Source: an uncultured Saprospiraceae bacterium
GTDB taxonomy: Bacteria; Bacteroidota; Bacteroidia; Chitinophagales; Saprospiraceae
Direction: 5' to 3'
DNA length: 64,000 nt
NCBI GenBank assembly: GCA_937997635.1
Contig: CALLFA010000057.1
Span: 1 to 64,000 of the forward strand
Position 1 is the first letter of the stretch; the number at the start of each line of letters is the position of its first letter. Shown one piece after another: positions 1-64,000 of the stretch. Position numbers and translations under genes: made by a program. The notes under the pieces are model-generated. The model made no database searches. It was not told the DNA's origin and saw nothing but the letters and a program-made list of their open reading frames with translations.

Positions 1-575
1 TCTCTGACAATATCGGCTTGCTGTTCAAAATTAAATGACAGAAGTCCTTTGTTATTATTTTTTGCTTGTCGCAATGCAGGCAGACCTCCGTAATTATAGC
101 CCATCTTCGATTGCTGAGCCATCAAAGCATGCAAAATATAAATTGATCCAAAATTCATGTATTGCCACACATGTACGAGTTCGTGAATGAATGTGGAAAA
201 ACTATAGGTGCCGTGGCTATTGATGGTAAAGAAACTGACATAGACGATCTTTAGTTGTGACGGCCCTATCTGCGCTTTGTAATCTAGGCGCACTTCATCC
301 AAGGGTAAAATCGAACCAAATATTGGCTCAGCACAACTCTTTTCTTCTGCTGTTAGATATCTGGATGACCGCTTCCACGAGTTGGATAACAAATCATATA
401 TCTCCGGAATTGCTAACACATCCATCAACAACAGCACTATTCCAGGAAAGTATTTTATTAATTTTAGTTTGAATGATTGCTCCACACCAAGGTCATGAAA
501 GAACATATGCCTGACTAACCTACTTACTCTTTTTGGCAAGCTCTGTACAAAAAAAGATGATCGGAATAAAAACAT
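1..575 (-). CDS. HExxH zinc-metallopeptidase-like protein (partial)
   Basis: About 191 residues are visible; the C-terminus lies beyond the left edge. The start is placed at 575 because the ATG overlaps the stop of the upstream permease gene as TAATG, which suggests translational coupling. A hydrophobic stretch (around residues 40-55) precedes the zinc signature FIHELVHVWQY. About 45 residues later comes FEQQADIV, whose Glu fits the third zinc ligand of gluzincins, as in DUF4157-like domains (HExxHxxQ). The family assignment is by motif only. The substrate is unknown, and a catalytic role is inferred rather than shown. Confidence 0.6.
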   Translation of the reverse strand, partial: MFLFRSSFFVQSLPKRVSRLVRHMFFHDLGVEQSFKLKLIKYFPGIVLLLMDVLAIPEIYDLLSNSWKRSSRYLTAEEKSCAEPIFGSILPLDEVRLDYKAQIGPSQLKIVYVSFFTINSHGTYSFSTFIHELVHVWQYMNFGSIYILHALMAQQSKMGYNYGGLPALRQAKNNNKGLLSFNFEQQADIVR

Positions 576-1879
576 TAATTAAATCGAAGGACTTTGACTG
601 GGGACATTCGTGTAATTAAATAAGTTGGTATAATTAAGAAAAGTAAGATTATAGCAACAACCCCAATATTCAATACTATAATATAAGGGATATTTAATTC
701 AATTGGTGCAGAAGACAGATAGTAATTCTCTTCATTTAGTTTGATGATTTGAAATTTCTTTTGAATAAAGCAAATGAGTAAACCAACTATATTTCCAATA
801 ATCAATCCCCACTTAATGATGTGGAATGCTTTGATTAAAAATATTTTACGTATGCTCCAATTATTACTGCCAAGAGCTTTTAAGACACCAATCATACGAC
901 TTCGCTCCAACATTAGAATCAGTAATGCTGTGATCATATTGATTACTGCAACAATAGTCATCAAGGAAAGGATAACGTACTCATTAATGTTCTGCAATTC
1001 GAGCCAACCAAAAATCGCTGGAAATTTTGCACGCACAGTTTCGGAATACATCTGACCTGGCAATACATCGAGATAGATAAAATCATTCAAAATGTTTAGA
1101 TCATCGATATCTTCTATGAAGACCTCCATGCCCATGACTTGATTGTCTTCCCAACCAAAGACTTGCTGTATTTTCCTGATGTCAGCCAAAGCAAAACGGA
1201 CATCGTACTCTTGTAAGCCCGTTTTATACAATCCCTGTATTTTGAATTTTCGTGGTATCTGTTTTCGTTCAGCAGTTCGCAAAAATGTCACTACAATTTC
1301 TTGCCCCACTTCAAGTGACAATGTTTTAGCTGTGTACTCAGAAAGTAGGATTCCATTAGACATTTCAGTTTGAGTCAAATCCAATGGTTCTCCAGCAACA
1401 ATAAAGTCATTCATATGCTCCCACTGAAAATCGTCACCTACACCTTTTATTATAATACTTTCAAACTCTGACGATGTTTTTATAATGCCAGGGATGAGGC
1501 AAACGGATTGCACATAATCTACGCCTGCTTTCGATTTGATTGTTTGCAATTGCTTGCCATCTGTATTTTCTACAAATTTCTCCATGGACACTTGACGTAT
1601 CCGCTTGATAGAATCTATATAGGCTGCATTATTGTCTAATGGGATTGCTTCAAAGTTTCGCTTGACAGCATGATTGGTTATGTCGATGTGTCCCCAAAAC
1701 CCGAATATCTTCTGGGTGATTTCATTCTTAAACCCTGTGATAACGGCTGTGGTAAGAATAACGACAGTGATACACAGCGCCACACTAGCAATTGCAATGC
1801 GCATGATAGTACGGGTAAAAGAATTGTTTTGCGAGAATGCGATTTTATTCGCAATAAACCGTTCAATATTCACTACCAC
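575..1879 (-). CDS. FtsX-like ABC transporter permease (LolC/E type)
   Basis: This 434-residue inner-membrane protein has the layout of lipoprotein-releasing permeases. One N-terminal transmembrane helix lies at about residues 25-50, a periplasmic MacB-like domain at about 51-300, and three C-terminal helices follow, ending in a typical RMSPVKVLRF tail. Such proteins work with a LolD ATPase to move lipoproteins out of the inner membrane. No ATPase gene is adjacent, which is common in Bacteroidota. It is divergent from tyrS and coupled by TAATG to the downstream HExxH gene. Confidence 0.8.
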   Translation of the reverse strand: MVVNIERFIANKIAFSQNNSFTRTIMRIAIASVALCITVVILTTAVITGFKNEITQKIFGFWGHIDITNHAVKRNFEAIPLDNNAAYIDSIKRIRQVSMEKFVENTDGKQLQTIKSKAGVDYVQSVCLIPGIIKTSSEFESIIIKGVGDDFQWEHMNDFIVAGEPLDLTQTEMSNGILLSEYTAKTLSLEVGQEIVVTFLRTAERKQIPRKFKIQGLYKTGLQEYDVRFALADIRKIQQVFGWEDNQVMGMEVFIEDIDDLNILNDFIYLDVLPGQMYSETVRAKFPAIFGWLELQNINEYVILSLMTIVAVINMITALLILMLERSRMIGVLKALGSNNWSIRKIFLIKAFHIIKWGLIIGNIVGLLICFIQKKFQIIKLNEENYYLSSAPIELNIPYIIVLNIGVVAIILLFLIIPTYLITRMSPVKVLRFN

Positions 1880-1940
1880 AAGATACGCATTTGTTTCTCA
1901 TCCTATTGTTCTAGCTCACATGTAATCGTTAATTTCTACG

Positions 1941-1948
1941 TACATTTG
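1941..1948 (+). promoter_or_regulatory. Bacteroidota -7 element (TACATTTG) upstream of tyrS
   Basis: TACATTTG matches the TAnnTTTG -7 consensus and lies 21 bp before the tyrS ATG. No clear -33 TTG is seen at the expected spacing. Confidence 0.4.
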
Positions 1949-1968
1949 AGGCAAAATTTACAATCAGC

Positions 1969-3243
1969 ATGAGCTTTATAGAAGAATTGAAATGGAGAGG
2001 AATGTTGCAAGATGTGACACCAGGATTGGAAGAGCGATTAGCTACAGGTATGTGCACGGCCTATATTGGCTTTGATCCAACAGCACCATCTCTCACAATT
2101 GGCAATTATGTACAGATTATGCTGTTGCGACAATTCCAATTGCATGGTCATAAACCAATCTTTTTATTGGGTGGAGCTACAGGCAGAATCGGGGATCCTT
2201 CAGGTAAAGACAAAGAAAGAGAGTTAAAGTCTTACGATGAGTTGGATAAAAATCTAGCATTTCAACAAAAGCAAGCATCGAAATTTTTAGACTTTGATTG
2301 TGGCGACAACTCTGCTCTATTTCTTAACAATTTTGACTTTTACAAACAAGTAAATGTCCTTGACTTCTTAAGAGATGTGGGTAAGAATCTGACTGTCAAT
2401 TATATGTTGAGTAAAGAATCTGTAAAGAAGCGATTGGATAGTGGTTTGTCTTTTACAGAATTCAGTTACCAGTTATTACAAGCCAATGACTTTTTAGAAT
2501 TATACAGAGATCACGATTGCATCATCCAAATGGGAGGTTCGGATCAATGGGGAAACATCACATCAGGCACTGAATTCATCCGTCGTAATGTGGAAAATGG
2601 AAAGGCGTATGCATTGACCACACCATTGCTCACTAAAGCGGATGGCAGCAAATTTGGTAAATCGGAGGGCGGTAATATTTGGCTGGACCCAACCATGACG
2701 AGTCCATATAAATTTTATCAGTTTTGGATAAATGCAGCAGACGCTGATTTAGCGAAATACTACAGATATTTTTCATTCAAATCAAAAGAAGAAATAGAAG
2801 GCCTTGAAACGGAACATGCCACGAATCCAAATGCCTTAAAGAAAATTCTTGCTGAGGAATTGACAACGCGCATACATTCAAAAGAAGATTATGAATCCGC
2901 GATGGAGGTTTCCGAAATTGTGTTTAATCACAAAGCAAGTCCAGAGAGTTTGGCGAATATGTCTGAGCAAGAGTTAAGTCTTATTGCGGAAGAATTACCA
3001 TCTGTAACAATATCCAAGACAACATTCAGCAATGGCATTGCACTTGATGAATTATTGACACAAACAGAAATTTTACAGTCAAAAGGAGATGTTCGTAGAG
3101 CAGTTAAAAACAATGCCATTTCGATAAATAAAGTAAAAATTAAAACGCATGACTTCACTCTAGATGCACAACATCTGTTGCAAGAAAAGTACTGCATGAT
3201 TGAAAATGGGAAAAAGAAGAAGTATATATTAATTCTGGATTAA
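1969..3243 (+). CDS. tyrS: Tyrosyl-tRNA synthetase
   Basis: This 424-residue class I aminoacyl-tRNA synthetase charges tRNA-Tyr. It shows the nucleotide-binding region GFDPTAPSLTIGN (residues 34-46), GGATGRIGDPSGK, the tyrosine-site segment QMGGSDQWGNI, and the KMSKS-equivalent KFGKS near residue 228. A C-terminal S4-like RNA-binding domain follows (ILQSKGDVRRAV onward). The first His of the HIGH motif is Thr here and the second is Asn; the latter is common in the family. Length and all other motifs are normal, so the gene is probably functional. Confidence 0.96.
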   Translation: MSFIEELKWRGMLQDVTPGLEERLATGMCTAYIGFDPTAPSLTIGNYVQIMLLRQFQLHGHKPIFLLGGATGRIGDPSGKDKERELKSYDELDKNLAFQQKQASKFLDFDCGDNSALFLNNFDFYKQVNVLDFLRDVGKNLTVNYMLSKESVKKRLDSGLSFTEFSYQLLQANDFLELYRDHDCIIQMGGSDQWGNITSGTEFIRRNVENGKAYALTTPLLTKADGSKFGKSEGGNIWLDPTMTSPYKFYQFWINAADADLAKYYRYFSFKSKEEIEGLETEHATNPNALKKILAEELTTRIHSKEDYESAMEVSEIVFNHKASPESLANMSEQELSLIAEELPSVTISKTTFSNGIALDELLTQTEILQSKGDVRRAVKNNAISINKVKIKTHDFTLDAQHLLQEKYCMIENGKKKKYILILD

Positions 3244-3258
3244 GCATTACTAATACAG

Positions 3259-3705
3259 CAATGGGTCATGATCCATTGAACGACGAACCTTCCCTATTGG
3301 CACTAATGCGAAGAAAGTATTTCTTTCTTTTTGATATGTCTTTCACAAATATGATTCATTTCCAATGGGTCATGATCCATTGCAGGAAAGAACTTCCCTT
3401 TTGATGTTTATGGGAAGAAAAGTATTTCTTTCTCTTTGTTAAATATTTTACATATATGATTCAATTCCAATGGGTCATGACCCATTGGAGGATGGAACCT
3501 CCTTATTAATGTTTATGGGTTGAAAAGTATTTCTTTTTTTTCATATATCTTTTTCGAAATGTAATTCATTTCCAATGGGTCATGACCTCATTGGAAGACA
3601 GAACCTCCTTATTAATGTTTATGGGTTGAAAAAGTATTTCTTTTCTTTTCATATATCTTTTTCGAAATGTATCTCATCTGAATTCCAATGGGTCATGACC
3701 CATTG
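3259..3705. repeat. Five ~105-bp tandem repeats with a 20-bp perfect palindrome
   Basis: The convergent gap between tyrS and the sorbosone dehydrogenase-like gene holds five copies of CAATGGGTCATGACCCATTG or near variants. They start at 3259, 3363, 3468, 3573 and 3686, so spacings are 104, 105, 105 and 113 bp. The DNA between them is also repeated (AAAGTATTTCTTT and ATATATCTTTTTC-like blocks). Copies 1 and 2 have one mismatch (GATCC) and copy 4 has a one-base insertion. A degenerate copy lies at 17307-17326. Function is unknown: the palindromes could be protein-binding sites or 3'-end RNA hairpins. Confidence 0.9.
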
Positions 3706-3719
3706 CAGGATGAAAATTT

Positions 3720-4862
3720 TCAACTCCCATAAGTCACCCGATAAATAACATCCGCAAAATCATCAGATACAAGTAAAGACCCATCAGGCAACCACTCCAT
3801 ATCTACTGGCCGACCCCATACATCATCTTCTTCCTCTTCTAACCAACCTGTGATGAAGTCTTGATAATTTGAGGCATTATGGTTGGCATCAACATCTACC
3901 ATGGTCAGTCGATACCCTATTTTATCATCACGATTCCAACTCCCATGTTCTGCAATCAGCATTTTATTTCCGAAGGATGAAGGAAACATTTGATTGCGTG
4001 TAAATTCGCAGCCAAGCGGTGCAACATGAGGTCCAAGATTTTGAGCAGGGGCTACAAACTCATTACACGGCCGTTTTTCACCAAACTCAGGATCAGCCAC
4101 ATCACCTTGATGACAATAAGGGTAACCAAAATGTTGAAAGTCAGCTGTGGCTCTATTGAGTTCGCATGAAGGAACATCATTGCCCATTCTGTCTCTTCCA
4201 TTATCAGTAAACCATAGTTCGCCAGACTCAGGGTGCCAAGTAAAGCCTACCGTATTACGCACGCCTTCTTGTACAATCTCCATCCCTGTGCCGTCAGGAT
4301 TTATTCGAGTAATGGTATTAAATATCCTGTCTTCAGACTCACAAATATTACAAGGGGCGCCTACAGGTACATACAGCTTACCATCTGGACCAAAGGCAAT
4401 GTACTTCCAACCATGATGCTTTTCAGTTGGATATTCATCGTAGATGACTTCTGGTTCCATCTCTTGTCCTAAGCTAGATTCTACATCACTAAATTTTAGG
4501 ATTCGACTGACTTCTGCAACATAGAGGTCTCCATCTTTGAATGCCACACCATTGGGCATCGTGCCTCCTGTCATTAAGGTAAACATGGTATCGGCTTGAT
4601 TATTTCCATTCAAATCTTGCAAAGCATACACGCTACCTTCATCTCGTGTTCCGACAAATAATGTTCCCGATGGAGAAAGTGCCATAGACCTTGCATTAAC
4701 CACATTGTCTGCATACACTTCTATATTAAATCCTTCTGGTAGCACTAAACTATCTAAAGGCAGATCACCAGCTAAGTCTTTTTTCTTTGGTGGATTATAG
4801 CTGATGCATGAAACCAACATACAGCAAATCAACAGTGTTAAGCATTGGGTGGAAACTTTCAT
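3720..4862 (-). CDS. PQQ-dependent sugar (L-sorbosone-type) dehydrogenase-like lipoprotein
   Basis: This 380-residue protein is predicted to be periplasmic or membrane-anchored. A lipoprotein signal ends in LVSC with Cys19. The body is a six-bladed beta-propeller of the glucose/sorbosone dehydrogenase type. Supporting segments are LPEGFNIEVYADNV, PSGTLFVGTRDEGSVYAL, HHGWKYIAFGPDGKLYVPVGAPCN, GVRNTVGFTWHPESGELWFTDNGRD and a late AEHGSWNRD. Members oxidise sugars or are of unknown substrate. Its ATG overlaps the apbE stop (TAATG), making it the third gene of an operon with the SUMF-like gene and apbE. Confidence 0.85.
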   Translation of the reverse strand: MKVSTQCLTLLICCMLVSCISYNPPKKKDLAGDLPLDSLVLPEGFNIEVYADNVVNARSMALSPSGTLFVGTRDEGSVYALQDLNGNNQADTMFTLMTGGTMPNGVAFKDGDLYVAEVSRILKFSDVESSLGQEMEPEVIYDEYPTEKHHGWKYIAFGPDGKLYVPVGAPCNICESEDRIFNTITRINPDGTGMEIVQEGVRNTVGFTWHPESGELWFTDNGRDRMGNDVPSCELNRATADFQHFGYPYCHQGDVADPEFGEKRPCNEFVAPAQNLGPHVAPLGCEFTRNQMFPSSFGNKMLIAEHGSWNRDDKIGYRLTMVDVDANHNASNYQDFITGWLEEEEDDVWGRPVDMEWLPDGSLLVSDDFADVIYRVTYGS

Positions 4863-5779
4863 TATCTAATATTTTCTTTTTGATGAATCATCAAGTTATA
4901 GGTATACACGTGGCTTAAATCCTTGTGGTTGTCAATAGACATAATCGTTGCTAATGCATCTGCAATGTAGCACTTATCTGCGATTACTGTCACTTCGCGG
5001 GGATTGACAATACCCCAACCATTGCGAGGATCAATAATATGGGAATATGATGTTTCATCAATTGTTACGTGTCTAAATACAGAGCCAGATGTTGCCACAG
5101 CTTTAAAATCATCTAACTCTAGTAATTCATCACCGACAGCAATCCTCCATTTTGATTGTGTAGGAGATTTACCTACAAAGATATCACCACCACCATCAAC
5201 TATGGCAGTTTCAATTCCGAAACCACGCAACACTTGGAATGCCTCATCGACGGCATACCCTTTAGCAATCCCTCCCAAATCAAGTCGCATATTTTCTTTT
5301 AACAATTGAATGGTATTGGTTTGTTTATGTATGACGATATCATCTGTTTGACAATGTGAAAGCAATCGGTCAATCGTTGTAGCTTCTGGTAATTCTTGCC
5401 TTCGAATAGCTCTTCTCCATAGCTTTGTCAATGGACCTGACGCAATAGAAAACAAACCATCTGATTGTTCATTTATTTTTTTAGATGTCACTAATAAAAA
5501 ACGGAGATCGTTTGACAATTGGATTGGCATATCGTAAGCTGACGCACTAATGTGGTTCAACTCACTGTCTAATCGATAGTCACTACAAATAGAATCTAAC
5601 TCTGCTATTCGTGAGAATGCTTGTTGACTTGCTAGATGTGCCATAGAATCAGAAGAGTGATATATCGTCATTTGAAACAGTGTGCCCATGTGAACCTCCT
5701 CAAACTGATACTTTCTCAAGTCTTGCGCAGCAACAGCTATGACAAGCACACTACATATACATGATAATAAAACTCTCAT
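4862..5779 (-). CDS. apbE: FAD:protein FMN transferase (ApbE family)
   Basis: ApbE attaches FMN covalently to Thr of exported flavoproteins. The chosen start gives 305 residues and overlaps the upstream stop as ATGA; it begins MRVLLSCICSVLVIAVAAQ, a good signal peptide. An in-frame ATG 21 bp upstream is less likely. Family motifs are RLDLGGIAKGYAVD, VDGGGDIFVG and SYSHIIDPRNG (metal and FAD binding). It lies in an operon between a SUMF-like lipoprotein and a sugar dehydrogenase-like lipoprotein. No obvious flavinylation substrate is encoded beside it. Confidence 0.9.
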   Translation of the reverse strand: MRVLLSCICSVLVIAVAAQDLRKYQFEEVHMGTLFQMTIYHSSDSMAHLASQQAFSRIAELDSICSDYRLDSELNHISASAYDMPIQLSNDLRFLLVTSKKINEQSDGLFSIASGPLTKLWRRAIRRQELPEATTIDRLLSHCQTDDIVIHKQTNTIQLLKENMRLDLGGIAKGYAVDEAFQVLRGFGIETAIVDGGGDIFVGKSPTQSKWRIAVGDELLELDDFKAVATSGSVFRHVTIDETSYSHIIDPRNGWGIVNPREVTVIADKCYIADALATIMSIDNHKDLSHVYTYNLMIHQKENIR

Positions 5780-6762
5780 CCTCCTAATACCATTTCCCAA
5801 AATGCGGCCTGTTCTTCAGGGCTAGGTGGATTGACAGGCTTGACCATTCTAAAGCCAACAAAAGGCGAGTCTGTATTCCACCAAAAACTTTTAGGAATTT
5901 GAGGATCTCTTTCTTTCCATTTACGGCTTGATTCAATTCGGCAACTGCATCTGGATTTTGATTTGTCATCGTCCCATGAACCACCTCTTACTGTACGAGG
6001 ATGTAGGCTTGTTGGCTTTATCCATGGGGTGGGTTCTGTAGATGCAGCAAGAGTAGCATACGCATCATCAACATATTGATCCATGGTCCATTCTGATACG
6101 TTACCTAGCATGTCATATATCCCCCAAGGATTGGCTGCTTTAGTTCCTATCTTTTGGTACTTTTCTCCGCTGTTGTCATAATGCCAAGCATAGTTGTCTA
6201 AGTCGGCTTGATAGTCTATTTTGCCATCAGCTTTGCAGGCGTATTCCCACTCAATCTCAGTGGGCAATCGATAAAATTCACCAGTCTTATCACTCAACCA
6301 TTTGCAATATTGCAGTGCTGCTAGTTGCGTCATACTGACGGCAGGGTAATCATTTTCGCCCATACCAAAGGTCGGATCTTCGTAAGGCGGACTAGGTCTA
6401 GATATAGCGTCAGCATCCCAATCTGGCAATGATTCTGGCACAAGATCTAAATCCTTTTTTCTGAAAATTTTATACTCATCGAAAGTCACTTCATGTGTAC
6501 CAATCCAAAGACTCGCAACATCAGCAGTAAAACTTGGACCTTCATTTTCTGCCAATGAACTTCCCATGGTCACAGTTCCTTCAGGTAATAAAGTCATTGA
6601 ATAACTAACTTCAGTACCAGGCACATTGAATAGTTTATGTTTTGGCTGAAATACCTCTTTCGTCAATTCCTCATTCTTAGCTAGTTGTTTACTTGAGTTA
6701 CATGAGTAACAAACCATCAGTATGATTACCAATAGAGCAACGATATTCCAATTCTGTTTCAT
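5776..6762 (-). CDS. SUMF/formylglycine-generating-enzyme-fold lipoprotein
   Basis: Starting at 6762 the protein has 328 residues and a clean lipoprotein signal (MKQNWNIVALLVIILMVCYSC); a longer in-frame start at 6828 is less convincing. The SUMF fold is shown by PEGTVTMGS, GTHEVTFDEY, YPAVSMTQLAALQYCKWLS, YRLPTEIEWEYACKAD, GIYDMLGNVSEWT, TVRGGSWDDD and a final VGFRM. The catalytic Cys pair of true FGE (C then C five residues on, after RGGS) is not in register: Asp occupies the first position. It is more likely a non-catalytic or different SUMF paralogue. It heads the operon with apbE. Confidence 0.85.
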   Translation of the reverse strand: MKQNWNIVALLVIILMVCYSCNSSKQLAKNEELTKEVFQPKHKLFNVPGTEVSYSMTLLPEGTVTMGSSLAENEGPSFTADVASLWIGTHEVTFDEYKIFRKKDLDLVPESLPDWDADAISRPSPPYEDPTFGMGENDYPAVSMTQLAALQYCKWLSDKTGEFYRLPTEIEWEYACKADGKIDYQADLDNYAWHYDNSGEKYQKIGTKAANPWGIYDMLGNVSEWTMDQYVDDAYATLAASTEPTPWIKPTSLHPRTVRGGSWDDDKSKSRCSCRIESSRKWKERDPQIPKSFWWNTDSPFVGFRMVKPVNPPSPEEQAAFWEMVLGG

Positions 6763-6968
6763 CAAAAACGTTTTATAAAATCTAAGATAATGGATTGTTT
6801 GTATAAAATAGACTACTCTTGATTTCATCGTTATGCTAAAAATTGAAGTACTTTGTCCCCAACTGTCTTTAATAATAATTTGATTTGGTGGTAATTGATT
6901 GAGAGTATTATATTTTCGTTTGCGCGGATGATCCGAACAATTCTATTTGTCAGTTAAGCAATCGTTTT

Positions 6969-9164
6969 GTGATTAAATGTTTAGCCATTATTGTTAGTTT
7001 TCTTATGCTGTCATCCATCATGGCACAAGAAGGCATACGTTCAGAAAACGATCTAGGTGTTAGAGAATTAATCAGAGATGTTTTCATTAAGGGTAGCTGT
7101 CGAAATGTAAGCAATGTTACTCCTATTGGCAATGATTCAATTAGTATAGGTCAATTCTTTAATGGCGAAAGTACGATCAATATTAATGATGGTATACTCC
7201 TAACAACTGGGTCCATAGATTTAGTCAGTGGTCCTAATCAAAGTGATGAAGGCAGTGTTTCTCTTGGGGTTCTTAGTGAAGATCCTGACTTAGAGTTAAT
7301 AGCAACTGATGACTTGTATGATGCCACTGGAATTGAATTTGATTTTGTTCCTATAGGAAGCAGGGTGACGTTTCGATATGTGTTTGCCTCAGAGGAGTAT
7401 TGCGAATTCGTTAATACAGAGTTTAATGATGTTTTTGGATTTTTTGTCAGTGGTCCAGGCATCAATGGCACTTTTTCAAATAATGCCATTAATGTGGCAA
7501 AATTACCAGAGACGGGAGAAGACGTTAGCATTAACACCGTTAATCATTTGGAAAATGTGAATTCATTCATCAACAATGTCACCAATATAGACGCACAACG
7601 TTGTGATGACATTGGCTTTAATGATGATTTTCAAGAACTCATAGAATTTGATGGTTTTACGGTTACACTTCTTGCTTCATTTAGAGTTATCCCTTGTGAG
7701 ACTTATCATATGCGATTGATTATTGGCGATGTCGGTGACGATAGATTAGATTCAGCAGTATTTCTAGAGACGAATAGTTTCGATTTAGGTGAAGGTATAG
7801 ACATAAGGGCGGAGGTACCTGGAAGTATTGACAATGTCTCCTATGAGAATTGTGTAGATGGTCAATTTGTGTTTACGCGTAATTCGTTTGACAACCTCAA
7901 TGAAGACTTACCTGTTGATTTTATCATTAGTCCACAAAGCGAAGCAATAAATGGAGTTGACTATGAAATGATCCCTTCGAGCATTACCATTCCTGCAGGA
8001 GAACTTACTTATACGCTTCCCATCAAAGTCATCGATGATACTATTGCTGAAGGCCCTGAGAGTATTAAACTAGAATTGGTGTACGATTGCGATTGTATCG
8101 ACCCTGTTTTAACAGAATTGATAATCGATGAAGCAACTGAATTAGAAGTCAGTAATTCAGGTGTTTCTGTATGTGCAAATGAAGAATTCAGAATAAGCCC
8201 TCAAATTGATGCGGGTATACCTCCCTTTAGATTTCTTTGGGACACAGGATTACAAATGGATACACTCCAAGCAAGTGTAACTGAAGCTACACAGTTCTCC
8301 GTGACGATTACAGATTTGTGCAATAGTGTTGCTGATGCTGAGGTTAATGTCGCCATCCAAAGCACTCCCACTGCTACATTAACAGGAAACTTTGACTTTT
8401 GTGAAACTGTGATGACAGGTATTCCCGTCCAATTAGGAGGCAATGCTCCTTGGCAATTAACGTACAGTATAAACGGTATTGAGCAAGAAGTGATCAGAAA
8501 TATTCAGACAAATCCATTTCTTCTAGATACCCCTTCAATAGGAACTTATACGATAAGCTCATTTTCTGATGCGTTTTGCGAAGGTATGGCTATGGGAAGC
8601 GCAGAAGTTGTTAGCCAATTTAATGTGCGATCAGTCGTTACGCCACCTACTTGTTTTAATACGAACGATGGCAGTATTGAAATTACTCAATTGGATGCAG
8701 CTACTCCTGTTTCTATTGAGTGGAATATAGAATCTGATAATGAACGTTTTTTAATCAACCTAGAATCTGGTGTGTACACATTAAATATTATTGACGCAAA
8801 CGGATGTTTATTTCAAGAAAGTTTTGATTTAAGTGCTGTTTCGGATGATTTAAATACATGCATACCAGTGTACATTCCAAACAGCTTTTCGCCAAATAAT
8901 GATGGAATTAATGATGTATTTGGCATTTTCCTTGAACCAGGTCAGCGCTTAATTAGAGACATTTCTACTTTTCAAATCTTTGATCGATGGGGAAGCTTGG
9001 TATATGAGCTAAACAATTTTATTCCAGAAAATGGGGTGACTGGATGGGATGGTCTTAAGAATGGAAAACCCGTAAATGCTGATGTTTATATGTACAGAGC
9101 TGTTGTAAGCTTTACAGATGCCAGTACATTATTGTTACATGGTGATGTTAGTTTGATAAGATAG
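6969..9164 (+). CDS. Secreted protein with choice-of-anchor L-like domain and T9SS gliding-type C-terminal domain
   Basis: The start is GTG; no in-frame ATG occurs between it and the upstream stop at 6900. The 731-residue product begins with a signal peptide ending at MAQ. Residues about 30-270 resemble the choice-of-anchor L domain (GILLTTGSIDLVSGPN, YVFASEEYCEFVNTEFNDVFGFFVSGP). Immunoglobulin-like beta domains and a Calx-beta-like stretch follow. The last ~90 residues are a gliding-motility-associated type B C-terminal signal (IPNSFSPNNDGINDVF, FDRWGSLVYE, GWDG, PVNADVYMY). This targets the protein for type IX secretion. Function is adhesin-like by inference. Confidence 0.88.
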   Translation: MIKCLAIIVSFLMLSSIMAQEGIRSENDLGVRELIRDVFIKGSCRNVSNVTPIGNDSISIGQFFNGESTININDGILLTTGSIDLVSGPNQSDEGSVSLGVLSEDPDLELIATDDLYDATGIEFDFVPIGSRVTFRYVFASEEYCEFVNTEFNDVFGFFVSGPGINGTFSNNAINVAKLPETGEDVSINTVNHLENVNSFINNVTNIDAQRCDDIGFNDDFQELIEFDGFTVTLLASFRVIPCETYHMRLIIGDVGDDRLDSAVFLETNSFDLGEGIDIRAEVPGSIDNVSYENCVDGQFVFTRNSFDNLNEDLPVDFIISPQSEAINGVDYEMIPSSITIPAGELTYTLPIKVIDDTIAEGPESIKLELVYDCDCIDPVLTELIIDEATELEVSNSGVSVCANEEFRISPQIDAGIPPFRFLWDTGLQMDTLQASVTEATQFSVTITDLCNSVADAEVNVAIQSTPTATLTGNFDFCETVMTGIPVQLGGNAPWQLTYSINGIEQEVIRNIQTNPFLLDTPSIGTYTISSFSDAFCEGMAMGSAEVVSQFNVRSVVTPPTCFNTNDGSIEITQLDAATPVSIEWNIESDNERFLINLESGVYTLNIIDANGCLFQESFDLSAVSDDLNTCIPVYIPNSFSPNNDGINDVFGIFLEPGQRLIRDISTFQIFDRWGSLVYELNNFIPENGVTGWDGLKNGKPVNADVYMYRAVVSFTDASTLLLHGDVSLIR

Positions 9165-9205
9165 CTCTTTTCTACCAATGTCTTTCGTGATAGCAATTAC
9201 ATTCT

Positions 9206-9772
9206 TTACTCTTGTTTTATAAATGTTAGTTCAAAATTCACAGTGATCTCATCCTTTGTTTGAATCTGTCCGAACATAGCACTTGGTGGTTCAATACCAA
9301 AGTCTGACATTTTAATGGGTTCATTTCCCGTAAGGGTAAGCTGCTCATCGTCACTAGAAATTACGACATCCAGATCTATGGTTACTGCTTGTCCTGCAAT
9401 CAATAATTCACCTTCAATCGCAGTAGAATCAGACAGACTAATCATCTGTTCTTGATTTAATTTGAATATCACATTAGGATGTTCTGTTGCTAATAAGGCT
9501 TTTTGAATCTTGTTGTTCATCGTTGCTCCTCTGCCACCGTCTAAAGTAGTCACAGGAATAGAAATTTCAAAAGCTTCCAGATCAATGGTATTGTTCGAAA
9601 TGCTCATTTGTTTAGGCAGGTTATGCACCTCACCTGCTTTAACGTTCCAATCGTGTAAAGTAGAGGCACCTGTGATCGATAGGACTTCTGCGGGGTCAGA
9701 CGTGAGCACGTAGTTTTGAGCTGAAAGACCTGCCACAAAAAGCATACAAGCAACTAGACATAATATTTTCAT
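9206..9772 (-). CDS. YceI-family periplasmic lipid-binding-like protein
   Basis: This 188-residue protein has a signal peptide (MKILCLVACMLFVAGLSAQ) and a YceI beta-barrel pattern: STLHDWNVKAGEV near the N-terminus, a middle segment with MNNKIQKALLATEHPNVIFKL, and a C-terminal IQTKDEITVNFELTF strand. YceI proteins bind polyisoprenoid-type lipids. Only the family fold is supported; the ligand is not known here. It stands alone, convergent with the T9SS-type gene. Confidence 0.85.
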   Translation of the reverse strand: MKILCLVACMLFVAGLSAQNYVLTSDPAEVLSITGASTLHDWNVKAGEVHNLPKQMSISNNTIDLEAFEISIPVTTLDGGRGATMNNKIQKALLATEHPNVIFKLNQEQMISLSDSTAIEGELLIAGQAVTIDLDVVISSDDEQLTLTGNEPIKMSDFGIEPPSAMFGQIQTKDEITVNFELTFIKQE

Positions 9773-9826
9773 AGTGCAATTTTGTAGCTGTAAGATAAAT
9801 CCAATTATGACTTAAATCAGTTAAAA

Positions 9827-9856
9827 TTTTGTCAAAATCGTCCATATTATAATTTG
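9827..9856 (+). promoter_or_regulatory. Putative promoter upstream of the Gfo/Idh/MocA operon
   Basis: TTTTG at 9827-9831 and TATAATTTG at 9848-9856 resemble the Bacteroidota -33 (TTTG) and -7 (TAnnTTTG) elements, with one extra base in the -7. The spacing is about right, and it leaves a 5' UTR of about 50 bases to the ATG at 9911. Confidence 0.35.
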
Positions 9857-9910
9857 ATGAAAATAATAGTCGAATAATACCTAAATTAGTATCAATGCAA
9901 ATCACATCAC

Positions 9911-11209
9911 ATGAATAAAAATACAAGAAGAGACTTTGTTAAAAAATCTAGTGCTACACTTTTAGCCGGTACTCTAGGTTTTAATATTGTCAAAGCCAAT
10001 CCATACAAACACAAGTTAAATGCTGACACATTAAAAGTTGGCCTTATTGGTTGTGGAGGTCGAGGTACTGGAGCTGCTTTACAAGCGACCAATGCTGAAG
10101 ACAACGTTGTGTTGACCGCCATGGCAGATATTTTTCCAGACCAAATAGAAACATCTTTAAAAAATCTTATTGCGGAAAACCCAGCAAAAATGATGGTTGA
10201 TGAAGATCATAAATTTTCGGGTTTTGATGCATACAAAAAAGTATTGGCAAGTGATGTGGATGTAGTCCTTTTGGCAACTCCACCAAGCTTTAGACCAGCA
10301 CACTTAGCAGCCGCTATCGAAGCTGGTAAACATGTCTTTTGTGAAAAGCCAGTCGCCGTAGATGCGCCTGGGATTCGCAGTGTTTTGGAGACTGCAAAAA
10401 AGGCAAAAGAAAAAGGCCTTGCTTTAATGTCTGGATTTTGTTGGAGACATGACATTCCAAAGATCGATACTTATAATCAAATGATGGGTGGAGAGATTGG
10501 TGACATGCACACCATCTATACGACATACAACACAGGTGCTCTTTGGTATAAAGAACCTAAAGCACAAGTGTGGACAGATACAGAAATGACGATGCGAAAT
10601 TGGTTATACTATAATTGGTTGTCAGGAGATCACATTGTCGAACAAGCAATTCATAGTATTGATTTGATGTCATGGGCCATGGGTGATGTTTTACCAGAAA
10701 GTGCTGTTGGTACGGGAGGAAGACAAAGCCGTACTGAAGAAAAATATGGAAATGTTTTTGATCATTTTTCAATCATTTATGATTATGGTGATGGAAGACG
10801 AGGATTCCATATTTGCAGGCAACAAGAAGATTGCAGTCGTGCCTACACGGTCGATGCCATGGGTAGTCATGGTCGTGCCTACATTGATGTATTCAGAAAA
10901 CATTATGTGAATGGTAAATCTGGGGAGTGGAATTGGGAAGGAGAAAAATCCAATATGTATCAAAATGAGCACAATACATTGTTCAAATCTATAAGAAGCG
11001 GCAATCCGTTTTTTGATGGAGAACGCATGTCAAACAGTACAATGCTTGCTATCTGGGGTAGAATGGTGGCTTATACTGGTAAGAAGCTGACATGGGAAGA
11101 AGCATTACATTCAGAAGAAGTATTGGGCCCTAATATTGACGAATACAACTGGGATCTTGACTGGCCTTTAAAAGCAGTTGCTCAACCTGGAAAGACACCT
11201 TTTGTATAA
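9911..11209 (+). CDS. Gfo/Idh/MocA-family oxidoreductase, Tat-exported
   Basis: This 432-residue NAD(P)-dependent sugar or inositol dehydrogenase-like protein has a twin-arginine signal (NTRRDFVKKS...) at its N-terminus. It also has a Rossmann motif VGLIGCGGRGTGA and the family signature HVFCEKPVA. Members of this Tat-exported Bacteroidota group act on periplasmic sugars or polyols; the substrate here is unknown. It is the first of three closely spaced genes and its TAA overlaps the next ATG (TAATG). Confidence 0.88.
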   Translation: MNKNTRRDFVKKSSATLLAGTLGFNIVKANPYKHKLNADTLKVGLIGCGGRGTGAALQATNAEDNVVLTAMADIFPDQIETSLKNLIAENPAKMMVDEDHKFSGFDAYKKVLASDVDVVLLATPPSFRPAHLAAAIEAGKHVFCEKPVAVDAPGIRSVLETAKKAKEKGLALMSGFCWRHDIPKIDTYNQMMGGEIGDMHTIYTTYNTGALWYKEPKAQVWTDTEMTMRNWLYYNWLSGDHIVEQAIHSIDLMSWAMGDVLPESAVGTGGRQSRTEEKYGNVFDHFSIIYDYGDGRRGFHICRQQEDCSRAYTVDAMGSHGRAYIDVFRKHYVNGKSGEWNWEGEKSNMYQNEHNTLFKSIRSGNPFFDGERMSNSTMLAIWGRMVAYTGKKLTWEEALHSEEVLGPNIDEYNWDLDWPLKAVAQPGKTPFV

Positions 11210-12111
11210 TGGAACGTCGAGAATTTATTCAAAAATCTACTTGCGCACTTGGCGGCTTAGCACTTGCTAGTTGTTCGACAGCAAAAATGATAGAGTCATC
11301 TCTAGAGACACCACTCAAATACAAGAGCCTGAAATTTGGGATGATTGATGAAGACTTATCCGTAATGGACAAATTTGAATTAATCAAAGATTTAGGCTTT
11401 CATGGCGTTGAATTAAACTGGCCCAATGAATTAAATGAAGAGGAAATATTAAAAGCTAGAGATAAAACAGGTGTTCATATTCCAGGTACGGTTAACTCTG
11501 TTCATTGGAAAAAGCAATTATCGAATCCGGACCCCTTAATAAGAAAAGAATGTGTCGATGCGACTATAGAAGGATTGCACAAAACAAAATTATATGGTGG
11601 TGATACCATTCTGTTGGTTCCTGGAGTCGTCAATAAGGATATGAGATATGACCAAGCCTGGGATAGGTCAACTGAGGAGATAAAGAAAATTTTGCCACAC
11701 GCAGAAAAGACTGGTGTCAAAATAGCACTAGAAAATGTATGGAATAATTTCCTTATCAGTCCAGTAGAAGCAAAGACATACGTCGATCAATTTGACAGCG
11801 ATATGATCGGGTGGTATATGGATATTGGAAACATCGTCCGTTATGGGTGGCCAGAACAATGGATACATATCCTTGGAGAACGGATAATAAAAGTCGACAT
11901 CAAAGACTACAGTCGTAAGAAACAAGTAGATGAAGGAATTTGGGAAGGATTCAAAGTCAAACTCGGCGATGGCGATAGTGATTGGCCAGCAGTCAATAAA
12001 GCGTTAAAAGATGTCGGATACTCCGGTTGGGGATCAGCAGAAGTTAGTGGAGGTAATAGAGAAAGACTACAAGAAATATCAGAAAGGATGGACAGGCTTT
12101 ACAGCATGTAG
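11209..12111 (+). CDS. Sugar phosphate isomerase/epimerase-type TIM barrel, Tat-exported
   Basis: This 300-residue AP endonuclease 2-like (xylose isomerase-like) TIM barrel has the N-terminus MERREFIQKSTCALGGLAL, a Tat-type signal with a possible lipobox LASC. Barrel segments with expected metal ligands include LGFHGVELNWPNE, GVKIALENVW, MIGWYMDIGNI and GWGSAEVSGG. Fold members isomerise or epimerise sugars or inosose. The context between two Gfo/Idh/MocA oxidoreductases suggests one sugar or inositol catabolic route. Confidence 0.85.
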   Translation: MERREFIQKSTCALGGLALASCSTAKMIESSLETPLKYKSLKFGMIDEDLSVMDKFELIKDLGFHGVELNWPNELNEEEILKARDKTGVHIPGTVNSVHWKKQLSNPDPLIRKECVDATIEGLHKTKLYGGDTILLVPGVVNKDMRYDQAWDRSTEEIKKILPHAEKTGVKIALENVWNNFLISPVEAKTYVDQFDSDMIGWYMDIGNIVRYGWPEQWIHILGERIIKVDIKDYSRKKQVDEGIWEGFKVKLGDGDSDWPAVNKALKDVGYSGWGSAEVSGGNRERLQEISERMDRLYSM

Positions 12112-12114
12112 CTT

Positions 12115-13194
12115 ATGGAAAATAAAATTAGAGTGCTTGTCGCTGGATGCGGCAATATGGGAAAGTCTCACGCCAGAGCTTATCACCAAATGGAAGAATT
12201 TGAAATAGTCGGGCTTGTCAGTCGCGGGCCGGAATCGCGTAATGCACTTTCGAATGAACTGGGTGGCTACCCTACTTTTGATAATTATGAAACGGCATTG
12301 GCAGAATCAAAACCTGATGCAGTATCTATCAACACGTATCCAGACACACATTTTGACTACGTCATGAAGGCACTTGATGCTGATTGCCATGTCTTCGTTG
12401 AAAAGCCATTGGCTAATACGATTGAAGAGTGCGAACAGATTAAGGCAAAAGCCATCAGTACGCAGAAGAAGATTGTAATCGGCTACATTTTACGGGTACA
12501 TCCAACATGGACAACATTTATCGAACATGCGCAAAATTTAGGCAAGCCCTTGGTGATGCGTATGAATCTTAATCAGCAAAGCCATGGAGCTACGTGGCAT
12601 GTCCATAAAAACTTGATGAACTCCATGTCTCCTATTGTTGACTGCGGCGTACACTATGTCGACGTGATGTGTCTCATGACTAAAGCCAAACCTATCAGTG
12701 TAAACGCCATTGGGGCTAGATTGTCCGATGAAATTGATAGTGCCATGTTTAATTATGGACAACTCCAGGTACGGTTTGATGATGGTTCAGTTGGTTGGTA
12801 TGAAGCAGGTTGGGGACCAATGATGAGTGAGACAGCTTACTTTGTCAAAGACGTCATAGGACCTAAGGGCTGTGTCAGCATCGTGGATAAAAACCCTGAT
12901 AAAGATGGTGTTTCTACAGATAATGTCGATAGCCACACGGGAACCAATACCTTAGTTCTTCATTACAGCAAAACAGATGAAGAAGGCAATTTTGTCAAAC
13001 AAGACGAACGAATCGATACTACTGATGAGCCTGATCATGATGGTTTATGCTATTTGGAACAAGCTTATTTCTTAAAGGCCATACAAGAAGACATTGATTT
13101 GACACAACACTTGGATGAAGCGATCAACAGTCTGAAAATAGTATTGGCAGCTGACGAATCCGCTAGGACTGGAAAGACAGTTGAATTGATTTAG
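12115..13194 (+). CDS. Gfo/Idh/MocA-family oxidoreductase (cytoplasmic)
   Basis: This 359-residue protein has the Rossmann motif VLVAGCGNMGKSHARAY and the catalytic signature DCHVFVEKPLANT. Unlike the first gene of the operon it has no export signal, so it probably acts in the cytoplasm. It starts 3 bp after the isomerase gene and is presumably cotranscribed. The specific substrate cannot be read from sequence. Its stop overlaps the stop of a small ORF on the other strand. Confidence 0.88.
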   Translation: MENKIRVLVAGCGNMGKSHARAYHQMEEFEIVGLVSRGPESRNALSNELGGYPTFDNYETALAESKPDAVSINTYPDTHFDYVMKALDADCHVFVEKPLANTIEECEQIKAKAISTQKKIVIGYILRVHPTWTTFIEHAQNLGKPLVMRMNLNQQSHGATWHVHKNLMNSMSPIVDCGVHYVDVMCLMTKAKPISVNAIGARLSDEIDSAMFNYGQLQVRFDDGSVGWYEAGWGPMMSETAYFVKDVIGPKGCVSIVDKNPDKDGVSTDNVDSHTGTNTLVLHYSKTDEEGNFVKQDERIDTTDEPDHDGLCYLEQAYFLKAIQEDIDLTQHLDEAINSLKIVLAADESARTGKTVELI

Positions 13195-13355
13195 CGTCCT
13201 CTATAACTTCGGTGAATCTTTTTTCTCACCTGTTGCATTTGTATACTTTCCTTGTATGCATCCACATACATGGTATACAATTTGAGAAAACCAATCATTA
13301 ATGAAAGGACACTTGCAAAATAAATTGTTAGCTCGATAATTTCTAGGATAATCAT
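13191..13355 (-). CDS. Small putative membrane protein (54 aa)
   Basis: The ORF reads M I I L E I I E L T..., giving one hydrophobic helix (residues 2-28) followed by a basic tail rich in Gln, Lys and Arg (QMQQVRKKIHRSYRGR). Its stop overlaps the last bases of the convergent oxidoreductase gene. The hydrophobic-then-basic layout argues against a random ORF, but I recognise no family and conservation is unknown. Confidence 0.4.
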   Translation of the reverse strand: MIILEIIELTIYFASVLSLMIGFLKLYTMYVDAYKESIQMQQVRKKIHRSYRGR

Positions 13356-13519
13356 AATACTAAATTTTGATACAAGGATAGATTTTATCGTGCACTGTAT
13401 TTACATTATAAACAATACGTATGTGTAATGGTTTAAGGTACAATGAGTTAAAACATTGTTAAGAGAAATTTGGCTCCATTTGCCACCCGCTATTTTCATG
13501 GATTAAAAGCAATAGAGGA

Positions 13520-13551
13520 TTTGTCCAATTATGTTTCGTGCAGTATATTTG
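13520..13551 (+). promoter_or_regulatory. Bacteroidota-type promoter of the WYL regulator
   Basis: TTTG at 13520-13523 (-33) is followed after 20 bp by TATATTTG at 13544-13551 (-7), a full match to the Bacteroidota primary sigma consensus. Transcription would start near 13555, so translation must begin at the ATG at 13569 rather than at the upstream in-frame TTG. Confidence 0.65.
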
Positions 13552-13568
13552 CATGGAAAAAATCACCC

Positions 13569-14582
13569 ATGGCTACTAACAAACATGCACTCATACGATA
13601 TCGTGTTATTGATCGATGTCTTCGCAATGTTGATGAACAATGGAACTGGAAAACACTAGCCGAAGTATGTGCTCACGAAATTGATAGTGTGATGGATGAG
13701 AAAATCACGCTCTCAGAACGTACAATCAAAGGCGACATACAGAACATGCGCAATGATAAAGCACTGGGATACTTTGCTCCTATTGAATACGATAGAAAAG
13801 AAAAAAGTTATTACTATTCGGATCGAACGTACTCCATTACAGAATCGCCAATCAACAAGTCAGATAGAGACCAGTTGGATCAAATGATTAATCTCATTAG
13901 ACAGTATACTGGTTTTAAGTATTTGAATGGCATTGGCAACATCATCCAAAAGATGGAATTGCTGGTCTACGAATCCATGGGAAAGTCCAAACAATATGTC
14001 CACCTAGATCAACCTGCTCAAATACCTGGTCAAGAATGGTTAGACACCTTATATGATGCCATTAAATCTGAGAAGGCAATAACCATTGAGTACGCTGCAT
14101 TCGGCAAAGAGCCATACCAAACCATTATCAGTCCTTACTTACTGAAAGAGTATCAAAATCGATGGTACCTCTATGCGTACAGCCATGATAAAACAGGGAT
14201 GAGGACTTATGGCCTGGACAGAATACATAAAATAAAGCCGACATTGCAAGCCTTTATTCCAAATGAATTCTTTGATCCTAAAGCGTTCTTTGACGACTTG
14301 ATTGGTGTGACTTTCAATCCAAAGACCTCAGTAAAACAAATCACCTTTAAAGTCTACGGTGGTCAAGTCAATTACTTAAGGACATTGCCAATACATTATA
14401 CGCAAGAAGAAATAGAAACTACGGAATCATTCAGTATTTTTACCATGCGATTAATTCCTAATTATGAACTCGAAAGTAAGCTTTTATCTTTTGGTGAGAC
14501 TATAGAAATTATAAAACCGATCTCTTTTAAAAACACAATAAAAAAACGAGTTGAAGCCTTACAAAAAAGATATATCGAGTAA
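13569..14582 (+). CDS. WYL-domain transcriptional regulator
   Basis: This 337-residue cytoplasmic regulator has an N-terminal winged-helix region (LIRYRVIDRCL...LSERTIKGDIQNMR) and a WYL domain. The latter includes AITIEYAAFGKEPYQTIISPYLLKEYQNRWYLYAY split over about residues 175-210, with YGLDRI just after. WYL domains sense nucleic-acid or nucleotide ligands and control defence, repair or metabolism. The ATG at 13569 is chosen because a consensus promoter lies just upstream. It overlaps or abuts the next gene. Confidence 0.85.
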   Translation: MATNKHALIRYRVIDRCLRNVDEQWNWKTLAEVCAHEIDSVMDEKITLSERTIKGDIQNMRNDKALGYFAPIEYDRKEKSYYYSDRTYSITESPINKSDRDQLDQMINLIRQYTGFKYLNGIGNIIQKMELLVYESMGKSKQYVHLDQPAQIPGQEWLDTLYDAIKSEKAITIEYAAFGKEPYQTIISPYLLKEYQNRWYLYAYSHDKTGMRTYGLDRIHKIKPTLQAFIPNEFFDPKAFFDDLIGVTFNPKTSVKQITFKVYGGQVNYLRTLPIHYTQEEIETTESFSIFTMRLIPNYELESKLLSFGETIEIIKPISFKNTIKKRVEALQKRYIE

Positions 14583-14985
14583 TTTGGAAAAACCTGATAT
14601 CATCACCAAACCGAAGGTGGAGATTGATGAATCTTTATTAGCAGAATTACAAACGTATGCACAGACGGAAGGTCAAGTAATTGTGCATTGTCTACTCTAC
14701 TCCACTCGGTCTTCTGGAACACTGATTCGAATTTGGCCCAGCACCTATTTGTTTGATAATCATTCTGACCATAGAAGTGAACTTGTCACAGCAGAAAACA
14801 TAACGTATCACCCTGTATGGCAAGAAGTACCAGCTGGTAAAGTTGCTCATTTCACACTTGTGTTTACTGCACTTCCAAAGTCTTGTTCGAGTTTTGATTT
14901 GATTGAAGTCATTCCAGAGTTAAATGGGTTTACAGCTTTGGAGATACAGCGGAATCAAACGGACGTATACTTCATACGTATCTAA
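14551..14985 (+). CDS. Conserved hypothetical protein
   Basis: The ORF has 144 codons if TTG at 14551 is used, overlapping the WYL gene by 32 bp. A second TTG at 14584, right after the WYL stop, would give 133 residues. There is no signal peptide. Distinct segments are STRSSGTLIRIWPSTYL, NITYHPVWQEVPAGK and LPKSCSSFDLIEVIPE. I have an impression of similar small Bacteroidota proteins, but I assign no function. Close linkage to the WYL regulator suggests cotranscription. Confidence 0.65.
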   Translation: MKPYKKDISSNLEKPDIITKPKVEIDESLLAELQTYAQTEGQVIVHCLLYSTRSSGTLIRIWPSTYLFDNHSDHRSELVTAENITYHPVWQEVPAGKVAHFTLVFTALPKSCSSFDLIEVIPELNGFTALEIQRNQTDVYFIRI

Positions 14986-15267
14986 TTATATTATATCATC
15001 AGTCACCATATTCCAGGGTTTGATTTCCCATGTCGTGGCTACACCATACTTTACATATGGGTCTTGCTCAATAAACTGTTCAATCCTATCCTGCGATTCA
15101 CATTTAAAGATAATGTATGCTTCAGTGTGATTACTGATTGCTCCTCCTAAAAGTATTTCATCAGTAGCTTTATATTCTTTAATTAAATTGAAATGGTCCG
15201 CTCGATGGGCTTCTCTTTTAATGAGAGAATCTTTGTGTAGATGATATTTTAAAATGTAGTGATTCAT
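14986..15267 (-). CDS. YCII-family protein
   Basis: Starting at ATG 15267 the protein has 93 residues (MNHYILKYHLHKDSL...). It has the YCII (ferredoxin-like) layout: a first beta strand, an R-x-x-H helix (KREAHRADHFNLI), an ILLGGAISN strand, and ESQDRIEQFIEQDPYVKYG with the DP that usually carries a conserved Asp. YCII proteins are small, mostly uncharacterised enzymes. It is convergent with the upstream hypothetical gene; their stops abut. Confidence 0.8.
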   Translation of the reverse strand: MNHYILKYHLHKDSLIKREAHRADHFNLIKEYKATDEILLGGAISNHTEAYIIFKCESQDRIEQFIEQDPYVKYGVATTWEIKPWNMVTDDII

Positions 15268-15392
15268 AAATGCATAAGTAATGAAAAGGGAATTAAATAT
15301 GAGTATCTTAAATAACAAATATTCTAAATTTACAAATGATTATCACCAAAGAGCTTGTTCTTAAGAAATTAGATTCACAAGACAAAAACCTC

Positions 15393-15400
15393 TAATTTTG
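15393..15400 (+). promoter_or_regulatory. -7 element (TAATTTTG) of the HAD gene
   Basis: A TAnnTTTG match ends only 4 bp before the ATG at 15405. If real, transcription would start at or next to the start codon, giving a leaderless mRNA. A -33 TTG is not evident. Confidence 0.4.
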
Positions 15401-15404
15401 CAAT

Positions 15405-15872
15405 ATGACAATCTTATTAGACATAGATGGCGTAATGGTTCAAGCAAAATCTTGGAGTCCAGCACCTCAACACGAGGATGGGTTTTCTATGTTTAGTTCT
15501 AAGGCGGTTGATGCTTTGAATTCGATAATAAATAAAACAAATGCAAGCATACTCCTAACTACTTCGCACAAAAATAGTTTTTCGATATCTGAATGGTACG
15601 GCATATTCAATAGACGAGGTATACAAGTTGGCAAGATTGACAGATTACCTCAAAATCAAAATAGAGTGTCAAGGTATCAAGAGATAATGAATTGGTACTC
15701 TAAAGGTGATCATGTTCAAGACTTTGTGATTATAGATGATGATAAGTCACTCAATGGGCTTCCTGAGCATCTTAAATTAAGGCTAATTTCTACCACCCCT
15801 CTAGTTGGCTTGACTAATGAACACGTTTCAAAATCAGTTAGCATTTTGAACACACCACTGGAGTTGGTTTAA
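15405..15872 (+). CDS. HAD-like phosphatase domain protein (Swiss-army-knife RNA-repair HAD type)
   Basis: This 155-residue single-domain protein has HAD motif I LLDIDGVM (Asp6 nucleophile, Asp8), the motif II-like LLTTSHKNS (SH-K in place of the usual SWR), and the acidic motif FVIIDDDKSL. It resembles the HAD domain found in Swiss Army Knife RNA-repair proteins (HAD_SAK), here as a stand-alone protein. A phosphatase role on nucleic-acid ends is inferred from the family only. Confidence 0.75.
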   Translation: MTILLDIDGVMVQAKSWSPAPQHEDGFSMFSSKAVDALNSIINKTNASILLTTSHKNSFSISEWYGIFNRRGIQVGKIDRLPQNQNRVSRYQEIMNWYSKGDHVQDFVIIDDDKSLNGLPEHLKLRLISTTPLVGLTNEHVSKSVSILNTPLELV

Positions 15873-15993
15873 TTGGTTTTTTCATCTGAAAAGTCAAATA
15901 TAAAATACCAAGTATTGATATTACACTTCTAATACTCTAAACGATTGTCTTTGAATTTTCTAATTGTGAATTGAAAGAAGTGTTGCTGTGACC

Positions 15994-16794
15994 CTATCTT
16001 CCTGCAAACACCCTATTGAATATATCTATGTCTAAAAATGAGCGTACTTCTACGAGTCCGAATAAATCGTCTTGCAAATATTTTTTATGCAATTCATGTA
16101 GTGTAAAATTTCCTTTCCCAAAAGACAACAAGAATATATGCCCCATGATTTCATACTTTAGAAAATCATACTCATTTTCATGGAGTAAAACTTTTGGAGT
16201 TGACAATTGATCTACATATGCTAGTTCTGCTCCAATTTTTCTTCTTAGATAAAACAGTCGAACATGTCCATTATTCCATCGGACAAAGTCTCTTATATAG
16301 TTGTAGAACTCATCATAAAAATCACCAAACTTTGCAGGGAGCACATTATCTTTTATTGCTTTCTCTATTCCTACCTTTACCAAGCCCCTTTTAAGCATTT
16401 TCGTGAAATACTGGGGTCTGTTGTGGTGAATTAAAAACGCATTTTTTGGCTTGATACTTTTTAAGAAGCCTTCCGAGAATTCGATTCTAAAGAACTCGGT
16501 GCTCTTATCTAGTTTTTGAATTTCATTTTTTGTTATTCGTCTACCGAGCACCTCTTTTGCATTATATCTCAACAGGCTAGACATTTTCATCACTTTTGTG
16601 AGGATCAATGTTTCCTTTAAGACTATATCTAGTGAGGGTTTTCTTGGGCTTTCTCTTCGTCCGAAAAACTGATTACAAATATCACATTCCTCCTCGAATA
16701 TTTCTTTAGATCCTAATGACTTAGGTAATATGTGAGCCTTTAGTATAAAAGTGGTAACCTCCTCATCCAGAAGAAACCAAATACATCTTTTCAT
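15994..16794 (-). CDS. HNH-endonuclease-like orphan protein with degenerate zinc knuckle
   Basis: The 266-residue product has an N-terminal HNH_5-like pattern: Cys4, AHILPKSLG (His21), then CDICNQFFG (Cys37, Cys40, Asn41). The usual first CxxC is CIWF, so one metal ligand is missing. The remaining ~200 residues are Lys/Phe-rich and unrecognised. The gene is AT-rich, stands alone and is close to tRNA-Ala, which fits an acquired or decaying nuclease or defence gene. Function is unproven. Confidence 0.55.
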   Translation of the reverse strand: MKRCIWFLLDEEVTTFILKAHILPKSLGSKEIFEEECDICNQFFGRRESPRKPSLDIVLKETLILTKVMKMSSLLRYNAKEVLGRRITKNEIQKLDKSTEFFRIEFSEGFLKSIKPKNAFLIHHNRPQYFTKMLKRGLVKVGIEKAIKDNVLPAKFGDFYDEFYNYIRDFVRWNNGHVRLFYLRRKIGAELAYVDQLSTPKVLLHENEYDFLKYEIMGHIFLLSFGKGNFTLHELHKKYLQDDLFGLVEVRSFLDIDIFNRVFAGR

Positions 16795-16923
16795 AGAAAT
16801 TATTTAAGATAATTCAAAGTAGAGTTAGCAAGCCGAAGACCCATTATTTTACTTCTATGTATCAAATAATGTATCAAATTATCATATAATATAAAATTGT
16901 TATTCGTAAGTATCTCTCTTTCA

Positions 16924-17130
16924 GTGAAGCCTGGGGGAGTTCCCGATGTTCGCAACGCTCAATCGGGATAAACTTCTCCTCCCTCAGTCTCAGTGGAGCC
17001 TGGGGGAGTTCCCGATGTTCGCAAAGCTCAATCGGGATAAACTTCTCCTCCCTCAGTCTCAGTGGAGCCTGGGGGAGTCCCCGATGTTCGCAAAGCTCAA
17101 TCGGGATAAACTTCTCCTCCCTCAGTCTCA
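16924..17130 (-). repeat. Three 69-bp tandem repeats carrying the tRNA-Ala 3' end
   Basis: Units start at 16924, 16993 and 17062, and the tRNA end follows at 17131, so the period is exactly 69 bp. Each unit begins with a copy of the last ~16 nt of the tRNA (TGGAGCCTGGGGGAGT on the + strand; first copy TGAAGCC). A 53-nt spacer follows. Within it TCCCGAT and ATCGGGA form a 7-bp stem around GTTCGCAAAGCTCA. On the transcribed strand the array lies directly downstream of the tRNA. Confidence 0.92.
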
Positions 17131-17131
17131 G

Positions 17132-17205
17132 TGGAGCCTGGGGGAGTCGAACCCCCGACCTCTTGACTGCCAGTCAAACGCTCTAGCCAACTGAGCTAAG
17201 GCCCC
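17132..17205 (-). tRNA. tRNA-Ala (anticodon GGC)
   Basis: On the minus strand the gene runs from GGGGCCT to AGGCTCCA, 74 nt. The acceptor stem is seven pairs with the alanine identity pair G3:U70. The anticodon loop is CTGGCAG, so the anticodon is GGC. The T-arm is GGGGGTTCGACTCCCCC. CCA is not encoded. Copies of both its ends lie in the flanking repeats. Confidence 0.97.
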
Positions 17206-17275
17206 CATTTTTTTAGGGGACTTAGCGATGTTGCCTGTCCCGTTTGAGGAACGAACAACGGGAAGCTAAGGCCCC
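17206..17275 (-). repeat. 5'-flank copy of the tRNA-Ala start with a hairpin
   Basis: AGCTAAGGCCCC, the first 12 nt of the tRNA in reverse complement, recurs at 17264-17275, 70 bp from the original at 17194-17205. Between them lie a T-run and the inverted repeat CCCGTT...AACGGG (around 17239-17262). The layout mirrors the 69-bp units on the other side of the tRNA. Confidence 0.75.
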
Positions 17276-17306
17276 AAAATCTATGATAAATGTAGTAAAA
17301 TTGTTA

Positions 17307-17326
17307 CAATGGATCATGGCTTATTG
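17307..17326. repeat. Degenerate copy of the 20-bp palindrome
   Basis: CAATGGATCATGGCTTATTG differs at a few positions from CAATGGGTCATGACCCATTG in the 3.3-3.7 kb array and is followed by a similar GAAGGAGAA stretch. It lies between tRNA-Ala and the end of the GAF gene. Confidence 0.5.
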
Positions 17327-17363
17327 AAGGAGAATAAGATGTGAACAGCCATTTTCTTACAAT

Positions 17364-19751
17364 TCAAATCTCCACCCGTGTTCTTTCAAAACTGCTTTGT
17401 GACGATTCGTCTACATCTGATTCACTAAAATCAAAATTGACGTTTACTCTCAAGCCTTTCAATCCGACTACACCTTGTAAATCTTCTATATCAAATAATT
17501 CTGGTTCTCCTTTCAGGCAACCGCGATACGTTAAATAGGATACATAATTCAAATACTCTTCTAAATCTGATGCCTGGGTGTAAATGATGACTATTTTACC
17601 TGGCTGAGTGATCCGTTCATCTGTACCTTTAATGTGGGCTTTATCGATTCGCTTCTTTATTATTTCGTAACGTGCATTATAGGCGCCATCAATATCAAAT
17701 TGCTTTTCATCCATCCGATAGCGGATTGCTATTGGATTGGAATACACCATGATCAAAGAAGCAATCTTCAATTGCATTGGGTACGCTTTCATGCGCTCAT
17801 TGTGTTCCGTTTCAATTTGACACATTGTTTTTAATTGCCATAGTCGAAGATTATCAAGGTAGAGACTATTAAATGGGATATTGGGTGCTATTTCTTGTCC
17901 CATGTATATGTTATGTTCGACTCCATCCGTTTTATATCGTTCAAAAAAATGAGGATATATGTTTTGTGCTTTCACCTGCTCTTTATCTAATCGACTAGAT
18001 AGGTGGGCATTGATCAGCTTAACGGTATTGTCATAGGCTTTACGTTGCTCATAAACAACTTCCATATTGTCACCAATTCTTTCAAAGTAAGCATCAATTT
18101 CTTTTGCCAAAGCTTCATCTCTACCTCTCATCTCTCCAAACAATGGATTTATCTTCGTCCGCAAAAACTCCAACACTTCCTGTTCCATTCCTGCTGCTAA
18201 ATCACTGGACAGTTTTTCATTGATGATCCCAATCTGATATAAAATATTATCCAGTAAAGGCATCGACATCGACTGGCTCAAATTGATCATAATCTTTTGA
18301 ACTAAAGAAATCTGCGTGCGTAAATCTTCAGCAATAGCCTGATTCCTAGCTAATGAAGATCCCGAAATATCACTTTGACCAAATAAAGCTGTTAATGAAT
18401 TGAATGATATTTTTGCAAAATTATAAATAGCGTCATTTTCTAACTCTGTAAGCAATGCTTTCTCTGCTTCTTCTCTAAATTTCCATTCGACGGATGGGTG
18501 AATAGATGTAAACTCTTTTTGAATGATTGATGCCAACTGATTTTCTCGTTCGTCTTTCATTCGCTTCACAGCATTAATACACAAATCTTTTACCTCACCA
18601 ATAATAACGGACTGTGTAGGCTCCAGTGAATTACGAATCATACTGGCGATCTCAATAACTCCTAACAATTCATCTTCGAAATATAGTGGTGTTAATGTAT
18701 AACTCTTCACTCCTTTTTCTTTTAGACGCTTATACACTGGCACCTTCATCATATCCTCGTCTAGTGAATGTACATCAGTGATGATGTGATCTTCCTTATT
18801 GACAAATATCGATTTTAATCCATTAGGGCAAACAAGATTTTTCTCATCGCATTCCGTCAATAAACCGAGTGCATAACTTTCTTCATCCTCTCTTATTTGA
18901 TGAAATTTTCGATTAATGCTGTCGTACATAATAACACTGACCTGTAAACCTGGCACTTGAAGTAAAGTGCTCATCATCGTATTAATCTCTAGCCGCGCTT
19001 CATCGTTATTGGTATTCTTTTCACTATTTATCAAAATATTCTTGATCCTACCAATGGCTTCTTCTCGACTAACATCAACAAAACTTTTTAATCCTATTCC
19101 AGACACTTCCCAACTGTCAGGTGTAAAATACTTTTTCCATATATTAATATCATTTGCGTATTTTCTTAACTCAAGTATATCCGCGTCTGTGATTACAGGA
19201 GCTTCCTTTATTGGCTTGAGACTTATAAAATCTGCATTGTATGTCGACTTATAAAACTTGGAAATACCCTTGTTATCTTTCACTTCATAAACAGTCTTTA
19301 TACTCGTATGGAATGGCGTATGGTAATGCAATTGCATTATAATTTTGCACATCAAAATGTACATAAAGTCGGGATCTACAGACATAAATTCTTTTACTTC
19401 TACTTCTCCTGTTTCACCAAAAATGGAAATGAAGCGATCAGTGGCATAAAGAATTTCAGAACTGAATGGAGCAAGAGCCACTTTAATTTCATTCTTCATC
19501 AACGGCTGTGGAAAAACGATAGATAACAGCGTCTTCACATCTTCTTCATAGCTCTTCCAGTCTTTAAGCTCAAGAAAACCATCAATCAACATCTCCTTAG
19601 ATTTGAGATTGTCCAGAACAGTATTAACATACGCATGTCTACATACGTCTGTTGTACAGGTATACTCTTCCAGTTCTCTGATTAACTTCTCAAAACCGAG
19701 TTTTATAACAAATGGCTTCTCTACCTTCTTAAAATCAATGTCAGTTTCCAT
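17364..19751 (-). CDS. GAF-domain protein of unknown function
   Basis: This 795-residue protein is predicted to be soluble, with no signal or membrane segments. Residues about 235-410 form a GAF sensor domain (VSVIMYDSINRKFHQI, YTLTPLYFEDELLGVIEIAS). The flanking N-terminal ~230 and C-terminal ~380 residues are mostly helical and unrecognised, with no kinase, cyclase or phosphodiesterase motif. GAF domains bind cyclic nucleotides, haem or other small ligands. It is divergent from the HD-PycTM gene, with about 125 bp between the preferred starts, so the two may share control. Confidence 0.75.
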   Translation of the reverse strand: METDIDFKKVEKPFVIKLGFEKLIRELEEYTCTTDVCRHAYVNTVLDNLKSKEMLIDGFLELKDWKSYEEDVKTLLSIVFPQPLMKNEIKVALAPFSSEILYATDRFISIFGETGEVEVKEFMSVDPDFMYILMCKIIMQLHYHTPFHTSIKTVYEVKDNKGISKFYKSTYNADFISLKPIKEAPVITDADILELRKYANDINIWKKYFTPDSWEVSGIGLKSFVDVSREEAIGRIKNILINSEKNTNNDEARLEINTMMSTLLQVPGLQVSVIMYDSINRKFHQIREDEESYALGLLTECDEKNLVCPNGLKSIFVNKEDHIITDVHSLDEDMMKVPVYKRLKEKGVKSYTLTPLYFEDELLGVIEIASMIRNSLEPTQSVIIGEVKDLCINAVKRMKDERENQLASIIQKEFTSIHPSVEWKFREEAEKALLTELENDAIYNFAKISFNSLTALFGQSDISGSSLARNQAIAEDLRTQISLVQKIMINLSQSMSMPLLDNILYQIGIINEKLSSDLAAGMEQEVLEFLRTKINPLFGEMRGRDEALAKEIDAYFERIGDNMEVVYEQRKAYDNTVKLINAHLSSRLDKEQVKAQNIYPHFFERYKTDGVEHNIYMGQEIAPNIPFNSLYLDNLRLWQLKTMCQIETEHNERMKAYPMQLKIASLIMVYSNPIAIRYRMDEKQFDIDGAYNARYEIIKKRIDKAHIKGTDERITQPGKIVIIYTQASDLEEYLNYVSYLTYRGCLKGEPELFDIEDLQGVVGLKGLRVNVNFDFSESDVDESSQSSFERTRVEI

Positions 19752-19875
19752 ACGCTGATATTCTTAATAATCTTGAACAGAATAACATTTAAAGAGTCTA
19801 ATTGTTATTTTGTCATAAATTTTGGTCATACTTTATGGGCAATTTAATACAAATAGCACTCCAGATGCAAGGAAT

Positions 19876-20988
19876 ATGGTTGAATTAGCTAAACAGGATA
19901 TCAAACAGTATTTCAATGATGATCGGTACGTCTATCATTCACTTGAGCATAGTATGTCGGTCTATGAGGAGGTTTCTAAAATTGCAAAAGCAGAAGACAT
20001 CAATGGAAAAAAATTAGAATTACTACAAATCGCTGCTTTATATCACGATACGGGGTATGCACAAAACCCCTCATTGCACGAGGATGTTAGCGCCCAACTT
20101 GCTTCAGCATTCCTTAGAAATCAGGGATCAGAAGAAACAGACATTCAAGTAGTCCAAAATCTGATTCTAGCAACCAAATTGAATACCAAACCAGCTGACC
20201 ATTTACAAGAAATTCTAAAAGACGCTGATCTGGCTCATCTAGGTAAACCAAACTTTTTAGAATGCTCATTAAAGCTAAAGCATGAAAAAGAGAGTCTTAT
20301 CAGCCAATCTCTGGATGAGAAAACTTGGACAAAAAACAATGTCGCATTTTTAGAAGATCACAAATGGCACACAAAGACTGCTAAGAAGATGTACAACAAA
20401 CAAAAAAAAGAAAATCTGGCCATAGAGAAAAAAACACTTAAGGCAATTAAGAAACAAAAGGAAAACAGCAAACCCGAAAAAGGTGTAGAAACGATGTATC
20501 GCGTCGCCTTAAGAAATCACAATCAGCTGAGCAAAATAGCTGATAACAAAGCCAACATTTTGCTTTCGATAACTGCAATCATGTTATCCCTGATTCTTTC
20601 TAATCTAGCTACGAAGATTGATTCCAATCCACGTTTCCTAATACCTACAATCTTAATTATTGCTGTAAATATTGTGACGATGATTTTTGCAATAATGGCA
20701 ACAAGACCCAAAGTGAGTTCTGCACCTTACTCTAGAGAGAAGTTTTTAAATAATAAAGTCAACATTCTCTTCTTCGGTAATTTCTATAAAATGCCATTAG
20801 ACGAATTTGAATGGGCCATGAATCAACTCCAGGAAAATAAAGCATTGCTCTACAACTCGATGTCGAAGGATTTGTATTTTCTGGGGATAGTATTGGCGAA
20901 AAAATATAAGTACTTGTCAATTGCTTACTACATATTTATGATTGGGTTGATTATTTCTACAATTGCGTTTGTGTGGTCGATTATTTAA
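19876..20988 (+). CDS. HD-domain phosphohydrolase fused to Pycsar-effector-type (PycTM) membrane domain
   Basis: From ATG 19876 (an upstream TTG at 19822 is possible) the protein has 370 residues. Residues ~1-150 form an HD metal-hydrolase domain with YHSLEHS, LYHDTGY and a later DADLAHLG ligand. A Lys-rich linker follows. The C-terminal ~170 residues match the Pycsar effector domain (formerly DUF5706): RNHNQLSKIADNKANILLS, two membrane helices, AIMATRP, a LFFGNFYKM segment and a final membrane helix. PycTM proteins damage the membrane on sensing cUMP/cCMP. The HD part could hydrolyse a nucleotide signal. No cyclase is adjacent. Confidence 0.85.
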   Translation: MVELAKQDIKQYFNDDRYVYHSLEHSMSVYEEVSKIAKAEDINGKKLELLQIAALYHDTGYAQNPSLHEDVSAQLASAFLRNQGSEETDIQVVQNLILATKLNTKPADHLQEILKDADLAHLGKPNFLECSLKLKHEKESLISQSLDEKTWTKNNVAFLEDHKWHTKTAKKMYNKQKKENLAIEKKTLKAIKKQKENSKPEKGVETMYRVALRNHNQLSKIADNKANILLSITAIMLSLILSNLATKIDSNPRFLIPTILIIAVNIVTMIFAIMATRPKVSSAPYSREKFLNNKVNILFFGNFYKMPLDEFEWAMNQLQENKALLYNSMSKDLYFLGIVLAKKYKYLSIAYYIFMIGLIISTIAFVWSII

Positions 20989-20994
20989 CATAGT

Positions 20995-21045
20995 GAGGCT
21001 GGAAGCCTTCACGACACAGGCTGAGGCTAGAAGCCTACAGCGATG
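20995..21045. repeat. Two copies of a dispersed triloop hairpin repeat
   Basis: AGGCT-GGA-AGCCT at 20996-21008 and AGGCT-AGA-AGCCT at 21024-21036 are 5-bp stems with 3-nt loops. The second is followed by ACAGCGATG. They sit in the convergent gap between the HD-PycTM gene and priA. Related copies occur at 41243, 41273 and 46332. They could act as a bidirectional 3'-end structure. Confidence 0.7.
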
Positions 21046-21052
21046 CAATCAA

Positions 21053-23509
21053 CTACAGCGGATCCACATTCACGTTCACCCTTATTCCCGAAAAGCCTTG
21101 CTTTGACTTCACCTCTTTAATTGCATCAAGAATAAACTGTTTAATCACTTGAATTTGCCTTGGATTCTTTTCCATCTTGATCATGATGTTCATGTTATAG
21201 ACATTGTTGATGCGAGCGACTTGAGGTTCAGCCGGTCCCAGAATGCGTTTACCCAATTCCTTGCGAAGAATGTGTGCTAAAAGTTGAGATGACTGCCCTG
21301 TGATTGATCGACTTTTATGCTTGATCGTCAATTGTATCAAGCGATAGAAAGGCGGATACTTAAATAACTTTCGTTCGCTTAACTCTGATGAAGCAAATGA
21401 AGAGAAGTCGTAATTGATTACCTTTTCTATTACCCAATTTTCTGGATCATACGTTTGGATGATCACTTCGCTGTGTTCAACTTTACGACCTGCACGACCA
21501 CTCACTTGTGTCAACAACTGAAAGGCCTTCTCCCCTGCTCTAAAATCTGGAAAACTAAATAATGCATCAGCATGAAGAATGCCTACTAATGTTATTTTAT
21601 CAAAATCTAAGCCTTTGGTCACCATCTGCGTACCGACTAACACATCGATATTGCCCATTTGCATATCTGCAATCACTTTGGAGAAACTATCTTTGCGACG
21701 CATGGTGTCGTGATCCATCCGCTTGATTGACATTTCTGGAAAGTGAACTTGTAATTCATTCTCTACTTTCTCTGTACCGAATCCAATCAATTTTATGTCT
21801 CGATTGTGACAGGACGGACAGACCTTTACTTCGCCACTTCTATAGCCACAATAATGACAGCGCATCTCTTTGGAATATTTGTGTGTCGTCAAACTCACAT
21901 CGCAATTGGGACATTCCATATGCCAACCACATTTGAAGCAGCGCAACATTGGCGCAAAGCCCCTCCTATTCTGAAACAACAGTACTTGTTCGTTAGCTGT
22001 CACCCGTTTTGAAATGGCATGTATCAGTTCTTCAGAAAAAATGACTTCCTTGGGTTTCTTTTTGTCTGTCGGAGAAATGTCAACAATGCGAATGGCAGGT
22101 AATTTAGCATCTCCGAATCGTTCTTTAAGAGACACATAACCATATTTTTTATCCAACTTATTTTGCAAACTTTCTAGCGAAGGTGTGGCTGTCCCAAGTA
22201 TTACTTTGGCACCAAAGGCATTAGCGACATAAACTGCAAGATCACGTGCATTGTAGCGAGGTGAAGGATCTTGCTGCTTGTAAGATGTATCGTGTTCCTC
22301 ATCGACAATAATCAAACTCAAGCGAGTGAACGGCAAAAATATAGCCGATCTTGCACCCAAGACAATCGAATGTCCTTCCATGACTCTCTGCCAAACTTCT
22401 ACTTGCTCTGCCGAATTCATTCTACTGTGGTAAAAAAGGACTGCCTTACCAAACACCTTCTCCATGCGAGACAGCATCTGAGAAGTCAAAGCGATTTCTG
22501 GAAGCAAATACAAGACTTGTCCTCCAGCATCAATGACCTTTTGAATTTTATCTATAAAAATTTGAGTTTTACCACTGCCAGTGACACCATGCAGTAAAAC
22601 AACAGAAGTATGTTGAAATGAGACATCAATATGATCAGCAGCCACTTGTTGTGCATGACTCAATTTTTGGTTCACTGTATCTGGTTCTTCCTTTACGCTG
22701 ATCCGATCTATCTGGTGTCTCTCGATAACGATTAAGTCCTTCTTTTGCATTGCCTTAATCACTCCCGTATCGGCAGGCGAAGATTTATAGAGTATTGATT
22801 TTGGAATCCAACTATATTCTTCATGCAGTTCGACAATTCGAGTAAGTGTATCTGATTGTTTTTCTGATCGGTTGACCAGTGCAAAAGCTTCATCGCTCTT
22901 CTCAAACCACTCCTCTTTCAGCTTTATAAAATCTTCAAATTTTGGTTTGTATTTACCGACCAATTCTTCTTTGACAAACACATGTTGTTTATTAATCTGA
23001 TCTCTCAGAAAACCATATACATTCTTCTTTTGGAGTAGTTTGCGCAAAGCCGCAATGGTCATCTCTTCTTGATGCGATAATGATTCCACCATCAAGAACT
23101 CACGTTGCTTTGAAGGATTTGCCAAGACCTGCTTATAGGGATTAAGCATGATCTTAGTTTCACTTGTCAATTTAAGTGCGGAAGGTAATGCGACAATCAT
23201 GACCTCGCCAATGGTACAGCAATAATACTTGGCCATCCAATGCCATAATTTACGTTGTTCTGGAGTGACGATTGGCTCCTCATCTATTTGACTGATGATT
23301 GGCTTGACAGGTACTTGTGGATCGACATCGAGTATGTTATCCACAATAGCTGCATAGTGTTTGTTTCTCAATGGTACTTCGACTCGAACACCTTCTTTGA
23401 TAATGTCTAAATATTCGATAGGCACCGAATACGTATATGTCCCTCCTATTGCCAGTGGCAGGATGACTTCTATCCATTTGGATGACCGTAATTCGTTTTT
23501 AAATTCCAA
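21053..23509 (-). CDS. priA: Primosomal protein N' (replication restart helicase PriA)
   Basis: This 818-residue 3'-5' superfamily 2 helicase reloads the replisome at stalled forks. It has an N-terminal DNA-binding domain, Walker A GVTGSGKTQIF, DEEH box IIVDEEHDTSYKQQ, and TATPSLES. The zinc-binding region comprises CFKCGWHMECPNC and CHYCG...CPSC. Motifs V-VI include VGTQMVTKGLDFD and QVSGRAGR. Length is normal for the family. It ends just beyond the hairpin pair and lies 20 bp downstream of the deacetylase gene, probably in the same transcript. Confidence 0.97.
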   Translation of the reverse strand: MEFKNELRSSKWIEVILPLAIGGTYTYSVPIEYLDIIKEGVRVEVPLRNKHYAAIVDNILDVDPQVPVKPIISQIDEEPIVTPEQRKLWHWMAKYYCCTIGEVMIVALPSALKLTSETKIMLNPYKQVLANPSKQREFLMVESLSHQEEMTIAALRKLLQKKNVYGFLRDQINKQHVFVKEELVGKYKPKFEDFIKLKEEWFEKSDEAFALVNRSEKQSDTLTRIVELHEEYSWIPKSILYKSSPADTGVIKAMQKKDLIVIERHQIDRISVKEEPDTVNQKLSHAQQVAADHIDVSFQHTSVVLLHGVTGSGKTQIFIDKIQKVIDAGGQVLYLLPEIALTSQMLSRMEKVFGKAVLFYHSRMNSAEQVEVWQRVMEGHSIVLGARSAIFLPFTRLSLIIVDEEHDTSYKQQDPSPRYNARDLAVYVANAFGAKVILGTATPSLESLQNKLDKKYGYVSLKERFGDAKLPAIRIVDISPTDKKKPKEVIFSEELIHAISKRVTANEQVLLFQNRRGFAPMLRCFKCGWHMECPNCDVSLTTHKYSKEMRCHYCGYRSGEVKVCPSCHNRDIKLIGFGTEKVENELQVHFPEMSIKRMDHDTMRRKDSFSKVIADMQMGNIDVLVGTQMVTKGLDFDKITLVGILHADALFSFPDFRAGEKAFQLLTQVSGRAGRKVEHSEVIIQTYDPENWVIEKVINYDFSSFASSELSERKLFKYPPFYRLIQLTIKHKSRSITGQSSQLLAHILRKELGKRILGPAEPQVARINNVYNMNIMIKMEKNPRQIQVIKQFILDAIKEVKSKQGFSGIRVNVNVDPL

Positions 23510-23529
23510 ATACTATTACAACAGTTGAT

Positions 23530-24432
23530 TCAAAAATAAATGTCCATTGCTGCTCTGTATGTATTTGCATGAGCATCAATGATGTCAGACAGTTTTGGCG
23601 AATAACCACCGCCCATACTGACTGCAACAGGGATTTCATATTGCTTACAAAGTGAGAACACATATTCGTCTCTTTGCTTACAGCCCTGTTTACTGACAGA
23701 CAGACGACCTAGTTTATCTGTTTCCAGAACATCTACGCCTGCAAGATAAAAAATGAATTCGGGCTTAAAGCGTTCTATTGTTTTGGGCAGATGTTCTGTT
23801 AGTGCTTTTAAATACACATCATCGCCCGCTTTATCAGGTAGACCAATGTCTAAATCACTTTTTTCTTTACGCAACGGATAATTTCGTTCGCCATGCACAC
23901 TGAGTGTAAACACTGCTTCATTATCCTGAAAGATAGCAGCTGTACCATTCCCTTGATGTACATCTAGATCAATAATCAAAATTCGTTTGTAAACACCTCT
24001 ACTCAGCAACAAGTTAGACGCAATGGCAAAATCATTAAACACACAGAAGCCTTCTCCGCGATCGCTGTATGCATGATGCGTACCTCCAGCTACATTCAAG
24101 GCAACACCATCTTGTGCCGCAAACTTGGCACACATAAAGGTGCCTTTGGAGATCTTCTTTCCTCGACCAATTAGTTCTTTGCGTACAGGAAAGCCAATAT
24201 CACGCTGCTCCCGTCTTGTCAAATCGACTGCATCTAATTTATCCAAATACGTAGCGGTATGCGTCAGTAATAGCTCTTCTCTGGTTAACGCATCTGGATG
24301 AAAAAATTGTTCTTTAGTGATCGTGCCTTCATAAAGCAGTTGCTCGGGTATCAGCTCATATTTCTCCATTGGGAAACGGTGTCCTTCTGGTAGTTTATAT
24401 TTATATACAGGGGAATAGGCGATTTTGAACAT
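23530..24432 (-). CDS. Histone deacetylase-family (class IV/AcuC-like) zinc hydrolase
   Basis: This 300-residue arginase/deacetylase-fold enzyme shows the HDAC signatures GGTHHAYSDRGEGFCVFND (tandem His), LIIDLDVHQGNGTA (zinc ligands Asp and His), and a late AGVDVLETDKLGRL with the third ligand. Bacterial members deacetylate acetyl-lysine or small amides. The substrate cannot be assigned. It lies between the sulfatase fusion and priA on the same strand with short gaps. Confidence 0.92.
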   Translation of the reverse strand: MFKIAYSPVYKYKLPEGHRFPMEKYELIPEQLLYEGTITKEQFFHPDALTREELLLTHTATYLDKLDAVDLTRREQRDIGFPVRKELIGRGKKISKGTFMCAKFAAQDGVALNVAGGTHHAYSDRGEGFCVFNDFAIASNLLLSRGVYKRILIIDLDVHQGNGTAAIFQDNEAVFTLSVHGERNYPLRKEKSDLDIGLPDKAGDDVYLKALTEHLPKTIERFKPEFIFYLAGVDVLETDKLGRLSVSKQGCKQRDEYVFSLCKQYEIPVAVSMGGGYSPKLSDIIDAHANTYRAAMDIYF

Positions 24433-24456
24433 TGATAAACAATATAATGAAGGTAC

Positions 24457-27312
24457 TTATTTAGTGCTTCTCAAACGACCAAGCTCAGGCAATAGTATCG
24501 TCCCCCTATCCATGATGTATCTTTTCATCGCGCCTTTAACTTCAATCTCTTTTACTCTTAGTCGTCTGCCTCGGGTCAACACTTCAAAGCCATCTCCGCC
24601 TCTTGCGACAAAAGAAGTGGTGGCAAACGTGTATGACTTCTTGTCTTCAATGGCTTCCCCGTCAACAGAAGCTTTAATCATCCGATTTCCTACGGACCTG
24701 GTCAGATCGTATTCAACAGTCAACCCAGAAAATTGCATCATACCGTAATTGAGGCTTAAACTATATTCAATCGCTTCTTTCAATTGTAATCCTGTCAATT
24801 CGATCATCTCAATATTGTCTAGGAATGGATAGATGTTTACAATCTCTTCTACCGTAATCGGCCCGACATCTAGATCGGCTCTTATGGCTCCTGGATTTAT
24901 CATTGCTATTTTTGCGCCAGAAGCTGATCTTAAAATATCAGCAATAAAATTTCCTAAATTAGATTCCTTGTAATACTTGCGAAAGCCTGTACTTGTATTT
25001 TGTCCAATAACTTTGGTCAATTCAGGATTGTCATGTCTGACTTGTTCAATTCTCTTACTGATTTCTTTATCTGGGCTTAGCTGCTCTGTCTTCACTGGCA
25101 CCAATCTTCCAGACATCAGCTCTACGCCACCTTCTGCTTTTAAGCGTAAAACCATCTCTCCAATTTGTTTGCCTTGGCCAAAAGTGATGCCGATGATTGT
25201 TCCTGTTTGTGGATGAACGACTGGCGACCAGAGCCCATTGTCGGAATGCCCGCCCAATATCACATCAAGTCCGTTTACAGCTCCAGCCATAGCATAATCT
25301 TCATCAAAGCCCCTCTGTACATCTGGGTCAACTTCTTTATCGGATTGCATTGGTGCACTTTTATTTTGATGCGTGAGTGCTACAATCATATCCACATGCG
25401 GACGGAGATCATCTACCAGTTGTTGAACAATTGGAATGGGATCTCTGACTTCCAAACCTTTGCGTGCTCCTTTATAAATCGTATTGTAAAAGGCTTCCTC
25501 TCCCATGGAGCCGATGACACCGATTCTTATGCCATTTTTCTCCACGATAGTGTATGGCTTTGCAAATCTGATGTCCGTGCCTTCATAATATATATTGGCA
25601 TTGAGGACTGGAAATCTAGCATGATCAATCCCTTTAAGTAGTTGCTGACAACCATATTCAAATTCGTGATTGCCGATAGCAATGGCATCATAACCGATAT
25701 CGCTGTACACCTCAAAAGGGAGCAGTCCTAGTGTCGCTTTGGATAGCGCACCTGTGAAAATATCACCTGCATCAAATTTGAACGGATTGACAGCTTTATG
25801 TTCTAGCTCTTTCATTAATGTGGCTAAATATGGTATGCCTCCTATATGCGTCAGACTGTCTATCCAATAAGCATCAATTGGGTCGTAGACGCTTTCTATG
25901 TCATTCGTATAGAGGAGAGTCACAATCCGTTCTTCATCACTTTGAGGATTTATGGGATCGTTTGCTATTTCTGTAATTTTTTTCTTGATAAAAGAGCTTA
26001 ATTCTTTCATGATTTCAGGTTGGTTTTTGGATAAGTCTCTAACTTCACTGGGATCAGCCGAAAGGTTATAGAGTAAAAATGTCTCCGTATCGGGGTTGGC
26101 GATGAGTTTCCAATCTCCTTGACGAGCTGCATAATTGTATCCATTGGGGTCATCGTATTCTCGCGTATGAAACGCCCAAAACAAAGGTTCTTCTCTTGAG
26201 AGAGGTTCTTCTTTCCAAGTTGGACTAATGTCTATACCATCAATTTCATTTTCAACAAAATCGTCCAATTGAATCTGCTTGCTAATGGTAGGCAAGATAT
26301 CGTAAGCAATCACAGGTTCATGACTAACAGTCTGAGGGTTTATGTTCCCAGGATATTTGATGATGAATGGCACTCGTATTCCTCCGTCAAACAAATCAGC
26401 TTTCCGACCGCGTAAACCACCTGTATCTCCATACAAATTGACTTCATACCAATACCGCCACTGGTCAGTCACTGGTCCATTATCACTCATGAATATAACT
26501 ATGGTATTTTCTTCTAGATGTTGCTCTTTGAGATAATTCAATACTTTGCCAATTTGATCGTCCATGTATTCCACATTAGCATAATATTCTCCAGGCCCTC
26601 GATCGTATAAACTATCCAGATCTATTTGTCCCGCCGTGTATTCAGCGTATCGATCCGTAAACGATTCGGGACTTGCGATTTCAGAATGCGGTTCTGCCAT
26701 TGACAGATAGAGAAAAAATGGTTTCTCCTTATCCCTTTCATCAAGATAAGCTATAGCTTGATCTGCAAATATATCTGCCGTGTATCCCTTCAAGTTTGTT
26801 AAATGCTTACCATCTTGAAAGACATTATTTGGATCCTTATGATTAGGAAGTGCATAAGCATGTAGTGATGTCCAGCGATCAAATCCATGGTCAGATGGCT
26901 GTGGATGATCGGTATCGTCCAATGCGCCATTCAAATGCCACTTCCCACTGAGAAATGTTTGATATCCGTTATCTTTTAAAAGAGAGGCAATTGTTTGTTC
27001 TTCTTTATGGAGATATATTTCCTTGCCTATAGGAATCCAACTTTTGATGCCAGTGCGATATGGCGTACGACCAGTCAATAAAGCAGCTCTTGACGGAGAG
27101 CATAAAGGAGAGGCACTATACGCTTGGGTATAAGAAATTCCATCTTTGGCCAATTGATCTAAGTATGGCGTCGATATAATCTCATGACCGTAACATCCTA
27201 AATCACCATAGCCTAGGTCATCGGCTAAGATCAAGACGACATTGGGTTGGGCTTGACTATTGCAACTTAATAAAGAAAGGCTTGTGAGAATGGCTATCCA
27301 AATGTACTTCAT
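24457..27312 (-). CDS. Sulfatase :: 5'-nucleotidase (UshA-like) fusion lipoprotein
   Basis: This single 951-residue ORF has a lipoprotein-type signal (LSLLSC, Cys17). Residues ~22-460 are an arylsulfatase A-like domain: VVLILADDLGYGDLGCYG, the formylglycine motif LCSPSRAALLTG, SGKWHL and MSDNGP. Residues ~470-945 are a 5'-nucleotidase-type metallophosphatase plus its C-terminal domain: LYTNDIESVYDP, FDAGDIFTG, AIGNHEFEYG, ALTHQNKS, ILGGHSDNG and FVARGGDGF. Metal-site variants are NDIE for NDxH and GGHSD for GGHSH. It may release both sulfate and phosphate from periplasmic substrates. The fusion is unusual; a cysteine-type sulfatase needs FGE or anSME from elsewhere. Confidence 0.88.
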   Translation of the reverse strand: MKYIWIAILTSLSLLSCNSQAQPNVVLILADDLGYGDLGCYGHEIISTPYLDQLAKDGISYTQAYSASPLCSPSRAALLTGRTPYRTGIKSWIPIGKEIYLHKEEQTIASLLKDNGYQTFLSGKWHLNGALDDTDHPQPSDHGFDRWTSLHAYALPNHKDPNNVFQDGKHLTNLKGYTADIFADQAIAYLDERDKEKPFFLYLSMAEPHSEIASPESFTDRYAEYTAGQIDLDSLYDRGPGEYYANVEYMDDQIGKVLNYLKEQHLEENTIVIFMSDNGPVTDQWRYWYEVNLYGDTGGLRGRKADLFDGGIRVPFIIKYPGNINPQTVSHEPVIAYDILPTISKQIQLDDFVENEIDGIDISPTWKEEPLSREEPLFWAFHTREYDDPNGYNYAARQGDWKLIANPDTETFLLYNLSADPSEVRDLSKNQPEIMKELSSFIKKKITEIANDPINPQSDEERIVTLLYTNDIESVYDPIDAYWIDSLTHIGGIPYLATLMKELEHKAVNPFKFDAGDIFTGALSKATLGLLPFEVYSDIGYDAIAIGNHEFEYGCQQLLKGIDHARFPVLNANIYYEGTDIRFAKPYTIVEKNGIRIGVIGSMGEEAFYNTIYKGARKGLEVRDPIPIVQQLVDDLRPHVDMIVALTHQNKSAPMQSDKEVDPDVQRGFDEDYAMAGAVNGLDVILGGHSDNGLWSPVVHPQTGTIIGITFGQGKQIGEMVLRLKAEGGVELMSGRLVPVKTEQLSPDKEISKRIEQVRHDNPELTKVIGQNTSTGFRKYYKESNLGNFIADILRSASGAKIAMINPGAIRADLDVGPITVEEIVNIYPFLDNIEMIELTGLQLKEAIEYSLSLNYGMMQFSGLTVEYDLTRSVGNRMIKASVDGEAIEDKKSYTFATTSFVARGGDGFEVLTRGRRLRVKEIEVKGAMKRYIMDRGTILLPELGRLRSTK

Positions 27313-27524
27313 GGTTATGGCTTAGATTTGAGTGAAATCTTAGGTAAAACTTACGAATAAAATGTGGGAATGAATACATAGGGACTTGACTTTACATTAA
27401 AGATTGGACAGCTTGTCAATAATTTGTGGATCGCTCAATCTCCATCAATTGAGGTCATCAAGCTAAAAGACTTAGCCAAACTTAAAATAAGAACACTTTT
27501 TGCTAAATAATAAATAAAATTCGC

Positions 27525-28172
27525 TTATTGGACCAATGCCGTAATCGCCTCAACATCCATAGCTGTCAACAACTTTATATTTTCGGTTATTTTTTCAATC
27601 GGCCAATCCCACCAACTAGCGGCTAACAATTGTTCAATTTCTACATCTGTAAATCTTCGTTTGATTTCTTTTGCTGGATTGCCACCTACTATGGCATAAG
27701 GTGCGACATCACTTGTCACAACGCTTTTTGTAGCTATGATGGCTCCATCGCCGATTGTGACTCCAGGCATGATGGTTGCGTTATAGCCAATCCAGACATC
27801 ATTGCCAATAACAGTATTTCCTTTAGTAGGATATGATTTACCATCCATTGCTTTAGACCAATCTTTTCCAAAAATCGCGAACGGGAAAGTACTTATGCAC
27901 TCTGTCATATGATTCCCGCCGTTCATGATAAATGTGACATCGGAAGCTATCATACAAAACTTACCGATGATTAATTTATCGCCAGTGAAATCAAATAAAT
28001 ACTTGACATTCTTTTCAAAATTGTGGACATCTTCAAAGTCGTCATAGTAAGTATAATCTCCGACTATGATATTGGGGTTCGTTATGATGTTTTTGAGAAA
28101 ACACAATCTGTCATAATGATCAAATGGAAATGTCTGATCTTTATCTGGTATATCAAATTTCTGTTTTGTCAA
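27525..28172 (-). CDS. Vat/CatB-like xenobiotic O-acetyltransferase (hexapeptide)
   Basis: This 215-residue left-handed beta-helix acetyltransferase of the streptogramin A/chloramphenicol (Vat/XAT) type shows IIVGDYTYYDDFED, the catalytic-His region FIMNGGNHMTE, GNTVIGNDVWIGYNATIMPGV (helix turns written in part) and IVGGNPAKEIKRRF. Family members acetylate antibiotics using acetyl-CoA; many chromosomal homologues have unknown substrates. It begins 12 bp after hisIE ends and may be read through from the histidine operon. Confidence 0.9.
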   Translation of the reverse strand: MTKQKFDIPDKDQTFPFDHYDRLCFLKNIITNPNIIVGDYTYYDDFEDVHNFEKNVKYLFDFTGDKLIIGKFCMIASDVTFIMNGGNHMTECISTFPFAIFGKDWSKAMDGKSYPTKGNTVIGNDVWIGYNATIMPGVTIGDGAIIATKSVVTSDVAPYAIVGGNPAKEIKRRFTDVEIEQLLAASWWDWPIEKITENIKLLTAMDVEAITALVQ

Positions 28173-28183
28173 CTATATTCTGA

Positions 28184-28774
28184 TTACTTCTGACGATCCT
28201 TTAGTACAGCGACAATATCTTCCAACATCATACCTTTTTGCTGCAATAATATTAAATAATGATAGAGTAAATCAGCGGCTTCGTTTTTAAATAAATCATC
28301 ATTATTATCTTTTGCTTCAATGACAACTTCGACTGCTTCCTCACCTACTTTTTGTGCTATTTTATTGATTCCTTTTTTAAATAAAGAAGACGTATACGAC
28401 TCATCACTTGGATTTTCTTTTCGATTTTTAATGACGCCTTCTAAGCTATGTAAAAAAGCCAAAGAAGATTCATTTGTTTCACCCCAGCAAGTGTCTGTAC
28501 CTTTGTGACACGTAGGTCCTTTGGGCTTGGCTTTTATCAATAGTGTGTCTTTGTCACAGTCATTGGACATGGACACCAATTCTAGATGATTGCCACTCTC
28601 CTCCCCTTTTGTCCACAGCCGTTGTTTAGATCTACTGTAGAATGTGACCAATCCAATCTCATTTGTTTTCTCCAAAGATTCTGCATTCATATATCCCAAC
28701 ATCAACACCATATTGGTCTCTGAATCTTGGACTATCGCAGGTACTAAGCCTTGCTCATTATACTTTACTTCCAT
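28184..28774 (-). CDS. hisIE: Bifunctional phosphoribosyl-AMP cyclohydrolase / phosphoribosyl-ATP pyrophosphohydrolase
   Basis: This 196-residue fusion catalyses steps 2 and 3 of histidine synthesis. The HisI half has VTFYSRSKQRLWTKGE, NDCDKDTLLIKA and a zinc-site CHKGTDTCW. The HisE half has KGINKIAQKVGEEAVEVVIEA and AADLLYHYLILL. Its ATG overlaps the hisF stop as TAATG. It is the last his gene of the operon. Confidence 0.97.
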   Translation of the reverse strand: MEVKYNEQGLVPAIVQDSETNMVLMLGYMNAESLEKTNEIGLVTFYSRSKQRLWTKGEESGNHLELVSMSNDCDKDTLLIKAKPKGPTCHKGTDTCWGETNESSLAFLHSLEGVIKNRKENPSDESYTSSLFKKGINKIAQKVGEEAVEVVIEAKDNNDDLFKNEAADLLYHYLILLQQKGMMLEDIVAVLKDRQK

Positions 28775-29535
28775 TATGTACGTCTAACATTAATATCATT
28801 ATCAGAAAGGTAATCTTTTAAATCAGGTACTGGGATTTCACCAAAATGAAATACACTAGCCGCTAAAGCAGCATCAGCTTTTCCTTCTTTAAAGACATCT
28901 TTAAAATGCTCTTTACTCCCTGCTCCGCCAGATGCGATTACCGGTATACTTAACTCCTCATTCATCTTACGCAATGCCTTTACAGCAAATCCATTTTTTG
29001 TACCATCGTGATCCATAGAGGTGAATAATATTTCCCCAGCGCCTAAGTCTTGCACATGCTTTGCCCAACTGAACAATTCTATTTCTGTCGGTTTTGTCCC
29101 ACCGTGTGTATGGACGATCCATTCTTCACCAACTTTGCGCGCATCGATAGCGACGACGATGCATTGTGTCCCATATTCATTTGCAATATCACTAACCAAT
29201 TGTGGTTGTCGTACCGCTGCTGAATTCACCGATACTTTCTCAGCACCATTCCTAAGTAATTTATATGTTTGTGCAACACTTGTAATCCCGCCACCTACAG
29301 CATATGGTATATTAATTTGCTCTCCGACTTTTCGAACTAAATCATAAATTGTCTCTCTGGCTTCTAAACTTGCAGAAATATCTAGCAACACCAATTCGTC
29401 AGCTCCTTCATCTGCATAGCGTTTTGCTAATTCAACAGGATCTCCTGCGTCTCTTAAATTTTCAAAATTAACACCCTTTACTGTTCTGCCATTTTTAATG
29501 TCGAGACACGGGATAATTCTTTTTGCTAACATCAA
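28774..29535 (-). CDS. hisF: Imidazole glycerol phosphate synthase, cyclase subunit
   Basis: HisF is a 253-residue TIM barrel that makes IGP and AICAR from PRFAR with ammonia from HisH. Motifs are [17 protein letters not shown] (Asp11-type catalytic residue), [20 protein letters not shown], and [12 protein letters not shown] (second catalytic Asp). The start may be the second ATG at 29532. It sits between hisA and hisIE in the operon. Confidence 0.97.
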
Positions 29536-29557
29536 ATTATTATTTCCTTTTTTTTAA

Positions 29558-30286
29558 TTAAGATTGAGAAATAAACTGTTTCATTGCATGAAGCGTGATG
29601 TGCTTTTCATAAATTGCTTTACCAATGATAGCTGCATCACATCCAATTTGTTGCAATTCTTCTACTTCTTCCAAACTTGTCACTCCACCACTTGCTATTA
29701 ATTTGATATCTGGTGAATGATCGATTAATTCTCGATACAGCTCTTTTGAAGATCCTTGCAGCATACCGTCTTTACTGATATCTGTACACAAAAAATAAAT
29801 TGCACCAGCTTCTGCATAATCATTTATAAATGCGTCAAGCTTTACGTTACTTGCTTCTTGCCAACCATTTATTGCAATATAGCCTTCACTGACATCTGCC
29901 CCGATCACAAATCGTTCGGCCCCTTTTTGGCTTATCCATCGTTTTACTTTATCTGGGTCTTTCACTGCCAGGCTACCAATGATAAATTGATCTACTCCAG
30001 CGTTGTTACAGTCAGCGATTGCTTGATCCGTTTTTATACCTCCACCAAATTCTACTTTGACTGACGTTTTATTTTTTATGGTTTCTACAATGTTTAAATT
30101 AATAGGCTGTGCTGACTTGGCTCCATCTAAATCAACAATATGAATTTGCTGTATACCACAATCTTCGTATTGCTTTGCCATCTCAAGTGGCTCTGTATCG
30201 TATACTTTTTTCGTGTCGTAATCACCTTTGGTCAGTCGTACACACTTGCCATCAATAATGTCAATAGCTGGTAAAATTCGAATCAT
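29558..30286 (-). CDS. hisA: ProFAR isomerase (1-(5-phosphoribosyl)-5-[(5-phosphoribosylamino)methylideneamino]imidazole-4-carboxamide isomerase)
   Basis: This 242-residue TIM barrel catalyses the Amadori isomerisation before HisF/HisH. It shows RILPAIDIIDGKCVRLTKGDY (in part), IVDLDGAKSAQPINL, VEFGGGIKT, CTDISKDGMLQGSS with the second catalytic Asp, and IASGGVTSLEE. Its start overlaps the hisH stop by 4 bp (ATGA). Confidence 0.97.
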   Translation of the reverse strand: MIRILPAIDIIDGKCVRLTKGDYDTKKVYDTEPLEMAKQYEDCGIQQIHIVDLDGAKSAQPINLNIVETIKNKTSVKVEFGGGIKTDQAIADCNNAGVDQFIIGSLAVKDPDKVKRWISQKGAERFVIGADVSEGYIAINGWQEASNVKLDAFINDYAEAGAIYFLCTDISKDGMLQGSSKELYRELIDHSPDIKLIASGGVTSLEEVEELQQIGCDAAIIGKAIYEKHITLHAMKQFISQS

Positions 30287-30876
30287 AGATTTAAGAAATT
30301 TTGCAATATTTGTTCACCAACTTTCCCACTCTTCTCTGCATGAAATTGTACGCCATAAAAATTATCCTTTTTGATTGCAGCAGCATATGGATGGTTGTAA
30401 TCAGTTTCGGCAATCGTACATTCATTACTTTCCACAAAATAGCTGTGGACATAGTACACATAGGAAGACTCAGCTACATCTGTAAATAAAGCATCACCCG
30501 AATGAACGATTCCATTCCAACCCATATGAGGCACTTTCTGAAATTCATCATGATTTAATGGTACAAACTTTTGAACAATTGCATCCACAATTCCCAAACA
30601 CCTCGTATTTCCCTCAACTGAAAAATCACACATCAATTGCATACCAATACAAATGCCCAATAAAGGATTTTTAACAGCAGTAATTACTTCATCTAAACCT
30701 TTTGACTTAAGCGCATTCATCGCCTGTGTCGCATGCCCTACTCCCGGAAACAACACTTTATCCGCAGAAAGAATCGACTCTTTATCATTAGTCAACATGA
30801 AATCAGCATCGAGTCGACGAAGCGCATTCATCACACTACATGTATTCCCCGCGTCATAATCTATTATTGCAACCAT
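30283..30876 (-). CDS. hisH: Imidazole glycerol phosphate synthase, glutaminase subunit
   Basis: This 197-residue class I glutamine amidotransferase supplies ammonia to HisF. Motifs are IIDYDAGNTCSVMNAL, LLGICIGMQLM (nucleophile Cys), GWNGI, and FYGVQFHAEKSG with the catalytic His and Glu. A 27-bp-period hairpin array lies between the upstream hisB stop and this start, the only large gap in the his operon. Confidence 0.97.
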   Translation of the reverse strand: MVAIIDYDAGNTCSVMNALRRLDADFMLTNDKESILSADKVLFPGVGHATQAMNALKSKGLDEVITAVKNPLLGICIGMQLMCDFSVEGNTRCLGIVDAIVQKFVPLNHDEFQKVPHMGWNGIVHSGDALFTDVAESSYVYYVHSYFVESNECTIAETDYNHPYAAAIKKDNFYGVQFHAEKSGKVGEQILQNFLNL

Positions 30877-30902
30877 ACATTATTCAATATTTTAAAACAT
30901 TA

Positions 30903-31028
30903 TTTTCCGTCAGGAAAATTTCATAACTATTTCGCTCCAGTGAAATTTCATAATTATTTCGTCTTAGCGAAATTTCATAACTATTTCACCCAAGTGAAAT
31001 TTCATAATTATTTTTGCAACAGCAAAAA
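30903..31028 (-). repeat. Five 27-bp tandem hairpins between hisB and hisH
   Basis: Hairpins start at 30903, 30930, 30957, 30984 and 31011, exactly 27 bp apart. On the + strand the stems are TTTTCC/GGAAAA, TTTCGC/GTGAAA, TTTCGT/GCGAAA, TTTCAC/GTGAAA and TTTTTGC/GCAAAAA. Loops of four differ in every copy (GTCA, TCCA, CTTA, CCAA, AACA), and a conserved TTTCATAA(C/T)TA linker separates them. Stem changes are mostly paired, so the RNA or cruciform structure seems to be what is kept. The last stem touches the hisB stop codon. Confidence 0.9.
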
Positions 31029-32150
31029 TTATAATACGCCTTTTGTTGTAGGCAAACTCATATCACTAACATCACGTTTTTTTGCTTCTTTAATCGCACG
31101 CGCAAATGCCTTAAACAAAGATTCAATTTTATGGTGCTCGTTATCTCCAGTCACTTTCATATTGAGATTACACATCGCATGATCTGAAAATGATTTGAAA
31201 AAATGATACACCATCTCTGTAGGTAAATCACCAACTTTTTCTCGTTTAAATTCGGCGTCCCACACAATCCATGGTCGACCTCCGAAATCAATAGCCACTT
31301 CTGCAAGACAATCATCCATTGGTAAATTAAATCCATACCGGTGGATGCCTGCTTTTTTACCAAGTGCCTCTTTATACAATTTCCCCAAGGCTATACCTGT
31401 ATCTTCTATAGTGTGGTGTTCATCAACTTCAAGATCACCCTTAGTGTGTACGATCAAATCAACGCCACCATGTTTGGCCAATTGATCCAGCATGTGGTCA
31501 AAAAATTCTAGCCCTGTTTGACAATCTGAAAAGCCTTTCCCATCTAGATTTAATTTAGCTTGAATAGACGTTTCTTTAGTCACTTGAGAAATAGAAGCTT
31601 CTCGATCCAACTGTAATAAATAACGATAAATGGCGTCCCAATTTGTTGTTTGCAACACGACTGACTCTTTCCACTCTACCGCCTCAGCTGGCTCGTCACT
31701 ATAATTTGATTGAATGAGAATACCTTTACTTCCTAGATTTTTTGCAAGTCCGATATCAGACCAGCGATCACCAATAACAATAGATCGTTCTAAATCATAA
31801 TCACCAGTCATGTACTTTTTCAACATGGCCGTTCCTGGTTTTCTGTATGGCGAATTATCCGAAGCAAAATGTTTGTCAATATACACCCCATCAAAATGCA
31901 CCCCCTCTCCTGCCAAGGTATCTAAAATCAATTCATGACAAGGCCAGAAGTCTTTCTCAGGAAATGTGGGACCTCCCAAATCATCTTGGTTGGTAATCAT
32001 TACAAATTCATAATCAAATTGCTGTGCTATTTTTGACAGCACAGAAATTGCTTTTGGCAAAAATCTGATTTTATGAATCTCATTCAACATCTGATCATCA
32101 GCCTCCTGTATGATGGTTCCGTCTCTATCTAAAATCAGCAATTTCTTCAT
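31029..32150 (-). CDS. hisB: Bifunctional histidinol-phosphatase / imidazoleglycerol-phosphate dehydratase
   Basis: This 373-residue fusion has an N-terminal HAD phosphatase (ILDRDGTIIQEAD; VIGDRWSDIGLAKNLG) and a C-terminal IGPD domain. The latter has metal-binding motifs FFDHMLDQLAKHGG, DEHHTIEDTGIALG, SDHAMCNLN and NEHHKIESLFKAFA. It catalyses steps 6 and 8. It starts within a 4-bp overlap with hisC and is followed by a hairpin array. Confidence 0.97.
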   Translation of the reverse strand: MKKLLILDRDGTIIQEADDQMLNEIHKIRFLPKAISVLSKIAQQFDYEFVMITNQDDLGGPTFPEKDFWPCHELILDTLAGEGVHFDGVYIDKHFASDNSPYRKPGTAMLKKYMTGDYDLERSIVIGDRWSDIGLAKNLGSKGILIQSNYSDEPAEAVEWKESVVLQTTNWDAIYRYLLQLDREASISQVTKETSIQAKLNLDGKGFSDCQTGLEFFDHMLDQLAKHGGVDLIVHTKGDLEVDEHHTIEDTGIALGKLYKEALGKKAGIHRYGFNLPMDDCLAEVAIDFGGRPWIVWDAEFKREKVGDLPTEMVYHFFKSFSDHAMCNLNMKVTGDNEHHKIESLFKAFARAIKEAKKRDVSDMSLPTTKGVL

Positions 32151-33172
32151 TCACCAAATGTTTTTAATAGTGAAATTAAACGATCATTTTCTTTTGGTAA
32201 GCCAATGGTAATTCGGAGACAACCATCGCAATGCAGCAATTTAGAGCGATCTCTGACGATGACACCATTATTCATTAAGTATGCATACATTTCTTTAGCA
32301 TCATTAAATTTAACCAATAAGAAATTAGCATCTGAAGGAAACACATGCAAAACAACAGCAATCTCTTCTAATTGATCACTCACTCGATCTCTTTCTTTTT
32401 TAATCGTTAATACAGAATCAATTACTTTTTCATAATTATTCAGTAATTGAATGGCATGTTGTTGAGTACTTTCACTGACGTTGTAAGGTAATTTAACAAC
32501 ATTTAGAAAGGACACAATTTCTTCATCCATAATGCCAACGCCTAATCGAATTCCAGCAGATCCAAACGATTTAGAAAAGGTCTGCAACACTACCAACTTC
32601 CTATCGTTTACTTCTTTCATACAAGAACCATGTTCTGTAAAATCAACATATGCTTCATCAACAATGACAAGTCCTGGTGCCGCCTTTACAATTTGGCTTA
32701 TTGTACTATTCGGTATGACATTCCCTGTAGGATTATTTGGAGAGCAAATAAAAATAAGCTTGTGTTCTGGTTTTATTGCTTTGATAAACGACTCTACATC
32801 AATTTCAAAATCAGCAGTTAATTCAAATTCATCGCTTCGTACCTGACATATTCCAGCAGACACTTGGTACATGCTAAATCCAGGTTTGCATGTCAATATT
32901 GCATCTTTGTGTGGTTCACAATACGTACGGATGAGAAGGTCGATGATTTCATCAGAACCATTCCCTAAAAACAATTGCTTTACATTCCAACCTCTAATAT
33001 CAGCCAATCTCTTTTTTAACTTTCGTTGGTATGGATCAGGGTATCGATTAAATGTAAAGTCATACGGATTCTCATTTGCATCCAAGTACACATCGGCTTT
33101 GCCATCAAACTCTGATCTGGCAGATTGATAAGGCACTAGTGCTTTGATATGCTCTCTTACTAATTCCCTCAT
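32147..33172 (-). CDS. hisC: Histidinol-phosphate aminotransferase
   Basis: This 341-residue PLP-dependent fold-type I aminotransferase has YLDANENPYDF, NGSDEIIDLLIRTY, FICSPNNPTGNVIP, IVDEAYVDFTEHG, and the PLP-lysine region LQTFSKSFGSAGIRLG. It converts imidazole-acetol phosphate to histidinol phosphate. It overlaps hisB and hisD by 4 bp each. Confidence 0.97.
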   Translation of the reverse strand: MRELVREHIKALVPYQSARSEFDGKADVYLDANENPYDFTFNRYPDPYQRKLKKRLADIRGWNVKQLFLGNGSDEIIDLLIRTYCEPHKDAILTCKPGFSMYQVSAGICQVRSDEFELTADFEIDVESFIKAIKPEHKLIFICSPNNPTGNVIPNSTISQIVKAAPGLVIVDEAYVDFTEHGSCMKEVNDRKLVVLQTFSKSFGSAGIRLGVGIMDEEIVSFLNVVKLPYNVSESTQQHAIQLLNNYEKVIDSVLTIKKERDRVSDQLEEIAVVLHVFPSDANFLLVKFNDAKEMYAYLMNNGVIVRDRSKLLHCDGCLRITIGLPKENDRLISLLKTFGE

Positions 33173-34449
33173 ATGTCTTCTAATCTAATTCTGACAGCAT
33201 TGGCATGTGCTTTTAATTGCTCTGCTTCTGCCATTGTAATTATTGTTTTGCCCAGACCTTTCAAGCCTTCTTTATTTATTTCTTGGAAGGTAATCTTTTT
33301 CATAAAGGCATCCATATTGACTCCTGAAAAAGCTTTAGCATGACCATTCGTTGGCAAGGTATGATTTGTTCCAGAAGCGTAATCACCTGCACTTTCTGGT
33401 GTAAAATTCCCTATAAACACAGAACCTGCATTTTTGATTAATGAGATATAATCATTCCCCCGTTCTGAACTAATGATAAAGTGTTCGGGCGCATATTCAT
33501 TTATAAAATCATAAGCGTGTTCAACATCAGAAATAAAAACCGAATGGCTTTGAGATAATGCCATTTCAGCAATCTCTTTCCTTGGCAAGGAGACCAATTG
33601 CCTTTCCACCTCTTCTTTTACTTGTGGAATTAAATCTTGATTCGTTGTCACAAACACCACTTGAGAATCAACGCCATGTTCTGCTTGCGCCAATAAATCG
33701 GAAGCGATGTAATTCGCTTTGCCAGAGTCATCAGCAAAAACCAAAACTTCTGATGGGCCAGCAGGCATATCGATTGCAGTTCCTAATTCCACTGCTTTTT
33801 GTTTCGCCGCCGTCACGTATTGATTACCAGGACCAAATATTTTATTCACTTTAGGGATACTTTCTGTACCCAGACTTAGAGCGGCAATTGCTTGTGAGCC
33901 ACCAACTTTAAATATTGTATTGACACCGCAGAGTTCTGCTGTAAACAATATAGCTGGATGAATATTGCCATAAGCATCAGGAGGTGTACACAACACAATT
34001 TCTTCGCAGCCAGCAAGCTGAGCTGGAATAGCCAACATCAATACAGTAGAAAACAAAGGTGCTGTTCCACCAGGAATATACAAGCCAACTTTTTCTATGG
34101 GAACAGCCTTCTGCCAGCAAGTCACACCAGGTTGGGTTTCCACTTTGACTACTTCACTAAATTGCGTTTGGTGAAATCGTTTTACATTTTTGTGCGCGTC
34201 TGTAATCGCTTGTTGAAGAGCTACTGGCATAGCATTTTTAGCACCACTAATTTCGGCTTGAGATACCTTTAACTCATCGAGCATCACCTTGTCAAACTTT
34301 TGCGTATAGCTTTTTACAGCAGCATCACCATTTATCTTTATCTCATTAAAAACATCATTGATAATTGCTTTGAGATCCTCAAGCTTTAGTGCAGGACGTT
34401 TTATCAATTCTTGAATGATCTCTGGTGAAGGATTTTCGTACACGTTCAT
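33169..34449 (-). CDS. hisD: Histidinol dehydrogenase
   Basis: From ATG 34449 the enzyme has 426 residues; that ATG overlaps the hisG stop (TAATG), so a longer in-frame start at 34527 inside hisG is rejected. Motifs are GLYIPGGTAPLFSTVLML, the signature KVNKIFGPGNQYVTAAK, DMPAGPSEVLVFAD, LAQAEHGVDSQ and NHTLPTNGHAK. It is a zinc enzyme oxidising histidinol to histidine. Confidence 0.96.
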   Translation of the reverse strand: MNVYENPSPEIIQELIKRPALKLEDLKAIINDVFNEIKINGDAAVKSYTQKFDKVMLDELKVSQAEISGAKNAMPVALQQAITDAHKNVKRFHQTQFSEVVKVETQPGVTCWQKAVPIEKVGLYIPGGTAPLFSTVLMLAIPAQLAGCEEIVLCTPPDAYGNIHPAILFTAELCGVNTIFKVGGSQAIAALSLGTESIPKVNKIFGPGNQYVTAAKQKAVELGTAIDMPAGPSEVLVFADDSGKANYIASDLLAQAEHGVDSQVVFVTTNQDLIPQVKEEVERQLVSLPRKEIAEMALSQSHSVFISDVEHAYDFINEYAPEHFIISSERGNDYISLIKNAGSVFIGNFTPESAGDYASGTNHTLPTNGHAKAFSGVNMDAFMKKITFQEINKEGLKGLGKTIITMAEAEQLKAHANAVRIRLEDI

Positions 34450-35309
34450 TAGACCACCATTTTTTCTATTGGACATACTAGAATCCCTTGAGCACCACAG
34501 GCTTTCAGTTGATTGATGACTCCCCAAAAATCCTCTGATCCTATCACAGAGTGTAACGAGCTCCAGCCTTCTTCCATCAAAGGCAATACTGTCGGACTTT
34601 TCAGTACAGGCAAAATAGCAGACACTTCATCTAACTTCTCATTTGGTACATTCATCAAAATGTACTTAAATTTTCGAGCTCCCAACACAGATCGAATTCT
34701 AAAAAGTAACTGGTTCAGTAAGTCTTCATTTTCATTGCCAAGAGAAGAACGACTTACCAAAACAGCCTCTGACTTCAAGATGATGTCTTTTTCTATCAAA
34801 TTGTTTTTGAACAGTGTACTTCCACTGCTGACTAAATCACAAATGGCGTCAGATAGTCCGATGTTTGGTGCGATTTCTACTGAGCCAGAAATTTGATGTA
34901 TTTCAGCATTCACGCTTTTCTTTTCTAAGTACTGACGGAGTGTATTTGGATATGAGGTTGCTATTTTCTTACCTTCCAAACTTTTTATACTATCATAGTC
35001 CTCATTCCCTTTGGGTACAGCAATGGACAGTCGACATTTTGAAAAGCCAAGATGTTCGTGAGTCGTTAGATTTTGTCCTTTCTCAATAACCGTATTTTCT
35101 CCGAGTACTGCGATATCGGCAACACCATCTGCAACATACTGAGGTATATCTGAATTTCGAAGAAACAATACTTCTGCTGGAAATCCTCTAACTTCTGCCT
35201 TTAACTGGTCAAGACCTTTATCCACTTTAAGACCACATTGTTTTAATAAAGCAATGGTGTCGTCGTGTAGTCTACCAGATTTTTGAATCGCTATTTTTAG
35301 CATTGTCAA
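34449..35309 (-). CDS. hisG: ATP phosphoribosyltransferase (long form)
   Basis: This 286-residue first enzyme of histidine synthesis shows IAIQKSGRLHDDT, DIPQYVADGVADIAVLGEN, KKIATSYPNTLRQYLEK and SGSVEIAPNIGLSDAICDLVSSG (cited in part). A C-terminal regulatory ACT-like domain (KYILMNVPNEKLDEVSAILP) is present, so it is the long form that needs no HisZ and is normally feedback-inhibited by histidine. It follows the leader peptide and attenuator. Confidence 0.97.
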   Translation of the reverse strand: MTMLKIAIQKSGRLHDDTIALLKQCGLKVDKGLDQLKAEVRGFPAEVLFLRNSDIPQYVADGVADIAVLGENTVIEKGQNLTTHEHLGFSKCRLSIAVPKGNEDYDSIKSLEGKKIATSYPNTLRQYLEKKSVNAEIHQISGSVEIAPNIGLSDAICDLVSSGSTLFKNNLIEKDIILKSEAVLVSRSSLGNENEDLLNQLLFRIRSVLGARKFKYILMNVPNEKLDEVSAILPVLKSPTVLPLMEEGWSSLHSVIGSEDFWGVINQLKACGAQGILVCPIEKMVV

Positions 35310-35326
35310 ACTAAGATTTATCTAAA

Positions 35327-35359
35327 TAAAAAAACCCGCTCTTCAAGGAAAAGCGGGTT
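35327..35359 (-). terminator. Attenuator terminator of the his operon
   Basis: On the minus strand AACCCGCT and AGCGGGTT form an 8-bp stem around an 11-nt loop, followed by a run of T's. It lies between the His-rich leader peptide and hisG, where a transcription attenuator is expected. Confidence 0.85.
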
Positions 35360-35400
35360 CGTAAATATATTTTATCAACCAAATACATCTATCATTCCGC

Positions 35401-35445
35401 TTACGCAGGGAAATGATGGTGATGTCTATGGCTGTTATTTTTCAT
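35401..35445 (-). CDS. hisL: Histidine leader peptide
   Basis: This 14-codon ORF encodes MKNNSHRHHHHFPA and then stops. Five of its codons are His, four of them consecutive. It starts about 8 nt after a TACTTTTG -7 element and precedes a strong intrinsic terminator ahead of hisG. This is the classic layout of ribosome-stalling attenuation: low charged tRNA-His stalls the ribosome on the His codons and prevents termination. The anti-terminator pairing was not worked out in detail. Confidence 0.85.
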   Translation of the reverse strand: MKNNSHRHHHHFPA

Positions 35446-35452
35446 TATGATG

Positions 35453-35483
35453 CAAAAGTATGTTCTTTTTTCGAAAATCAAAA
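35453..35483 (-). promoter_or_regulatory. Promoter of the his operon
   Basis: Read on the minus strand, TTTTG (35483-35479) is followed after 18 bp by TACTTTTG (35460-35453), a full match to the Bacteroidota -33/-7 pattern. Transcription would start near 35449, only a few bases before the leader-peptide ATG. Confidence 0.7.
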
Positions 35484-35640
35484 TTGTCTATTACAATTTC
35501 ACAAATAATACACTGAATTTGGGAAATAGCCTTCATCATGGGCACTTAGTACAGTCATTTGTCTGGGTTAACTCAACATTCATCTAAATATGCTTCATTA
35601 CTCTTATTGTTGTTTTATCTTTCAGGAGCAAAATCAACTT

Positions 35641-36525
35641 ATGTCAGTTCTTTCTATTCAAAACTTGTCAAAGAGTTATGGTAAAATTCAAGCTCTTAAC
35701 AACTTATCGCTGGAGATCAATGAAGGTGAAGTCTATGGGATTCTAGGTCCAAATGGAAGCGGCAAAACAACAACACTTGGCGTGATATTGGGCATTTTAC
35801 ACGCTGATTCTGGTTCTTATCAGTGGTTTGATGGCCGCTATGGCAAAGGGCATCGAAAACGAATTGGTGCTATCCTTGAAACACCAAATTTTTACCCGTA
35901 TAAAACAGCTGAAGACAATCTGTCTATCATCAGCCACATCAAAGGAGTAAAAACAAATAATTACGATCAATTACTTGAACTTGTCAATTTGGCCCATCGT
36001 AAAAAATCAGCATTCAGGACCTATTCTTTAGGAATGAAACAACGATTGGCTATCGCAGCAACAATGATCGGTGATCCAGATGTGATCATTTTTGATGAAC
36101 CAACAAACGGATTGGACCCACAAGGGATAGCCGAAGTCAGACAAACGTTGACAGAAATTGCTGCCTCAGGTAAAACGGTCATTATGGCCAGCCACATCCT
36201 GGATGAAGTTGAAAAGATCTGTTCTCATGTAGCAATTATTAAAAATGGAAATTTATTGGCTACGGGATCTGTCGGTTCTATTCTGTCAGAGGACGTCACG
36301 ATAGAATTACAAGCGGAGGATATGAGTGCTTTACAGAATCTGATCGAATCTGTGCCCTGGATGAGTAAAAGTAAAATCATTGCCGATCGACTCGAAGTCC
36401 AAATGGAAAACAGTCATTCAGTAGCAGAAATCAATAAACTTGCTTTCGATAGAGGTGTGACATTGACGCACCTTGTAGCAAGAAAACAGCGATTAGAAGA
36501 AGAATTCCTAGAAATAACCAAATAG
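35641..36525 (+). CDS. ABC transporter ATP-binding protein
   Basis: From ATG 35641, preceded by AGGAG, the protein has 294 residues; an in-frame ATG at 35590 is less likely. It has Walker A GPNGSGKTTT, signature YSLGMKQRLAIAA, Walker B VIIFDEPTNGLDP and a switch His in MASHILDEVEKICSH. It is a CcmA/NatA-type ATPase that pairs with the ABC-2 permease 10 bp downstream. The transported substrate is unknown; this class includes antibiotic and lipid exporters. Confidence 0.92.
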   Translation: MSVLSIQNLSKSYGKIQALNNLSLEINEGEVYGILGPNGSGKTTTLGVILGILHADSGSYQWFDGRYGKGHRKRIGAILETPNFYPYKTAEDNLSIISHIKGVKTNNYDQLLELVNLAHRKKSAFRTYSLGMKQRLAIAATMIGDPDVIIFDEPTNGLDPQGIAEVRQTLTEIAASGKTVIMASHILDEVEKICSHVAIIKNGNLLATGSVGSILSEDVTIELQAEDMSALQNLIESVPWMSKSKIIADRLEVQMENSHSVAEINKLAFDRGVTLTHLVARKQRLEEEFLEITK

Positions 36526-36535
36526 ACCAAGGCGA

Positions 36536-37351
36536 ATGAATGTTGTACAACTATTAACACTAGAGTGGAAAAAATTTAGAAACAATTCCGTTTTCAATTT
36601 ATTTGGGATTATGTTTCTGGTTACATTTCCAACTGCCATTTTCATTGGTAAGGAAATAGATTTGCCAGCAATGGTATTTAATTCAAGTGACTTTTTTACG
36701 TTTCCTACTAATTGGGAATGGATGGCTTATGCAGGTAATTGGCTTGTCTTTTTCTTTTTAGGATTTATTATGATGAACATGGTGACATCTGAAGTAGGCT
36801 TTAAAACCTTACGCCAGAACATCATCACTGGGATGACTCGTAATGATTTTTTCCTGAGCAAGTTATATGTTGCAATCGCATTGAGTGTAGGTGCGACCTT
36901 ATATTACATGTTTTGCACTTTGGTGATTGGATTCTTCCACAATGAGCCGTATTCCTTGGAAAATGCGTTTGCGGAACCAGCTTGGATAGGTCGATTTTTT
37001 CTAATGTGTATGGGATACCTAAGCTTTGCCTTATTAGTAGGTTTTGTGATTCGGCGTTCTGGAGTTGCGATTTTTACTTACACATGCTACATACTTTTTA
37101 TAGAATTAATGTTAAAGTGGATGGTACATGCGAGAATAGTTAAAGATTCATCGACCATTAATTATTGGCCGATGAACGCTGTTGAGGATTTAACACCTTT
37201 ACCCATGTGGAAAAAAGTAGAGAACATTCCAGTGAAAGATATAGACTTTGCTTTTTTATTGACACCTACCCAAGCATGTGTCACGACCAGTATCTATATT
37301 TTACTCTTTATTGGTCTCGCTTATTGGCATTTTATGAAGAAGGATATTTGA
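36536..37351 (+). CDS. ABC-2-type transporter permease
   Basis: This 271-residue inner-membrane protein has six predicted helices (for example NSVFNLFGIMFLVTFPTAIF, WLVFFFLGFIMMNMV, AIFTYTCYILFIELMLKW and a C-terminal ACVTTSIYILLFIGLAYW). The FKTLRQNIITGMTRNDFFLSK loop (cited for position) is typical of ABC-2 permeases. It forms a two-gene exporter with the preceding ATPase gene. Confidence 0.85.
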   Translation: MNVVQLLTLEWKKFRNNSVFNLFGIMFLVTFPTAIFIGKEIDLPAMVFNSSDFFTFPTNWEWMAYAGNWLVFFFLGFIMMNMVTSEVGFKTLRQNIITGMTRNDFFLSKLYVAIALSVGATLYYMFCTLVIGFFHNEPYSLENAFAEPAWIGRFFLMCMGYLSFALLVGFVIRRSGVAIFTYTCYILFIELMLKWMVHARIVKDSSTINYWPMNAVEDLTPLPMWKKVENIPVKDIDFAFLLTPTQACVTTSIYILLFIGLAYWHFMKKDI

Positions 37352-37352
37352 G

Positions 37353-38678
37353 TTAGTGTTTAAATAGTAACCGCTCTCCTGCTTTCAAATCATGCACTTC
37401 ATTGCCGTCAAACACGATTTGTCCATTAATGATAGTCTTATCTATGGTGCAAGGGAATGTATGCCCTTCTAACGGCGACCATCCACATTTGAACAAAAGG
37501 TTCTCTTTACTTACAGTGTACGGTTTATTGGCATCAACCAAAACAAGATCAGCGGCATATCCTTCACGGATGTATCCCCTATTCTCAATATGGAAACATT
37601 CTGCAACAGCATGACTCATTTTATGCACGACTTTTTCCAAAGATATTTTCCCATTTTTCCAATACTCCAGCATAATCAATAATGGGTGTTGGATTAATGG
37701 AAGACCAGAAGGCGCTTGACCATAAGGCTTTGCTTTCTCTTCTACAGTGTGTGGCGCATGGTCAGTAGCAATCACGTCAAAGTGATCATCCAATAACGCT
37801 TGGAATAAAGCTTCTTGGTGTTCCTTTGCTTTTATAGCAGGATTGCATTGAATCTTGGTACCAAGTCGTTCATAATCTTCTGCATTAAAATATAAGTGGT
37901 GGACACAAACTTCAGATGTAATACGCTTGTCAGCTAAAGGAATTGTGTTGTCAAATAGTGCTATTTCGTCTTGTGTAGATATATGCAGAATATGTAAACG
38001 AGTGTTGTGTTGCTTGGCTAATTCAACAGCCATTGACGAAGATAAATAGCAACCTTCGACTGACCTGATGATGGGATGGTGCTTTGGCTGAGGCGACTTG
38101 TCTTTCCACAATTCTTTATTTCTTCTGATGGTCGCCTCGTCTTCACAGTGTGTTGCAATAAGCATATCTACTTTAGAAAATAAGCCTTCTAGAGTCGCGC
38201 GCTCGTCTACCAACATGTTGCCAGTACTACTACCCATAAATACTTTCACACCGCATACTGTGGACTTGTCAGTCTTCAAGACATCTTCTAGATTGTCATT
38301 GGTCGCACCCATATAGAATGAGTAATTCGTATAAGATGTATCGGCTGCGATGTCGTATTTGTCTTGTAATTTCTCTTGGGTTGTTGCCGTTGGTTTCGTA
38401 TTTGGCATTTCCATAAAACTGGTGACCCCACCTGCTGCTGCAGCCTTTGACTCTGTGTGTATATCTGCTTTGTGAGTCAAGCCCGGCTGCCTGAAATGTA
38501 CTTGGTCATCGATTACGCCTGGCAATAGATATTGACCTTCTGCATTGAGTTCCTGAGTTTCGGCTGATTCAATTATCCCACCTATTTGTTCGATGATTCC
38601 GTTTTGTATCGAGAGGTCGCCTTCGATAGTTTTACCTTCGTTTACAATCTTCGCGTTCTTTATTATCAATCTACTCAT
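37353..38678 (-). CDS. pyrC: Dihydroorotase (class I, Bacteroidota type)
   Basis: This 441-residue amidohydrolase of pyrimidine synthesis shows LLPGVIDDQVHFRQPGLTHK, where the usual HxH metal motif reads QxH. The carboxylated-Lys region CGVKVFMGSSTGNML, ATHCEDE, RLHILHISTQDE, and the catalytic ATDHAPHT are present. It is the right length. I believe the DDQVHFR variant recurs in Bacteroidota dihydroorotases, so activity is likely. It is convergent with the ABC permease gene, ending one base from its stop. Confidence 0.9.
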   Translation of the reverse strand: MSRLIIKNAKIVNEGKTIEGDLSIQNGIIEQIGGIIESAETQELNAEGQYLLPGVIDDQVHFRQPGLTHKADIHTESKAAAAGGVTSFMEMPNTKPTATTQEKLQDKYDIAADTSYTNYSFYMGATNDNLEDVLKTDKSTVCGVKVFMGSSTGNMLVDERATLEGLFSKVDMLIATHCEDEATIRRNKELWKDKSPQPKHHPIIRSVEGCYLSSSMAVELAKQHNTRLHILHISTQDEIALFDNTIPLADKRITSEVCVHHLYFNAEDYERLGTKIQCNPAIKAKEHQEALFQALLDDHFDVIATDHAPHTVEEKAKPYGQAPSGLPLIQHPLLIMLEYWKNGKISLEKVVHKMSHAVAECFHIENRGYIREGYAADLVLVDANKPYTVSKENLLFKCGWSPLEGHTFPCTIDKTIINGQIVFDGNEVHDLKAGERLLFKH

Positions 38679-38786
38679 ATATATGTCTGTTATACCAAGA
38701 CGAATTAAACTTTAAAAAAATCAATATATACATTATCTCTGCATATGTATGACTAAGGTAAATGAATTAGCTAATTTTACAGTGAG

Positions 38787-39944
38787 ATGAGTAAAAATCC
38801 ATTGGATAAAAAGATAGGAATATTGGGAGCAGGGCAACTTGGTAAAATGTTGTTCCAAGCTTCGACTAAGCTCAATCTCGATATTAGCTTTTTAGATTCA
38901 AGTGTAGAGATGCCTGTGGGGCGAATTTCAGATCGCGTTTACATTGGCAATTTCAAAGACTACGATGATGTCATTGCCTTTGGTGCAGATAAAGATGTCA
39001 TTAGTATAGAGATAGAAGCTGTTAATGTGGATGCTTTACAGCAGTTGGAGAATGATGGTAAGCAGGTATTCCCGCAACCATCTGTAGTGCGATTGATCCA
39101 AGATAAAGGCACTCAGAAAGAATTCTTTAGAATTAATGAATTGGTCAGCCCATCGTTTCAATTGGTGGAATCCAAAGAACATCTTCAATCCAGTATTGAC
39201 AGTGGGGACATCACATTTCCATTCGTACAAAAACTAAGGCGCGACGGATATGATGGTCGAGGCGTCTGTGTCATCAACACAAAGCAAGACATGGATGATG
39301 CATTTGATTCACCCTGTGTCATTGAAGACCTAGTAGACATATCTAAGGAGTTATCTGTTATTGTGGCTAGAGGAAAATCAGGCGAAATTGCTGTTTACGA
39401 TCCAGTCGAAATGGTAGTCAATCCAGAAGCTAATGTATTGGATTTTCAATTGGCTCCTGCTGCTATCGATAAAGCGAAAAGCGATGAAGCAAAAAAGTTG
39501 GCTATTGATACCGCAAATAAATTAGAAATTGTTGGTTTACTTGCAGTTGAGTTATTCCTGGATATTAATAATGAGTTGTGGATTAATGAATTAGCTCCGC
39601 GTGCTCACAACAGTGGTCACCACTCCATAGAGTCTTGTCAGACTTCTCAATATGAGCAACAGTTGCGGTGTATACTTGGGTTACCTCTAGGCAGCACAGC
39701 ACTGCTGAGTCCTTCGTTATTAATGAACATATTGGGTGACCCACACCATACGGGGCCTGCTATATACCAAGGATTAGCAGCATGTCTCGAAAAGAAAGGA
39801 GTGCATCCCCATCTGTATGGCAAGACGATTACAAAGCCAATGCGTAAGATGGGACACATTACTATTGTCAACTCAAATTTGGAAGAGGCAAAAGACATTT
39901 ATCACTACATCAAATCAACATTAAAAGTCATCAGTCATGAGTAA
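38787..39944 (+). CDS. purK: 5-(carboxyamino)imidazole ribonucleotide synthase
   Basis: This 385-residue ATP-grasp enzyme carboxylates AIR with bicarbonate. It has [78 protein letters not shown] (in two parts) and a C-terminal hybrid-barrel lid. It overlaps purE by 8 bp. Confidence 0.97.
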
Positions 39945-40437
39945 TCCAATTGTTAGTGTCATCATGGGTTCGGATTCTGATTATCCCATCATGGAAGCAG
40001 CAGTCGATATGCTTAAGGAGTTTGATATTCCATTTGAATGTACAGTAGTGTCAGCACATCGCACTCCTGATCGAATGGTAAACTTTGCAAAAGAAGCTGC
40101 TGGAAGAGGCATAAAAGTCATCATTGCGGGAGCAGGTGGTGCAGCTCATTTGCCAGGCATGGTCGCGTCATTAACAGCTCTGCCAGTGATAGGTGTTCCA
40201 ATCAGATCTTCCAATTCTATTGATGGCTGGGATTCTGTATTGTCAATACTTCAAATGCCTAATGGCATTCCTGTTGCGACTGTAGCGCTAAACGGGGCAA
40301 AGAATGCAGGGATATTGGCAGCGTCAATTTTAGGTGCGAGTGATAAAGCAATTTTCGACAAAGTCAGCAGCTATAAAGAATCACTAAAAGAAGCTGTTCT
40401 GGAAAAAGCAAAACGTGTAGAAGAAAAAAATTCCTAG
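39937..40437 (+). CDS. purE: N5-carboxyaminoimidazole ribonucleotide mutase
   Basis: This 166-residue class I PurE moves the carboxylate from N5 to C4 of CAIR. It has [24 protein letters not shown] and [15 protein letters not shown], which form the active site. Translationally coupled to purK, so the two purine steps are made together. Confidence 0.97.
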
Positions 40438-40449
40438 TACCAAACACCA

Positions 40450-41169
40450 ATGAACTTACTCACATGGAATTGCAATATGGCATTCAGAAAGAAGTTCATG
40501 CACGTCCTTGATGACTCCATCGACATCGCAGTCATACAAGAATGTGAACATAAAGAAAAACTTGAAATCGCCTTAGCTGATACTCCTTACAATGACATCA
40601 TCTGGTACGGCAATAATAAACACAAAGGCATTGCAGTCATTTCATTTAACGATGTCCACGTGACATTAAGCAAAAATTTCAATACAGAATTTGAATATAT
40701 TTTACCAATAGATGTCTCCGTTAATAACACACATTTAAATCTTTTTGCTATTTGGGCAATGCCTCATAAAACAGAACGACGCAAACGCTATGTCGGCCAA
40801 ATATGGGGTGCCATCAATTACTATAAAAAAGCATTTGAGTCACCTAGCATTTTGATTGGTGATTTTAATAGCAATGCCATATGGGACAAAGAGCATAAGA
40901 ATGGTAATCACAGTGATGTGGTTTCTTTTTTGGATGATTTTGGAATTAGTAGTTTGTATCATGAATTGAAAGAGGAAGTTCATGGCACAGAGTCTGAACC
41001 CACGATATATTTACTAAAGCAACATACAAAGCCTTATCATTTGGATTATTGTTTCATAAGTAAGACGATGTTAAGTAACCAAACAACAATTGAGATTGGG
41101 GGTATAGAAGAGTGGTTAGAGTATAGTGATCATATGCCTTTGTTCGTGAAGGGATTGAATCTGATTTAA
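40450..41169 (+). CDS. Endonuclease/exonuclease/phosphatase (EEP) family protein
   Basis: This 239-residue enzyme is predicted to be cytoplasmic. It has the EEP fold motifs LTWNCNMAFR, VIQECEHK (metal-binding Glu), LIGDFNSNAIW, HLDYCFIS and the catalytic SDHMPLFV. Family members cleave DNA, RNA or phosphoesters. No export signal is present and the substrate is unknown. It lies 12 bp after purE, probably in the same transcript. Confidence 0.88.
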   Translation: MNLLTWNCNMAFRKKFMHVLDDSIDIAVIQECEHKEKLEIALADTPYNDIIWYGNNKHKGIAVISFNDVHVTLSKNFNTEFEYILPIDVSVNNTHLNLFAIWAMPHKTERRKRYVGQIWGAINYYKKAFESPSILIGDFNSNAIWDKEHKNGNHSDVVSFLDDFGISSLYHELKEEVHGTESEPTIYLLKQHTKPYHLDYCFISKTMLSNQTTIEIGGIEEWLEYSDHMPLFVKGLNLI

Positions 41170-41242
41170 AGATGTACATTCCTTGGAAAGCTTATTAATT
41201 CTTTGGGAGGGACAGACTTCTCTCCTTTTCTTCTTCTTTGCT

Positions 41243-41295
41243 GAGGCGGGACGCCTGCAGCGACGGTTTGTGCGTCCTTGAAGGTGTCTCGCCTC
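41243..41295. repeat. Inverted pair of the dispersed hairpin repeat
   Basis: GAGGCGGGACGCCTGCAGCG at 41243 (+) and its relative GAGGCGAGACACCTTCAAGG in reverse complement at 41273-41295 form a long imperfect inverted repeat. Each copy contains an AGGCN-RGA-NGCCT-like triloop hairpin. A separate perfect stem, CTCCTCC-AAT-GGAGGAG, lies around 41341-41357. The rest of the 293-bp gap (41170-41462) shows nothing else. Confidence 0.65.
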
Positions 41296-41462
41296 AAGAA
41301 CTACAGGGCCGTCTCGTCATTCGTCCTCGGCGACTGCCACTCCTCCAATGGAGGAGAATTGGCCTTAATGTATAATTACAATTCTCTTAATTAACTAGCT
41401 AATTTCGGGATACGGTCGTTTAAAAGGTAAATTCGACTGCTCCTGAATATCTTTTATCCTAT

Positions 41463-42407
41463 CTACATTTTCTCCACCAGCATCTCAGCAATCACCAAAT
41501 CCTCCAAGGCCATCCCGGTTGATTTAAACAAAGTCGTCTCCATAGCCGATCTCCTCGAAGAGCCCTCTTTTTCACACAATTGAGCTAGATCTCCTTTTAT
41601 ATCTTCGAGAGCGAACACACCTTCATGTACTGCAGTAACTATCTCACCAGCATGATAAGGTGTTGTATCTAAATTATCGGTATATACAGAACTTGATGAA
41701 ATAACATCCGAACTCACTTCATGCATATCGTGTGTGAATGATCCTGCCAAATCCAGATGTTGACCTTGACCCAATTCAGATTGATGAATAAGTGGGCTTG
41801 TTGCTGAAGTAATGCAACTGATCACATCGACAGACTTTAATTTATCTTTATACGTATCAATGGCAATAATTTCTGCTGAGAAATCACTAGTTAATTGACT
41901 CACAATCTGCTTTGACTTGTCAAAATTTCTCCCCCACAAATAGATTGTCTCATACTGATGGACAACTTGGTGCGCTTCAATAAAAAAAGGAGAAATGGCT
42001 CCATTGCCCAAGACTAATAATGATTTGGCATCAGGTCGAATAAGTTTAGAAGCCGCTAAAGCTGATGTTGCAGCAGTCCGAATGTTCGTGATCAATTTCG
42101 CATCCATGCTGATTAATGGCTTACCACTAATTGCATCAAACAGAATGTAAACTCCATTGACGTAGGGATCAATCGTATTGCTATTGGCTGGAGTGGTTGT
42201 GATTAATTTACAACCAACATATTTTCCATTTTCCCAAGCTGGCATGTATAAAAAGGTATTCTCTTGCGATCCAGACACACCTGCATATGTATTCATTGTT
42301 TTAGGTGGACTAACGATTTGTTGTTCTTTAAAGGCTGTTTCTAAAGCTATGATTAGTTCTTTGTAATTGATTACTTCTCGTATAGTCTCGTTTGAAATCC
42401 ACTGCAT
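41463..42407 (-). CDS. Ornithine cyclodeaminase / mu-crystallin-family protein
   Basis: From ATG 42407 the protein has 314 residues (MQWISNETIREVINYKELI onward; ATG at 42425 is also possible). The much longer ORF start at 42488 is excluded because an intrinsic terminator lies inside it. It shows LYMPAWENGKYVGCKLI, LISMDAKLITNIRTAATSALA, SLLVLGNGAISPFFIEAH (Rossmann) and DVISCITSATSPL. Members are ornithine cyclodeaminases or NAD(P)H-dependent ketimine/pyrroline-2-carboxylate reductases; which one cannot be decided here. Confidence 0.88.
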   Translation of the reverse strand: MQWISNETIREVINYKELIIALETAFKEQQIVSPPKTMNTYAGVSGSQENTFLYMPAWENGKYVGCKLITTTPANSNTIDPYVNGVYILFDAISGKPLISMDAKLITNIRTAATSALAASKLIRPDAKSLLVLGNGAISPFFIEAHQVVHQYETIYLWGRNFDKSKQIVSQLTSDFSAEIIAIDTYKDKLKSVDVISCITSATSPLIHQSELGQGQHLDLAGSFTHDMHEVSSDVISSSSVYTDNLDTTPYHAGEIVTAVHEGVFALEDIKGDLAQLCEKEGSSRRSAMETTLFKSTGMALEDLVIAEMLVEKM

Positions 42408-42437
42408 GATGTCTGTATTTAACATACAATTTAGTGA

Positions 42438-42469
42438 AATAAAAAAGGCCTTCCCGTTAAGGAAGGCCT
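42438..42469 (-). terminator. Intrinsic terminator after the OmpA/TSP3 gene
   Basis: On the minus strand a perfect 9-bp stem AGGCCTTCC/GGAAGGCCT with a 6-nt loop is followed by a run of six T's, 30 bp beyond the OmpA-family stop codon. Confidence 0.9.
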
Positions 42470-42498
42470 CATAATTACTTATCTTCAATCTGAATAGA

Positions 42499-44328
42499 CT
42501 ACTGAATTCTTTCCATTACAAATTCAACACGTCTGTTCAGTTTTCTGCCTCTTAGTGTTTTATTATCAGCAATTGGCTGTGTCTCACCGAATCCTTCATA
42601 ATCCATTCTAGACGCATCAACGCCTCGGGATTGTAAGTACTCATAACACGCTTGTGCTCTATTTCTAGATAAGAACAAGTTGGTGTCTGCTGGACCCGTA
42701 CTGTCGGTGTGGCCACTGATTACCAATTTGTAGTTATAGTAACGTGACATCAAATCTGCAATTGAATTCAAGTACTGATAGGATTCTCGTGTTATCACAT
42801 CTCTTGCTGTCTCAAACTGGATGGCTCTCATTGCGATCTCCAATATATTCGCTTCCTCAATTGTGATGTAGCCATCTCCTCCAGTTGGTTGAGGACTAGA
42901 CGGAACTGTTGTCGTCGGTGGTGGTGTCGTCACAATATTTGGTTGAGTTGAGGTCGACGGACAACCATTGTTGTCAACTGTTCCCGCAATATTTGGACAA
43001 TTGTCTCGATCATTTGGAATACCATCACCATCTGAATCTGGACAACCATTGTATGCAGAAGGTCCTGCTTCATTTGGACATCTGTCGTCAATATTTGCTA
43101 TGCCATCACCATCCGTATCTGGGCAACCACCAGTGGCAGCAGAACCAAATTCATCAGGGCATCTATCATTTGAATCTAAAATACCATCGCTATCTCTGTC
43201 AGTGGTTTCCGGACAACCATTATTAGAAATCGGACCAACAGTACGAGGACATTGATCATCTGGATCAGAAACACCATCGCCGTCTGTATCTGGACAACCG
43301 CCAGTAGCAGCAGGACCACTTTGATCTGGGCATCTGTCTCTTGAGTCAGGCACACCGTCACCATCTCTATCATCACTTGCAGGAGTTGTTGGTACATCAG
43401 TATCGGTAGGACACCCTCGATTACTTACCGGACCAGCTTGATCTGGACAGTCATCTATCGCATCTCTGATACCGTCGCCATCTCTATCATCTTCATCTGG
43501 GCAGCCATTATTTGACATTGAACCAGCCATGTTAGGACATTCGTCATCGTTATCAGAAACACCGTCTCCATCTGAATCTGGACAACCTCTTGATTCTGCA
43601 GGACCTGCAGTTTGAGGACATCTGTCTTCATAATCTGGAACACCGTCAGCATCTGTATCTGGACAACCATTTAACTCATGTGGTCCAGCAACTTGCGGGC
43701 ATAAATCAACATCATCAGTTAAGCCATCACCATCTGAATCAATTTTTGTCATTTCTTCTTCTGTCATTTCTTCTTTTGGCATATCATCATCTTTTCCTAG
43801 CATGTAGATAAATCCAAGTCCGTGATGAAAATTATCTCGATCACTTGATAAAGATTTTCTGTATTCTGATTGAAAATTGAGATAGCCACGTGGATGGAAT
43901 TTCACTTTCACACCAAGACCAACAGGAATTTGAGCATTGAATTCTCCTTCATCTTCGGCAACACCACCTATTCCAGCAAGTAGATAAGGTCTTACTTTAC
44001 CAGCTCTATCCAAAAACTCATAGTTCAGTTTTGCATCGAGACCAATCACTGCTTTGTGAAATGGATCATTCAGATTAATAACTCTATTGTGACTTTGCAC
44101 AACGCCAACAGTTAACGGGACATTTATGCTGAGATCTGGTGTGATAAAGCGGTGAATACCAACTTCAAAACCAGGGTGATATGAGGTGAAATCACCAAAA
44201 TCCCCATCATTAAATGTTTGGTAATCTAGCACTAAGCCTTTAAAGGAAATGCCATTCTTTGCTTGTGCGTCCGCATTTGTGACAAACAAGAAAGAGAGTA
44301 GTACCAAAACGAGTAAGCCTTTTTTCAT
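42499..44328 (-). CDS. OmpA-family outer-membrane protein with TSP3 calcium-binding repeats
   Basis: This 609-residue protein has a signal peptide (MKKGLLVLVLLSFLFVTNADAQ) and an N-terminal beta-barrel-like domain (~25-180). Nine thrombospondin type 3 repeats follow (~195-455), with D-x-D-x-D-G-x-x-D loops each followed by a CP...GCP pair. A Pro/Thr linker leads to a C-terminal OmpA peptidoglycan-binding domain (VISGHTDSTGPADTN, LSRNRAQACYEYL, GFGETQPIADN, RKLNRRVEF). It anchors the outer membrane to peptidoglycan. An intrinsic terminator follows. Confidence 0.93.
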   Translation of the reverse strand: MKKGLLVLVLLSFLFVTNADAQAKNGISFKGLVLDYQTFNDGDFGDFTSYHPGFEVGIHRFITPDLSINVPLTVGVVQSHNRVINLNDPFHKAVIGLDAKLNYEFLDRAGKVRPYLLAGIGGVAEDEGEFNAQIPVGLGVKVKFHPRGYLNFQSEYRKSLSSDRDNFHHGLGFIYMLGKDDDMPKEEMTEEEMTKIDSDGDGLTDDVDLCPQVAGPHELNGCPDTDADGVPDYEDRCPQTAGPAESRGCPDSDGDGVSDNDDECPNMAGSMSNNGCPDEDDRDGDGIRDAIDDCPDQAGPVSNRGCPTDTDVPTTPASDDRDGDGVPDSRDRCPDQSGPAATGGCPDTDGDGVSDPDDQCPRTVGPISNNGCPETTDRDSDGILDSNDRCPDEFGSAATGGCPDTDGDGIANIDDRCPNEAGPSAYNGCPDSDGDGIPNDRDNCPNIAGTVDNNGCPSTSTQPNIVTTPPPTTTVPSSPQPTGGDGYITIEEANILEIAMRAIQFETARDVITRESYQYLNSIADLMSRYYNYKLVISGHTDSTGPADTNLFLSRNRAQACYEYLQSRGVDASRMDYEGFGETQPIADNKTLRGRKLNRRVEFVMERIQ

Positions 44329-44502
44329 CTTAATTCCTAAGTTTTATGATGTCTGTTTTGTTCAAAATATACTTGAATTTACCAATTATATTATTGAAAA
44401 TACATCTTATAATTTACGTATATGTTTCTGATTGACAATCTAAATGTTATACAATTGTAAAATCACAATCAATGATCAAAGATACACTACAGCATCAAAG
44501 GA

Positions 44503-44994
44503 TTACTGTAGAGTTTCAAAAAATCCATTTTTCGTGTTCTTTTTGACATTATCCCAGTCAAAATATCTACCATTCATGCTGATGTAAACACCCGGATCCA
44601 AGGTTTGAGCAAATGCGATTGAACTACCAAGGTTAAAAAAGCCATCGGATGATGATCCAAAAGCATGAGGGATCATCGCTCCAGTGAGTACAATGGTCTT
44701 ATTTTCAATGTTCGCCTCTGCCAGCACTTTTGCTGTCACAGGCATTGTATCTGTACCGTGTGTGATGATGACATCATTATATTTCGTTGATCTACACTGA
44801 TGTACGATTACCTCTCTGTCTGCTTCTGTCATTTCCAGGCTATCGACCATCATCAATGTTTTGACATCAATATCGATGGTACATCTCCCACGTTTAAACA
44901 TATTGTGCAAATGGGTATCCTTAAAATACAATTCACCTGTGATGAAATTATATTCTTTATCAAATGTACCTCCTGTGACGAAAACCTGAATCAT
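44503..44994 (-). CDS. Small asparaginase-like protein (N-terminal domain only)
   Basis: From ATG 44994 the protein has 163 residues, about half a normal L-asparaginase. It has IQVFVTGGTFDKEY (first catalytic Thr) and VIITHGTDTMPVTAKVL (second Thr-Asp motif), then LTGAMIPHAFGSSSDGFFNLG. The C-terminal domain is absent by design rather than by frameshift: the stop is followed by non-coding DNA. Stand-alone N-terminal asparaginase domains are known in many bacteria; activity is unproven. Alternative starts at 45003 or 45021 exist. Confidence 0.85.
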   Translation of the reverse strand: MIQVFVTGGTFDKEYNFITGELYFKDTHLHNMFKRGRCTIDIDVKTLMMVDSLEMTEADREVIVHQCRSTKYNDVIITHGTDTMPVTAKVLAEANIENKTIVLTGAMIPHAFGSSSDGFFNLGSSIAFAQTLDPGVYISMNGRYFDWDNVKKNTKNGFFETLQ

Positions 44995-45093
44995 GACATT
45001 CATTATGTTATAAAAAGTCAAAAATGTATTGCTGTATTATGTGCCTAAGCATTCATTCATTTACTACCTTTATATAGCTAAAATGATGAACAT

Positions 45094-46302
45094 ATGACTA
45101 CTGACAATACTCACTTTCTATCTGATCAAATCAAATCTTTAGGCGAATCCGCTACTTTAAAGATGTCTGCACTTGCCAGAGAGCTCGGTGCTCAAGGACA
45201 TGACGTGATATCACTCAGTATCGGTCAACCAGACTTTGATACACCAAAACACATCAAAGATGCTGCCAAAGAGGCCTTGGATAAAGGAATTACGGGATAT
45301 ACCCCCGTGCCTGGATCGGTAAAATACAGAGAAGCCATTGTTAATAAATTCAAACGCGATAACGGATTGGACTATTCCATGAAGCAAATTGTCGTTTCTA
45401 ATGGAGCAAAACAATGTATTGCCAATATATGCTTGGCACTTTGTAACTCAATTGATGAAGTCATCATATTTACACCTTATTGGGTGTCTTATATTGAAAT
45501 TGTAAAATTTGCAGGTGGTTGCCCTGTCGTGCTTAAAGCACCGATAGAAAATGACTTTAAAGTATCTGCTGAGCAACTAGAGGCGGCAATTACAGCTAAC
45601 ACAAAATTGATCATCTTCTCCTCTCCTTGCAACCCGACTGGGTCCGTTTACACAAAAGCAGAGTTGGAATCGCTAGCCGAGGTTTTGAGAAGACACAAAG
45701 ATATATTTGTTGTTTCTGATGAAATCTATGAACACATCAATTTTGGTGACCCGCATACTAGCTTTGCTTCTTTGGATGGTATGTATGACAGAACCATTAC
45801 TGTAAACGGGATGTCAAAAGGCTTTGCGATGACAGGCTGGAGATTGGGTTATATGGCTGCACCACAATGGTTGGCTTCTGCTTGTGCCAAGATACAAGGC
45901 CAGTTTACCAGTGGCGCGAGTGCCTTTGGGCAATATGCTGCTGCTGTAGCGTTGGATTCTGATTTGGGACCAACGCGAGAAATGACGAAAGAATTCGAAC
46001 GTCGCAAACATATGGTCATCGAATTATTGAGAGAAATTCCTGGATTTCGTGTCAATGACCCTCAAGGTGCATTCTACATTTTCCCAAATATCAGTCACTA
46101 CTTTGGAAAAACAAACGGAACAGATACCATCTACGATGCAGACAGTTTTGCGATGGAGGTTTTAAATAATGCTCATGTTGCTTGTGTCTCTGGTAGTGCC
46201 TTTGGAAATGATGAGTGTATGCGAATTTCTTATGCTGCTAGCGAAGAGACATTACGCGAAGCTGTCCGACGGATTAAGGAGTTTTTGGCTGACTTTGCTT
46301 AA
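45094..46302 (+). CDS. Pyridoxal phosphate-dependent aspartate aminotransferase-like enzyme
   Basis: This 402-residue class I aminotransferase (aspC/patA type) has ISLSIGQPDFDTPKHI, TGYTPVPGSVKYREAI, SNGAKQCIANICLAL, FSSPCNPTGSVY, VSDEIYEHINFG and the PLP-lysine motif NGMSKGFAMTGWRLGYMA. Substrate aspartate is inferred from the subgroup Iγ-like pattern. It is monocistronic, with a copy of the dispersed hairpin repeat in its 3' flank. Confidence 0.93.
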   Translation: MTTDNTHFLSDQIKSLGESATLKMSALARELGAQGHDVISLSIGQPDFDTPKHIKDAAKEALDKGITGYTPVPGSVKYREAIVNKFKRDNGLDYSMKQIVVSNGAKQCIANICLALCNSIDEVIIFTPYWVSYIEIVKFAGGCPVVLKAPIENDFKVSAEQLEAAITANTKLIIFSSPCNPTGSVYTKAELESLAEVLRRHKDIFVVSDEIYEHINFGDPHTSFASLDGMYDRTITVNGMSKGFAMTGWRLGYMAAPQWLASACAKIQGQFTSGASAFGQYAAAVALDSDLGPTREMTKEFERRKHMVIELLREIPGFRVNDPQGAFYIFPNISHYFGKTNGTDTIYDADSFAMEVLNNAHVACVSGSAFGNDECMRISYAASEETLREAVRRIKEFLADFA

Positions 46303-46331
46303 AGGTTAAACATGAAGGGACATTAAGATAG

Positions 46332-46353
46332 GTCGCTGAAGATGTCTCGCTTC
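46332..46353 (-). repeat. Copy of the dispersed hairpin repeat
   Basis: On the minus strand GAAGCGAGACATCTTCAGCG matches the repeat at 41243 (GAGGCGGGACGCCTGCAGCG) with a few substitutions. It lies 30 bp after the aminotransferase stop codon. The rest of 46303-46480 shows no other feature. Confidence 0.55.
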
Positions 46354-46483
46354 AACTCAGGAAAGTCAAGCCTGCCTGCAGCCAGATAGGTTCGTGTGCA
46401 AGGTTGAACTTTTACTTTCTCATAGAAAACCATGAATTTTTCATTTCACGGAATTCTGTGATTTTTAGACGATATAAGGAGAA

Positions 46484-46491
46484 TACATTTG
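46484..46491 (+). promoter_or_regulatory. -7 element (TACATTTG) of the S74-domain gene
   Basis: A TAnnTTTG match ends 16 bp before the ATG at 46508. No clear -33 TTG is visible at 19-21 bp spacing. Confidence 0.4.
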
Positions 46492-46507
46492 TTTCAAAAT
46501 CAATAAT

Positions 46508-48232
46508 ATGAAACATCTTGTCAGCTTTTTATTCCTCTTACTCACCACTCTATCCTACTCTCAAATCTCTGAAATCGAATTAAAGCCAGATGGTGTCATT
46601 TATCCACGTATGACCACTGCACAAAGAAATGCTATATCATCTCCTGTTGAGGGTCAATGCATTTACAACACATCAACAAACAATGTCAATTGCTTCAATG
46701 GATCAAGCTGGCAAGCTCCGTCACAAGGAAACTCTAGCGAGATATCAGACAACGATGGAGATACATCTGTAGACGTAGAAGCAGGTACTGACAACGACCT
46801 TATTATTTTCACAACTGGTGGGAAACAGGTGATGCGTCATGATGGCCAAACCCTAGAAATCTTAAACAGTGGACAATCAGTCTTTATTGGTGAAAATGCT
46901 GGTCAATCAGATGACAACACCAATAATCAAAATACATTTATAGGATATCGTGCTGGAGAAGACATCACAACTGGTACACAGAATGTCGCCATTGGAAATC
47001 AAGCGCTTCGGGACAACATTATCGGGTCAACAAATATTGCTATTGGCAAAGAAGCACTGGCAAAAAGTACTGGCTCGAATAATATTGCCATTGGCTTTAA
47101 TGCGGGAAGAGACATTACAAATCAAACAACCAAGAATGTATTCATGGGGAGTTTTGCTGGGTTTGCCCATTCGGAAGGCGAAAGTAATATCATGATTGGT
47201 TCTGAAGCAGGTAGAAGTTTACAAGATGGTTCTGAGAATATATTTATAGGTAATGAAGCTGGCTTTACTGCTAATTCAGATCCAAGTGCTTATTTTGGTA
47301 CGTCTAGAAACACGTTTCTCGGAAGTAATGCAGGTAGGCTTTTAAAACATGGCAGATCAAACATACTATTAGGAAGTTTTGCAGGTAGTGGTTTACAAGA
47401 GGGAAATTCCAATGTATCAATAGGTGGAATCTTACCTAGATTTGCTGAAGATAATGTATTAGTTGGTGTAGGAGCAGCAGAAGATTGGCCATCTGGGTTC
47501 TTTGGTAATACAATGGTAGGTCCCGCTGCAGGAAACTCGAATTCTTTTAATTTTGATTCTGGCCGTTTCAATACATTTATAGGTGCCAATACTGGCAACG
47601 ATCAAAATGGTTCCTTCGGCGTAGTTCTTGGCGCATATAGAGCTCCATTCCGAGGATTTAATACAGGTGGCAGCAACAATGTTGTCATCGGAAATAACGC
47701 TACAGCCAATTTTGAAGGAACGGAATACAACAATACCTTAATCATAGAATCCGACACTCTCTGGAGTCCAGGCACGGCAAGCCTACCGTTGATCTACGGT
47801 GAGTTTGATAATGATATAGTTAAAATCAATGGAGAGTTCACAGTGAGTAATTTTGTTGTTGGCAATACAGATCTACGCATAAACTCGCTTGGCACACTTG
47901 CTTTAGCCAGTTCGGATGTCAGATTAAAACACGACATTAAGCCGATTACAAATGCCTTAGAAAAAGTCAATAAACTCCAAGGTGTATCCTTTATGTGGAA
48001 TGAAGCCAGTGAAGTTGGCACCCAATTGGGTATGATCGCCCAAGAAGTCCAAAAAGTGATACCCGAAGTTGTCAATGAAAATAAAGACGGTTTTCTTAGT
48101 GTTGACTACACAGAAACAATTGGTCTATTAGTAGAAGCTATCAAAGAACTTAGTGATCAGAATGATCAGCTTCAAGAAAAACAACTCGAATTAGAAAAAC
48201 AATTACTTATTCAATCAACTCAAAACAATTAA
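46508..48232 (+). CDS. Secreted protein with YadA-head-like repeats and peptidase S74 chaperone domain
   Basis: This 574-residue protein has a signal peptide (MKHLVSFLFLLLTTLSYSQ). Residues ~120-330 are repeats of about 20-24 residues with an N-x-(F/A)-I-G...(A/E)AG pattern, as in YadA-like trimeric beta-roll heads. The C-terminus is an S74 intramolecular chaperone: SDVRLKHDIKPI with the predicted Ser/Lys cleavage dyad, GMIAQEVQKVIPEVV, YTETIGLLVEAIKEL and a coiled coil. S74 domains, known from phage tail spikes, trimerise then self-cleave. It is probably a trimeric surface or secreted fibre. It is 1 bp from the next gene. Confidence 0.85.
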   Translation: MKHLVSFLFLLLTTLSYSQISEIELKPDGVIYPRMTTAQRNAISSPVEGQCIYNTSTNNVNCFNGSSWQAPSQGNSSEISDNDGDTSVDVEAGTDNDLIIFTTGGKQVMRHDGQTLEILNSGQSVFIGENAGQSDDNTNNQNTFIGYRAGEDITTGTQNVAIGNQALRDNIIGSTNIAIGKEALAKSTGSNNIAIGFNAGRDITNQTTKNVFMGSFAGFAHSEGESNIMIGSEAGRSLQDGSENIFIGNEAGFTANSDPSAYFGTSRNTFLGSNAGRLLKHGRSNILLGSFAGSGLQEGNSNVSIGGILPRFAEDNVLVGVGAAEDWPSGFFGNTMVGPAAGNSNSFNFDSGRFNTFIGANTGNDQNGSFGVVLGAYRAPFRGFNTGGSNNVVIGNNATANFEGTEYNNTLIIESDTLWSPGTASLPLIYGEFDNDIVKINGEFTVSNFVVGNTDLRINSLGTLALASSDVRLKHDIKPITNALEKVNKLQGVSFMWNEASEVGTQLGMIAQEVQKVIPEVVNENKDGFLSVDYTETIGLLVEAIKELSDQNDQLQEKQLELEKQLLIQSTQNN

Positions 48233-48233
48233 T

Positions 48234-49280
48234 ATGAAACAGTTATTTATTTCAACAATTCTTCTTTTCGTCATATCCAATTTAACTGCTCAACAAAGAG
48301 AATTGTCAGTAACAGAGATGGATGGTGATGGCTCAGCTGTTATACAAATAGAGTCAGATAATCCATCAGACGCTGATTATACGAACATGATATTAGGATT
48401 CAATCCGTCAAATGGGCCTTGGTTGCGAACCGTAACAAACCACCCATTAAGTTTTTTCACAAATAATACTCGTCGCATGACGCTTACTGAAGATGGTTCA
48501 TTAGGTATCGGAACCAGCAGTCCGAGCTCTAGACTCTTCGTGCAAAACGGTCGCATGGGTTTAGAGACTATATCTGGAACTGTTCTTTTAGGCAATTTTT
48601 TGTTTCCTAATGAGACTACAGGTTTGGACATATATACGGGTAGTTCTAAAGAAGCAGAATTGAGTTTCAGCAAAACAAGTACGTTCACCTCTGCCTTGAA
48701 TCTAAGTAATTTAGATGGTGGTGAAATTAATTTTAGAATTGGGACAAACAATAAATTACAGGTATTGAGTAATGGAGATGTCAAAGTCAACAACCTAGTT
48801 GGATCAAGCACGAGAAATGTAGTTGTCACTTCAGATGGGAGGTTGGACGTGGACAATAGCTCTCCAACCACAGGGGTTCTCGTAGTCACACCAGTTGACT
48901 TTTTATATGACGGGGACTACAATCAAAATCCTAATTTAATGACTGGTTCGGGGGGACCGATTTACTATCCAATAGATTTACCAGAAGGCGCTGTGATAAC
49001 TTTAATGAGAATTTTCTATGCTGATGCGAATCCAACTCCATCCTTTGATATGATGGTAGAGCTACGTCGATCAGGTCACTCAAGTGCAAATACTGCTGGC
49101 AGCTTAGGTGTTTTCACATCTTCTGCCGCTCCTTCTTCTAGTATCAGTGACATATTGCGGGCGGATAGAAATATTGCTTGGACCATTGGTGATCCAACTC
49201 TTCAAAAAAGTCATATAGCTGTAGATCTCGATTTACTGACCTCATTATCTGCGATAACAGTGGAATATACCTTGCCATAA
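48234..49280 (+). CDS. Secreted tail-fibre-like protein (paralogue 1)
   Basis: This 348-residue protein has a signal peptide (MKQLFISTILLFVISNLTAQ). Its first ~100 residues share clear similarity with the product at 50577-51563: RELSVTEMDGDGSAVIQIES, MILGFNPSNGPWLRT, LSFFTNNTRRMTL and GIGTSSPSSRL. The C-terminal half is different and beta-rich. The GIGTxxPxxxL motif is typical of tail-fibre-like and S74-associated proteins. It is probably cotranscribed with the S74 gene. Function is unknown. Confidence 0.75.
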   Translation: MKQLFISTILLFVISNLTAQQRELSVTEMDGDGSAVIQIESDNPSDADYTNMILGFNPSNGPWLRTVTNHPLSFFTNNTRRMTLTEDGSLGIGTSSPSSRLFVQNGRMGLETISGTVLLGNFLFPNETTGLDIYTGSSKEAELSFSKTSTFTSALNLSNLDGGEINFRIGTNNKLQVLSNGDVKVNNLVGSSTRNVVVTSDGRLDVDNSSPTTGVLVVTPVDFLYDGDYNQNPNLMTGSGGPIYYPIDLPEGAVITLMRIFYADANPTPSFDMMVELRRSGHSSANTAGSLGVFTSSAAPSSSISDILRADRNIAWTIGDPTLQKSHIAVDLDLLTSLSAITVEYTLP

Positions 49281-49335
49281 ATTGACAACAATATTACTTA
49301 TGTAATAACATACATCTTATTTTGTGTGGCAACTG

Positions 49336-49343
49336 TATATTTG
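49336..49343 (+). promoter_or_regulatory. -7 element (TATATTTG) of the FAD oxidoreductase gene
   Basis: An exact TAnnTTTG match ends 7 bp before the ATG at 49351, predicting a 5' UTR of only a few bases. A -33 element is not evident. Confidence 0.45.
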
Positions 49344-49350
49344 TTCATAG

Positions 49351-50532
49351 ATGAAAGGCAATATTCTTATCATCGGTGCAGGAGTCTTTGGTGTTTTTAC
49401 AGCCATCGAACTTGCTCGTCGAGATTATAGTGTTACGCTTCTAGAAGCAGGTCAGCTCCCTAACCCCAAAGCTGCATCGACAGACATCTCAAAAATTGTC
49501 CGTGTAGAATATGGTGCTGATCGAGAGTATTTTAAAATGGCAGAGTCTAGTATGATCCAATGGCGAAATTGGAATGATATACTTGACGAAGTGGTGTACC
49601 ATGAGATCGGTTTTCTTATGTTATCTGCTTCTATTATTTCACAGGAACATAGCCCTTATGAAGCCAACAGCTTGAACATGTTATTATCTGAGGGATATGA
49701 AGTTGAGCGAATAAAGAGTGATGAGATTGTAAATCGATTTCCCAGTATAGCGAAAGACGTGTATCAAGAAGCACTGTATAATCCACAAGGGGGGTTTGTA
49801 AAATCTGGTCGTGCAATTCATTTGTTAGCGATTTATGCAAAACGTATAGGTGTCCAAATAATTGAGAACACTAAAGTATCAAGATTGCTCAATGAGAATG
49901 ATAAGATTATAGGTGCAGATTGTCTAAATGGGAAAAGTTACTATGCAGATCATGTCGTTGTAAGTGCAGGAGCTTATACGCCCTACCTTGTACCTGAGTT
50001 AAATTCTTATTTCACTATAACGGGACATCCTATATTTTGGCTACAACCAGATCAGCCTGAAGTGTTTAAATCAGACGAATTACCAGTGTTTATGGCAGAT
50101 ATAGCAAACACTGGATACTATGGCTTTCCATACAATGAAGAAAAAGGTGTTGTTAAGATCTCAAAGCATGCTGCTGGTGTCATTCAGCATCCTGATGACG
50201 CAAGGATCGTTTCTGATGCAGAAGTATCTGACTTACGAGCTTTTGTAAAAAAATCATTCCCGACATTGAGAGACGCAAAGTTGAAGAATACAAGAAGGTG
50301 TCTGTATACGGATACACATGATGGCCATTATTGGATTGCTAGGCATCCGGGATTAAAAGGATTAACAGTGTCCACTGGAGGCTCAGGGCACGGCATGAAG
50401 ATGGGACCAGAACTGGGTAAGATCACTGCAGATGTTGTTGAAGGATATGATCATGGCTACTCTTCTCGTTACGATTGGCGTCATATTGAATTAGGTCAGA
50501 CCAGAAAAGAAGAAGCAAGAATGAGCAAATAA
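49351..50532 (+). CDS. FAD-dependent oxidoreductase (DAO / sarcosine oxidase-like)
   Basis: This 393-residue cytoplasmic flavoenzyme has an N-terminal dinucleotide-binding motif ILIIGAGVFGVFTAIELARR. It also has SKIVRVEYGADREYF (region of covalent or close FAD contact in monomeric sarcosine oxidases) and a C-terminal STGGSGHGMKMGPELG FAD motif. It probably oxidises an N-methyl or other amine/amino acid. It interrupts two paralogous secreted-protein genes and has its own -7 element. Confidence 0.88.
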   Translation: MKGNILIIGAGVFGVFTAIELARRDYSVTLLEAGQLPNPKAASTDISKIVRVEYGADREYFKMAESSMIQWRNWNDILDEVVYHEIGFLMLSASIISQEHSPYEANSLNMLLSEGYEVERIKSDEIVNRFPSIAKDVYQEALYNPQGGFVKSGRAIHLLAIYAKRIGVQIIENTKVSRLLNENDKIIGADCLNGKSYYADHVVVSAGAYTPYLVPELNSYFTITGHPIFWLQPDQPEVFKSDELPVFMADIANTGYYGFPYNEEKGVVKISKHAAGVIQHPDDARIVSDAEVSDLRAFVKKSFPTLRDAKLKNTRRCLYTDTHDGHYWIARHPGLKGLTVSTGGSGHGMKMGPELGKITADVVEGYDHGYSSRYDWRHIELGQTRKEEARMSK

Positions 50533-50576
50533 AATCTTTTTTACACTTTTTATTATTTTGAAACAAACTTCTCATT

Positions 50577-51563
50577 ATGAAACAATTTCTTCTCTGTGCA
50601 ATGCTTATCATTTTTACCAACAATCTATTTTCTCAAGAAAGAGAATTACAAATTACTGACACAGATAATGATGGTGATGCTGTCATTCAATTAAATAGTA
50701 ATGATCCAGCAGCAAGTAATTATATGGAAATGATTCTTGGATTTAATCCTTCCAACCAAACCTGGCTTCGGACGACTACTAATCACGACTTGAGCTTTTG
50801 GACAAACAACACCAGAAAGATGACCATTAAAAATGATGGTAAAGTAGGCATAGGTACTTCCACCCCATCTTCAATACTCGAAGTTAATGGTGATACAGAG
50901 CTGAATGGAAATCTCATACAAAGCGGATCAGGAAATTCAATTATAGAATCCACAAATGGGACCATTACGATCACTACTAATTCTGCAACTATAGAGGTCT
51001 TACCCAATGGTAACATTAATATTTTATCCGCCGGCGATATAGACGTCGACGCCACTGGTAATCTTAATTTATCCGCTGCCGGAGATATGGCTATTTCTGC
51101 TGACGGAACACTTGACATTACAGCTGGTGAAATAGATATTGATGCAGGTGGACTTGATGTCACTAGTCAATCTTTTACTAACTTTTCAACAGCAACTAAT
51201 TTCAATTTAAATGCAAGAAATCACTCAATCGTTGCTGAATCTAACATTGATATGCAAAGCGGAAATGATTTGATAAGCAACATAGGCAACAATTACAACT
51301 TATCTATCGGAGGAGATCAAGCATCAACAATCTCAGGTGATACAAACTTTAGTATTGGAGGAGATTTTTCTTTGCATGCACAAAGTTCTGAACAAACATT
51401 TGACACTTCCTTTAGCTTAAGTTCAACACTCAACACTTCTTTGAATGGAGGACTAATTCTTCTCAACAGTAACGGGAATGGATCGGGAGCGGCTAGGATT
51501 GGAGACACTGTCACCAGCGCAAAAATTTTAACTGGAAGCACCTCTGTTTTGATTGGTAATTAA
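50577..51563 (+). CDS. Secreted beta-helical tail-fibre-like protein (paralogue 2)
   Basis: This 328-residue protein has a signal peptide (MKQFLLCAMLIIFTNNLFSQ) and the same N-terminal module as the product at 48234-49280 (RELQITDTDNDGDAVIQL, MILGFNPSNQTWLRT, LSFWTNNTRKMTI, GIGTSTPSSIL). The C-terminal two thirds are short repeats such as INILSAGDIDVDATGNLNLS, resembling the triple-stranded beta-helix of phage gp5/VgrG needles. No catalytic domain is seen. It is probably a surface or secreted fibre. Confidence 0.75.
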   Translation: MKQFLLCAMLIIFTNNLFSQERELQITDTDNDGDAVIQLNSNDPAASNYMEMILGFNPSNQTWLRTTTNHDLSFWTNNTRKMTIKNDGKVGIGTSTPSSILEVNGDTELNGNLIQSGSGNSIIESTNGTITITTNSATIEVLPNGNINILSAGDIDVDATGNLNLSAAGDMAISADGTLDITAGEIDIDAGGLDVTSQSFTNFSTATNFNLNARNHSIVAESNIDMQSGNDLISNIGNNYNLSIGGDQASTISGDTNFSIGGDFSLHAQSSEQTFDTSFSLSSTLNTSLNGGLILLNSNGNGSGAARIGDTVTSAKILTGSTSVLIGN

Positions 51564-51565
51564 AC

Positions 51566-52204
51566 CTAATTTCTTGGTTTATTGACAGATTTGTAATAAT
51601 CCATTAATGATTCATTTGCCTGTTCAAGATCGTACATTCCATTTGAATCTCTTTGTCTAAAAAGTTCATAAAGTATAACGGCACAGGCAACGCTTATATT
51701 CAAACTGCGCACCATCCCAACTTGCGGAATGAAAATATTACCATCTAAATGGCTAAGAAATTCAGCAGATATACCATCATGCTCATTGCCTAATACAATT
51801 GCTGTTGGAATAGTAAAATCACAATTGTGTATTGGTTTTGCTGTTTCTCCTAAATGTGTTCCAAGTATCAATAAATGCCTTTTCCGCAACTCAATAACGC
51901 ATTCTTCTATTGATGTAAACAAGCTTGTTTTTACCCATTTTTTTGCTCCAGAGCATGCCTTACTGTTTAATCCTTTCTTAAGCGTTGCTTCATTTAGTTG
52001 CGGTTCTGTATATACAACAAACACATGTACAATTCCTACAGAATCACATGTGCGCAATACAGCACCAATGTTATGAGGATCATGGACGTTCTCTAAGACG
52101 ACAACTATATCTGATTGGCGTTGTGCAACAACTTGTCGCATGCGTTCTTCACGTTTGACCGTGATGCCATCATTAAATTCGGCGCCTGGATTTTTATTTG
52201 ACAT
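51566..52204 (-). CDS. trmH: SpoU/TrmH-family RNA 2'-O-methyltransferase
   Basis: This 212-residue SPOUT knot methyltransferase has motif 1 VVLENVHDPHNIGAVLRTCD, motif 2 IVLGNEHDGIS and motif 3 IPQVGMVRSLNISVACAVILYE (split). The length and an N-terminal ~20-residue extension fit TrmH, which methylates Gm18 of tRNA; an rRNA target is possible. It converges on the beta-helical gene with a 2-bp gap. Confidence 0.88.
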   Translation of the reverse strand: MSNKNPGAEFNDGITVKREERMRQVVAQRQSDIVVVLENVHDPHNIGAVLRTCDSVGIVHVFVVYTEPQLNEATLKKGLNSKACSGAKKWVKTSLFTSIEECVIELRKRHLLILGTHLGETAKPIHNCDFTIPTAIVLGNEHDGISAEFLSHLDGNIFIPQVGMVRSLNISVACAVILYELFRQRDSNGMYDLEQANESLMDYYKSVNKPRN

Positions 52205-52249
52205 TGGTTATGAGACTTGAACTCATTTTTTTAGTCGAGGATCAAATAA

Positions 52250-53647
52250 CTACTCATCCAACTTTTTGAAGTTCTCTCCTTGGAATTCAATGATATCCAG
52301 ATGTTTATTCACAAAATAGTTGATGTTATCCAAAGCTTTTGATTCTAATTCTGGATCTGCTTCATTGATGGGGACTCCTTCAAGGCGGAATGATGACTGA
52401 AGAAACTGTTGTGATTCGTCGACAAAGAATTGAAAATTTCTTCCATATTCCATCAAATTTTTACCAACAAAATACATGACATCATAGCCGTGATAAGCAT
52501 CATCGTTTGGAATGGTCCCGTATCTATTGTAATACTCTCTTTCAAATGCTCGCACATCTGCATTCTGTTTATCTACGAACTTAGATCGACAGACTTTCAT
52601 GTTCAAATTTCTAAACAGATTGAATCCAATTTGATCAGAATCTAAAGCTAATGGCATAGTGTACACATGAACGGGCTCAAGAGATTTTTCTCCATTTATT
52701 CTCCTTAAGCAATTGTACATAAAGTCCCCGTCACCCGAAGAAGAGTAAAATGGGAATATGATGGCTTTGCGTCCAGTTTCATAAAAAATAGAATCGTACG
52801 CTGTTTCTCCATTTAGAAGAGAATCCACTTGTACGCGAAAAACGCGCAGATCATCTGGAGAGTTATCTTTTGAAGTTTCTTTATGAACTTTCTGTAAATA
52901 CTTAATGATGTTTTCATCAGACCTTCTTCTCTTAGGATCATCTTGATCACGGCCCACTAGAACGATTTCTGAATCATCAAAATTGGCTTTTGCATGAGCC
53001 ATTATTTTTTGAAAGTGATCAGCAGTATTTGGCCTTAGTTGAACGTAAAATGGATTCTCTTTTGCTAACGAACTACTGGCATACCAGGGGGACACAACAG
53101 TGATTTCGTTTTCTTTGCCAAATTCAGCAGCAGCAATCAAACCGTCTTTATTACTCCTTGTGGCATATGGACCTATTAGAGCATCCATGTTTTGCATTCT
53201 GAATGATTTCAAATCGCTCTTCACTTTATCTGCACTTCTCTGAGTATCAAAGACATCAACATTCAAATTTAAACCTTCTTGTTCAAGTTGGGTCAAAGCT
53301 AATATTGTTCCTGCATAAAAACTTACAAAGCGATTTGTCCTAGAATTATCTGATGTCGCTCTAGTATTTGCATCTGGTTTATTGGCCTCAAAAGGGATCA
53401 TTAAAGCCACATTATAGACATCCTTTTTCTCTTGAGGAATGATGTCTATCTCGTCGTTTTGGATAGGCGGTTTTACTTCTTCATCAACTATTTCCCACTT
53501 AACTGTATCTACTAGAGGTACATCTTGCTTTACTGGTGTTTCTTTCGGTGTAGAAACTCTACTTGGTGTGTACACCGTTTTTGATGTACTGCATGACAAC
53601 AAGAAAAGTGTCGTACTAAATAGAAGTATAATTTTACTCCCACTCAA
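52250..53647 (-). CDS. Periplasmic-binding-fold lipoprotein
   Basis: The mature protein follows a lipobox LFLLSC after a short hydrophobic signal. I prefer TTG 53647 (overlapping guaA by 14 bp, 465 residues) because it gives a compact signal; ATG 53683 overlaps by 50 bp. Residues ~75-460 have a type 1 periplasmic-binding fold ([66 protein letters not shown] in part). Such guaA-linked proteins recur in Bacteroidota but I cannot name a ligand; no ABC permease is adjacent. Confidence 0.75.
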
Positions 53648-55175
53648 TAGTCGCGGGTGGTTTGGTGCTAATATCATAAACAACTCTGTTTATACCTTTT
53701 ACCTGATTAATGATCTCTGTTGAGACAGTTTCTAAAAATGAGTGTGGTAATTTACTCCAATCAGCAGTCATTCCGTCAACGGAATTCACACATCTTAACG
53801 CAAGAGTGAATTCATAAGTTCGCTCATCTCCCATTACTCCTACTGACTGCACTGGCAACAATATCGCGCCTGCTTGCCAAACTTTATCATAAAGTCCTTG
53901 ATCTTTGAGTTGATTGATGTAAATAGCATCAGCGTCTTGGCACAAACGAATCTTTTCTCTAGAAATTGGTCCGAGTATTCTTATGGCCAATCCTGGACCT
54001 GGAAATGGATGTCTTCCTATTATGTCCTTGGATATCCCTAATTCCGTTCCGATTACCCTCACTTCATCTTTGAATAATGTTCTCAGGGGTTCTACAATCT
54101 TCAACGCTAGCCGTTCAGGAAGCCCACCAACATTGTGATGAGATTTTATTGTGGCAGAAGGACCATGGACAGATACTGATTCGATCACATCAGGATAGAT
54201 GGTACCTTGTCCCAACCATTTGATGTTATCTAATTTATTAGCCTCTGCTTCAAAGACTTCTATAAATACCCTACCAATAATTTTTCTCTTCTTCTCAGGG
54301 TCACTCACACCTTCCAGTTCATCCAAAAACGCATCTTTTGCGTCGACCCCGATAATATTCAGACCCATGCCTTTATAACTGTCAAGGACTTCTTCAAATT
54401 CACCTTTACGTAAAAGACCATTATCAACGAATATGCATGTGAGTTGATCACCAATAGCACGTTGCAATAATGTAGCAGCTACAGTGGAATCCACACCTCC
54501 CGACAATCCCATAACGACTTTATCGGACCCGATTTGACTCTTTAATTCACCTACTGTTGTTTCTATGAAATGTGCTGGTGTCCAATCTTGACTGCATCCA
54601 GCTATGTTGACTAAAAAATTCTTTAGTAATGTGCTCCCTTCCAAACTGTGACTAACCTCAGGATGAAACTGGATACAATAGACTGGCTTATCGTAAGCAT
54701 TAGTCTTCGACCTAAATGCAGCTACTGGGATTGAATCAGTGGTTGCCACAATCTCAAAAGAATCTGGTATATCTAATATTGAATCACCATGGGACATCCA
54801 TATTTGTGAATCATCAGAAATAGCTTCAAAGAGTTGGTCTTCTTTCTTCGTTACTTTTAATGTGGCCTTACCGTATTCTCTAATATTGGAGCTCTCTACT
54901 CTACCGCCCAATTTAGCAGAGATGTATTGAGCACCATAACAAACACCTAACACAGGGAATTTGTCAACGACGGTCTCTAGTTCAAATTGAAGTGCATTTT
55001 CGTCATTTACCGAATACGGACTACCTGAGAGGATGACTGCTTTGACATTTTCTGTAAATGCAGGTGGATTGTTACACGGATGAATCTCACAATAGATCTG
55101 TAGCTCTCTGACTCTTCTGGCAATCAATTGCGTGTATTGAGACCCAAAATCGAGAATGATGACCTTTTCTAACAT
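53634..55175 (-). CDS. guaA: GMP synthase (glutamine-hydrolysing)
   Basis: This 513-residue two-domain enzyme converts XMP to GMP. The N-terminal class I amidotransferase has [16 protein letters not shown] (nucleophile Cys) and [12 protein letters not shown] (His, Glu). The ATP-pyrophosphatase domain has the PP-loop [18 protein letters not shown]. The C-terminal dimerisation domain ends in KPPATIEWE. It overlaps the lipoprotein gene and follows nusB closely. Confidence 0.98.
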
Positions 55176-55184
55176 GTTAATTGG

Positions 55185-56120
55185 TTAGCTTACTAATCCT
55201 CTTCCTTCTTTATTTATTTTTCCTTCTGCTTCCAGGTCTTTGAGCAGTTTATCCAAAATGCCATTGATGAAATCTTTACTCTTTGGAGTGCTGTACATTT
55301 TAGAGACTTCTACATATTCGTTTATTGTCACTTTTGTTGGAATAGTCTCACACTCCAAGAACTCAACAAGGGCCATTTTCAATAAAATCATATCTATAAC
55401 AGCGAGTCTTTCGTGATCCCAATTTTGGAGTGCAGGTTTGATAACACTTAAAAGATCATCATCTTTCTTATCTGTGCTTTCTAATAATTTTAACCCAAAA
55501 ATTTTGCAAGTCTCATCATCTGGAAAGTACTCTTTGTAGTGGTTTGCTTCTACTTCTGGCAATTCTTTGAGCGTTTTCTTGATTGTACCAATGACGACTG
55601 ACTTGTCATCGAGCCAGTTGGTGAAATGATCATCCATCTGTTCAACAAAAAACTCATGTTTGCGGCAAACTCTGAATAACTCCAATAGGATTTCTAAGTG
55701 GTCTTCTTTGGTACTCGCTTTCGCTAAATATTCTTTATACGCTTCATTGTTAGCGAACTCAGTGTAAATTTTCTTAATGTAGTCAAAATTGATTTTATCA
55801 CTAAGGTTGAGTGACTTAAATTCTTGTTGTAATTTTTTATTTCCTTCTAATGACTGAATGAGTTCGTTTTCATATAGCTTAGGTGTAAATGTTTTGTCCT
55901 CATCCGACGGAAGATGTTTCGACTTCCTTTTCTCTCCATCTGCAACAGATTCTTTGGATATTTGAATCAAGCAATATAGGTTAAACAGATACAAGGTAAA
56001 TGCTTCTTCAACAGAAGACAAATACCGTTTTTTTGCTTCCTTAAACTTGAATGCTTCATCCCTGTTTAACGAGAACAGCACCTGCATTACTTTGATTCGG
56101 ACACCCCTTCGACTTAACAT
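55185..56120 (-). CDS. nusB: Transcription antitermination factor NusB (long Bacteroidota form)
   Basis: This 311-residue protein begins MLSRRGVRIKVMQVLFSL, the typical NusB N-terminus. Its C-terminal half has WDHERLAVIDMILLKMALVEFL and PTKVTINEYVEVSKMYSTPKSKDFINGILDKL (cited in two parts), which contact NusE and boxA RNA. A ~150-residue helical insertion makes it about twice the E. coli length, as usual in Bacteroidota. It acts in rRNA antitermination. Confidence 0.92.
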   Translation of the reverse strand: MLSRRGVRIKVMQVLFSLNRDEAFKFKEAKKRYLSSVEEAFTLYLFNLYCLIQISKESVADGEKRKSKHLPSDEDKTFTPKLYENELIQSLEGNKKLQQEFKSLNLSDKINFDYIKKIYTEFANNEAYKEYLAKASTKEDHLEILLELFRVCRKHEFFVEQMDDHFTNWLDDKSVVIGTIKKTLKELPEVEANHYKEYFPDDETCKIFGLKLLESTDKKDDDLLSVIKPALQNWDHERLAVIDMILLKMALVEFLECETIPTKVTINEYVEVSKMYSTPKSKDFINGILDKLLKDLEAEGKINKEGRGLVS

Positions 56121-56192
56121 ACTTTTATGTGTTTAATTTATTACACTACAAAGAAACTGATTTGTTTCTCTTTGACTACTATTTTATCATTA

Positions 56193-57686
56193 TTATTTAA
56201 TGAATTCTTGCTTCACTTCTTCATAAGATGGCAACTTCTTTTTATGCCACTTACTCACTATTTTCCCATCTTTCCACAACACGATCCCTGGATTCGATCT
56301 CACTATTGTCTTTAAAAGGATATCGTCGGCTGTATACATGTCTAGTCCTAAGCCCAATTCTTCTTTTAAATCTGCTAACTGTTCTGCTCCAGAACCACCT
56401 ACCACAGCATATGTCTTATATCCATCAGCACTTGCTTTTTGTGTAAATGGCTTGATGATTGAAGTATAGTCATCTGCAAAAGATTCATCCCATTTATAAT
56501 CTGTATACGTGTAGTTTTTCTGTTGAATGTCAGCAATGGATTTTTCAATGATGAAGTCACCATCAGCATCCTTGGTCTGAAGCGTATCTAATTTCATAAT
56601 GGTATCCATGTAGGTACTCTGCACTTCCTCACTCCCAGCACCTTTCAATTTATAGCTGACAATCATGACAGCATAGTTCGGATCGTTCAGTATATCCTCA
56701 GTTTTGTCGTATCCATCTGTATCTACAATCTCAAATTCACTAATCTTTGATGGTACTAATGTTGGTTCAGATTTGATCTGGTCGACCACCCATCCTTCAT
56801 CTTTCGGATAAGATTTGTAGATCGCCATATAATCTGGGTTCATGATCGATGCAATCTCTCCAGTCTTAGTATTTGTAAATTCCCATCCGATTATATCCAC
56901 ATCAGCAAGTGCTTGCATTTCGATGGCTTTTTGTTCACGAACGTTCGCGTTTTTCTTAAATGGTCTAAAGTCTGCATGTGGAATATCCCAGACAAAATTA
57001 CTTAGACAATAGATGATGAGTCCAACTATAGAAGCAACAACAATCATATCTCTAAGCCTTAAAGAGAACAATTGGTGCATCGATTTATGCTTAAATAAGA
57101 AGAAGATTGCTGGCACCATTAATGCCAAATCCTTGAAGAAAGATATTTTAGGTTTTAGTTTAATGAAATCACCAAAACAACCACAATCTGTAACCTGTTG
57201 ATTTGTTTCTTTAAATGCACCCCATTGGCCAAACTGGAAAAAATTCACATCAGGAGGCACATAGCCTGTAAGGAATGTAAAACCAGTGAGTCCTGTAAAA
57301 AACAAAAGCAATATAAAAAACATCCAACTCAACGCTTTTGGTCTATGTCCCATAATCAGCATGATTCCCAAAACAATCTCAAATATGATGACGAACATCG
57401 AAATGCCGATTTGATATTGAGATAGAAATGGAAAAAGAGGTGATAGAAAACTAAACCAAGTACCACTAAATACAGATTCGAATGCTGTGAAATAGTCAGC
57501 GATTTTGAAGCCCATTCCCATTGGATCTACGGCTTTTACCCAACCTGAAAAAATGTAGAATGCACCGCAAAAATTCTGTAGATATGTCATGAGCCAGGAC
57601 TTATGACCCTTCATGATCAAACCCACAATTAAGGTGAGGACGATAGCGACTGATCCTATGACCAGAAGTAATGTTTGCAGATTCAT
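56193..57686 (-). CDS. BT_3928-like DoxX/MauE-type membrane protein with C-terminal redox-like domain
   Basis: From ATG 57686, which lies after a -7 element (a longer start at 57752 would precede it), the protein has 497 residues. The N-terminal ~250 residues contain about seven helices of the DoxX/MauE type, with CGAFYIFSGWVKAVDPMG and a TDCGCFGDFIKL loop. The soluble ~240-residue C-terminus ends with NPGIVLWKDGKIVSKWHKKKLP, a thioredoxin-like closing. Family members are linked to respiration or redox maintenance; the exact role is unknown. It is upstream of nusB. Confidence 0.82.
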   Translation of the reverse strand: MNLQTLLLVIGSVAIVLTLIVGLIMKGHKSWLMTYLQNFCGAFYIFSGWVKAVDPMGMGFKIADYFTAFESVFSGTWFSFLSPLFPFLSQYQIGISMFVIIFEIVLGIMLIMGHRPKALSWMFFILLLFFTGLTGFTFLTGYVPPDVNFFQFGQWGAFKETNQQVTDCGCFGDFIKLKPKISFFKDLALMVPAIFFLFKHKSMHQLFSLRLRDMIVVASIVGLIIYCLSNFVWDIPHADFRPFKKNANVREQKAIEMQALADVDIIGWEFTNTKTGEIASIMNPDYMAIYKSYPKDEGWVVDQIKSEPTLVPSKISEFEIVDTDGYDKTEDILNDPNYAVMIVSYKLKGAGSEEVQSTYMDTIMKLDTLQTKDADGDFIIEKSIADIQQKNYTYTDYKWDESFADDYTSIIKPFTQKASADGYKTYAVVGGSGAEQLADLKEELGLGLDMYTADDILLKTIVRSNPGIVLWKDGKIVSKWHKKKLPSYEEVKQEFIK

Positions 57687-57709
57687 ATATTCAAATAAGA
57701 ATTGGTGAA

Positions 57710-57717
57710 CAAATATA
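57710..57717 (-). promoter_or_regulatory. -7 element (TATATTTG) of the BT_3928-like gene
   Basis: On the minus strand an exact TAnnTTTG match lies 24 bp upstream of the ATG at 57686. This supports that start over the in-frame ATG at 57752, which would be upstream of the promoter element. Confidence 0.45.
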
Positions 57718-57851
57718 CATATTAAACTTTGACTTATATGTTCAAAAAACAAATTAAGAACAATAATTTTTGCAAAGTAAACTCATATTCTTGATCGATA
57801 TTCTTTCAAAATGTGTTTAATTCGTCAATGAATTGTTAAGCCTTCATCTAC

Positions 57852-58718
57852 ATGGTTCTATTACTGCTGTGTCTTCTTGCAAATGTGTCTCTCGGACTAC
57901 TGTTTAAGGTCTTTCCAAAGTATGGCATTCGCAACCTACCGACAATTGTCATTAACTATATGTCGTCTATCGTTGTAGGAAGTGTTCTTGCTGGTAAGAT
58001 CATCATCACTAAGGAAGTGATTCATTCACCAGGTATTGGTTACATTATCGCACTCAGCCTACTCTTTATCGTAGGATTCAATGTGCTTGGAAGGGCTTTT
58101 CAGATTGCAGGAATGTCCTTGACGACCATTATTCAAAAGATGTCTATTCTTATTAGTGCGATTTTTGCCATAGTGGTATACAACGAACTCGTCAGTGTTC
58201 AAAAGGTTGTAGGACTCATTCTTGCTGTAGCTGCAATCGTATTTGTGTACTATGTTCCCAAGAGCGAAAGACAGCAGTTGGGTAAGGATTGGAAAGTCAT
58301 TGCATATCCTTTCATTGCGTTTGTATTGAGTGGCATTATTGAAGTCATACTATTGGTTGTCGGCAAAGAAGGCTTAATGATGGACAGCATATCATTTGTG
58401 TCCCATTCTTTTGCCTTAGCAAGTATCATAGGAATTGCAGTTATGGCATTTACGACCAGACCTTTTATCAAACCTCAGGAGATTCTAGCTGGCATTGTCC
58501 TTGGCATTCCCAATTTTCTAACCATTTACTTGCTGATTGTCTTGGTCGAACAAGGCTGGGATGGTTCAGTCTTATTCCCCATCAACAACATTGGCATTGT
58601 CCTATTGTCAGCATTAGCAGGAGTCTTGTTGTTTAATGAAAAAATGGACAAGTATAAGCGGATAGGATTAGCGTTATCGCTGGCGTCTATTGTGTTGATT
58701 GGAATGGAGTTGGTTTGA
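57852..58718 (+). CDS. EamA/DMT-superfamily transporter
   Basis: This 288-residue inner-membrane protein has ten hydrophobic segments in two repeats, for example the first helix MVLLLLCLLANVSLGLLFK and a late NNIGIVLLSALAGVLLFNEKM with the EamA end-of-repeat motif. DMT transporters move metabolites or drugs; the substrate cannot be inferred. Its stop codon is followed immediately by a 24-bp minisatellite. Confidence 0.85.
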   Translation: MVLLLLCLLANVSLGLLFKVFPKYGIRNLPTIVINYMSSIVVGSVLAGKIIITKEVIHSPGIGYIIALSLLFIVGFNVLGRAFQIAGMSLTTIIQKMSILISAIFAIVVYNELVSVQKVVGLILAVAAIVFVYYVPKSERQQLGKDWKVIAYPFIAFVLSGIIEVILLVVGKEGLMMDSISFVSHSFALASIIGIAVMAFTTRPFIKPQEILAGIVLGIPNFLTIYLLIVLVEQGWDGSVLFPINNIGIVLLSALAGVLLFNEKMDKYKRIGLALSLASIVLIGMELV

Positions 58719-59025
58719 CGCCATCCCAAAAGCGAGGTTACGAGCGTCCTAACGAGCGAGGCCACGAACGACTCAACAAGTGAGCCCGCGAACGACCCAA
58801 CAAGGGAGCCCGCGAACGACCCAACAAGTGAGCCCGCGAACGACCCAACAAGTGAGCCTGCGAACACCCCAACAAGTGAGCCTGCGAACGACCCAACAAG
58901 TGAACCTGCGAACACCCCAACAAGCGAGCCTGCAAACACCCCAACAAGCGAGCCTGCGAACACCCCAACAAGTGAGCCTGCGAACACCCTAACAAGTGAG
59001 CCTGCGAACACCCCAATAAGCGCCC
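58717..59025. repeat. 24-bp minisatellite array A (about 12-13 units)
   Basis: Eleven full 24-bp units from 58741 (core CGAACGACCCAACAAGTGAG plus CCTG/CCCG) are flanked by degenerate partial units. The first begins at the DMT transporter stop and the last ends 10 bp before the yigZ -7 element. The unit is related to array C after coaE. Long open frames on both strands here reflect the multiple-of-three period. Confidence 0.92.
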
Positions 59026-59034
59026 AAAAACAGT

Positions 59035-59042
59035 TATCTTTG
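59035..59042 (+). promoter_or_regulatory. -7 element (TATCTTTG) of yigZ
   Basis: A TAnnTTTG match ends 6 bp before GTG 59049. It overlaps the in-frame TTG at 59040, which argues for the GTG as start and for a very short 5' UTR. Confidence 0.5.
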
Positions 59043-59048
59043 CCCCCT

Positions 59049-59714
59049 GTGATCAAAGACTCCTATCGTACCATCCATAAGCCAGGAAAAGGCGAATTCA
59101 AATCAAAAGGAAGTAAATTCTTTGCTTATGCTTCTCATGTCAATACCATTGAAGAGGTCAAAGACGCATTGGATAAACTGAAAGCAGAACACTTCAAATC
59201 TCGACATGTTTGTTATGCTTATCGGCTTGATCATCAAGGTGATCAATACCGAGCTAATGACGATGGCGAACCTTCTGGAACTGCCGGATTGCCTATTCTA
59301 AATGTGTTAAAAAGTCATGAACTTGTAAAGACATTGATTGCAGTGGTTCGGTATTTTGGAGGCACCAAATTGGGAGTTTCAGGGCTTATTGAAGCTTACA
59401 AACTTAGTGCAGATGACGCTATACAACAAACTGATATTCAAGAAGATTACATCTATGATGTGATCAAACTTGAGTTCCCATATGACGAGCTTGGAAACTT
59501 GATGAATTGCGTTGCCAAATCAAGTTTCAAAATCATTGAACAATCCTATGATGAAGTACCATTTCTGAAGCTTGCGATTAGAAAATCCTTGTCGGAAAAA
59601 AATATGTTGAGCATCTATAGTCAGCTTTTAGGTTATGATATTACAGATATGGCATTAACGAAAGAACATGTGGTCAAACATGTTTATCTTGACGAATACG
59701 AAGGTAGATTATGA
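59049..59714 (+). CDS. yigZ: YigZ/IMPACT-family protein
   Basis: From GTG 59049 the protein has 221 residues. It shows the UPF0029/IMPACT N-terminal fold: SKFFAYASHVNTIEEVKDAL, SRHVCYAYRLDH, NDDGEPSGTAGLPIL, and AVVRYFGGTKLGVSGLIEAY. A C-terminal ferredoxin-like domain (DUF1949 type) follows. Proposed roles are in translation or ribosome-associated regulation; the biochemical function is unsettled. It overlaps coaE by 4 bp. Confidence 0.92.
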   Translation: MIKDSYRTIHKPGKGEFKSKGSKFFAYASHVNTIEEVKDALDKLKAEHFKSRHVCYAYRLDHQGDQYRANDDGEPSGTAGLPILNVLKSHELVKTLIAVVRYFGGTKLGVSGLIEAYKLSADDAIQQTDIQEDYIYDVIKLEFPYDELGNLMNCVAKSSFKIIEQSYDEVPFLKLAIRKSLSEKNMLSIYSQLLGYDITDMALTKEHVVKHVYLDEYEGRL

Positions 59715-60298
59715 TAACAATAGGCATTACGGGTGGAATTGGAAGTGGCAAAACAACGTGCTGTAAACTGTTTGAAGAATTGGGCACTCCTGTGTATTAC
59801 GCAGACACAAGAGCAAAGCAATTGATGATAAGCAACAAACCATTAAAAACACAGATCAAAGCTTTGCTAGGAGATGACGCTTATCATACAAATGGTAGGC
59901 CCAACAGACCGTACATCGCATCCAAAATATTTAACGATAAGCAGCTTCTAAAAAAGATGAATGGCCTAGTCCACCCTGCAGTCGGAATGGATGTTATCGG
60001 ATGGGCTCAAGTGCAACAGTCACCCTACGTTATGTATGAAGCTGCCTTATTGGTAGAAAATGGTTCGTACAAAAACTTCAACAAATTAATCGTCGTGACA
60101 TGTCCAAAAGATGAACGGATCAAACGCGTCATGAAAAGAGACAATATCTCCAAAGAAGCTGTTCTTGCAAGAATGAAAAACCAATTACCTGAAAAGAAAA
60201 AAGTGGCTGTTGCAGATTTCATTATTGATAATAGTGGGAATCAAAAATTGGATGTTCAAATTAGGCGCATACATAAAGAGATAATTTCGGGCGGCTAG
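59711..60298 (+). CDS. coaE: Dephospho-CoA kinase
   Basis: This 195-residue P-loop kinase catalyses the last step of CoA synthesis. It has ITIGITGGIGSGKTTCCKLF (Walker A), YYADTRAKQLM, LVHPAVGMDV, YEAALLVENGSYKNF and VTCPKDERIKRVMKRD. The 3' end of the gene (GGGCGGCTAGTGCC, including the stop) resembles the unit of the minisatellite that follows at once. Confidence 0.96.
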   Translation: MITIGITGGIGSGKTTCCKLFEELGTPVYYADTRAKQLMISNKPLKTQIKALLGDDAYHTNGRPNRPYIASKIFNDKQLLKKMNGLVHPAVGMDVIGWAQVQQSPYVMYEAALLVENGSYKNFNKLIVVTCPKDERIKRVMKRDNISKEAVLARMKNQLPEKKKVAVADFIIDNSGNQKLDVQIRRIHKEIISGG

Positions 60299-60490
60299 TG
60301 CCTTTCTGGGGCGGCTGCGCCTTGTTGGGTCGGCTGACGCCTTATTGGGTCGGCTGGCGCCTTGTTGGGTCGGCTGGCGCCTTGTTGGGTCGGCTGGCGC
60401 CTTGTTGGGTCGGCTGGCGCCTTGTTGGGTCGGCTGGCGCCTCGTTGGGGCGGCTGGCGCCTCTTTGGGGCGGCTGGCGCCTCGTTGGCT
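60288..60490. repeat. 20-bp minisatellite array B after coaE
   Basis: About nine units of CTTGTTGGGTCGGCTGGCGC follow, with a degenerate first unit that overlaps the coaE stop codon (GGGCGGCTAGTGCCTTTCTG). Internal units at 60361-60440 are identical. Each unit contains the palindrome GGCGCC. The CTTGTTGGG core is the reverse complement of the CCCAACAAG core in arrays A and C. Confidence 0.92.
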
Positions 60491-60520
60491 TACTGATCAG
60501 TCTCAAACGAGCTGTTAGTA

Positions 60521-60880
60521 AACCAACAAGCGAGGTCACGAGCGCCCCAACAAGCGAGGTCACGAGCGCCCCAACAAGCGAGGTCACGAGCGCCCCAACA
60601 AGCGAGCCTGCGAGCACCCCAACAAGCGAGGTCACGAGCGCCCCAACAAGCGAGGTCACGAGCGCCCCAACAAACGAGGTCACGAGCGCCCCAACAAACG
60701 AGGTCACGAGCGCCCCAACAAACGAGGTCACGAGCGCCCCAACAAGCGAGGTCACGAGCGCCCCAACAAGCGAGGCCACGAGCGCCCCAACAAGCGAGGC
60801 CACGAGCGCCCCAACAAGCGAGGTCACGAGCGCCCCAACAAGCGAGGCCACGAGCGCCCCAACAGCGAGCCTGCGAGCGT
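60521..60880. repeat. 24-bp minisatellite array C (about 15 units)
   Basis: About 15 units of 24 bp with core AGCGCCCCAACAAGCGAGGT follow array B after a 40-bp unique stretch. Variants are GGTCACGA, GGCCACGA and GCCTGCGA. It shares the CCCAACAAG core with array A, in the same orientation, and is inverted relative to array B. No gene is credible between 60299 and 60970. Confidence 0.92.
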
Positions 60881-60970
60881 CCCTTCCCCCACATTTCCAC
60901 CTTAATCAATAAATGCCTATGTTTGCGCAAAATTAGATAGTTACCTAAATGGAGACTGAGTCGGTACATT

Positions 60971-61918
60971 ATGATTCGCCACTATGTAAAAAAAGACCTC
61001 AAGGTTTCAGAGATAGAAGCTCTGCAGACTTCAAGTTGGATTAATATCCAGCCGCCCTTCAATCATGAAGAACTCAACTCCCTTGCCACTCGCCTTTCTA
61101 TACCACTTGATTTCTTAACAGATTCACTCGATATTGACGAGCGATCACGTTATGAACGAGAAGATGACATTATACTCATTGTCATAAATACACCCATCAT
61201 TAATGAAAAAGGAAAAGAAAGTGAGGCTATCTATATAACCGCGCCAATTGGTATCATTTTGACTGCAGAAAACATCATTACCATTACTTCTGTAGAAAAT
61301 CCGATCATTCAAAAGTTTTTAGAAAACCGAGTCAAACATTTCAATCCCAGAGATCATCAAATGTTTGTCCTTCAGCTATTCGAGCAAACAGTGTTTAGGT
61401 TTTTGGAATGTTTGAAAAAGCTGAATCTTAAGCGAAATCTGATCGAGCAAGAATTGTACAATAGCAGTCGGAATAAAGAATTACAAGAACTTCTACGGAT
61501 TGAGAAAAGTTTGGTCTACTTCGTAAATTCATTGAGCTCGAATGAGTTATTGAAGATGAAAATGAAGCGAACTGACTTATTGAAGATTCGTGACATCGAA
61601 GAACATATGGATCTCTTTGAAGACATCATCATCGACAACAGTCAGGCCTTGGAGATGTCGAATGTCTATACCAATATCTTGAGCGGGACCATGGAGGCTT
61701 ATGCATCTATTGTCTCCAATAATTTGAATTTCTTTATCCAGCGGTTGACCATCATCACCATCATATTGATGTTGCCGACATTGATTGCCAGTTTGTTTGG
61801 GATGAATGTCGATCTACCATTCTCTGATAGTAAGTATACGTTTTACTTCATCCTTGTAGCTTCTCTTGTTCTAGGCTTTTTGATGATTTGGTTTTTGAGG
61901 AGACGGAAGGTTATATAG
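60971..61918 (+). CDS. corA: CorA-family magnesium/divalent cation transporter
   Basis: This 315-residue protein has a cytoplasmic N-terminal domain with a long helical stalk (~1-250). Two C-terminal membrane helices follow, the first ending in the selectivity motif GMNVDLPF. The short basic C-terminus (RRRKVI) is typical. It forms pentameric channels for Mg2+ or related ions. A 15-bp repeat array begins 10 bp after the stop. Confidence 0.92.
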   Translation: MIRHYVKKDLKVSEIEALQTSSWINIQPPFNHEELNSLATRLSIPLDFLTDSLDIDERSRYEREDDIILIVINTPIINEKGKESEAIYITAPIGIILTAENIITITSVENPIIQKFLENRVKHFNPRDHQMFVLQLFEQTVFRFLECLKKLNLKRNLIEQELYNSSRNKELQELLRIEKSLVYFVNSLSSNELLKMKMKRTDLLKIRDIEEHMDLFEDIIIDNSQALEMSNVYTNILSGTMEAYASIVSNNLNFFIQRLTIITIILMLPTLIASLFGMNVDLPFSDSKYTFYFILVASLVLGFLMIWFLRRRKVI

Positions 61919-61928
61919 GAGGGGTTAG

Positions 61929-62033
61929 GAGCTAGGTTGCTAGGGGCTAGGTTGCTAGGGGCTAGGTTGCTAGGAGCTAGGTTGCTAGGAGCTAGGTCGC
62001 TAGGGGCTAGGTTGCTAGGGGCCAGGTTGTTAG
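61929..62033. repeat. 15-bp minisatellite array D after corA
   Basis: Seven consecutive 15-bp units (GGGCTAGGTTGCTAG with GAGC, GTCG and GTTG variants) fill 61929-62033. The period is exact. The corA end AGGTTATATAG resembles the unit's AGGTTGCTAG, so the array may derive from it. Confidence 0.93.
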
Positions 62034-62055
62034 AATTAGATAATTAAAGTATACG

Positions 62056-62081
62056 AACATTTGAACAATTGTTAAAATGTT
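62056..62081. promoter_or_regulatory. 26-bp palindromic operator upstream of the ArsR gene
   Basis: The sequence starts AACATTTGAACAATTG and ends TTAAAATGTT. It is its own reverse complement except for one mismatched pair, with AATT at the centre. It lies 14 bp before the ArsR-family start codon, a typical site for autoregulation. A related half-like stretch (AACATTTGAATAATTGAAC) lies between the ArsR and TauE genes near 62420. Confidence 0.75.
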
Positions 62082-62094
62082 ATAACTTTACAGC

Positions 62095-62406
62095 ATGAAT
62101 GAGTTTTCAGTAACATTACCTAAGGAGAAATTGCAAACTGGAGCAAGGCTTTTAAAGGTATTGGCGCATCCAGTCAAACTTGAAATATTACAATACTTAG
62201 GCAACCATGGCCCTATGGATGTGTCATCTCTTTGCGAACGGGTTGGTGCAGATTGTGAAATTAGCATGATGTCTCATCACCTTGCTAAAATGAAAGATAA
62301 CGGCATTCTCACTTCAGATAAAATTGGAAAGCAAGTCTTTTATTCGATTGCCGACACTTCTGTCTTAAAACTTTTATCCTGTTTAGATCAATGTGAATTG
62401 ATTTAA
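62095..62406 (+). CDS. ArsR-family transcriptional repressor (possibly sulfur-sensing)
   Basis: This 103-residue winged-helix protein has LLKVLAHPVKLEILQYL and the recognition helix region EISMMSHHLAKMKDNGIL, then KQVFYSIAD. Four Cys (47, 54, 96, 100) are present, which could allow persulfide or metal sensing, as in SqrR/BigR. The neighbours, a TauE/SafE exporter and a persulfide-dioxygenase-like protein, favour sulfide or persulfide over metals. It probably binds the palindrome just upstream. Confidence 0.85.
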   Translation: MNEFSVTLPKEKLQTGARLLKVLAHPVKLEILQYLGNHGPMDVSSLCERVGADCEISMMSHHLAKMKDNGILTSDKIGKQVFYSIADTSVLKLLSCLDQCELI

Positions 62407-62458
62407 TCTTTTTTTATCAAACATTTGAATAATTGAACAAGTATTGAAAAGTTAAACT

Positions 62459-63256
62459 GTGGAAATAGCTGGATACATAATGGCTTTATTGATTGGTATA
62501 ACACTTGGCCTGATAGGAGGAGGAGGCTCAATACTAGCAGTACCTGTCTTAGCTTATATGTTTCATCTCGATGAGAAGATAGCAACTGGATACTCCTTAT
62601 TTATAGTAGGTACAGCAGCATTAGTGGGAGGAGCACGACAAAGTAAGAAAGGATGTGTAGATTGGCGCACTGCCATCGTGTTTGGTTTGCCAGCGATTAT
62701 TGGCGTCTGGATAATTAGGCACTATGTCATACCTATTTTACCAAATGTTTTATTCACTGTGGGTGAATTAGATTTTACGAGAAGGATGGGTATGCTTGGA
62801 CTGTTCGCATTGCTTATGTTTTTAGCTGCATATGCCATGTTAAATGATACAGAAAGAAATAGTGGAACAGGAGAAGTAACATACAATTACCCACTCATCA
62901 TTATAGAAGGTTTAATTGTCGGAGGGTTAACTGGTTTTGTTGGTGCAGGAGGTGGATTTCTGATAATACCAGCATTAGTGCTCATAGCAAATTTAGAAAT
63001 TAAAACAGCGATTGGTACATCACTGATCATTATAGCTTTAAAATCCTTATTAGGCTTTTTCATGGGAGACGCACTTGTGATGGATATAGATTGGGGATTT
63101 CTTTTTGTATTTACCAGTATTGCCGTAGCAGGCATTTTTCTTGGCATTTACATCAATCAATACATCGATGGTAGAAAACTCAAGAAAGGATTTGGATATT
63201 TTATAATAGTCATGGCGGTATTCATATTCGCTATGGAATTTTTAATTCAACAATAA
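62459..63256 (+). CDS. TauE/SafE-family sulfite/anion exporter
   Basis: This 265-residue inner-membrane protein has about eight helices. It shows the glycine-rich family repeats LIGITLGLIGGGGSILAVP and LTGFVGAGGGFLIIP, each followed by GYSL/GTSL motifs (ATGYSLFIVG, IGTSLIIIA). The start is GTG 62459, or ATG 62480. TauE/SafE proteins export sulfite or sulfonates. In this context it would export sulfite made by the downstream dioxygenase. Confidence 0.9.
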   Translation: MEIAGYIMALLIGITLGLIGGGGSILAVPVLAYMFHLDEKIATGYSLFIVGTAALVGGARQSKKGCVDWRTAIVFGLPAIIGVWIIRHYVIPILPNVLFTVGELDFTRRMGMLGLFALLMFLAAYAMLNDTERNSGTGEVTYNYPLIIIEGLIVGGLTGFVGAGGGFLIIPALVLIANLEIKTAIGTSLIIIALKSLLGFFMGDALVMDIDWGFLFVFTSIAVAGIFLGIYINQYIDGRKLKKGFGYFIIVMAVFIFAMEFLIQQ

Positions 63257-63273
63257 AAATTAAAATTAGATAT

Positions 63274-64000
63274 ATGAAAATCGAACAGATTTATACAGGA
63301 TGTTTAGCGCAGGGCGCATATTATATACACAGTGATGGAGAAGCTGCCATAATAGATCCACTAAGAGAGGTTAGCCCTTACCTTGCAAGAGCAGAAAAGG
63401 ATGGTGTTAACATTAAATACGTCTTTGAGACTCATTTTCATGCCGACTTTGTGAGTGGCCATGTGACACTTTCTGAAAAAACAGGCGCTCCTATTATTTA
63501 TGGGCCAAATGCCAATCCTAGTTTCGATGCACATATTGCTAAAGACGGAGAAGTATTCCAACTCGGTAACATAACAATTAAAGCCCTACATACGCCTGGA
63601 CACACCATGGAAAGCACGACATATCTGGTGATAGACGAACACGGAAAAGAGCATGCCATTTTCACTGGTGACACCTTGTTCTTGGGTGATGTCGGTCGTC
63701 CAGATCTAGCACAAAAATCAGATGACTTGACAATGGAAGACCTTGCTGGCTATTCCTTTGACAGTCTTAGAAATAAAATTATGCCTTTGCCAGATGATGT
63801 AATTGTGTACCCAGCACATGGTGCAGGTTCTGCATGTGGTAAACATATGATGAAAGAAACAGTAGACACATTGGGTAATCAACGAAAGATGAATTATGCA
63901 TTAAGAGAAGATATGACCAAAGAAGAATTCATTAAAGAAGTCACTGATGGATTGTCAACTCCCCCAGCCTACTTTCCTTTGAATGTACAGATGAATAAGG
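63274..64000 (+). CDS. MBL-fold persulfide dioxygenase-like protein (partial)
   Basis: The gene runs off the right edge; 242 codons are visible. It begins MKIEQIYTGCLAQGAYYIHS. Metallo-beta-lactamase motifs are ETHFHADFVSGH (the usual DH is DF, so iron binding resembles ETHE1/CstB rather than dizinc hydrolases), LHTPGHTMEST, FTGDTLFLGDVGRPDL and VYPAHGAGSACG. ETHE1-type enzymes oxidise glutathione or CoA persulfide to sulfite; many carry C-terminal rhodanese domains, which would lie beyond the window. Confidence 0.88.
   Translation, partial: MKIEQIYTGCLAQGAYYIHSDGEAAIIDPLREVSPYLARAEKDGVNIKYVFETHFHADFVSGHVTLSEKTGAPIIYGPNANPSFDAHIAKDGEVFQLGNITIKALHTPGHTMESTTYLVIDEHGKEHAIFTGDTLFLGDVGRPDLAQKSDDLTMEDLAGYSFDSLRNKIMPLPDDVIVYPAHGAGSACGKHMMKETVDTLGNQRKMNYALREDMTKEEFIKEVTDGLSTPPAYFPLNVQMNK

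What the first reader, a model, noticed from the sequence alone, without database searches (positions are those of the whole stretch)
24457..27312. Single 951-residue sulfatase::5'-nucleotidase fusion
An arylsulfatase with a Cys-type formylglycine motif is joined in one frame to a complete UshA-like nucleotidase. The nucleotidase half has altered metal ligands (NDIE and GGHSD). A bifunctional surface enzyme could take both sulfate and phosphate from one substrate, such as a sulfated, phosphorylated glycan or PAP-like nucleotide.
Basis: partly seen in the sequence, partly recalled or inferred. Interest (0 to 1): 0.6.

Follow-up and report, generated by a model that had tools for sequence, protein, structure and literature searches.

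The report
Fused sulfatase and 5'-nucleotidase enzyme
One bacterial protein joins a sulfate-removing enzyme to a nucleotide-dephosphorylating enzyme; the joined form recurs in related bacteria and its second half belongs to a subfamily with an unusual metal site, so it is a real two-enzyme protein whose substrate is still unknown.

Summary
The ORF is real: 951 codons at 24457-27312, on the MINUS strand. It joins end to end a formylglycine-type sulfatase (catalytic motifs kept) and a UshA-like nucleotidase. Not an artefact: of 398 genomes of the same family, 8 encode the fusion (6 open through both halves, one of these without its start at a contig end; one frame-broken; one cut by contig ends), and a ninth has a degenerate copy. 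The closest separate sulfatases lie beside nucleotidase genes in two more genomes. The altered metal ligands are not decay: they mark a conserved nucleotidase subfamily, stand-alone in Vibrionaceae and others, in which four active-site positions changed together (UshA H43 to E, Q254 to D, D120 to E, N431 to D). The fusion is rare: 0 of 394 other Bacteroidota sampled. I read it as an exported two-site scavenging hydrolase. Linkage supports a partnership, but nothing shows that both halves act on one molecule. New domain architecture from known enzyme kinds; not found in the papers searched.

The parts
24457..27312 (-). 951-residue sulfatase::5'-nucleotidase fusion gene
27262..27312 (-). N-terminal signal, residues 1-17, ending in a lipobox-like LLS-C
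   Evidence: sequence, read by eye; no predictor run
26278..27246 (-). sulfatase domain (PF00884), residues 23-345; motifs D31 D32, C71, R75, K124, H126, H209, D277 N278, K304
   Evidence: residue roles from PMC4014121 Table 2
27100..27102 (-). codon of Cys71, the residue to be converted to formylglycine (CSPSR)
25966..26394 (-). sulfatase C-terminal part (SGSH_C, PF16347), residues 307-449
25927..25965 (-). junction, residues 450-462: continues the C-terminal tail of separate sulfatases (SI..DP.RP) and runs straight into the start of the mature nucleotidase
25243..25848 (-). calcineurin-like metallophosphoesterase domain (PF00149), Pfam residues 489-690; motif NDIE 470-473 lies just upstream of the Pfam match; DAGD 514-517, GNHEFE 547-552, THQNK 647-651
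25894..25896 (-). codon of Glu473, in place of metal-ligand His43 of UshA
25240..25242 (-). codon of Asp691, in place of metal-ligand Gln254 of UshA (His in most relatives)
24574..24981 (-). 5_nucleotid_C substrate-binding domain (PF02872), residues 778-913

Best explanation
A genuine exported bifunctional hydrolase produced by end-to-end gene fusion. Its first half is a formylglycine-dependent sulfatase (Cys71 converted by the genome's aerobic FGE) that removes sulfate from an as yet unknown sulfate ester. Its second half is a two-metal 5'-nucleotidase that clamps a nucleoside between its two domains and releases phosphate. In the second half one of the two metals sits in an all-carboxylate pocket (Asp, Glu, bridging Asp, Asp) instead of a His-containing one, and the catalytic His is paired with Glu instead of Asp; this probably changes metal choice and, with Asp for the base-contacting Asn, base preference. 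The halves are kept together because they work as partners in nutrient scavenging in the same compartment. Shown: architecture, conservation, intact active-site motifs, physical linkage in three arrangements (fused, divergent neighbours, tandem neighbours). Inferred: export, both activities, metal and base preference. Open: whether one molecule is the substrate of both (the first two rivals below are the two ways of closing this and are not exclusive with this statement).
For: Fused at the same junction in 8 of 398 family genomes, 6 of them open through both halves. All 11 places that score above 460 bits with the sulfatase half in those 398 genomes are tied to a nucleotidase: 8 fused, 1 degenerate fusion (G209 = L023), and 2 neighbours (G045 divergent; G190 tandem, 58 bases between stop and start). 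Sulfatase: 370 bits to arylsulfatase 3ed4; the ten catalytic positions listed in PMC4014121 have the O-sulfatase residues. FGE with its Cys pair in the genome. Nucleotidase: 284 bits to 3ivd/3ive; modelled half superposes on 3ive with Z 45.0, rmsd 2.5 over 482 residues. R410, F429, F/Y498 and D504 (UshA numbers) kept in every resolved row.
Against: No activity is known for either half. In 10 of 13 gammaproteobacterial genomes/records with the stand-alone nucleotidase no close sulfatase was found. G038 and G153 hold both on different contigs (for G038 both contigs are under 8.3 kb, so linkage is not excluded), and G139 only the nucleotidase. UshA R375 and R379 are not kept, though the c4898-like proteins lack them too. 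UshA is already assayed with Mg, Mn, Co or Ca (PMC8071527 passage), so a preference for such metals would not by itself set this subfamily apart. The sulfatase half of the model is poor, and the model is weak (pLDDT under 50) exactly at 651-666 and 691-693, which includes Asp691. Two other genomes of the genus lack the gene.
Confidence: 0.6

Rival explanations
1. The two halves act one after the other on the same molecule, a sulfated nucleotide or nucleotide-linked compound (adenylyl sulfate, PAPS-like, sulfated nucleotide sugar, sulfated nucleoside phosphate): the sulfatase frees sulfate, the nucleotidase then frees phosphate.
For: Repeated linkage of one sulfatase group to nucleotidases in fused, divergent and tandem form, once with a canonical NDIH/GHAH nucleotidase (G190), which suggests that the partnership is with nucleotidase function and not with one particular protein. 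Nucleoside-binding residues mostly kept.
Against: No substrate evidence; nucleotidase often found without the sulfatase; solved sulfatase relatives are named as carbohydrate, steryl and aryl sulfatases.
Confidence: 0.2
2. The two halves act on unrelated substrates; fusion merely secures joint export and equal amounts under sulfur- or phosphorus-scavenging conditions.
For: Copies on different contigs in G038 and G153; stand-alone nucleotidase in Gammaproteobacteria; neighbours of the fused gene mostly differ between genera, although one neighbour recurs in G343 and G292 and one in G196 and G244.
Against: Linkage exists in several arrangements, whereas none of the 13 other sulfatase-like places of the window's own genome lies on the contig of its only other 5_nucleotid_C gene.
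Confidence: 0.4
3. The nucleotidase half is no longer a 5'-nucleotidase: with its changed metal site it hydrolyses another phosphate (or sulfur) ester.
For: Four coordinated active-site changes in every resolved family member; a long conserved stretch THQNK.APMQ..KE.D..QRGFDEDY.MA; only 2 of 47 fully resolved relatives sampled share the E/E/D triple and both are members; the fold also fits SoxB (Z 35.7, 19% identity).
Against: Remaining ligands, catalytic His and nucleoside-stacking aromatics kept; SoxB model only 119.5 of 550 cut-off bits.
Confidence: 0.25
4. The FGly half is a phosphodiesterase/phosphonate monoester hydrolase (SulfAtlas S1_0 type) that makes nucleoside monophosphates for the nucleotidase.
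For: Would give a simple diesterase-to-nucleotidase cascade; a PF01663 match of 33.4 bits, above its cut-off of 23 (but 229 bits for Sulfatase), and a PehA match of 78 bits (cut-off 900).
Against: PMH has Tyr105/Thr107 and Asp-His where sulfatases have Lys/His and Asp-Asn (PMC4014121 Table 2); this protein has K124, H126 and D277-N278, the sulfatase pattern.
Confidence: 0.08
5. Assembly, frameshift or sequencing artefact.
For: Window genome is a 252-contig assembly of 89% completeness.
Against: Same fusion point in independent assemblies with 57-61% identity of the sulfatase half.
Confidence: 0.01

Closest known systems
Arylsulfatase of PDB 3ed4 (FGly-type S1 sulfatase; E. coli origin recalled)
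   Same: Match of residues 19-460, 370 bits, the best of 121 PDB sequences matched; same motif set.
   Different: Separate protein, Ser instead of Cys at the formylglycine position (also in the E. coli relative L076). The E. coli relative in CP054241 has no nucleotidase among its annotated neighbours (that table is incomplete). On the tree the E. coli row falls in a supported clade with Vibrio, Glaciecola and G193 rows (100/100).
E. coli c4898 nucleotidase, PDB 3ivd/3ive (uridine and cytidine complexes), and UshA, CD73
   Same: PF00149 plus PF02872 order, fold (Z 45.0 to 3ive), nucleoside-stacking aromatics and Arg410 kept.
   Different: H43 to E, Q254/H to D, D120 to E, N431 to D; fused to a sulfatase.
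Stand-alone NDIE nucleotidases of Vibrio, Photobacterium, Psychromonas, Endozoicomonas, Thaumasiovibrio, Glaciecola
   Same: Same subfamily: 49-52% identity for the 12 aligned and the same four substitutions.
   Different: No sulfatase domain; close sulfatase elsewhere in only 3 of 13 genomes/records.
Natural UshA-CpdB gene fusions (mentioned in PMC10454023)
   Same: Two hydrolases of one extracellular scavenging route in one chain.
   Different: Partner there is a second nucleotidase, not a sulfatase. Seen only as a passage.

Membership tests
FGly-dependent sulfatase (S1, PF00884) | Pfam Sulfatase domain over cut-off | tested here: met
   229.2 bits against 25
FGly-dependent sulfatase (S1, PF00884) | C/S-x-P/A-x-R motif with convertible Cys | tested here: met
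   C71-S-P-S-R; C in all 8 fused rows and both paired sulfatases; the degenerate ninth copy has Tyr
FGly-dependent sulfatase (S1, PF00884) | Metal, FGly- and sulfate-binding residues D, D, D, N, R, K, H, H, K | tested here: met
   D31 D32 D277 N278 R75 K124 H126 H209 K304 against the table in PMC4014121; matched by motif and by the 3ed4 alignment, not by superposition
FGly-dependent sulfatase (S1, PF00884) | A maturation enzyme in the genome | tested here: met
   One of four FGE-domain proteins, G000:C24, has GGSFLCNDSYC..YRVAAR (importance of the Cys pair recalled); anaerobic maturase model TIGR03942 gave no match
FGly-dependent sulfatase (S1, PF00884) | Formylglycine actually formed; sulfatase activity | not testable with these tools
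   needs mass spectrometry and assay
Phosphonate monoester hydrolase/phosphodiesterase (S1_0) | Tyr/Thr in place of Lys/His near FGly, His in place of Asn at the metal | tested here: not met
   K124/H126, D277-N278
UshA-like two-domain 5'-nucleotidase (PF00149 + PF02872) | Both domains over cut-off, in order | tested here: met
   27.2 against 21.5 and 135.1 against 23.6 bits
UshA-like two-domain 5'-nucleotidase (PF00149 + PF02872) | Canonical ligands of both metals (Asp, His, bridging Asp, His/Gln; Asn, His, His) | tested here: not met
   Second set kept; first set is D, E, D, D (ligand roles from an AlphaFold 3 model described in PMC11708047)
UshA-like two-domain 5'-nucleotidase (PF00149 + PF02872) | Fold | tested here: met
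   Z 45.0, rmsd 2.5, 482 residues with 3ive; Z 35.9 with UshA 1ho5; model confident over most of 461-951 but under pLDDT 50 at 651-666 and 691-693
UshA-like two-domain 5'-nucleotidase (PF00149 + PF02872) | 5'-nucleotidase activity | not testable with these tools
   needs assay
Thiosulfohydrolase SoxB | NCBIfam TIGR04486 cut-off | tested here: not met
   119.5 of 550 bits

The most novel reading that the evidence does not exclude
A dedicated sulfonucleotide (or sulfated nucleotide-sugar) hydrolase: one exported chain that strips sulfate and then phosphate from the same nucleotide, using a carboxylate-rich two-metal centre tuned for that product, which would be an extracellular route for salvaging sulfated nucleotides.
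Probability: 0.15. Interest if true: 0.78.

Novelty: new variant of a known kind. Interest (0 to 1): 0.5.

Why it matters
Gene fusion is evidence that two activities are used together. If the partnership is real it points to a substrate class that sulfatase and nucleotidase catalogues do not cover, and it offers a single protein in which the question can be tested. Separately, the NDIE subfamily is a clean natural experiment in how a His-containing phosphoesterase metal site can be rebuilt from carboxylates.

Tried and rejected
Reading-frame artefact: rejected by homologues. Adjacency of the E. coli counterparts: the c4898-like nucleotidase of strain KE47 lies between metF and a hypothetical gene next to metL, with no sulfatase within the 13 kb read; the sulfatase relative in CP054241 has no annotated nucleotidase nearby (incomplete annotation; the record has no annotation there and was not examined further). 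SoxB-like function: bit score far under cut-off. PMH/phosphodiesterase: residues wrong. A common partner gene downstream of the gammaproteobacterial nucleotidase: a conserved 460-590 residue gene without Pfam match in Vibrio-type loci, TauE in Endozoicomonas, others in L022; no hint of function. A motif count by regular expression failed for most loci and was replaced by a profile alignment. The structure model of the sulfatase half is poor and was not used.

Number of fusion events: unresolved; both trees need two changes for 'fused', 6-7% of bootstrap trees give one, and starred branches do not exclude one. Rows left out: partial or broken L010, L011, L067, L026 from the nucleotidase tree, L024 never entered it; L058, L003, L004 missed by my pattern in the sulfatase tree. 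Co-occurrence test outside fused genomes: 3 of 4 genomes with and 3 of 385 without a separate NDIE nucleotidase hold a sulfatase at E <= 1e-95, p 8e-6, but this is weak because the hits in G038, G153, G030 and G193 are distant (45-48% identity) and sulfatase-rich genomes are favoured; G209 was counted as a (degenerate) fusion and left out. A search of 188 phylum genomes with the G190 nucleotidase found only the window gene at E <= 1e-70. In some searches only the best 3 candidates of a genome were scored, the best 4, so weaker second copies can be missed.

Literature: three searches on this architecture returned no paper, three broader ones gave listings in which I saw none on it (all 8, 15 of 147 seen, both); one phrase search for adenosine phosphosulfate sulfohydrolase returned none.
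Full report
What is there. The reading frame at 24457-27312 is on the minus strand, starts with ATG and runs 951 codons to a stop. Pfam finds Sulfatase (residues 23-345), SGSH_C (307-449), Metallophos (489-690) and 5_nucleotid_C (778-913), all above cut-off. The first 17 residues read like a lipoprotein signal ending in Cys17 (by eye). The genes around it are housekeeping by my reading of the translations: an acetyltransferase and the his operon upstream, a deacetylase-like gene and priA downstream. The genome is a 5.36 Mb assembly in 252 contigs, 89% complete.

Is the fusion real. A scan of genome contigs gave the same fusion in named Saprospiraceae and Lewinella MAGs (L009, L010, L011) and a degenerate copy in a Bacteroidetes genome, AG-470-E04 (L023). 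Among 398 genomes of the window's family the NDIE-type nucleotidase was found in 12 at E <= 1e-60, with a 13th, canonical, hit in G190. Eight carry it fused. G000, G196, G218, G262 and G343 are complete open frames; G292 is open through both halves but its start is cut off by the contig end (open frames 947-976 codons stop to stop; 954 for the window); G014 has a frame break inside the nucleotidase; G244 is cut by contig ends. The one TAA that one search reports in the G343 match is the gene's own stop, which the match overruns by two codons. G139, G038 and G153 have the nucleotidase as a separate gene with open frames of 526-530 codons, and G045 has it separate as well. The other fused proteins are 57-61% identical to the window protein in the sulfatase half and, for the five open through both halves, 58-60% in the nucleotidase half, too far apart for a shared assembly error. 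The junction is neat. The two separate sulfatases nearest to it end in ...SIENDPLRPKDVGSPNKF and ...SIAEDPIRPR. The fused ones read ...SI..D..RP (NP in the window), about six to nine residues more, and then the first strand of the mature nucleotidase.

Linkage beyond the fusion. In the same 398 genomes all 11 places that match the sulfatase half with more than 460 bits are tied to a nucleotidase: the 8 fusions; the degenerate G209 copy; G045, where the sulfatase and an NDIE nucleotidase start back to back on opposite strands at a contig end (I infer that the nucleotidase piece at the start of another contig is its remainder); and G190, where a canonical NDIH/GHAH nucleotidase gene is followed by the sulfatase gene on the same strand, with 58 bases between stop and start. 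The next hits, G038 (446 bits), G193, G153 and G030 (324-371 bits), show no nucleotidase in the stretches read, some of which end at contig ends. None of the 13 other sulfatase-like places of the window's own genome lies on contig C7, which carries the genome's only other 5_nucleotid_C gene. On the sulfatase tree the window row, the other seven fused rows, the two paired genes and G038 stay in one unresolved fork, whereas the E. coli, Vibrio, Glaciecola and G193 rows form a separate clade (100/100). The trees leave open whether fusion happened once (with later separation) or twice.

Rarity. Neither half has a close relative in 394 other Bacteroidota sampled (395 with the window genome; nucleotidase at E <= 1e-60; sulfatase at E <= 1e-105), and two other genomes of the same genus lack it. 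The stand-alone nucleotidase is found in Vibrio, Photobacterium, Psychromonas, Endozoicomonas, Thaumasiovibrio, Enterovibrio, Glaciecola, an unnamed gammaproteobacterium and, as a fragment, a Halobacteriovoraceae MAG. Of 15 such loci in hand I searched the genomes or records of 13: a sulfatase with E below 1e-100 is present in 3, and at the looser 1e-40 in 4 (one of the 13 was a single replicon). None was seen in the flanks of up to 5 kb by motif search. So the nucleotidase has a life of its own.

Active sites. Sulfatase: D31, D32, C71, R75, K124, H126, H209, D277, N278 and K304 fit the O-sulfatase columns of the table in PMC4014121 (table passage read); where the phosphonate monoester hydrolase differs (Tyr/Thr, Asp-His) this protein has the sulfatase residues. 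The genome has four FGE-domain proteins, one with the GGSFLC...YC..YR.AAR signature (signature recalled), and no anaerobic maturase match. Nucleotidase: aligned with E. coli UshA, every resolved NDIE row has E for H43 (23 of 23), E for D120 (23 of 23), D for Q254 (25 of 25) and D for N431 (24 of 24), while D41, D84, N116, H117, H217, H252, R410, F429, F/Y498 and D504 are kept wherever resolved; R375 and R379 of UshA are not kept, but the E. coli c4898-like, Salmonella and G190 proteins lack them too, while having H, D, H and N at the four changed places (UshA ligand numbers recalled). PMC11708047 (passages read) describes, in an AlphaFold 3 model of a yeast relative, Asp55, His57, bridging Asp101 and His271 on one metal and Asp101, Asn135, His238 and His269 on the other, Phe456/Phe548 stacking the base and an Asn contacting it. 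So the two His ligands of one metal are the ones replaced by carboxylates. In 58 loci, the best hits of the 5_nucleotid_C family from 100 family and 99 phylum genomes, position 43 was resolved in 49 with the window left out: His 44, Glu 4, Tyr 1. The E/E/D triple occurred in 2 of 47 fully resolved rows, both members of this subfamily; Glu at 120 alone is less rare (6 further rows with His at 43). The other two Glu-43 cases (L114, L126) are long proteins with NNDGES and GGGDE, a precedent for carboxylates at this site in another family.

Structure. The AlphaFold2 model has mean pLDDT 68, good for most of 461-951 but under 50 at 651-666 and 691-693 (Asp691 included), and poor for the sulfatase half, which had only four sequences. 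Its nucleotidase half superposes on c4898 of E. coli (3ive, Z 45.0, rmsd 2.5, 482 residues), on CD73 closed forms (Z about 40), on UshA (1ho5, Z 35.9) and on SoxB (2wdc, Z 35.7).

How it most likely works. The protein is exported (signal read by eye); FGE converts Cys71 (inferred). The sulfatase half removes sulfate by the FGly mechanism. The nucleotidase half binds a nucleoside phosphate between its two domains and hydrolyses the phosphate with two metals, one held by N/H/H plus the bridging Asp and one by D/E/D/D. Four carboxylates favour a harder or differently sized cation than Zn (inference); UshA itself is assayed with Mg, Mn, Co or Ca (PMC8071527 passage) and CD73 prefers Zn (PMC11708047 passage), so the test must be a comparison. 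Asp in place of the base-contacting Asn would suit a base that offers two hydrogen-bond donors, such as guanine (inference from general knowledge). The fusion and the two unfused pairs argue that the two activities are used together; the separate and stand-alone cases argue that this is useful rather than essential. Whether one molecule passes through both sites is undecided.

Compared with what is known. Each half is a new member of a known kind. The combination is a domain architecture that I did not find in print (no paper; none seen in the listings; in the SulfAtlas paper PMC5066984 'modular' and 'fused' do not occur and the two places with 'nucleotid' are not about this, passages only; in PMC10454023 on ushA-like genes the word sulfatase does not occur). 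The nucleotidase half shares fold, domain order and most substrate residues with UshA/CD73 but fails the canonical ligand set, so it is filed as a distinct subfamily of that superfamily and not as a proven 5'-nucleotidase.

Verdict. Observation confirmed; interpretation partly supported. Real, conserved, rare, functionally suggestive, biochemically untested.

Noticed in passing
L013-L021, L024, downstream of the nucleotidase gene (e.g. L013:6496-7974): A conserved same-strand gene of about 460-590 residues with zinc-ribbon-like Cys pairs (NGCKTYGC.NCG, WHC.LCGAYPP) follows the stand-alone NDIE nucleotidase in Vibrio-type genomes (read in 8 loci); the five scanned had no Pfam match.
   Followed up: partly
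window 58725-59022 and 60292-60869: Arrays of 24-base and 20-base tandem repeats between genes, open in several frames on both strands, so the ORFs of repeated GVFAGSLV or TSAPTSEV are probably not genes.
   Followed up: partly
window 5776-6828 (-): Protein with the FGE-sulfatase domain but without the Cys pair of a true FGE; the likely true FGE of this genome is at G000:C24 (L071).
   Followed up: yes
L023 / L055 (G209), 5169-6298 in L023: Degenerate fused gene, nearest in identity (65% in the best segment) to the window gene, with several stops and frame breaks and Tyr at the formylglycine position.
   Followed up: partly
G000:C7:23802-25180 and many loci: In many Bacteroidota the 5'-nucleotidase is split into two neighbouring genes, a C-terminal-domain gene and a metallophosphoesterase gene of about 260 and 310 residues.
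   Followed up: no
L114, L126: Long proteins with an NNDGES...GGGDE metallophosphoesterase motif, another family that has replaced metal-ligand His by Glu.
   Followed up: no
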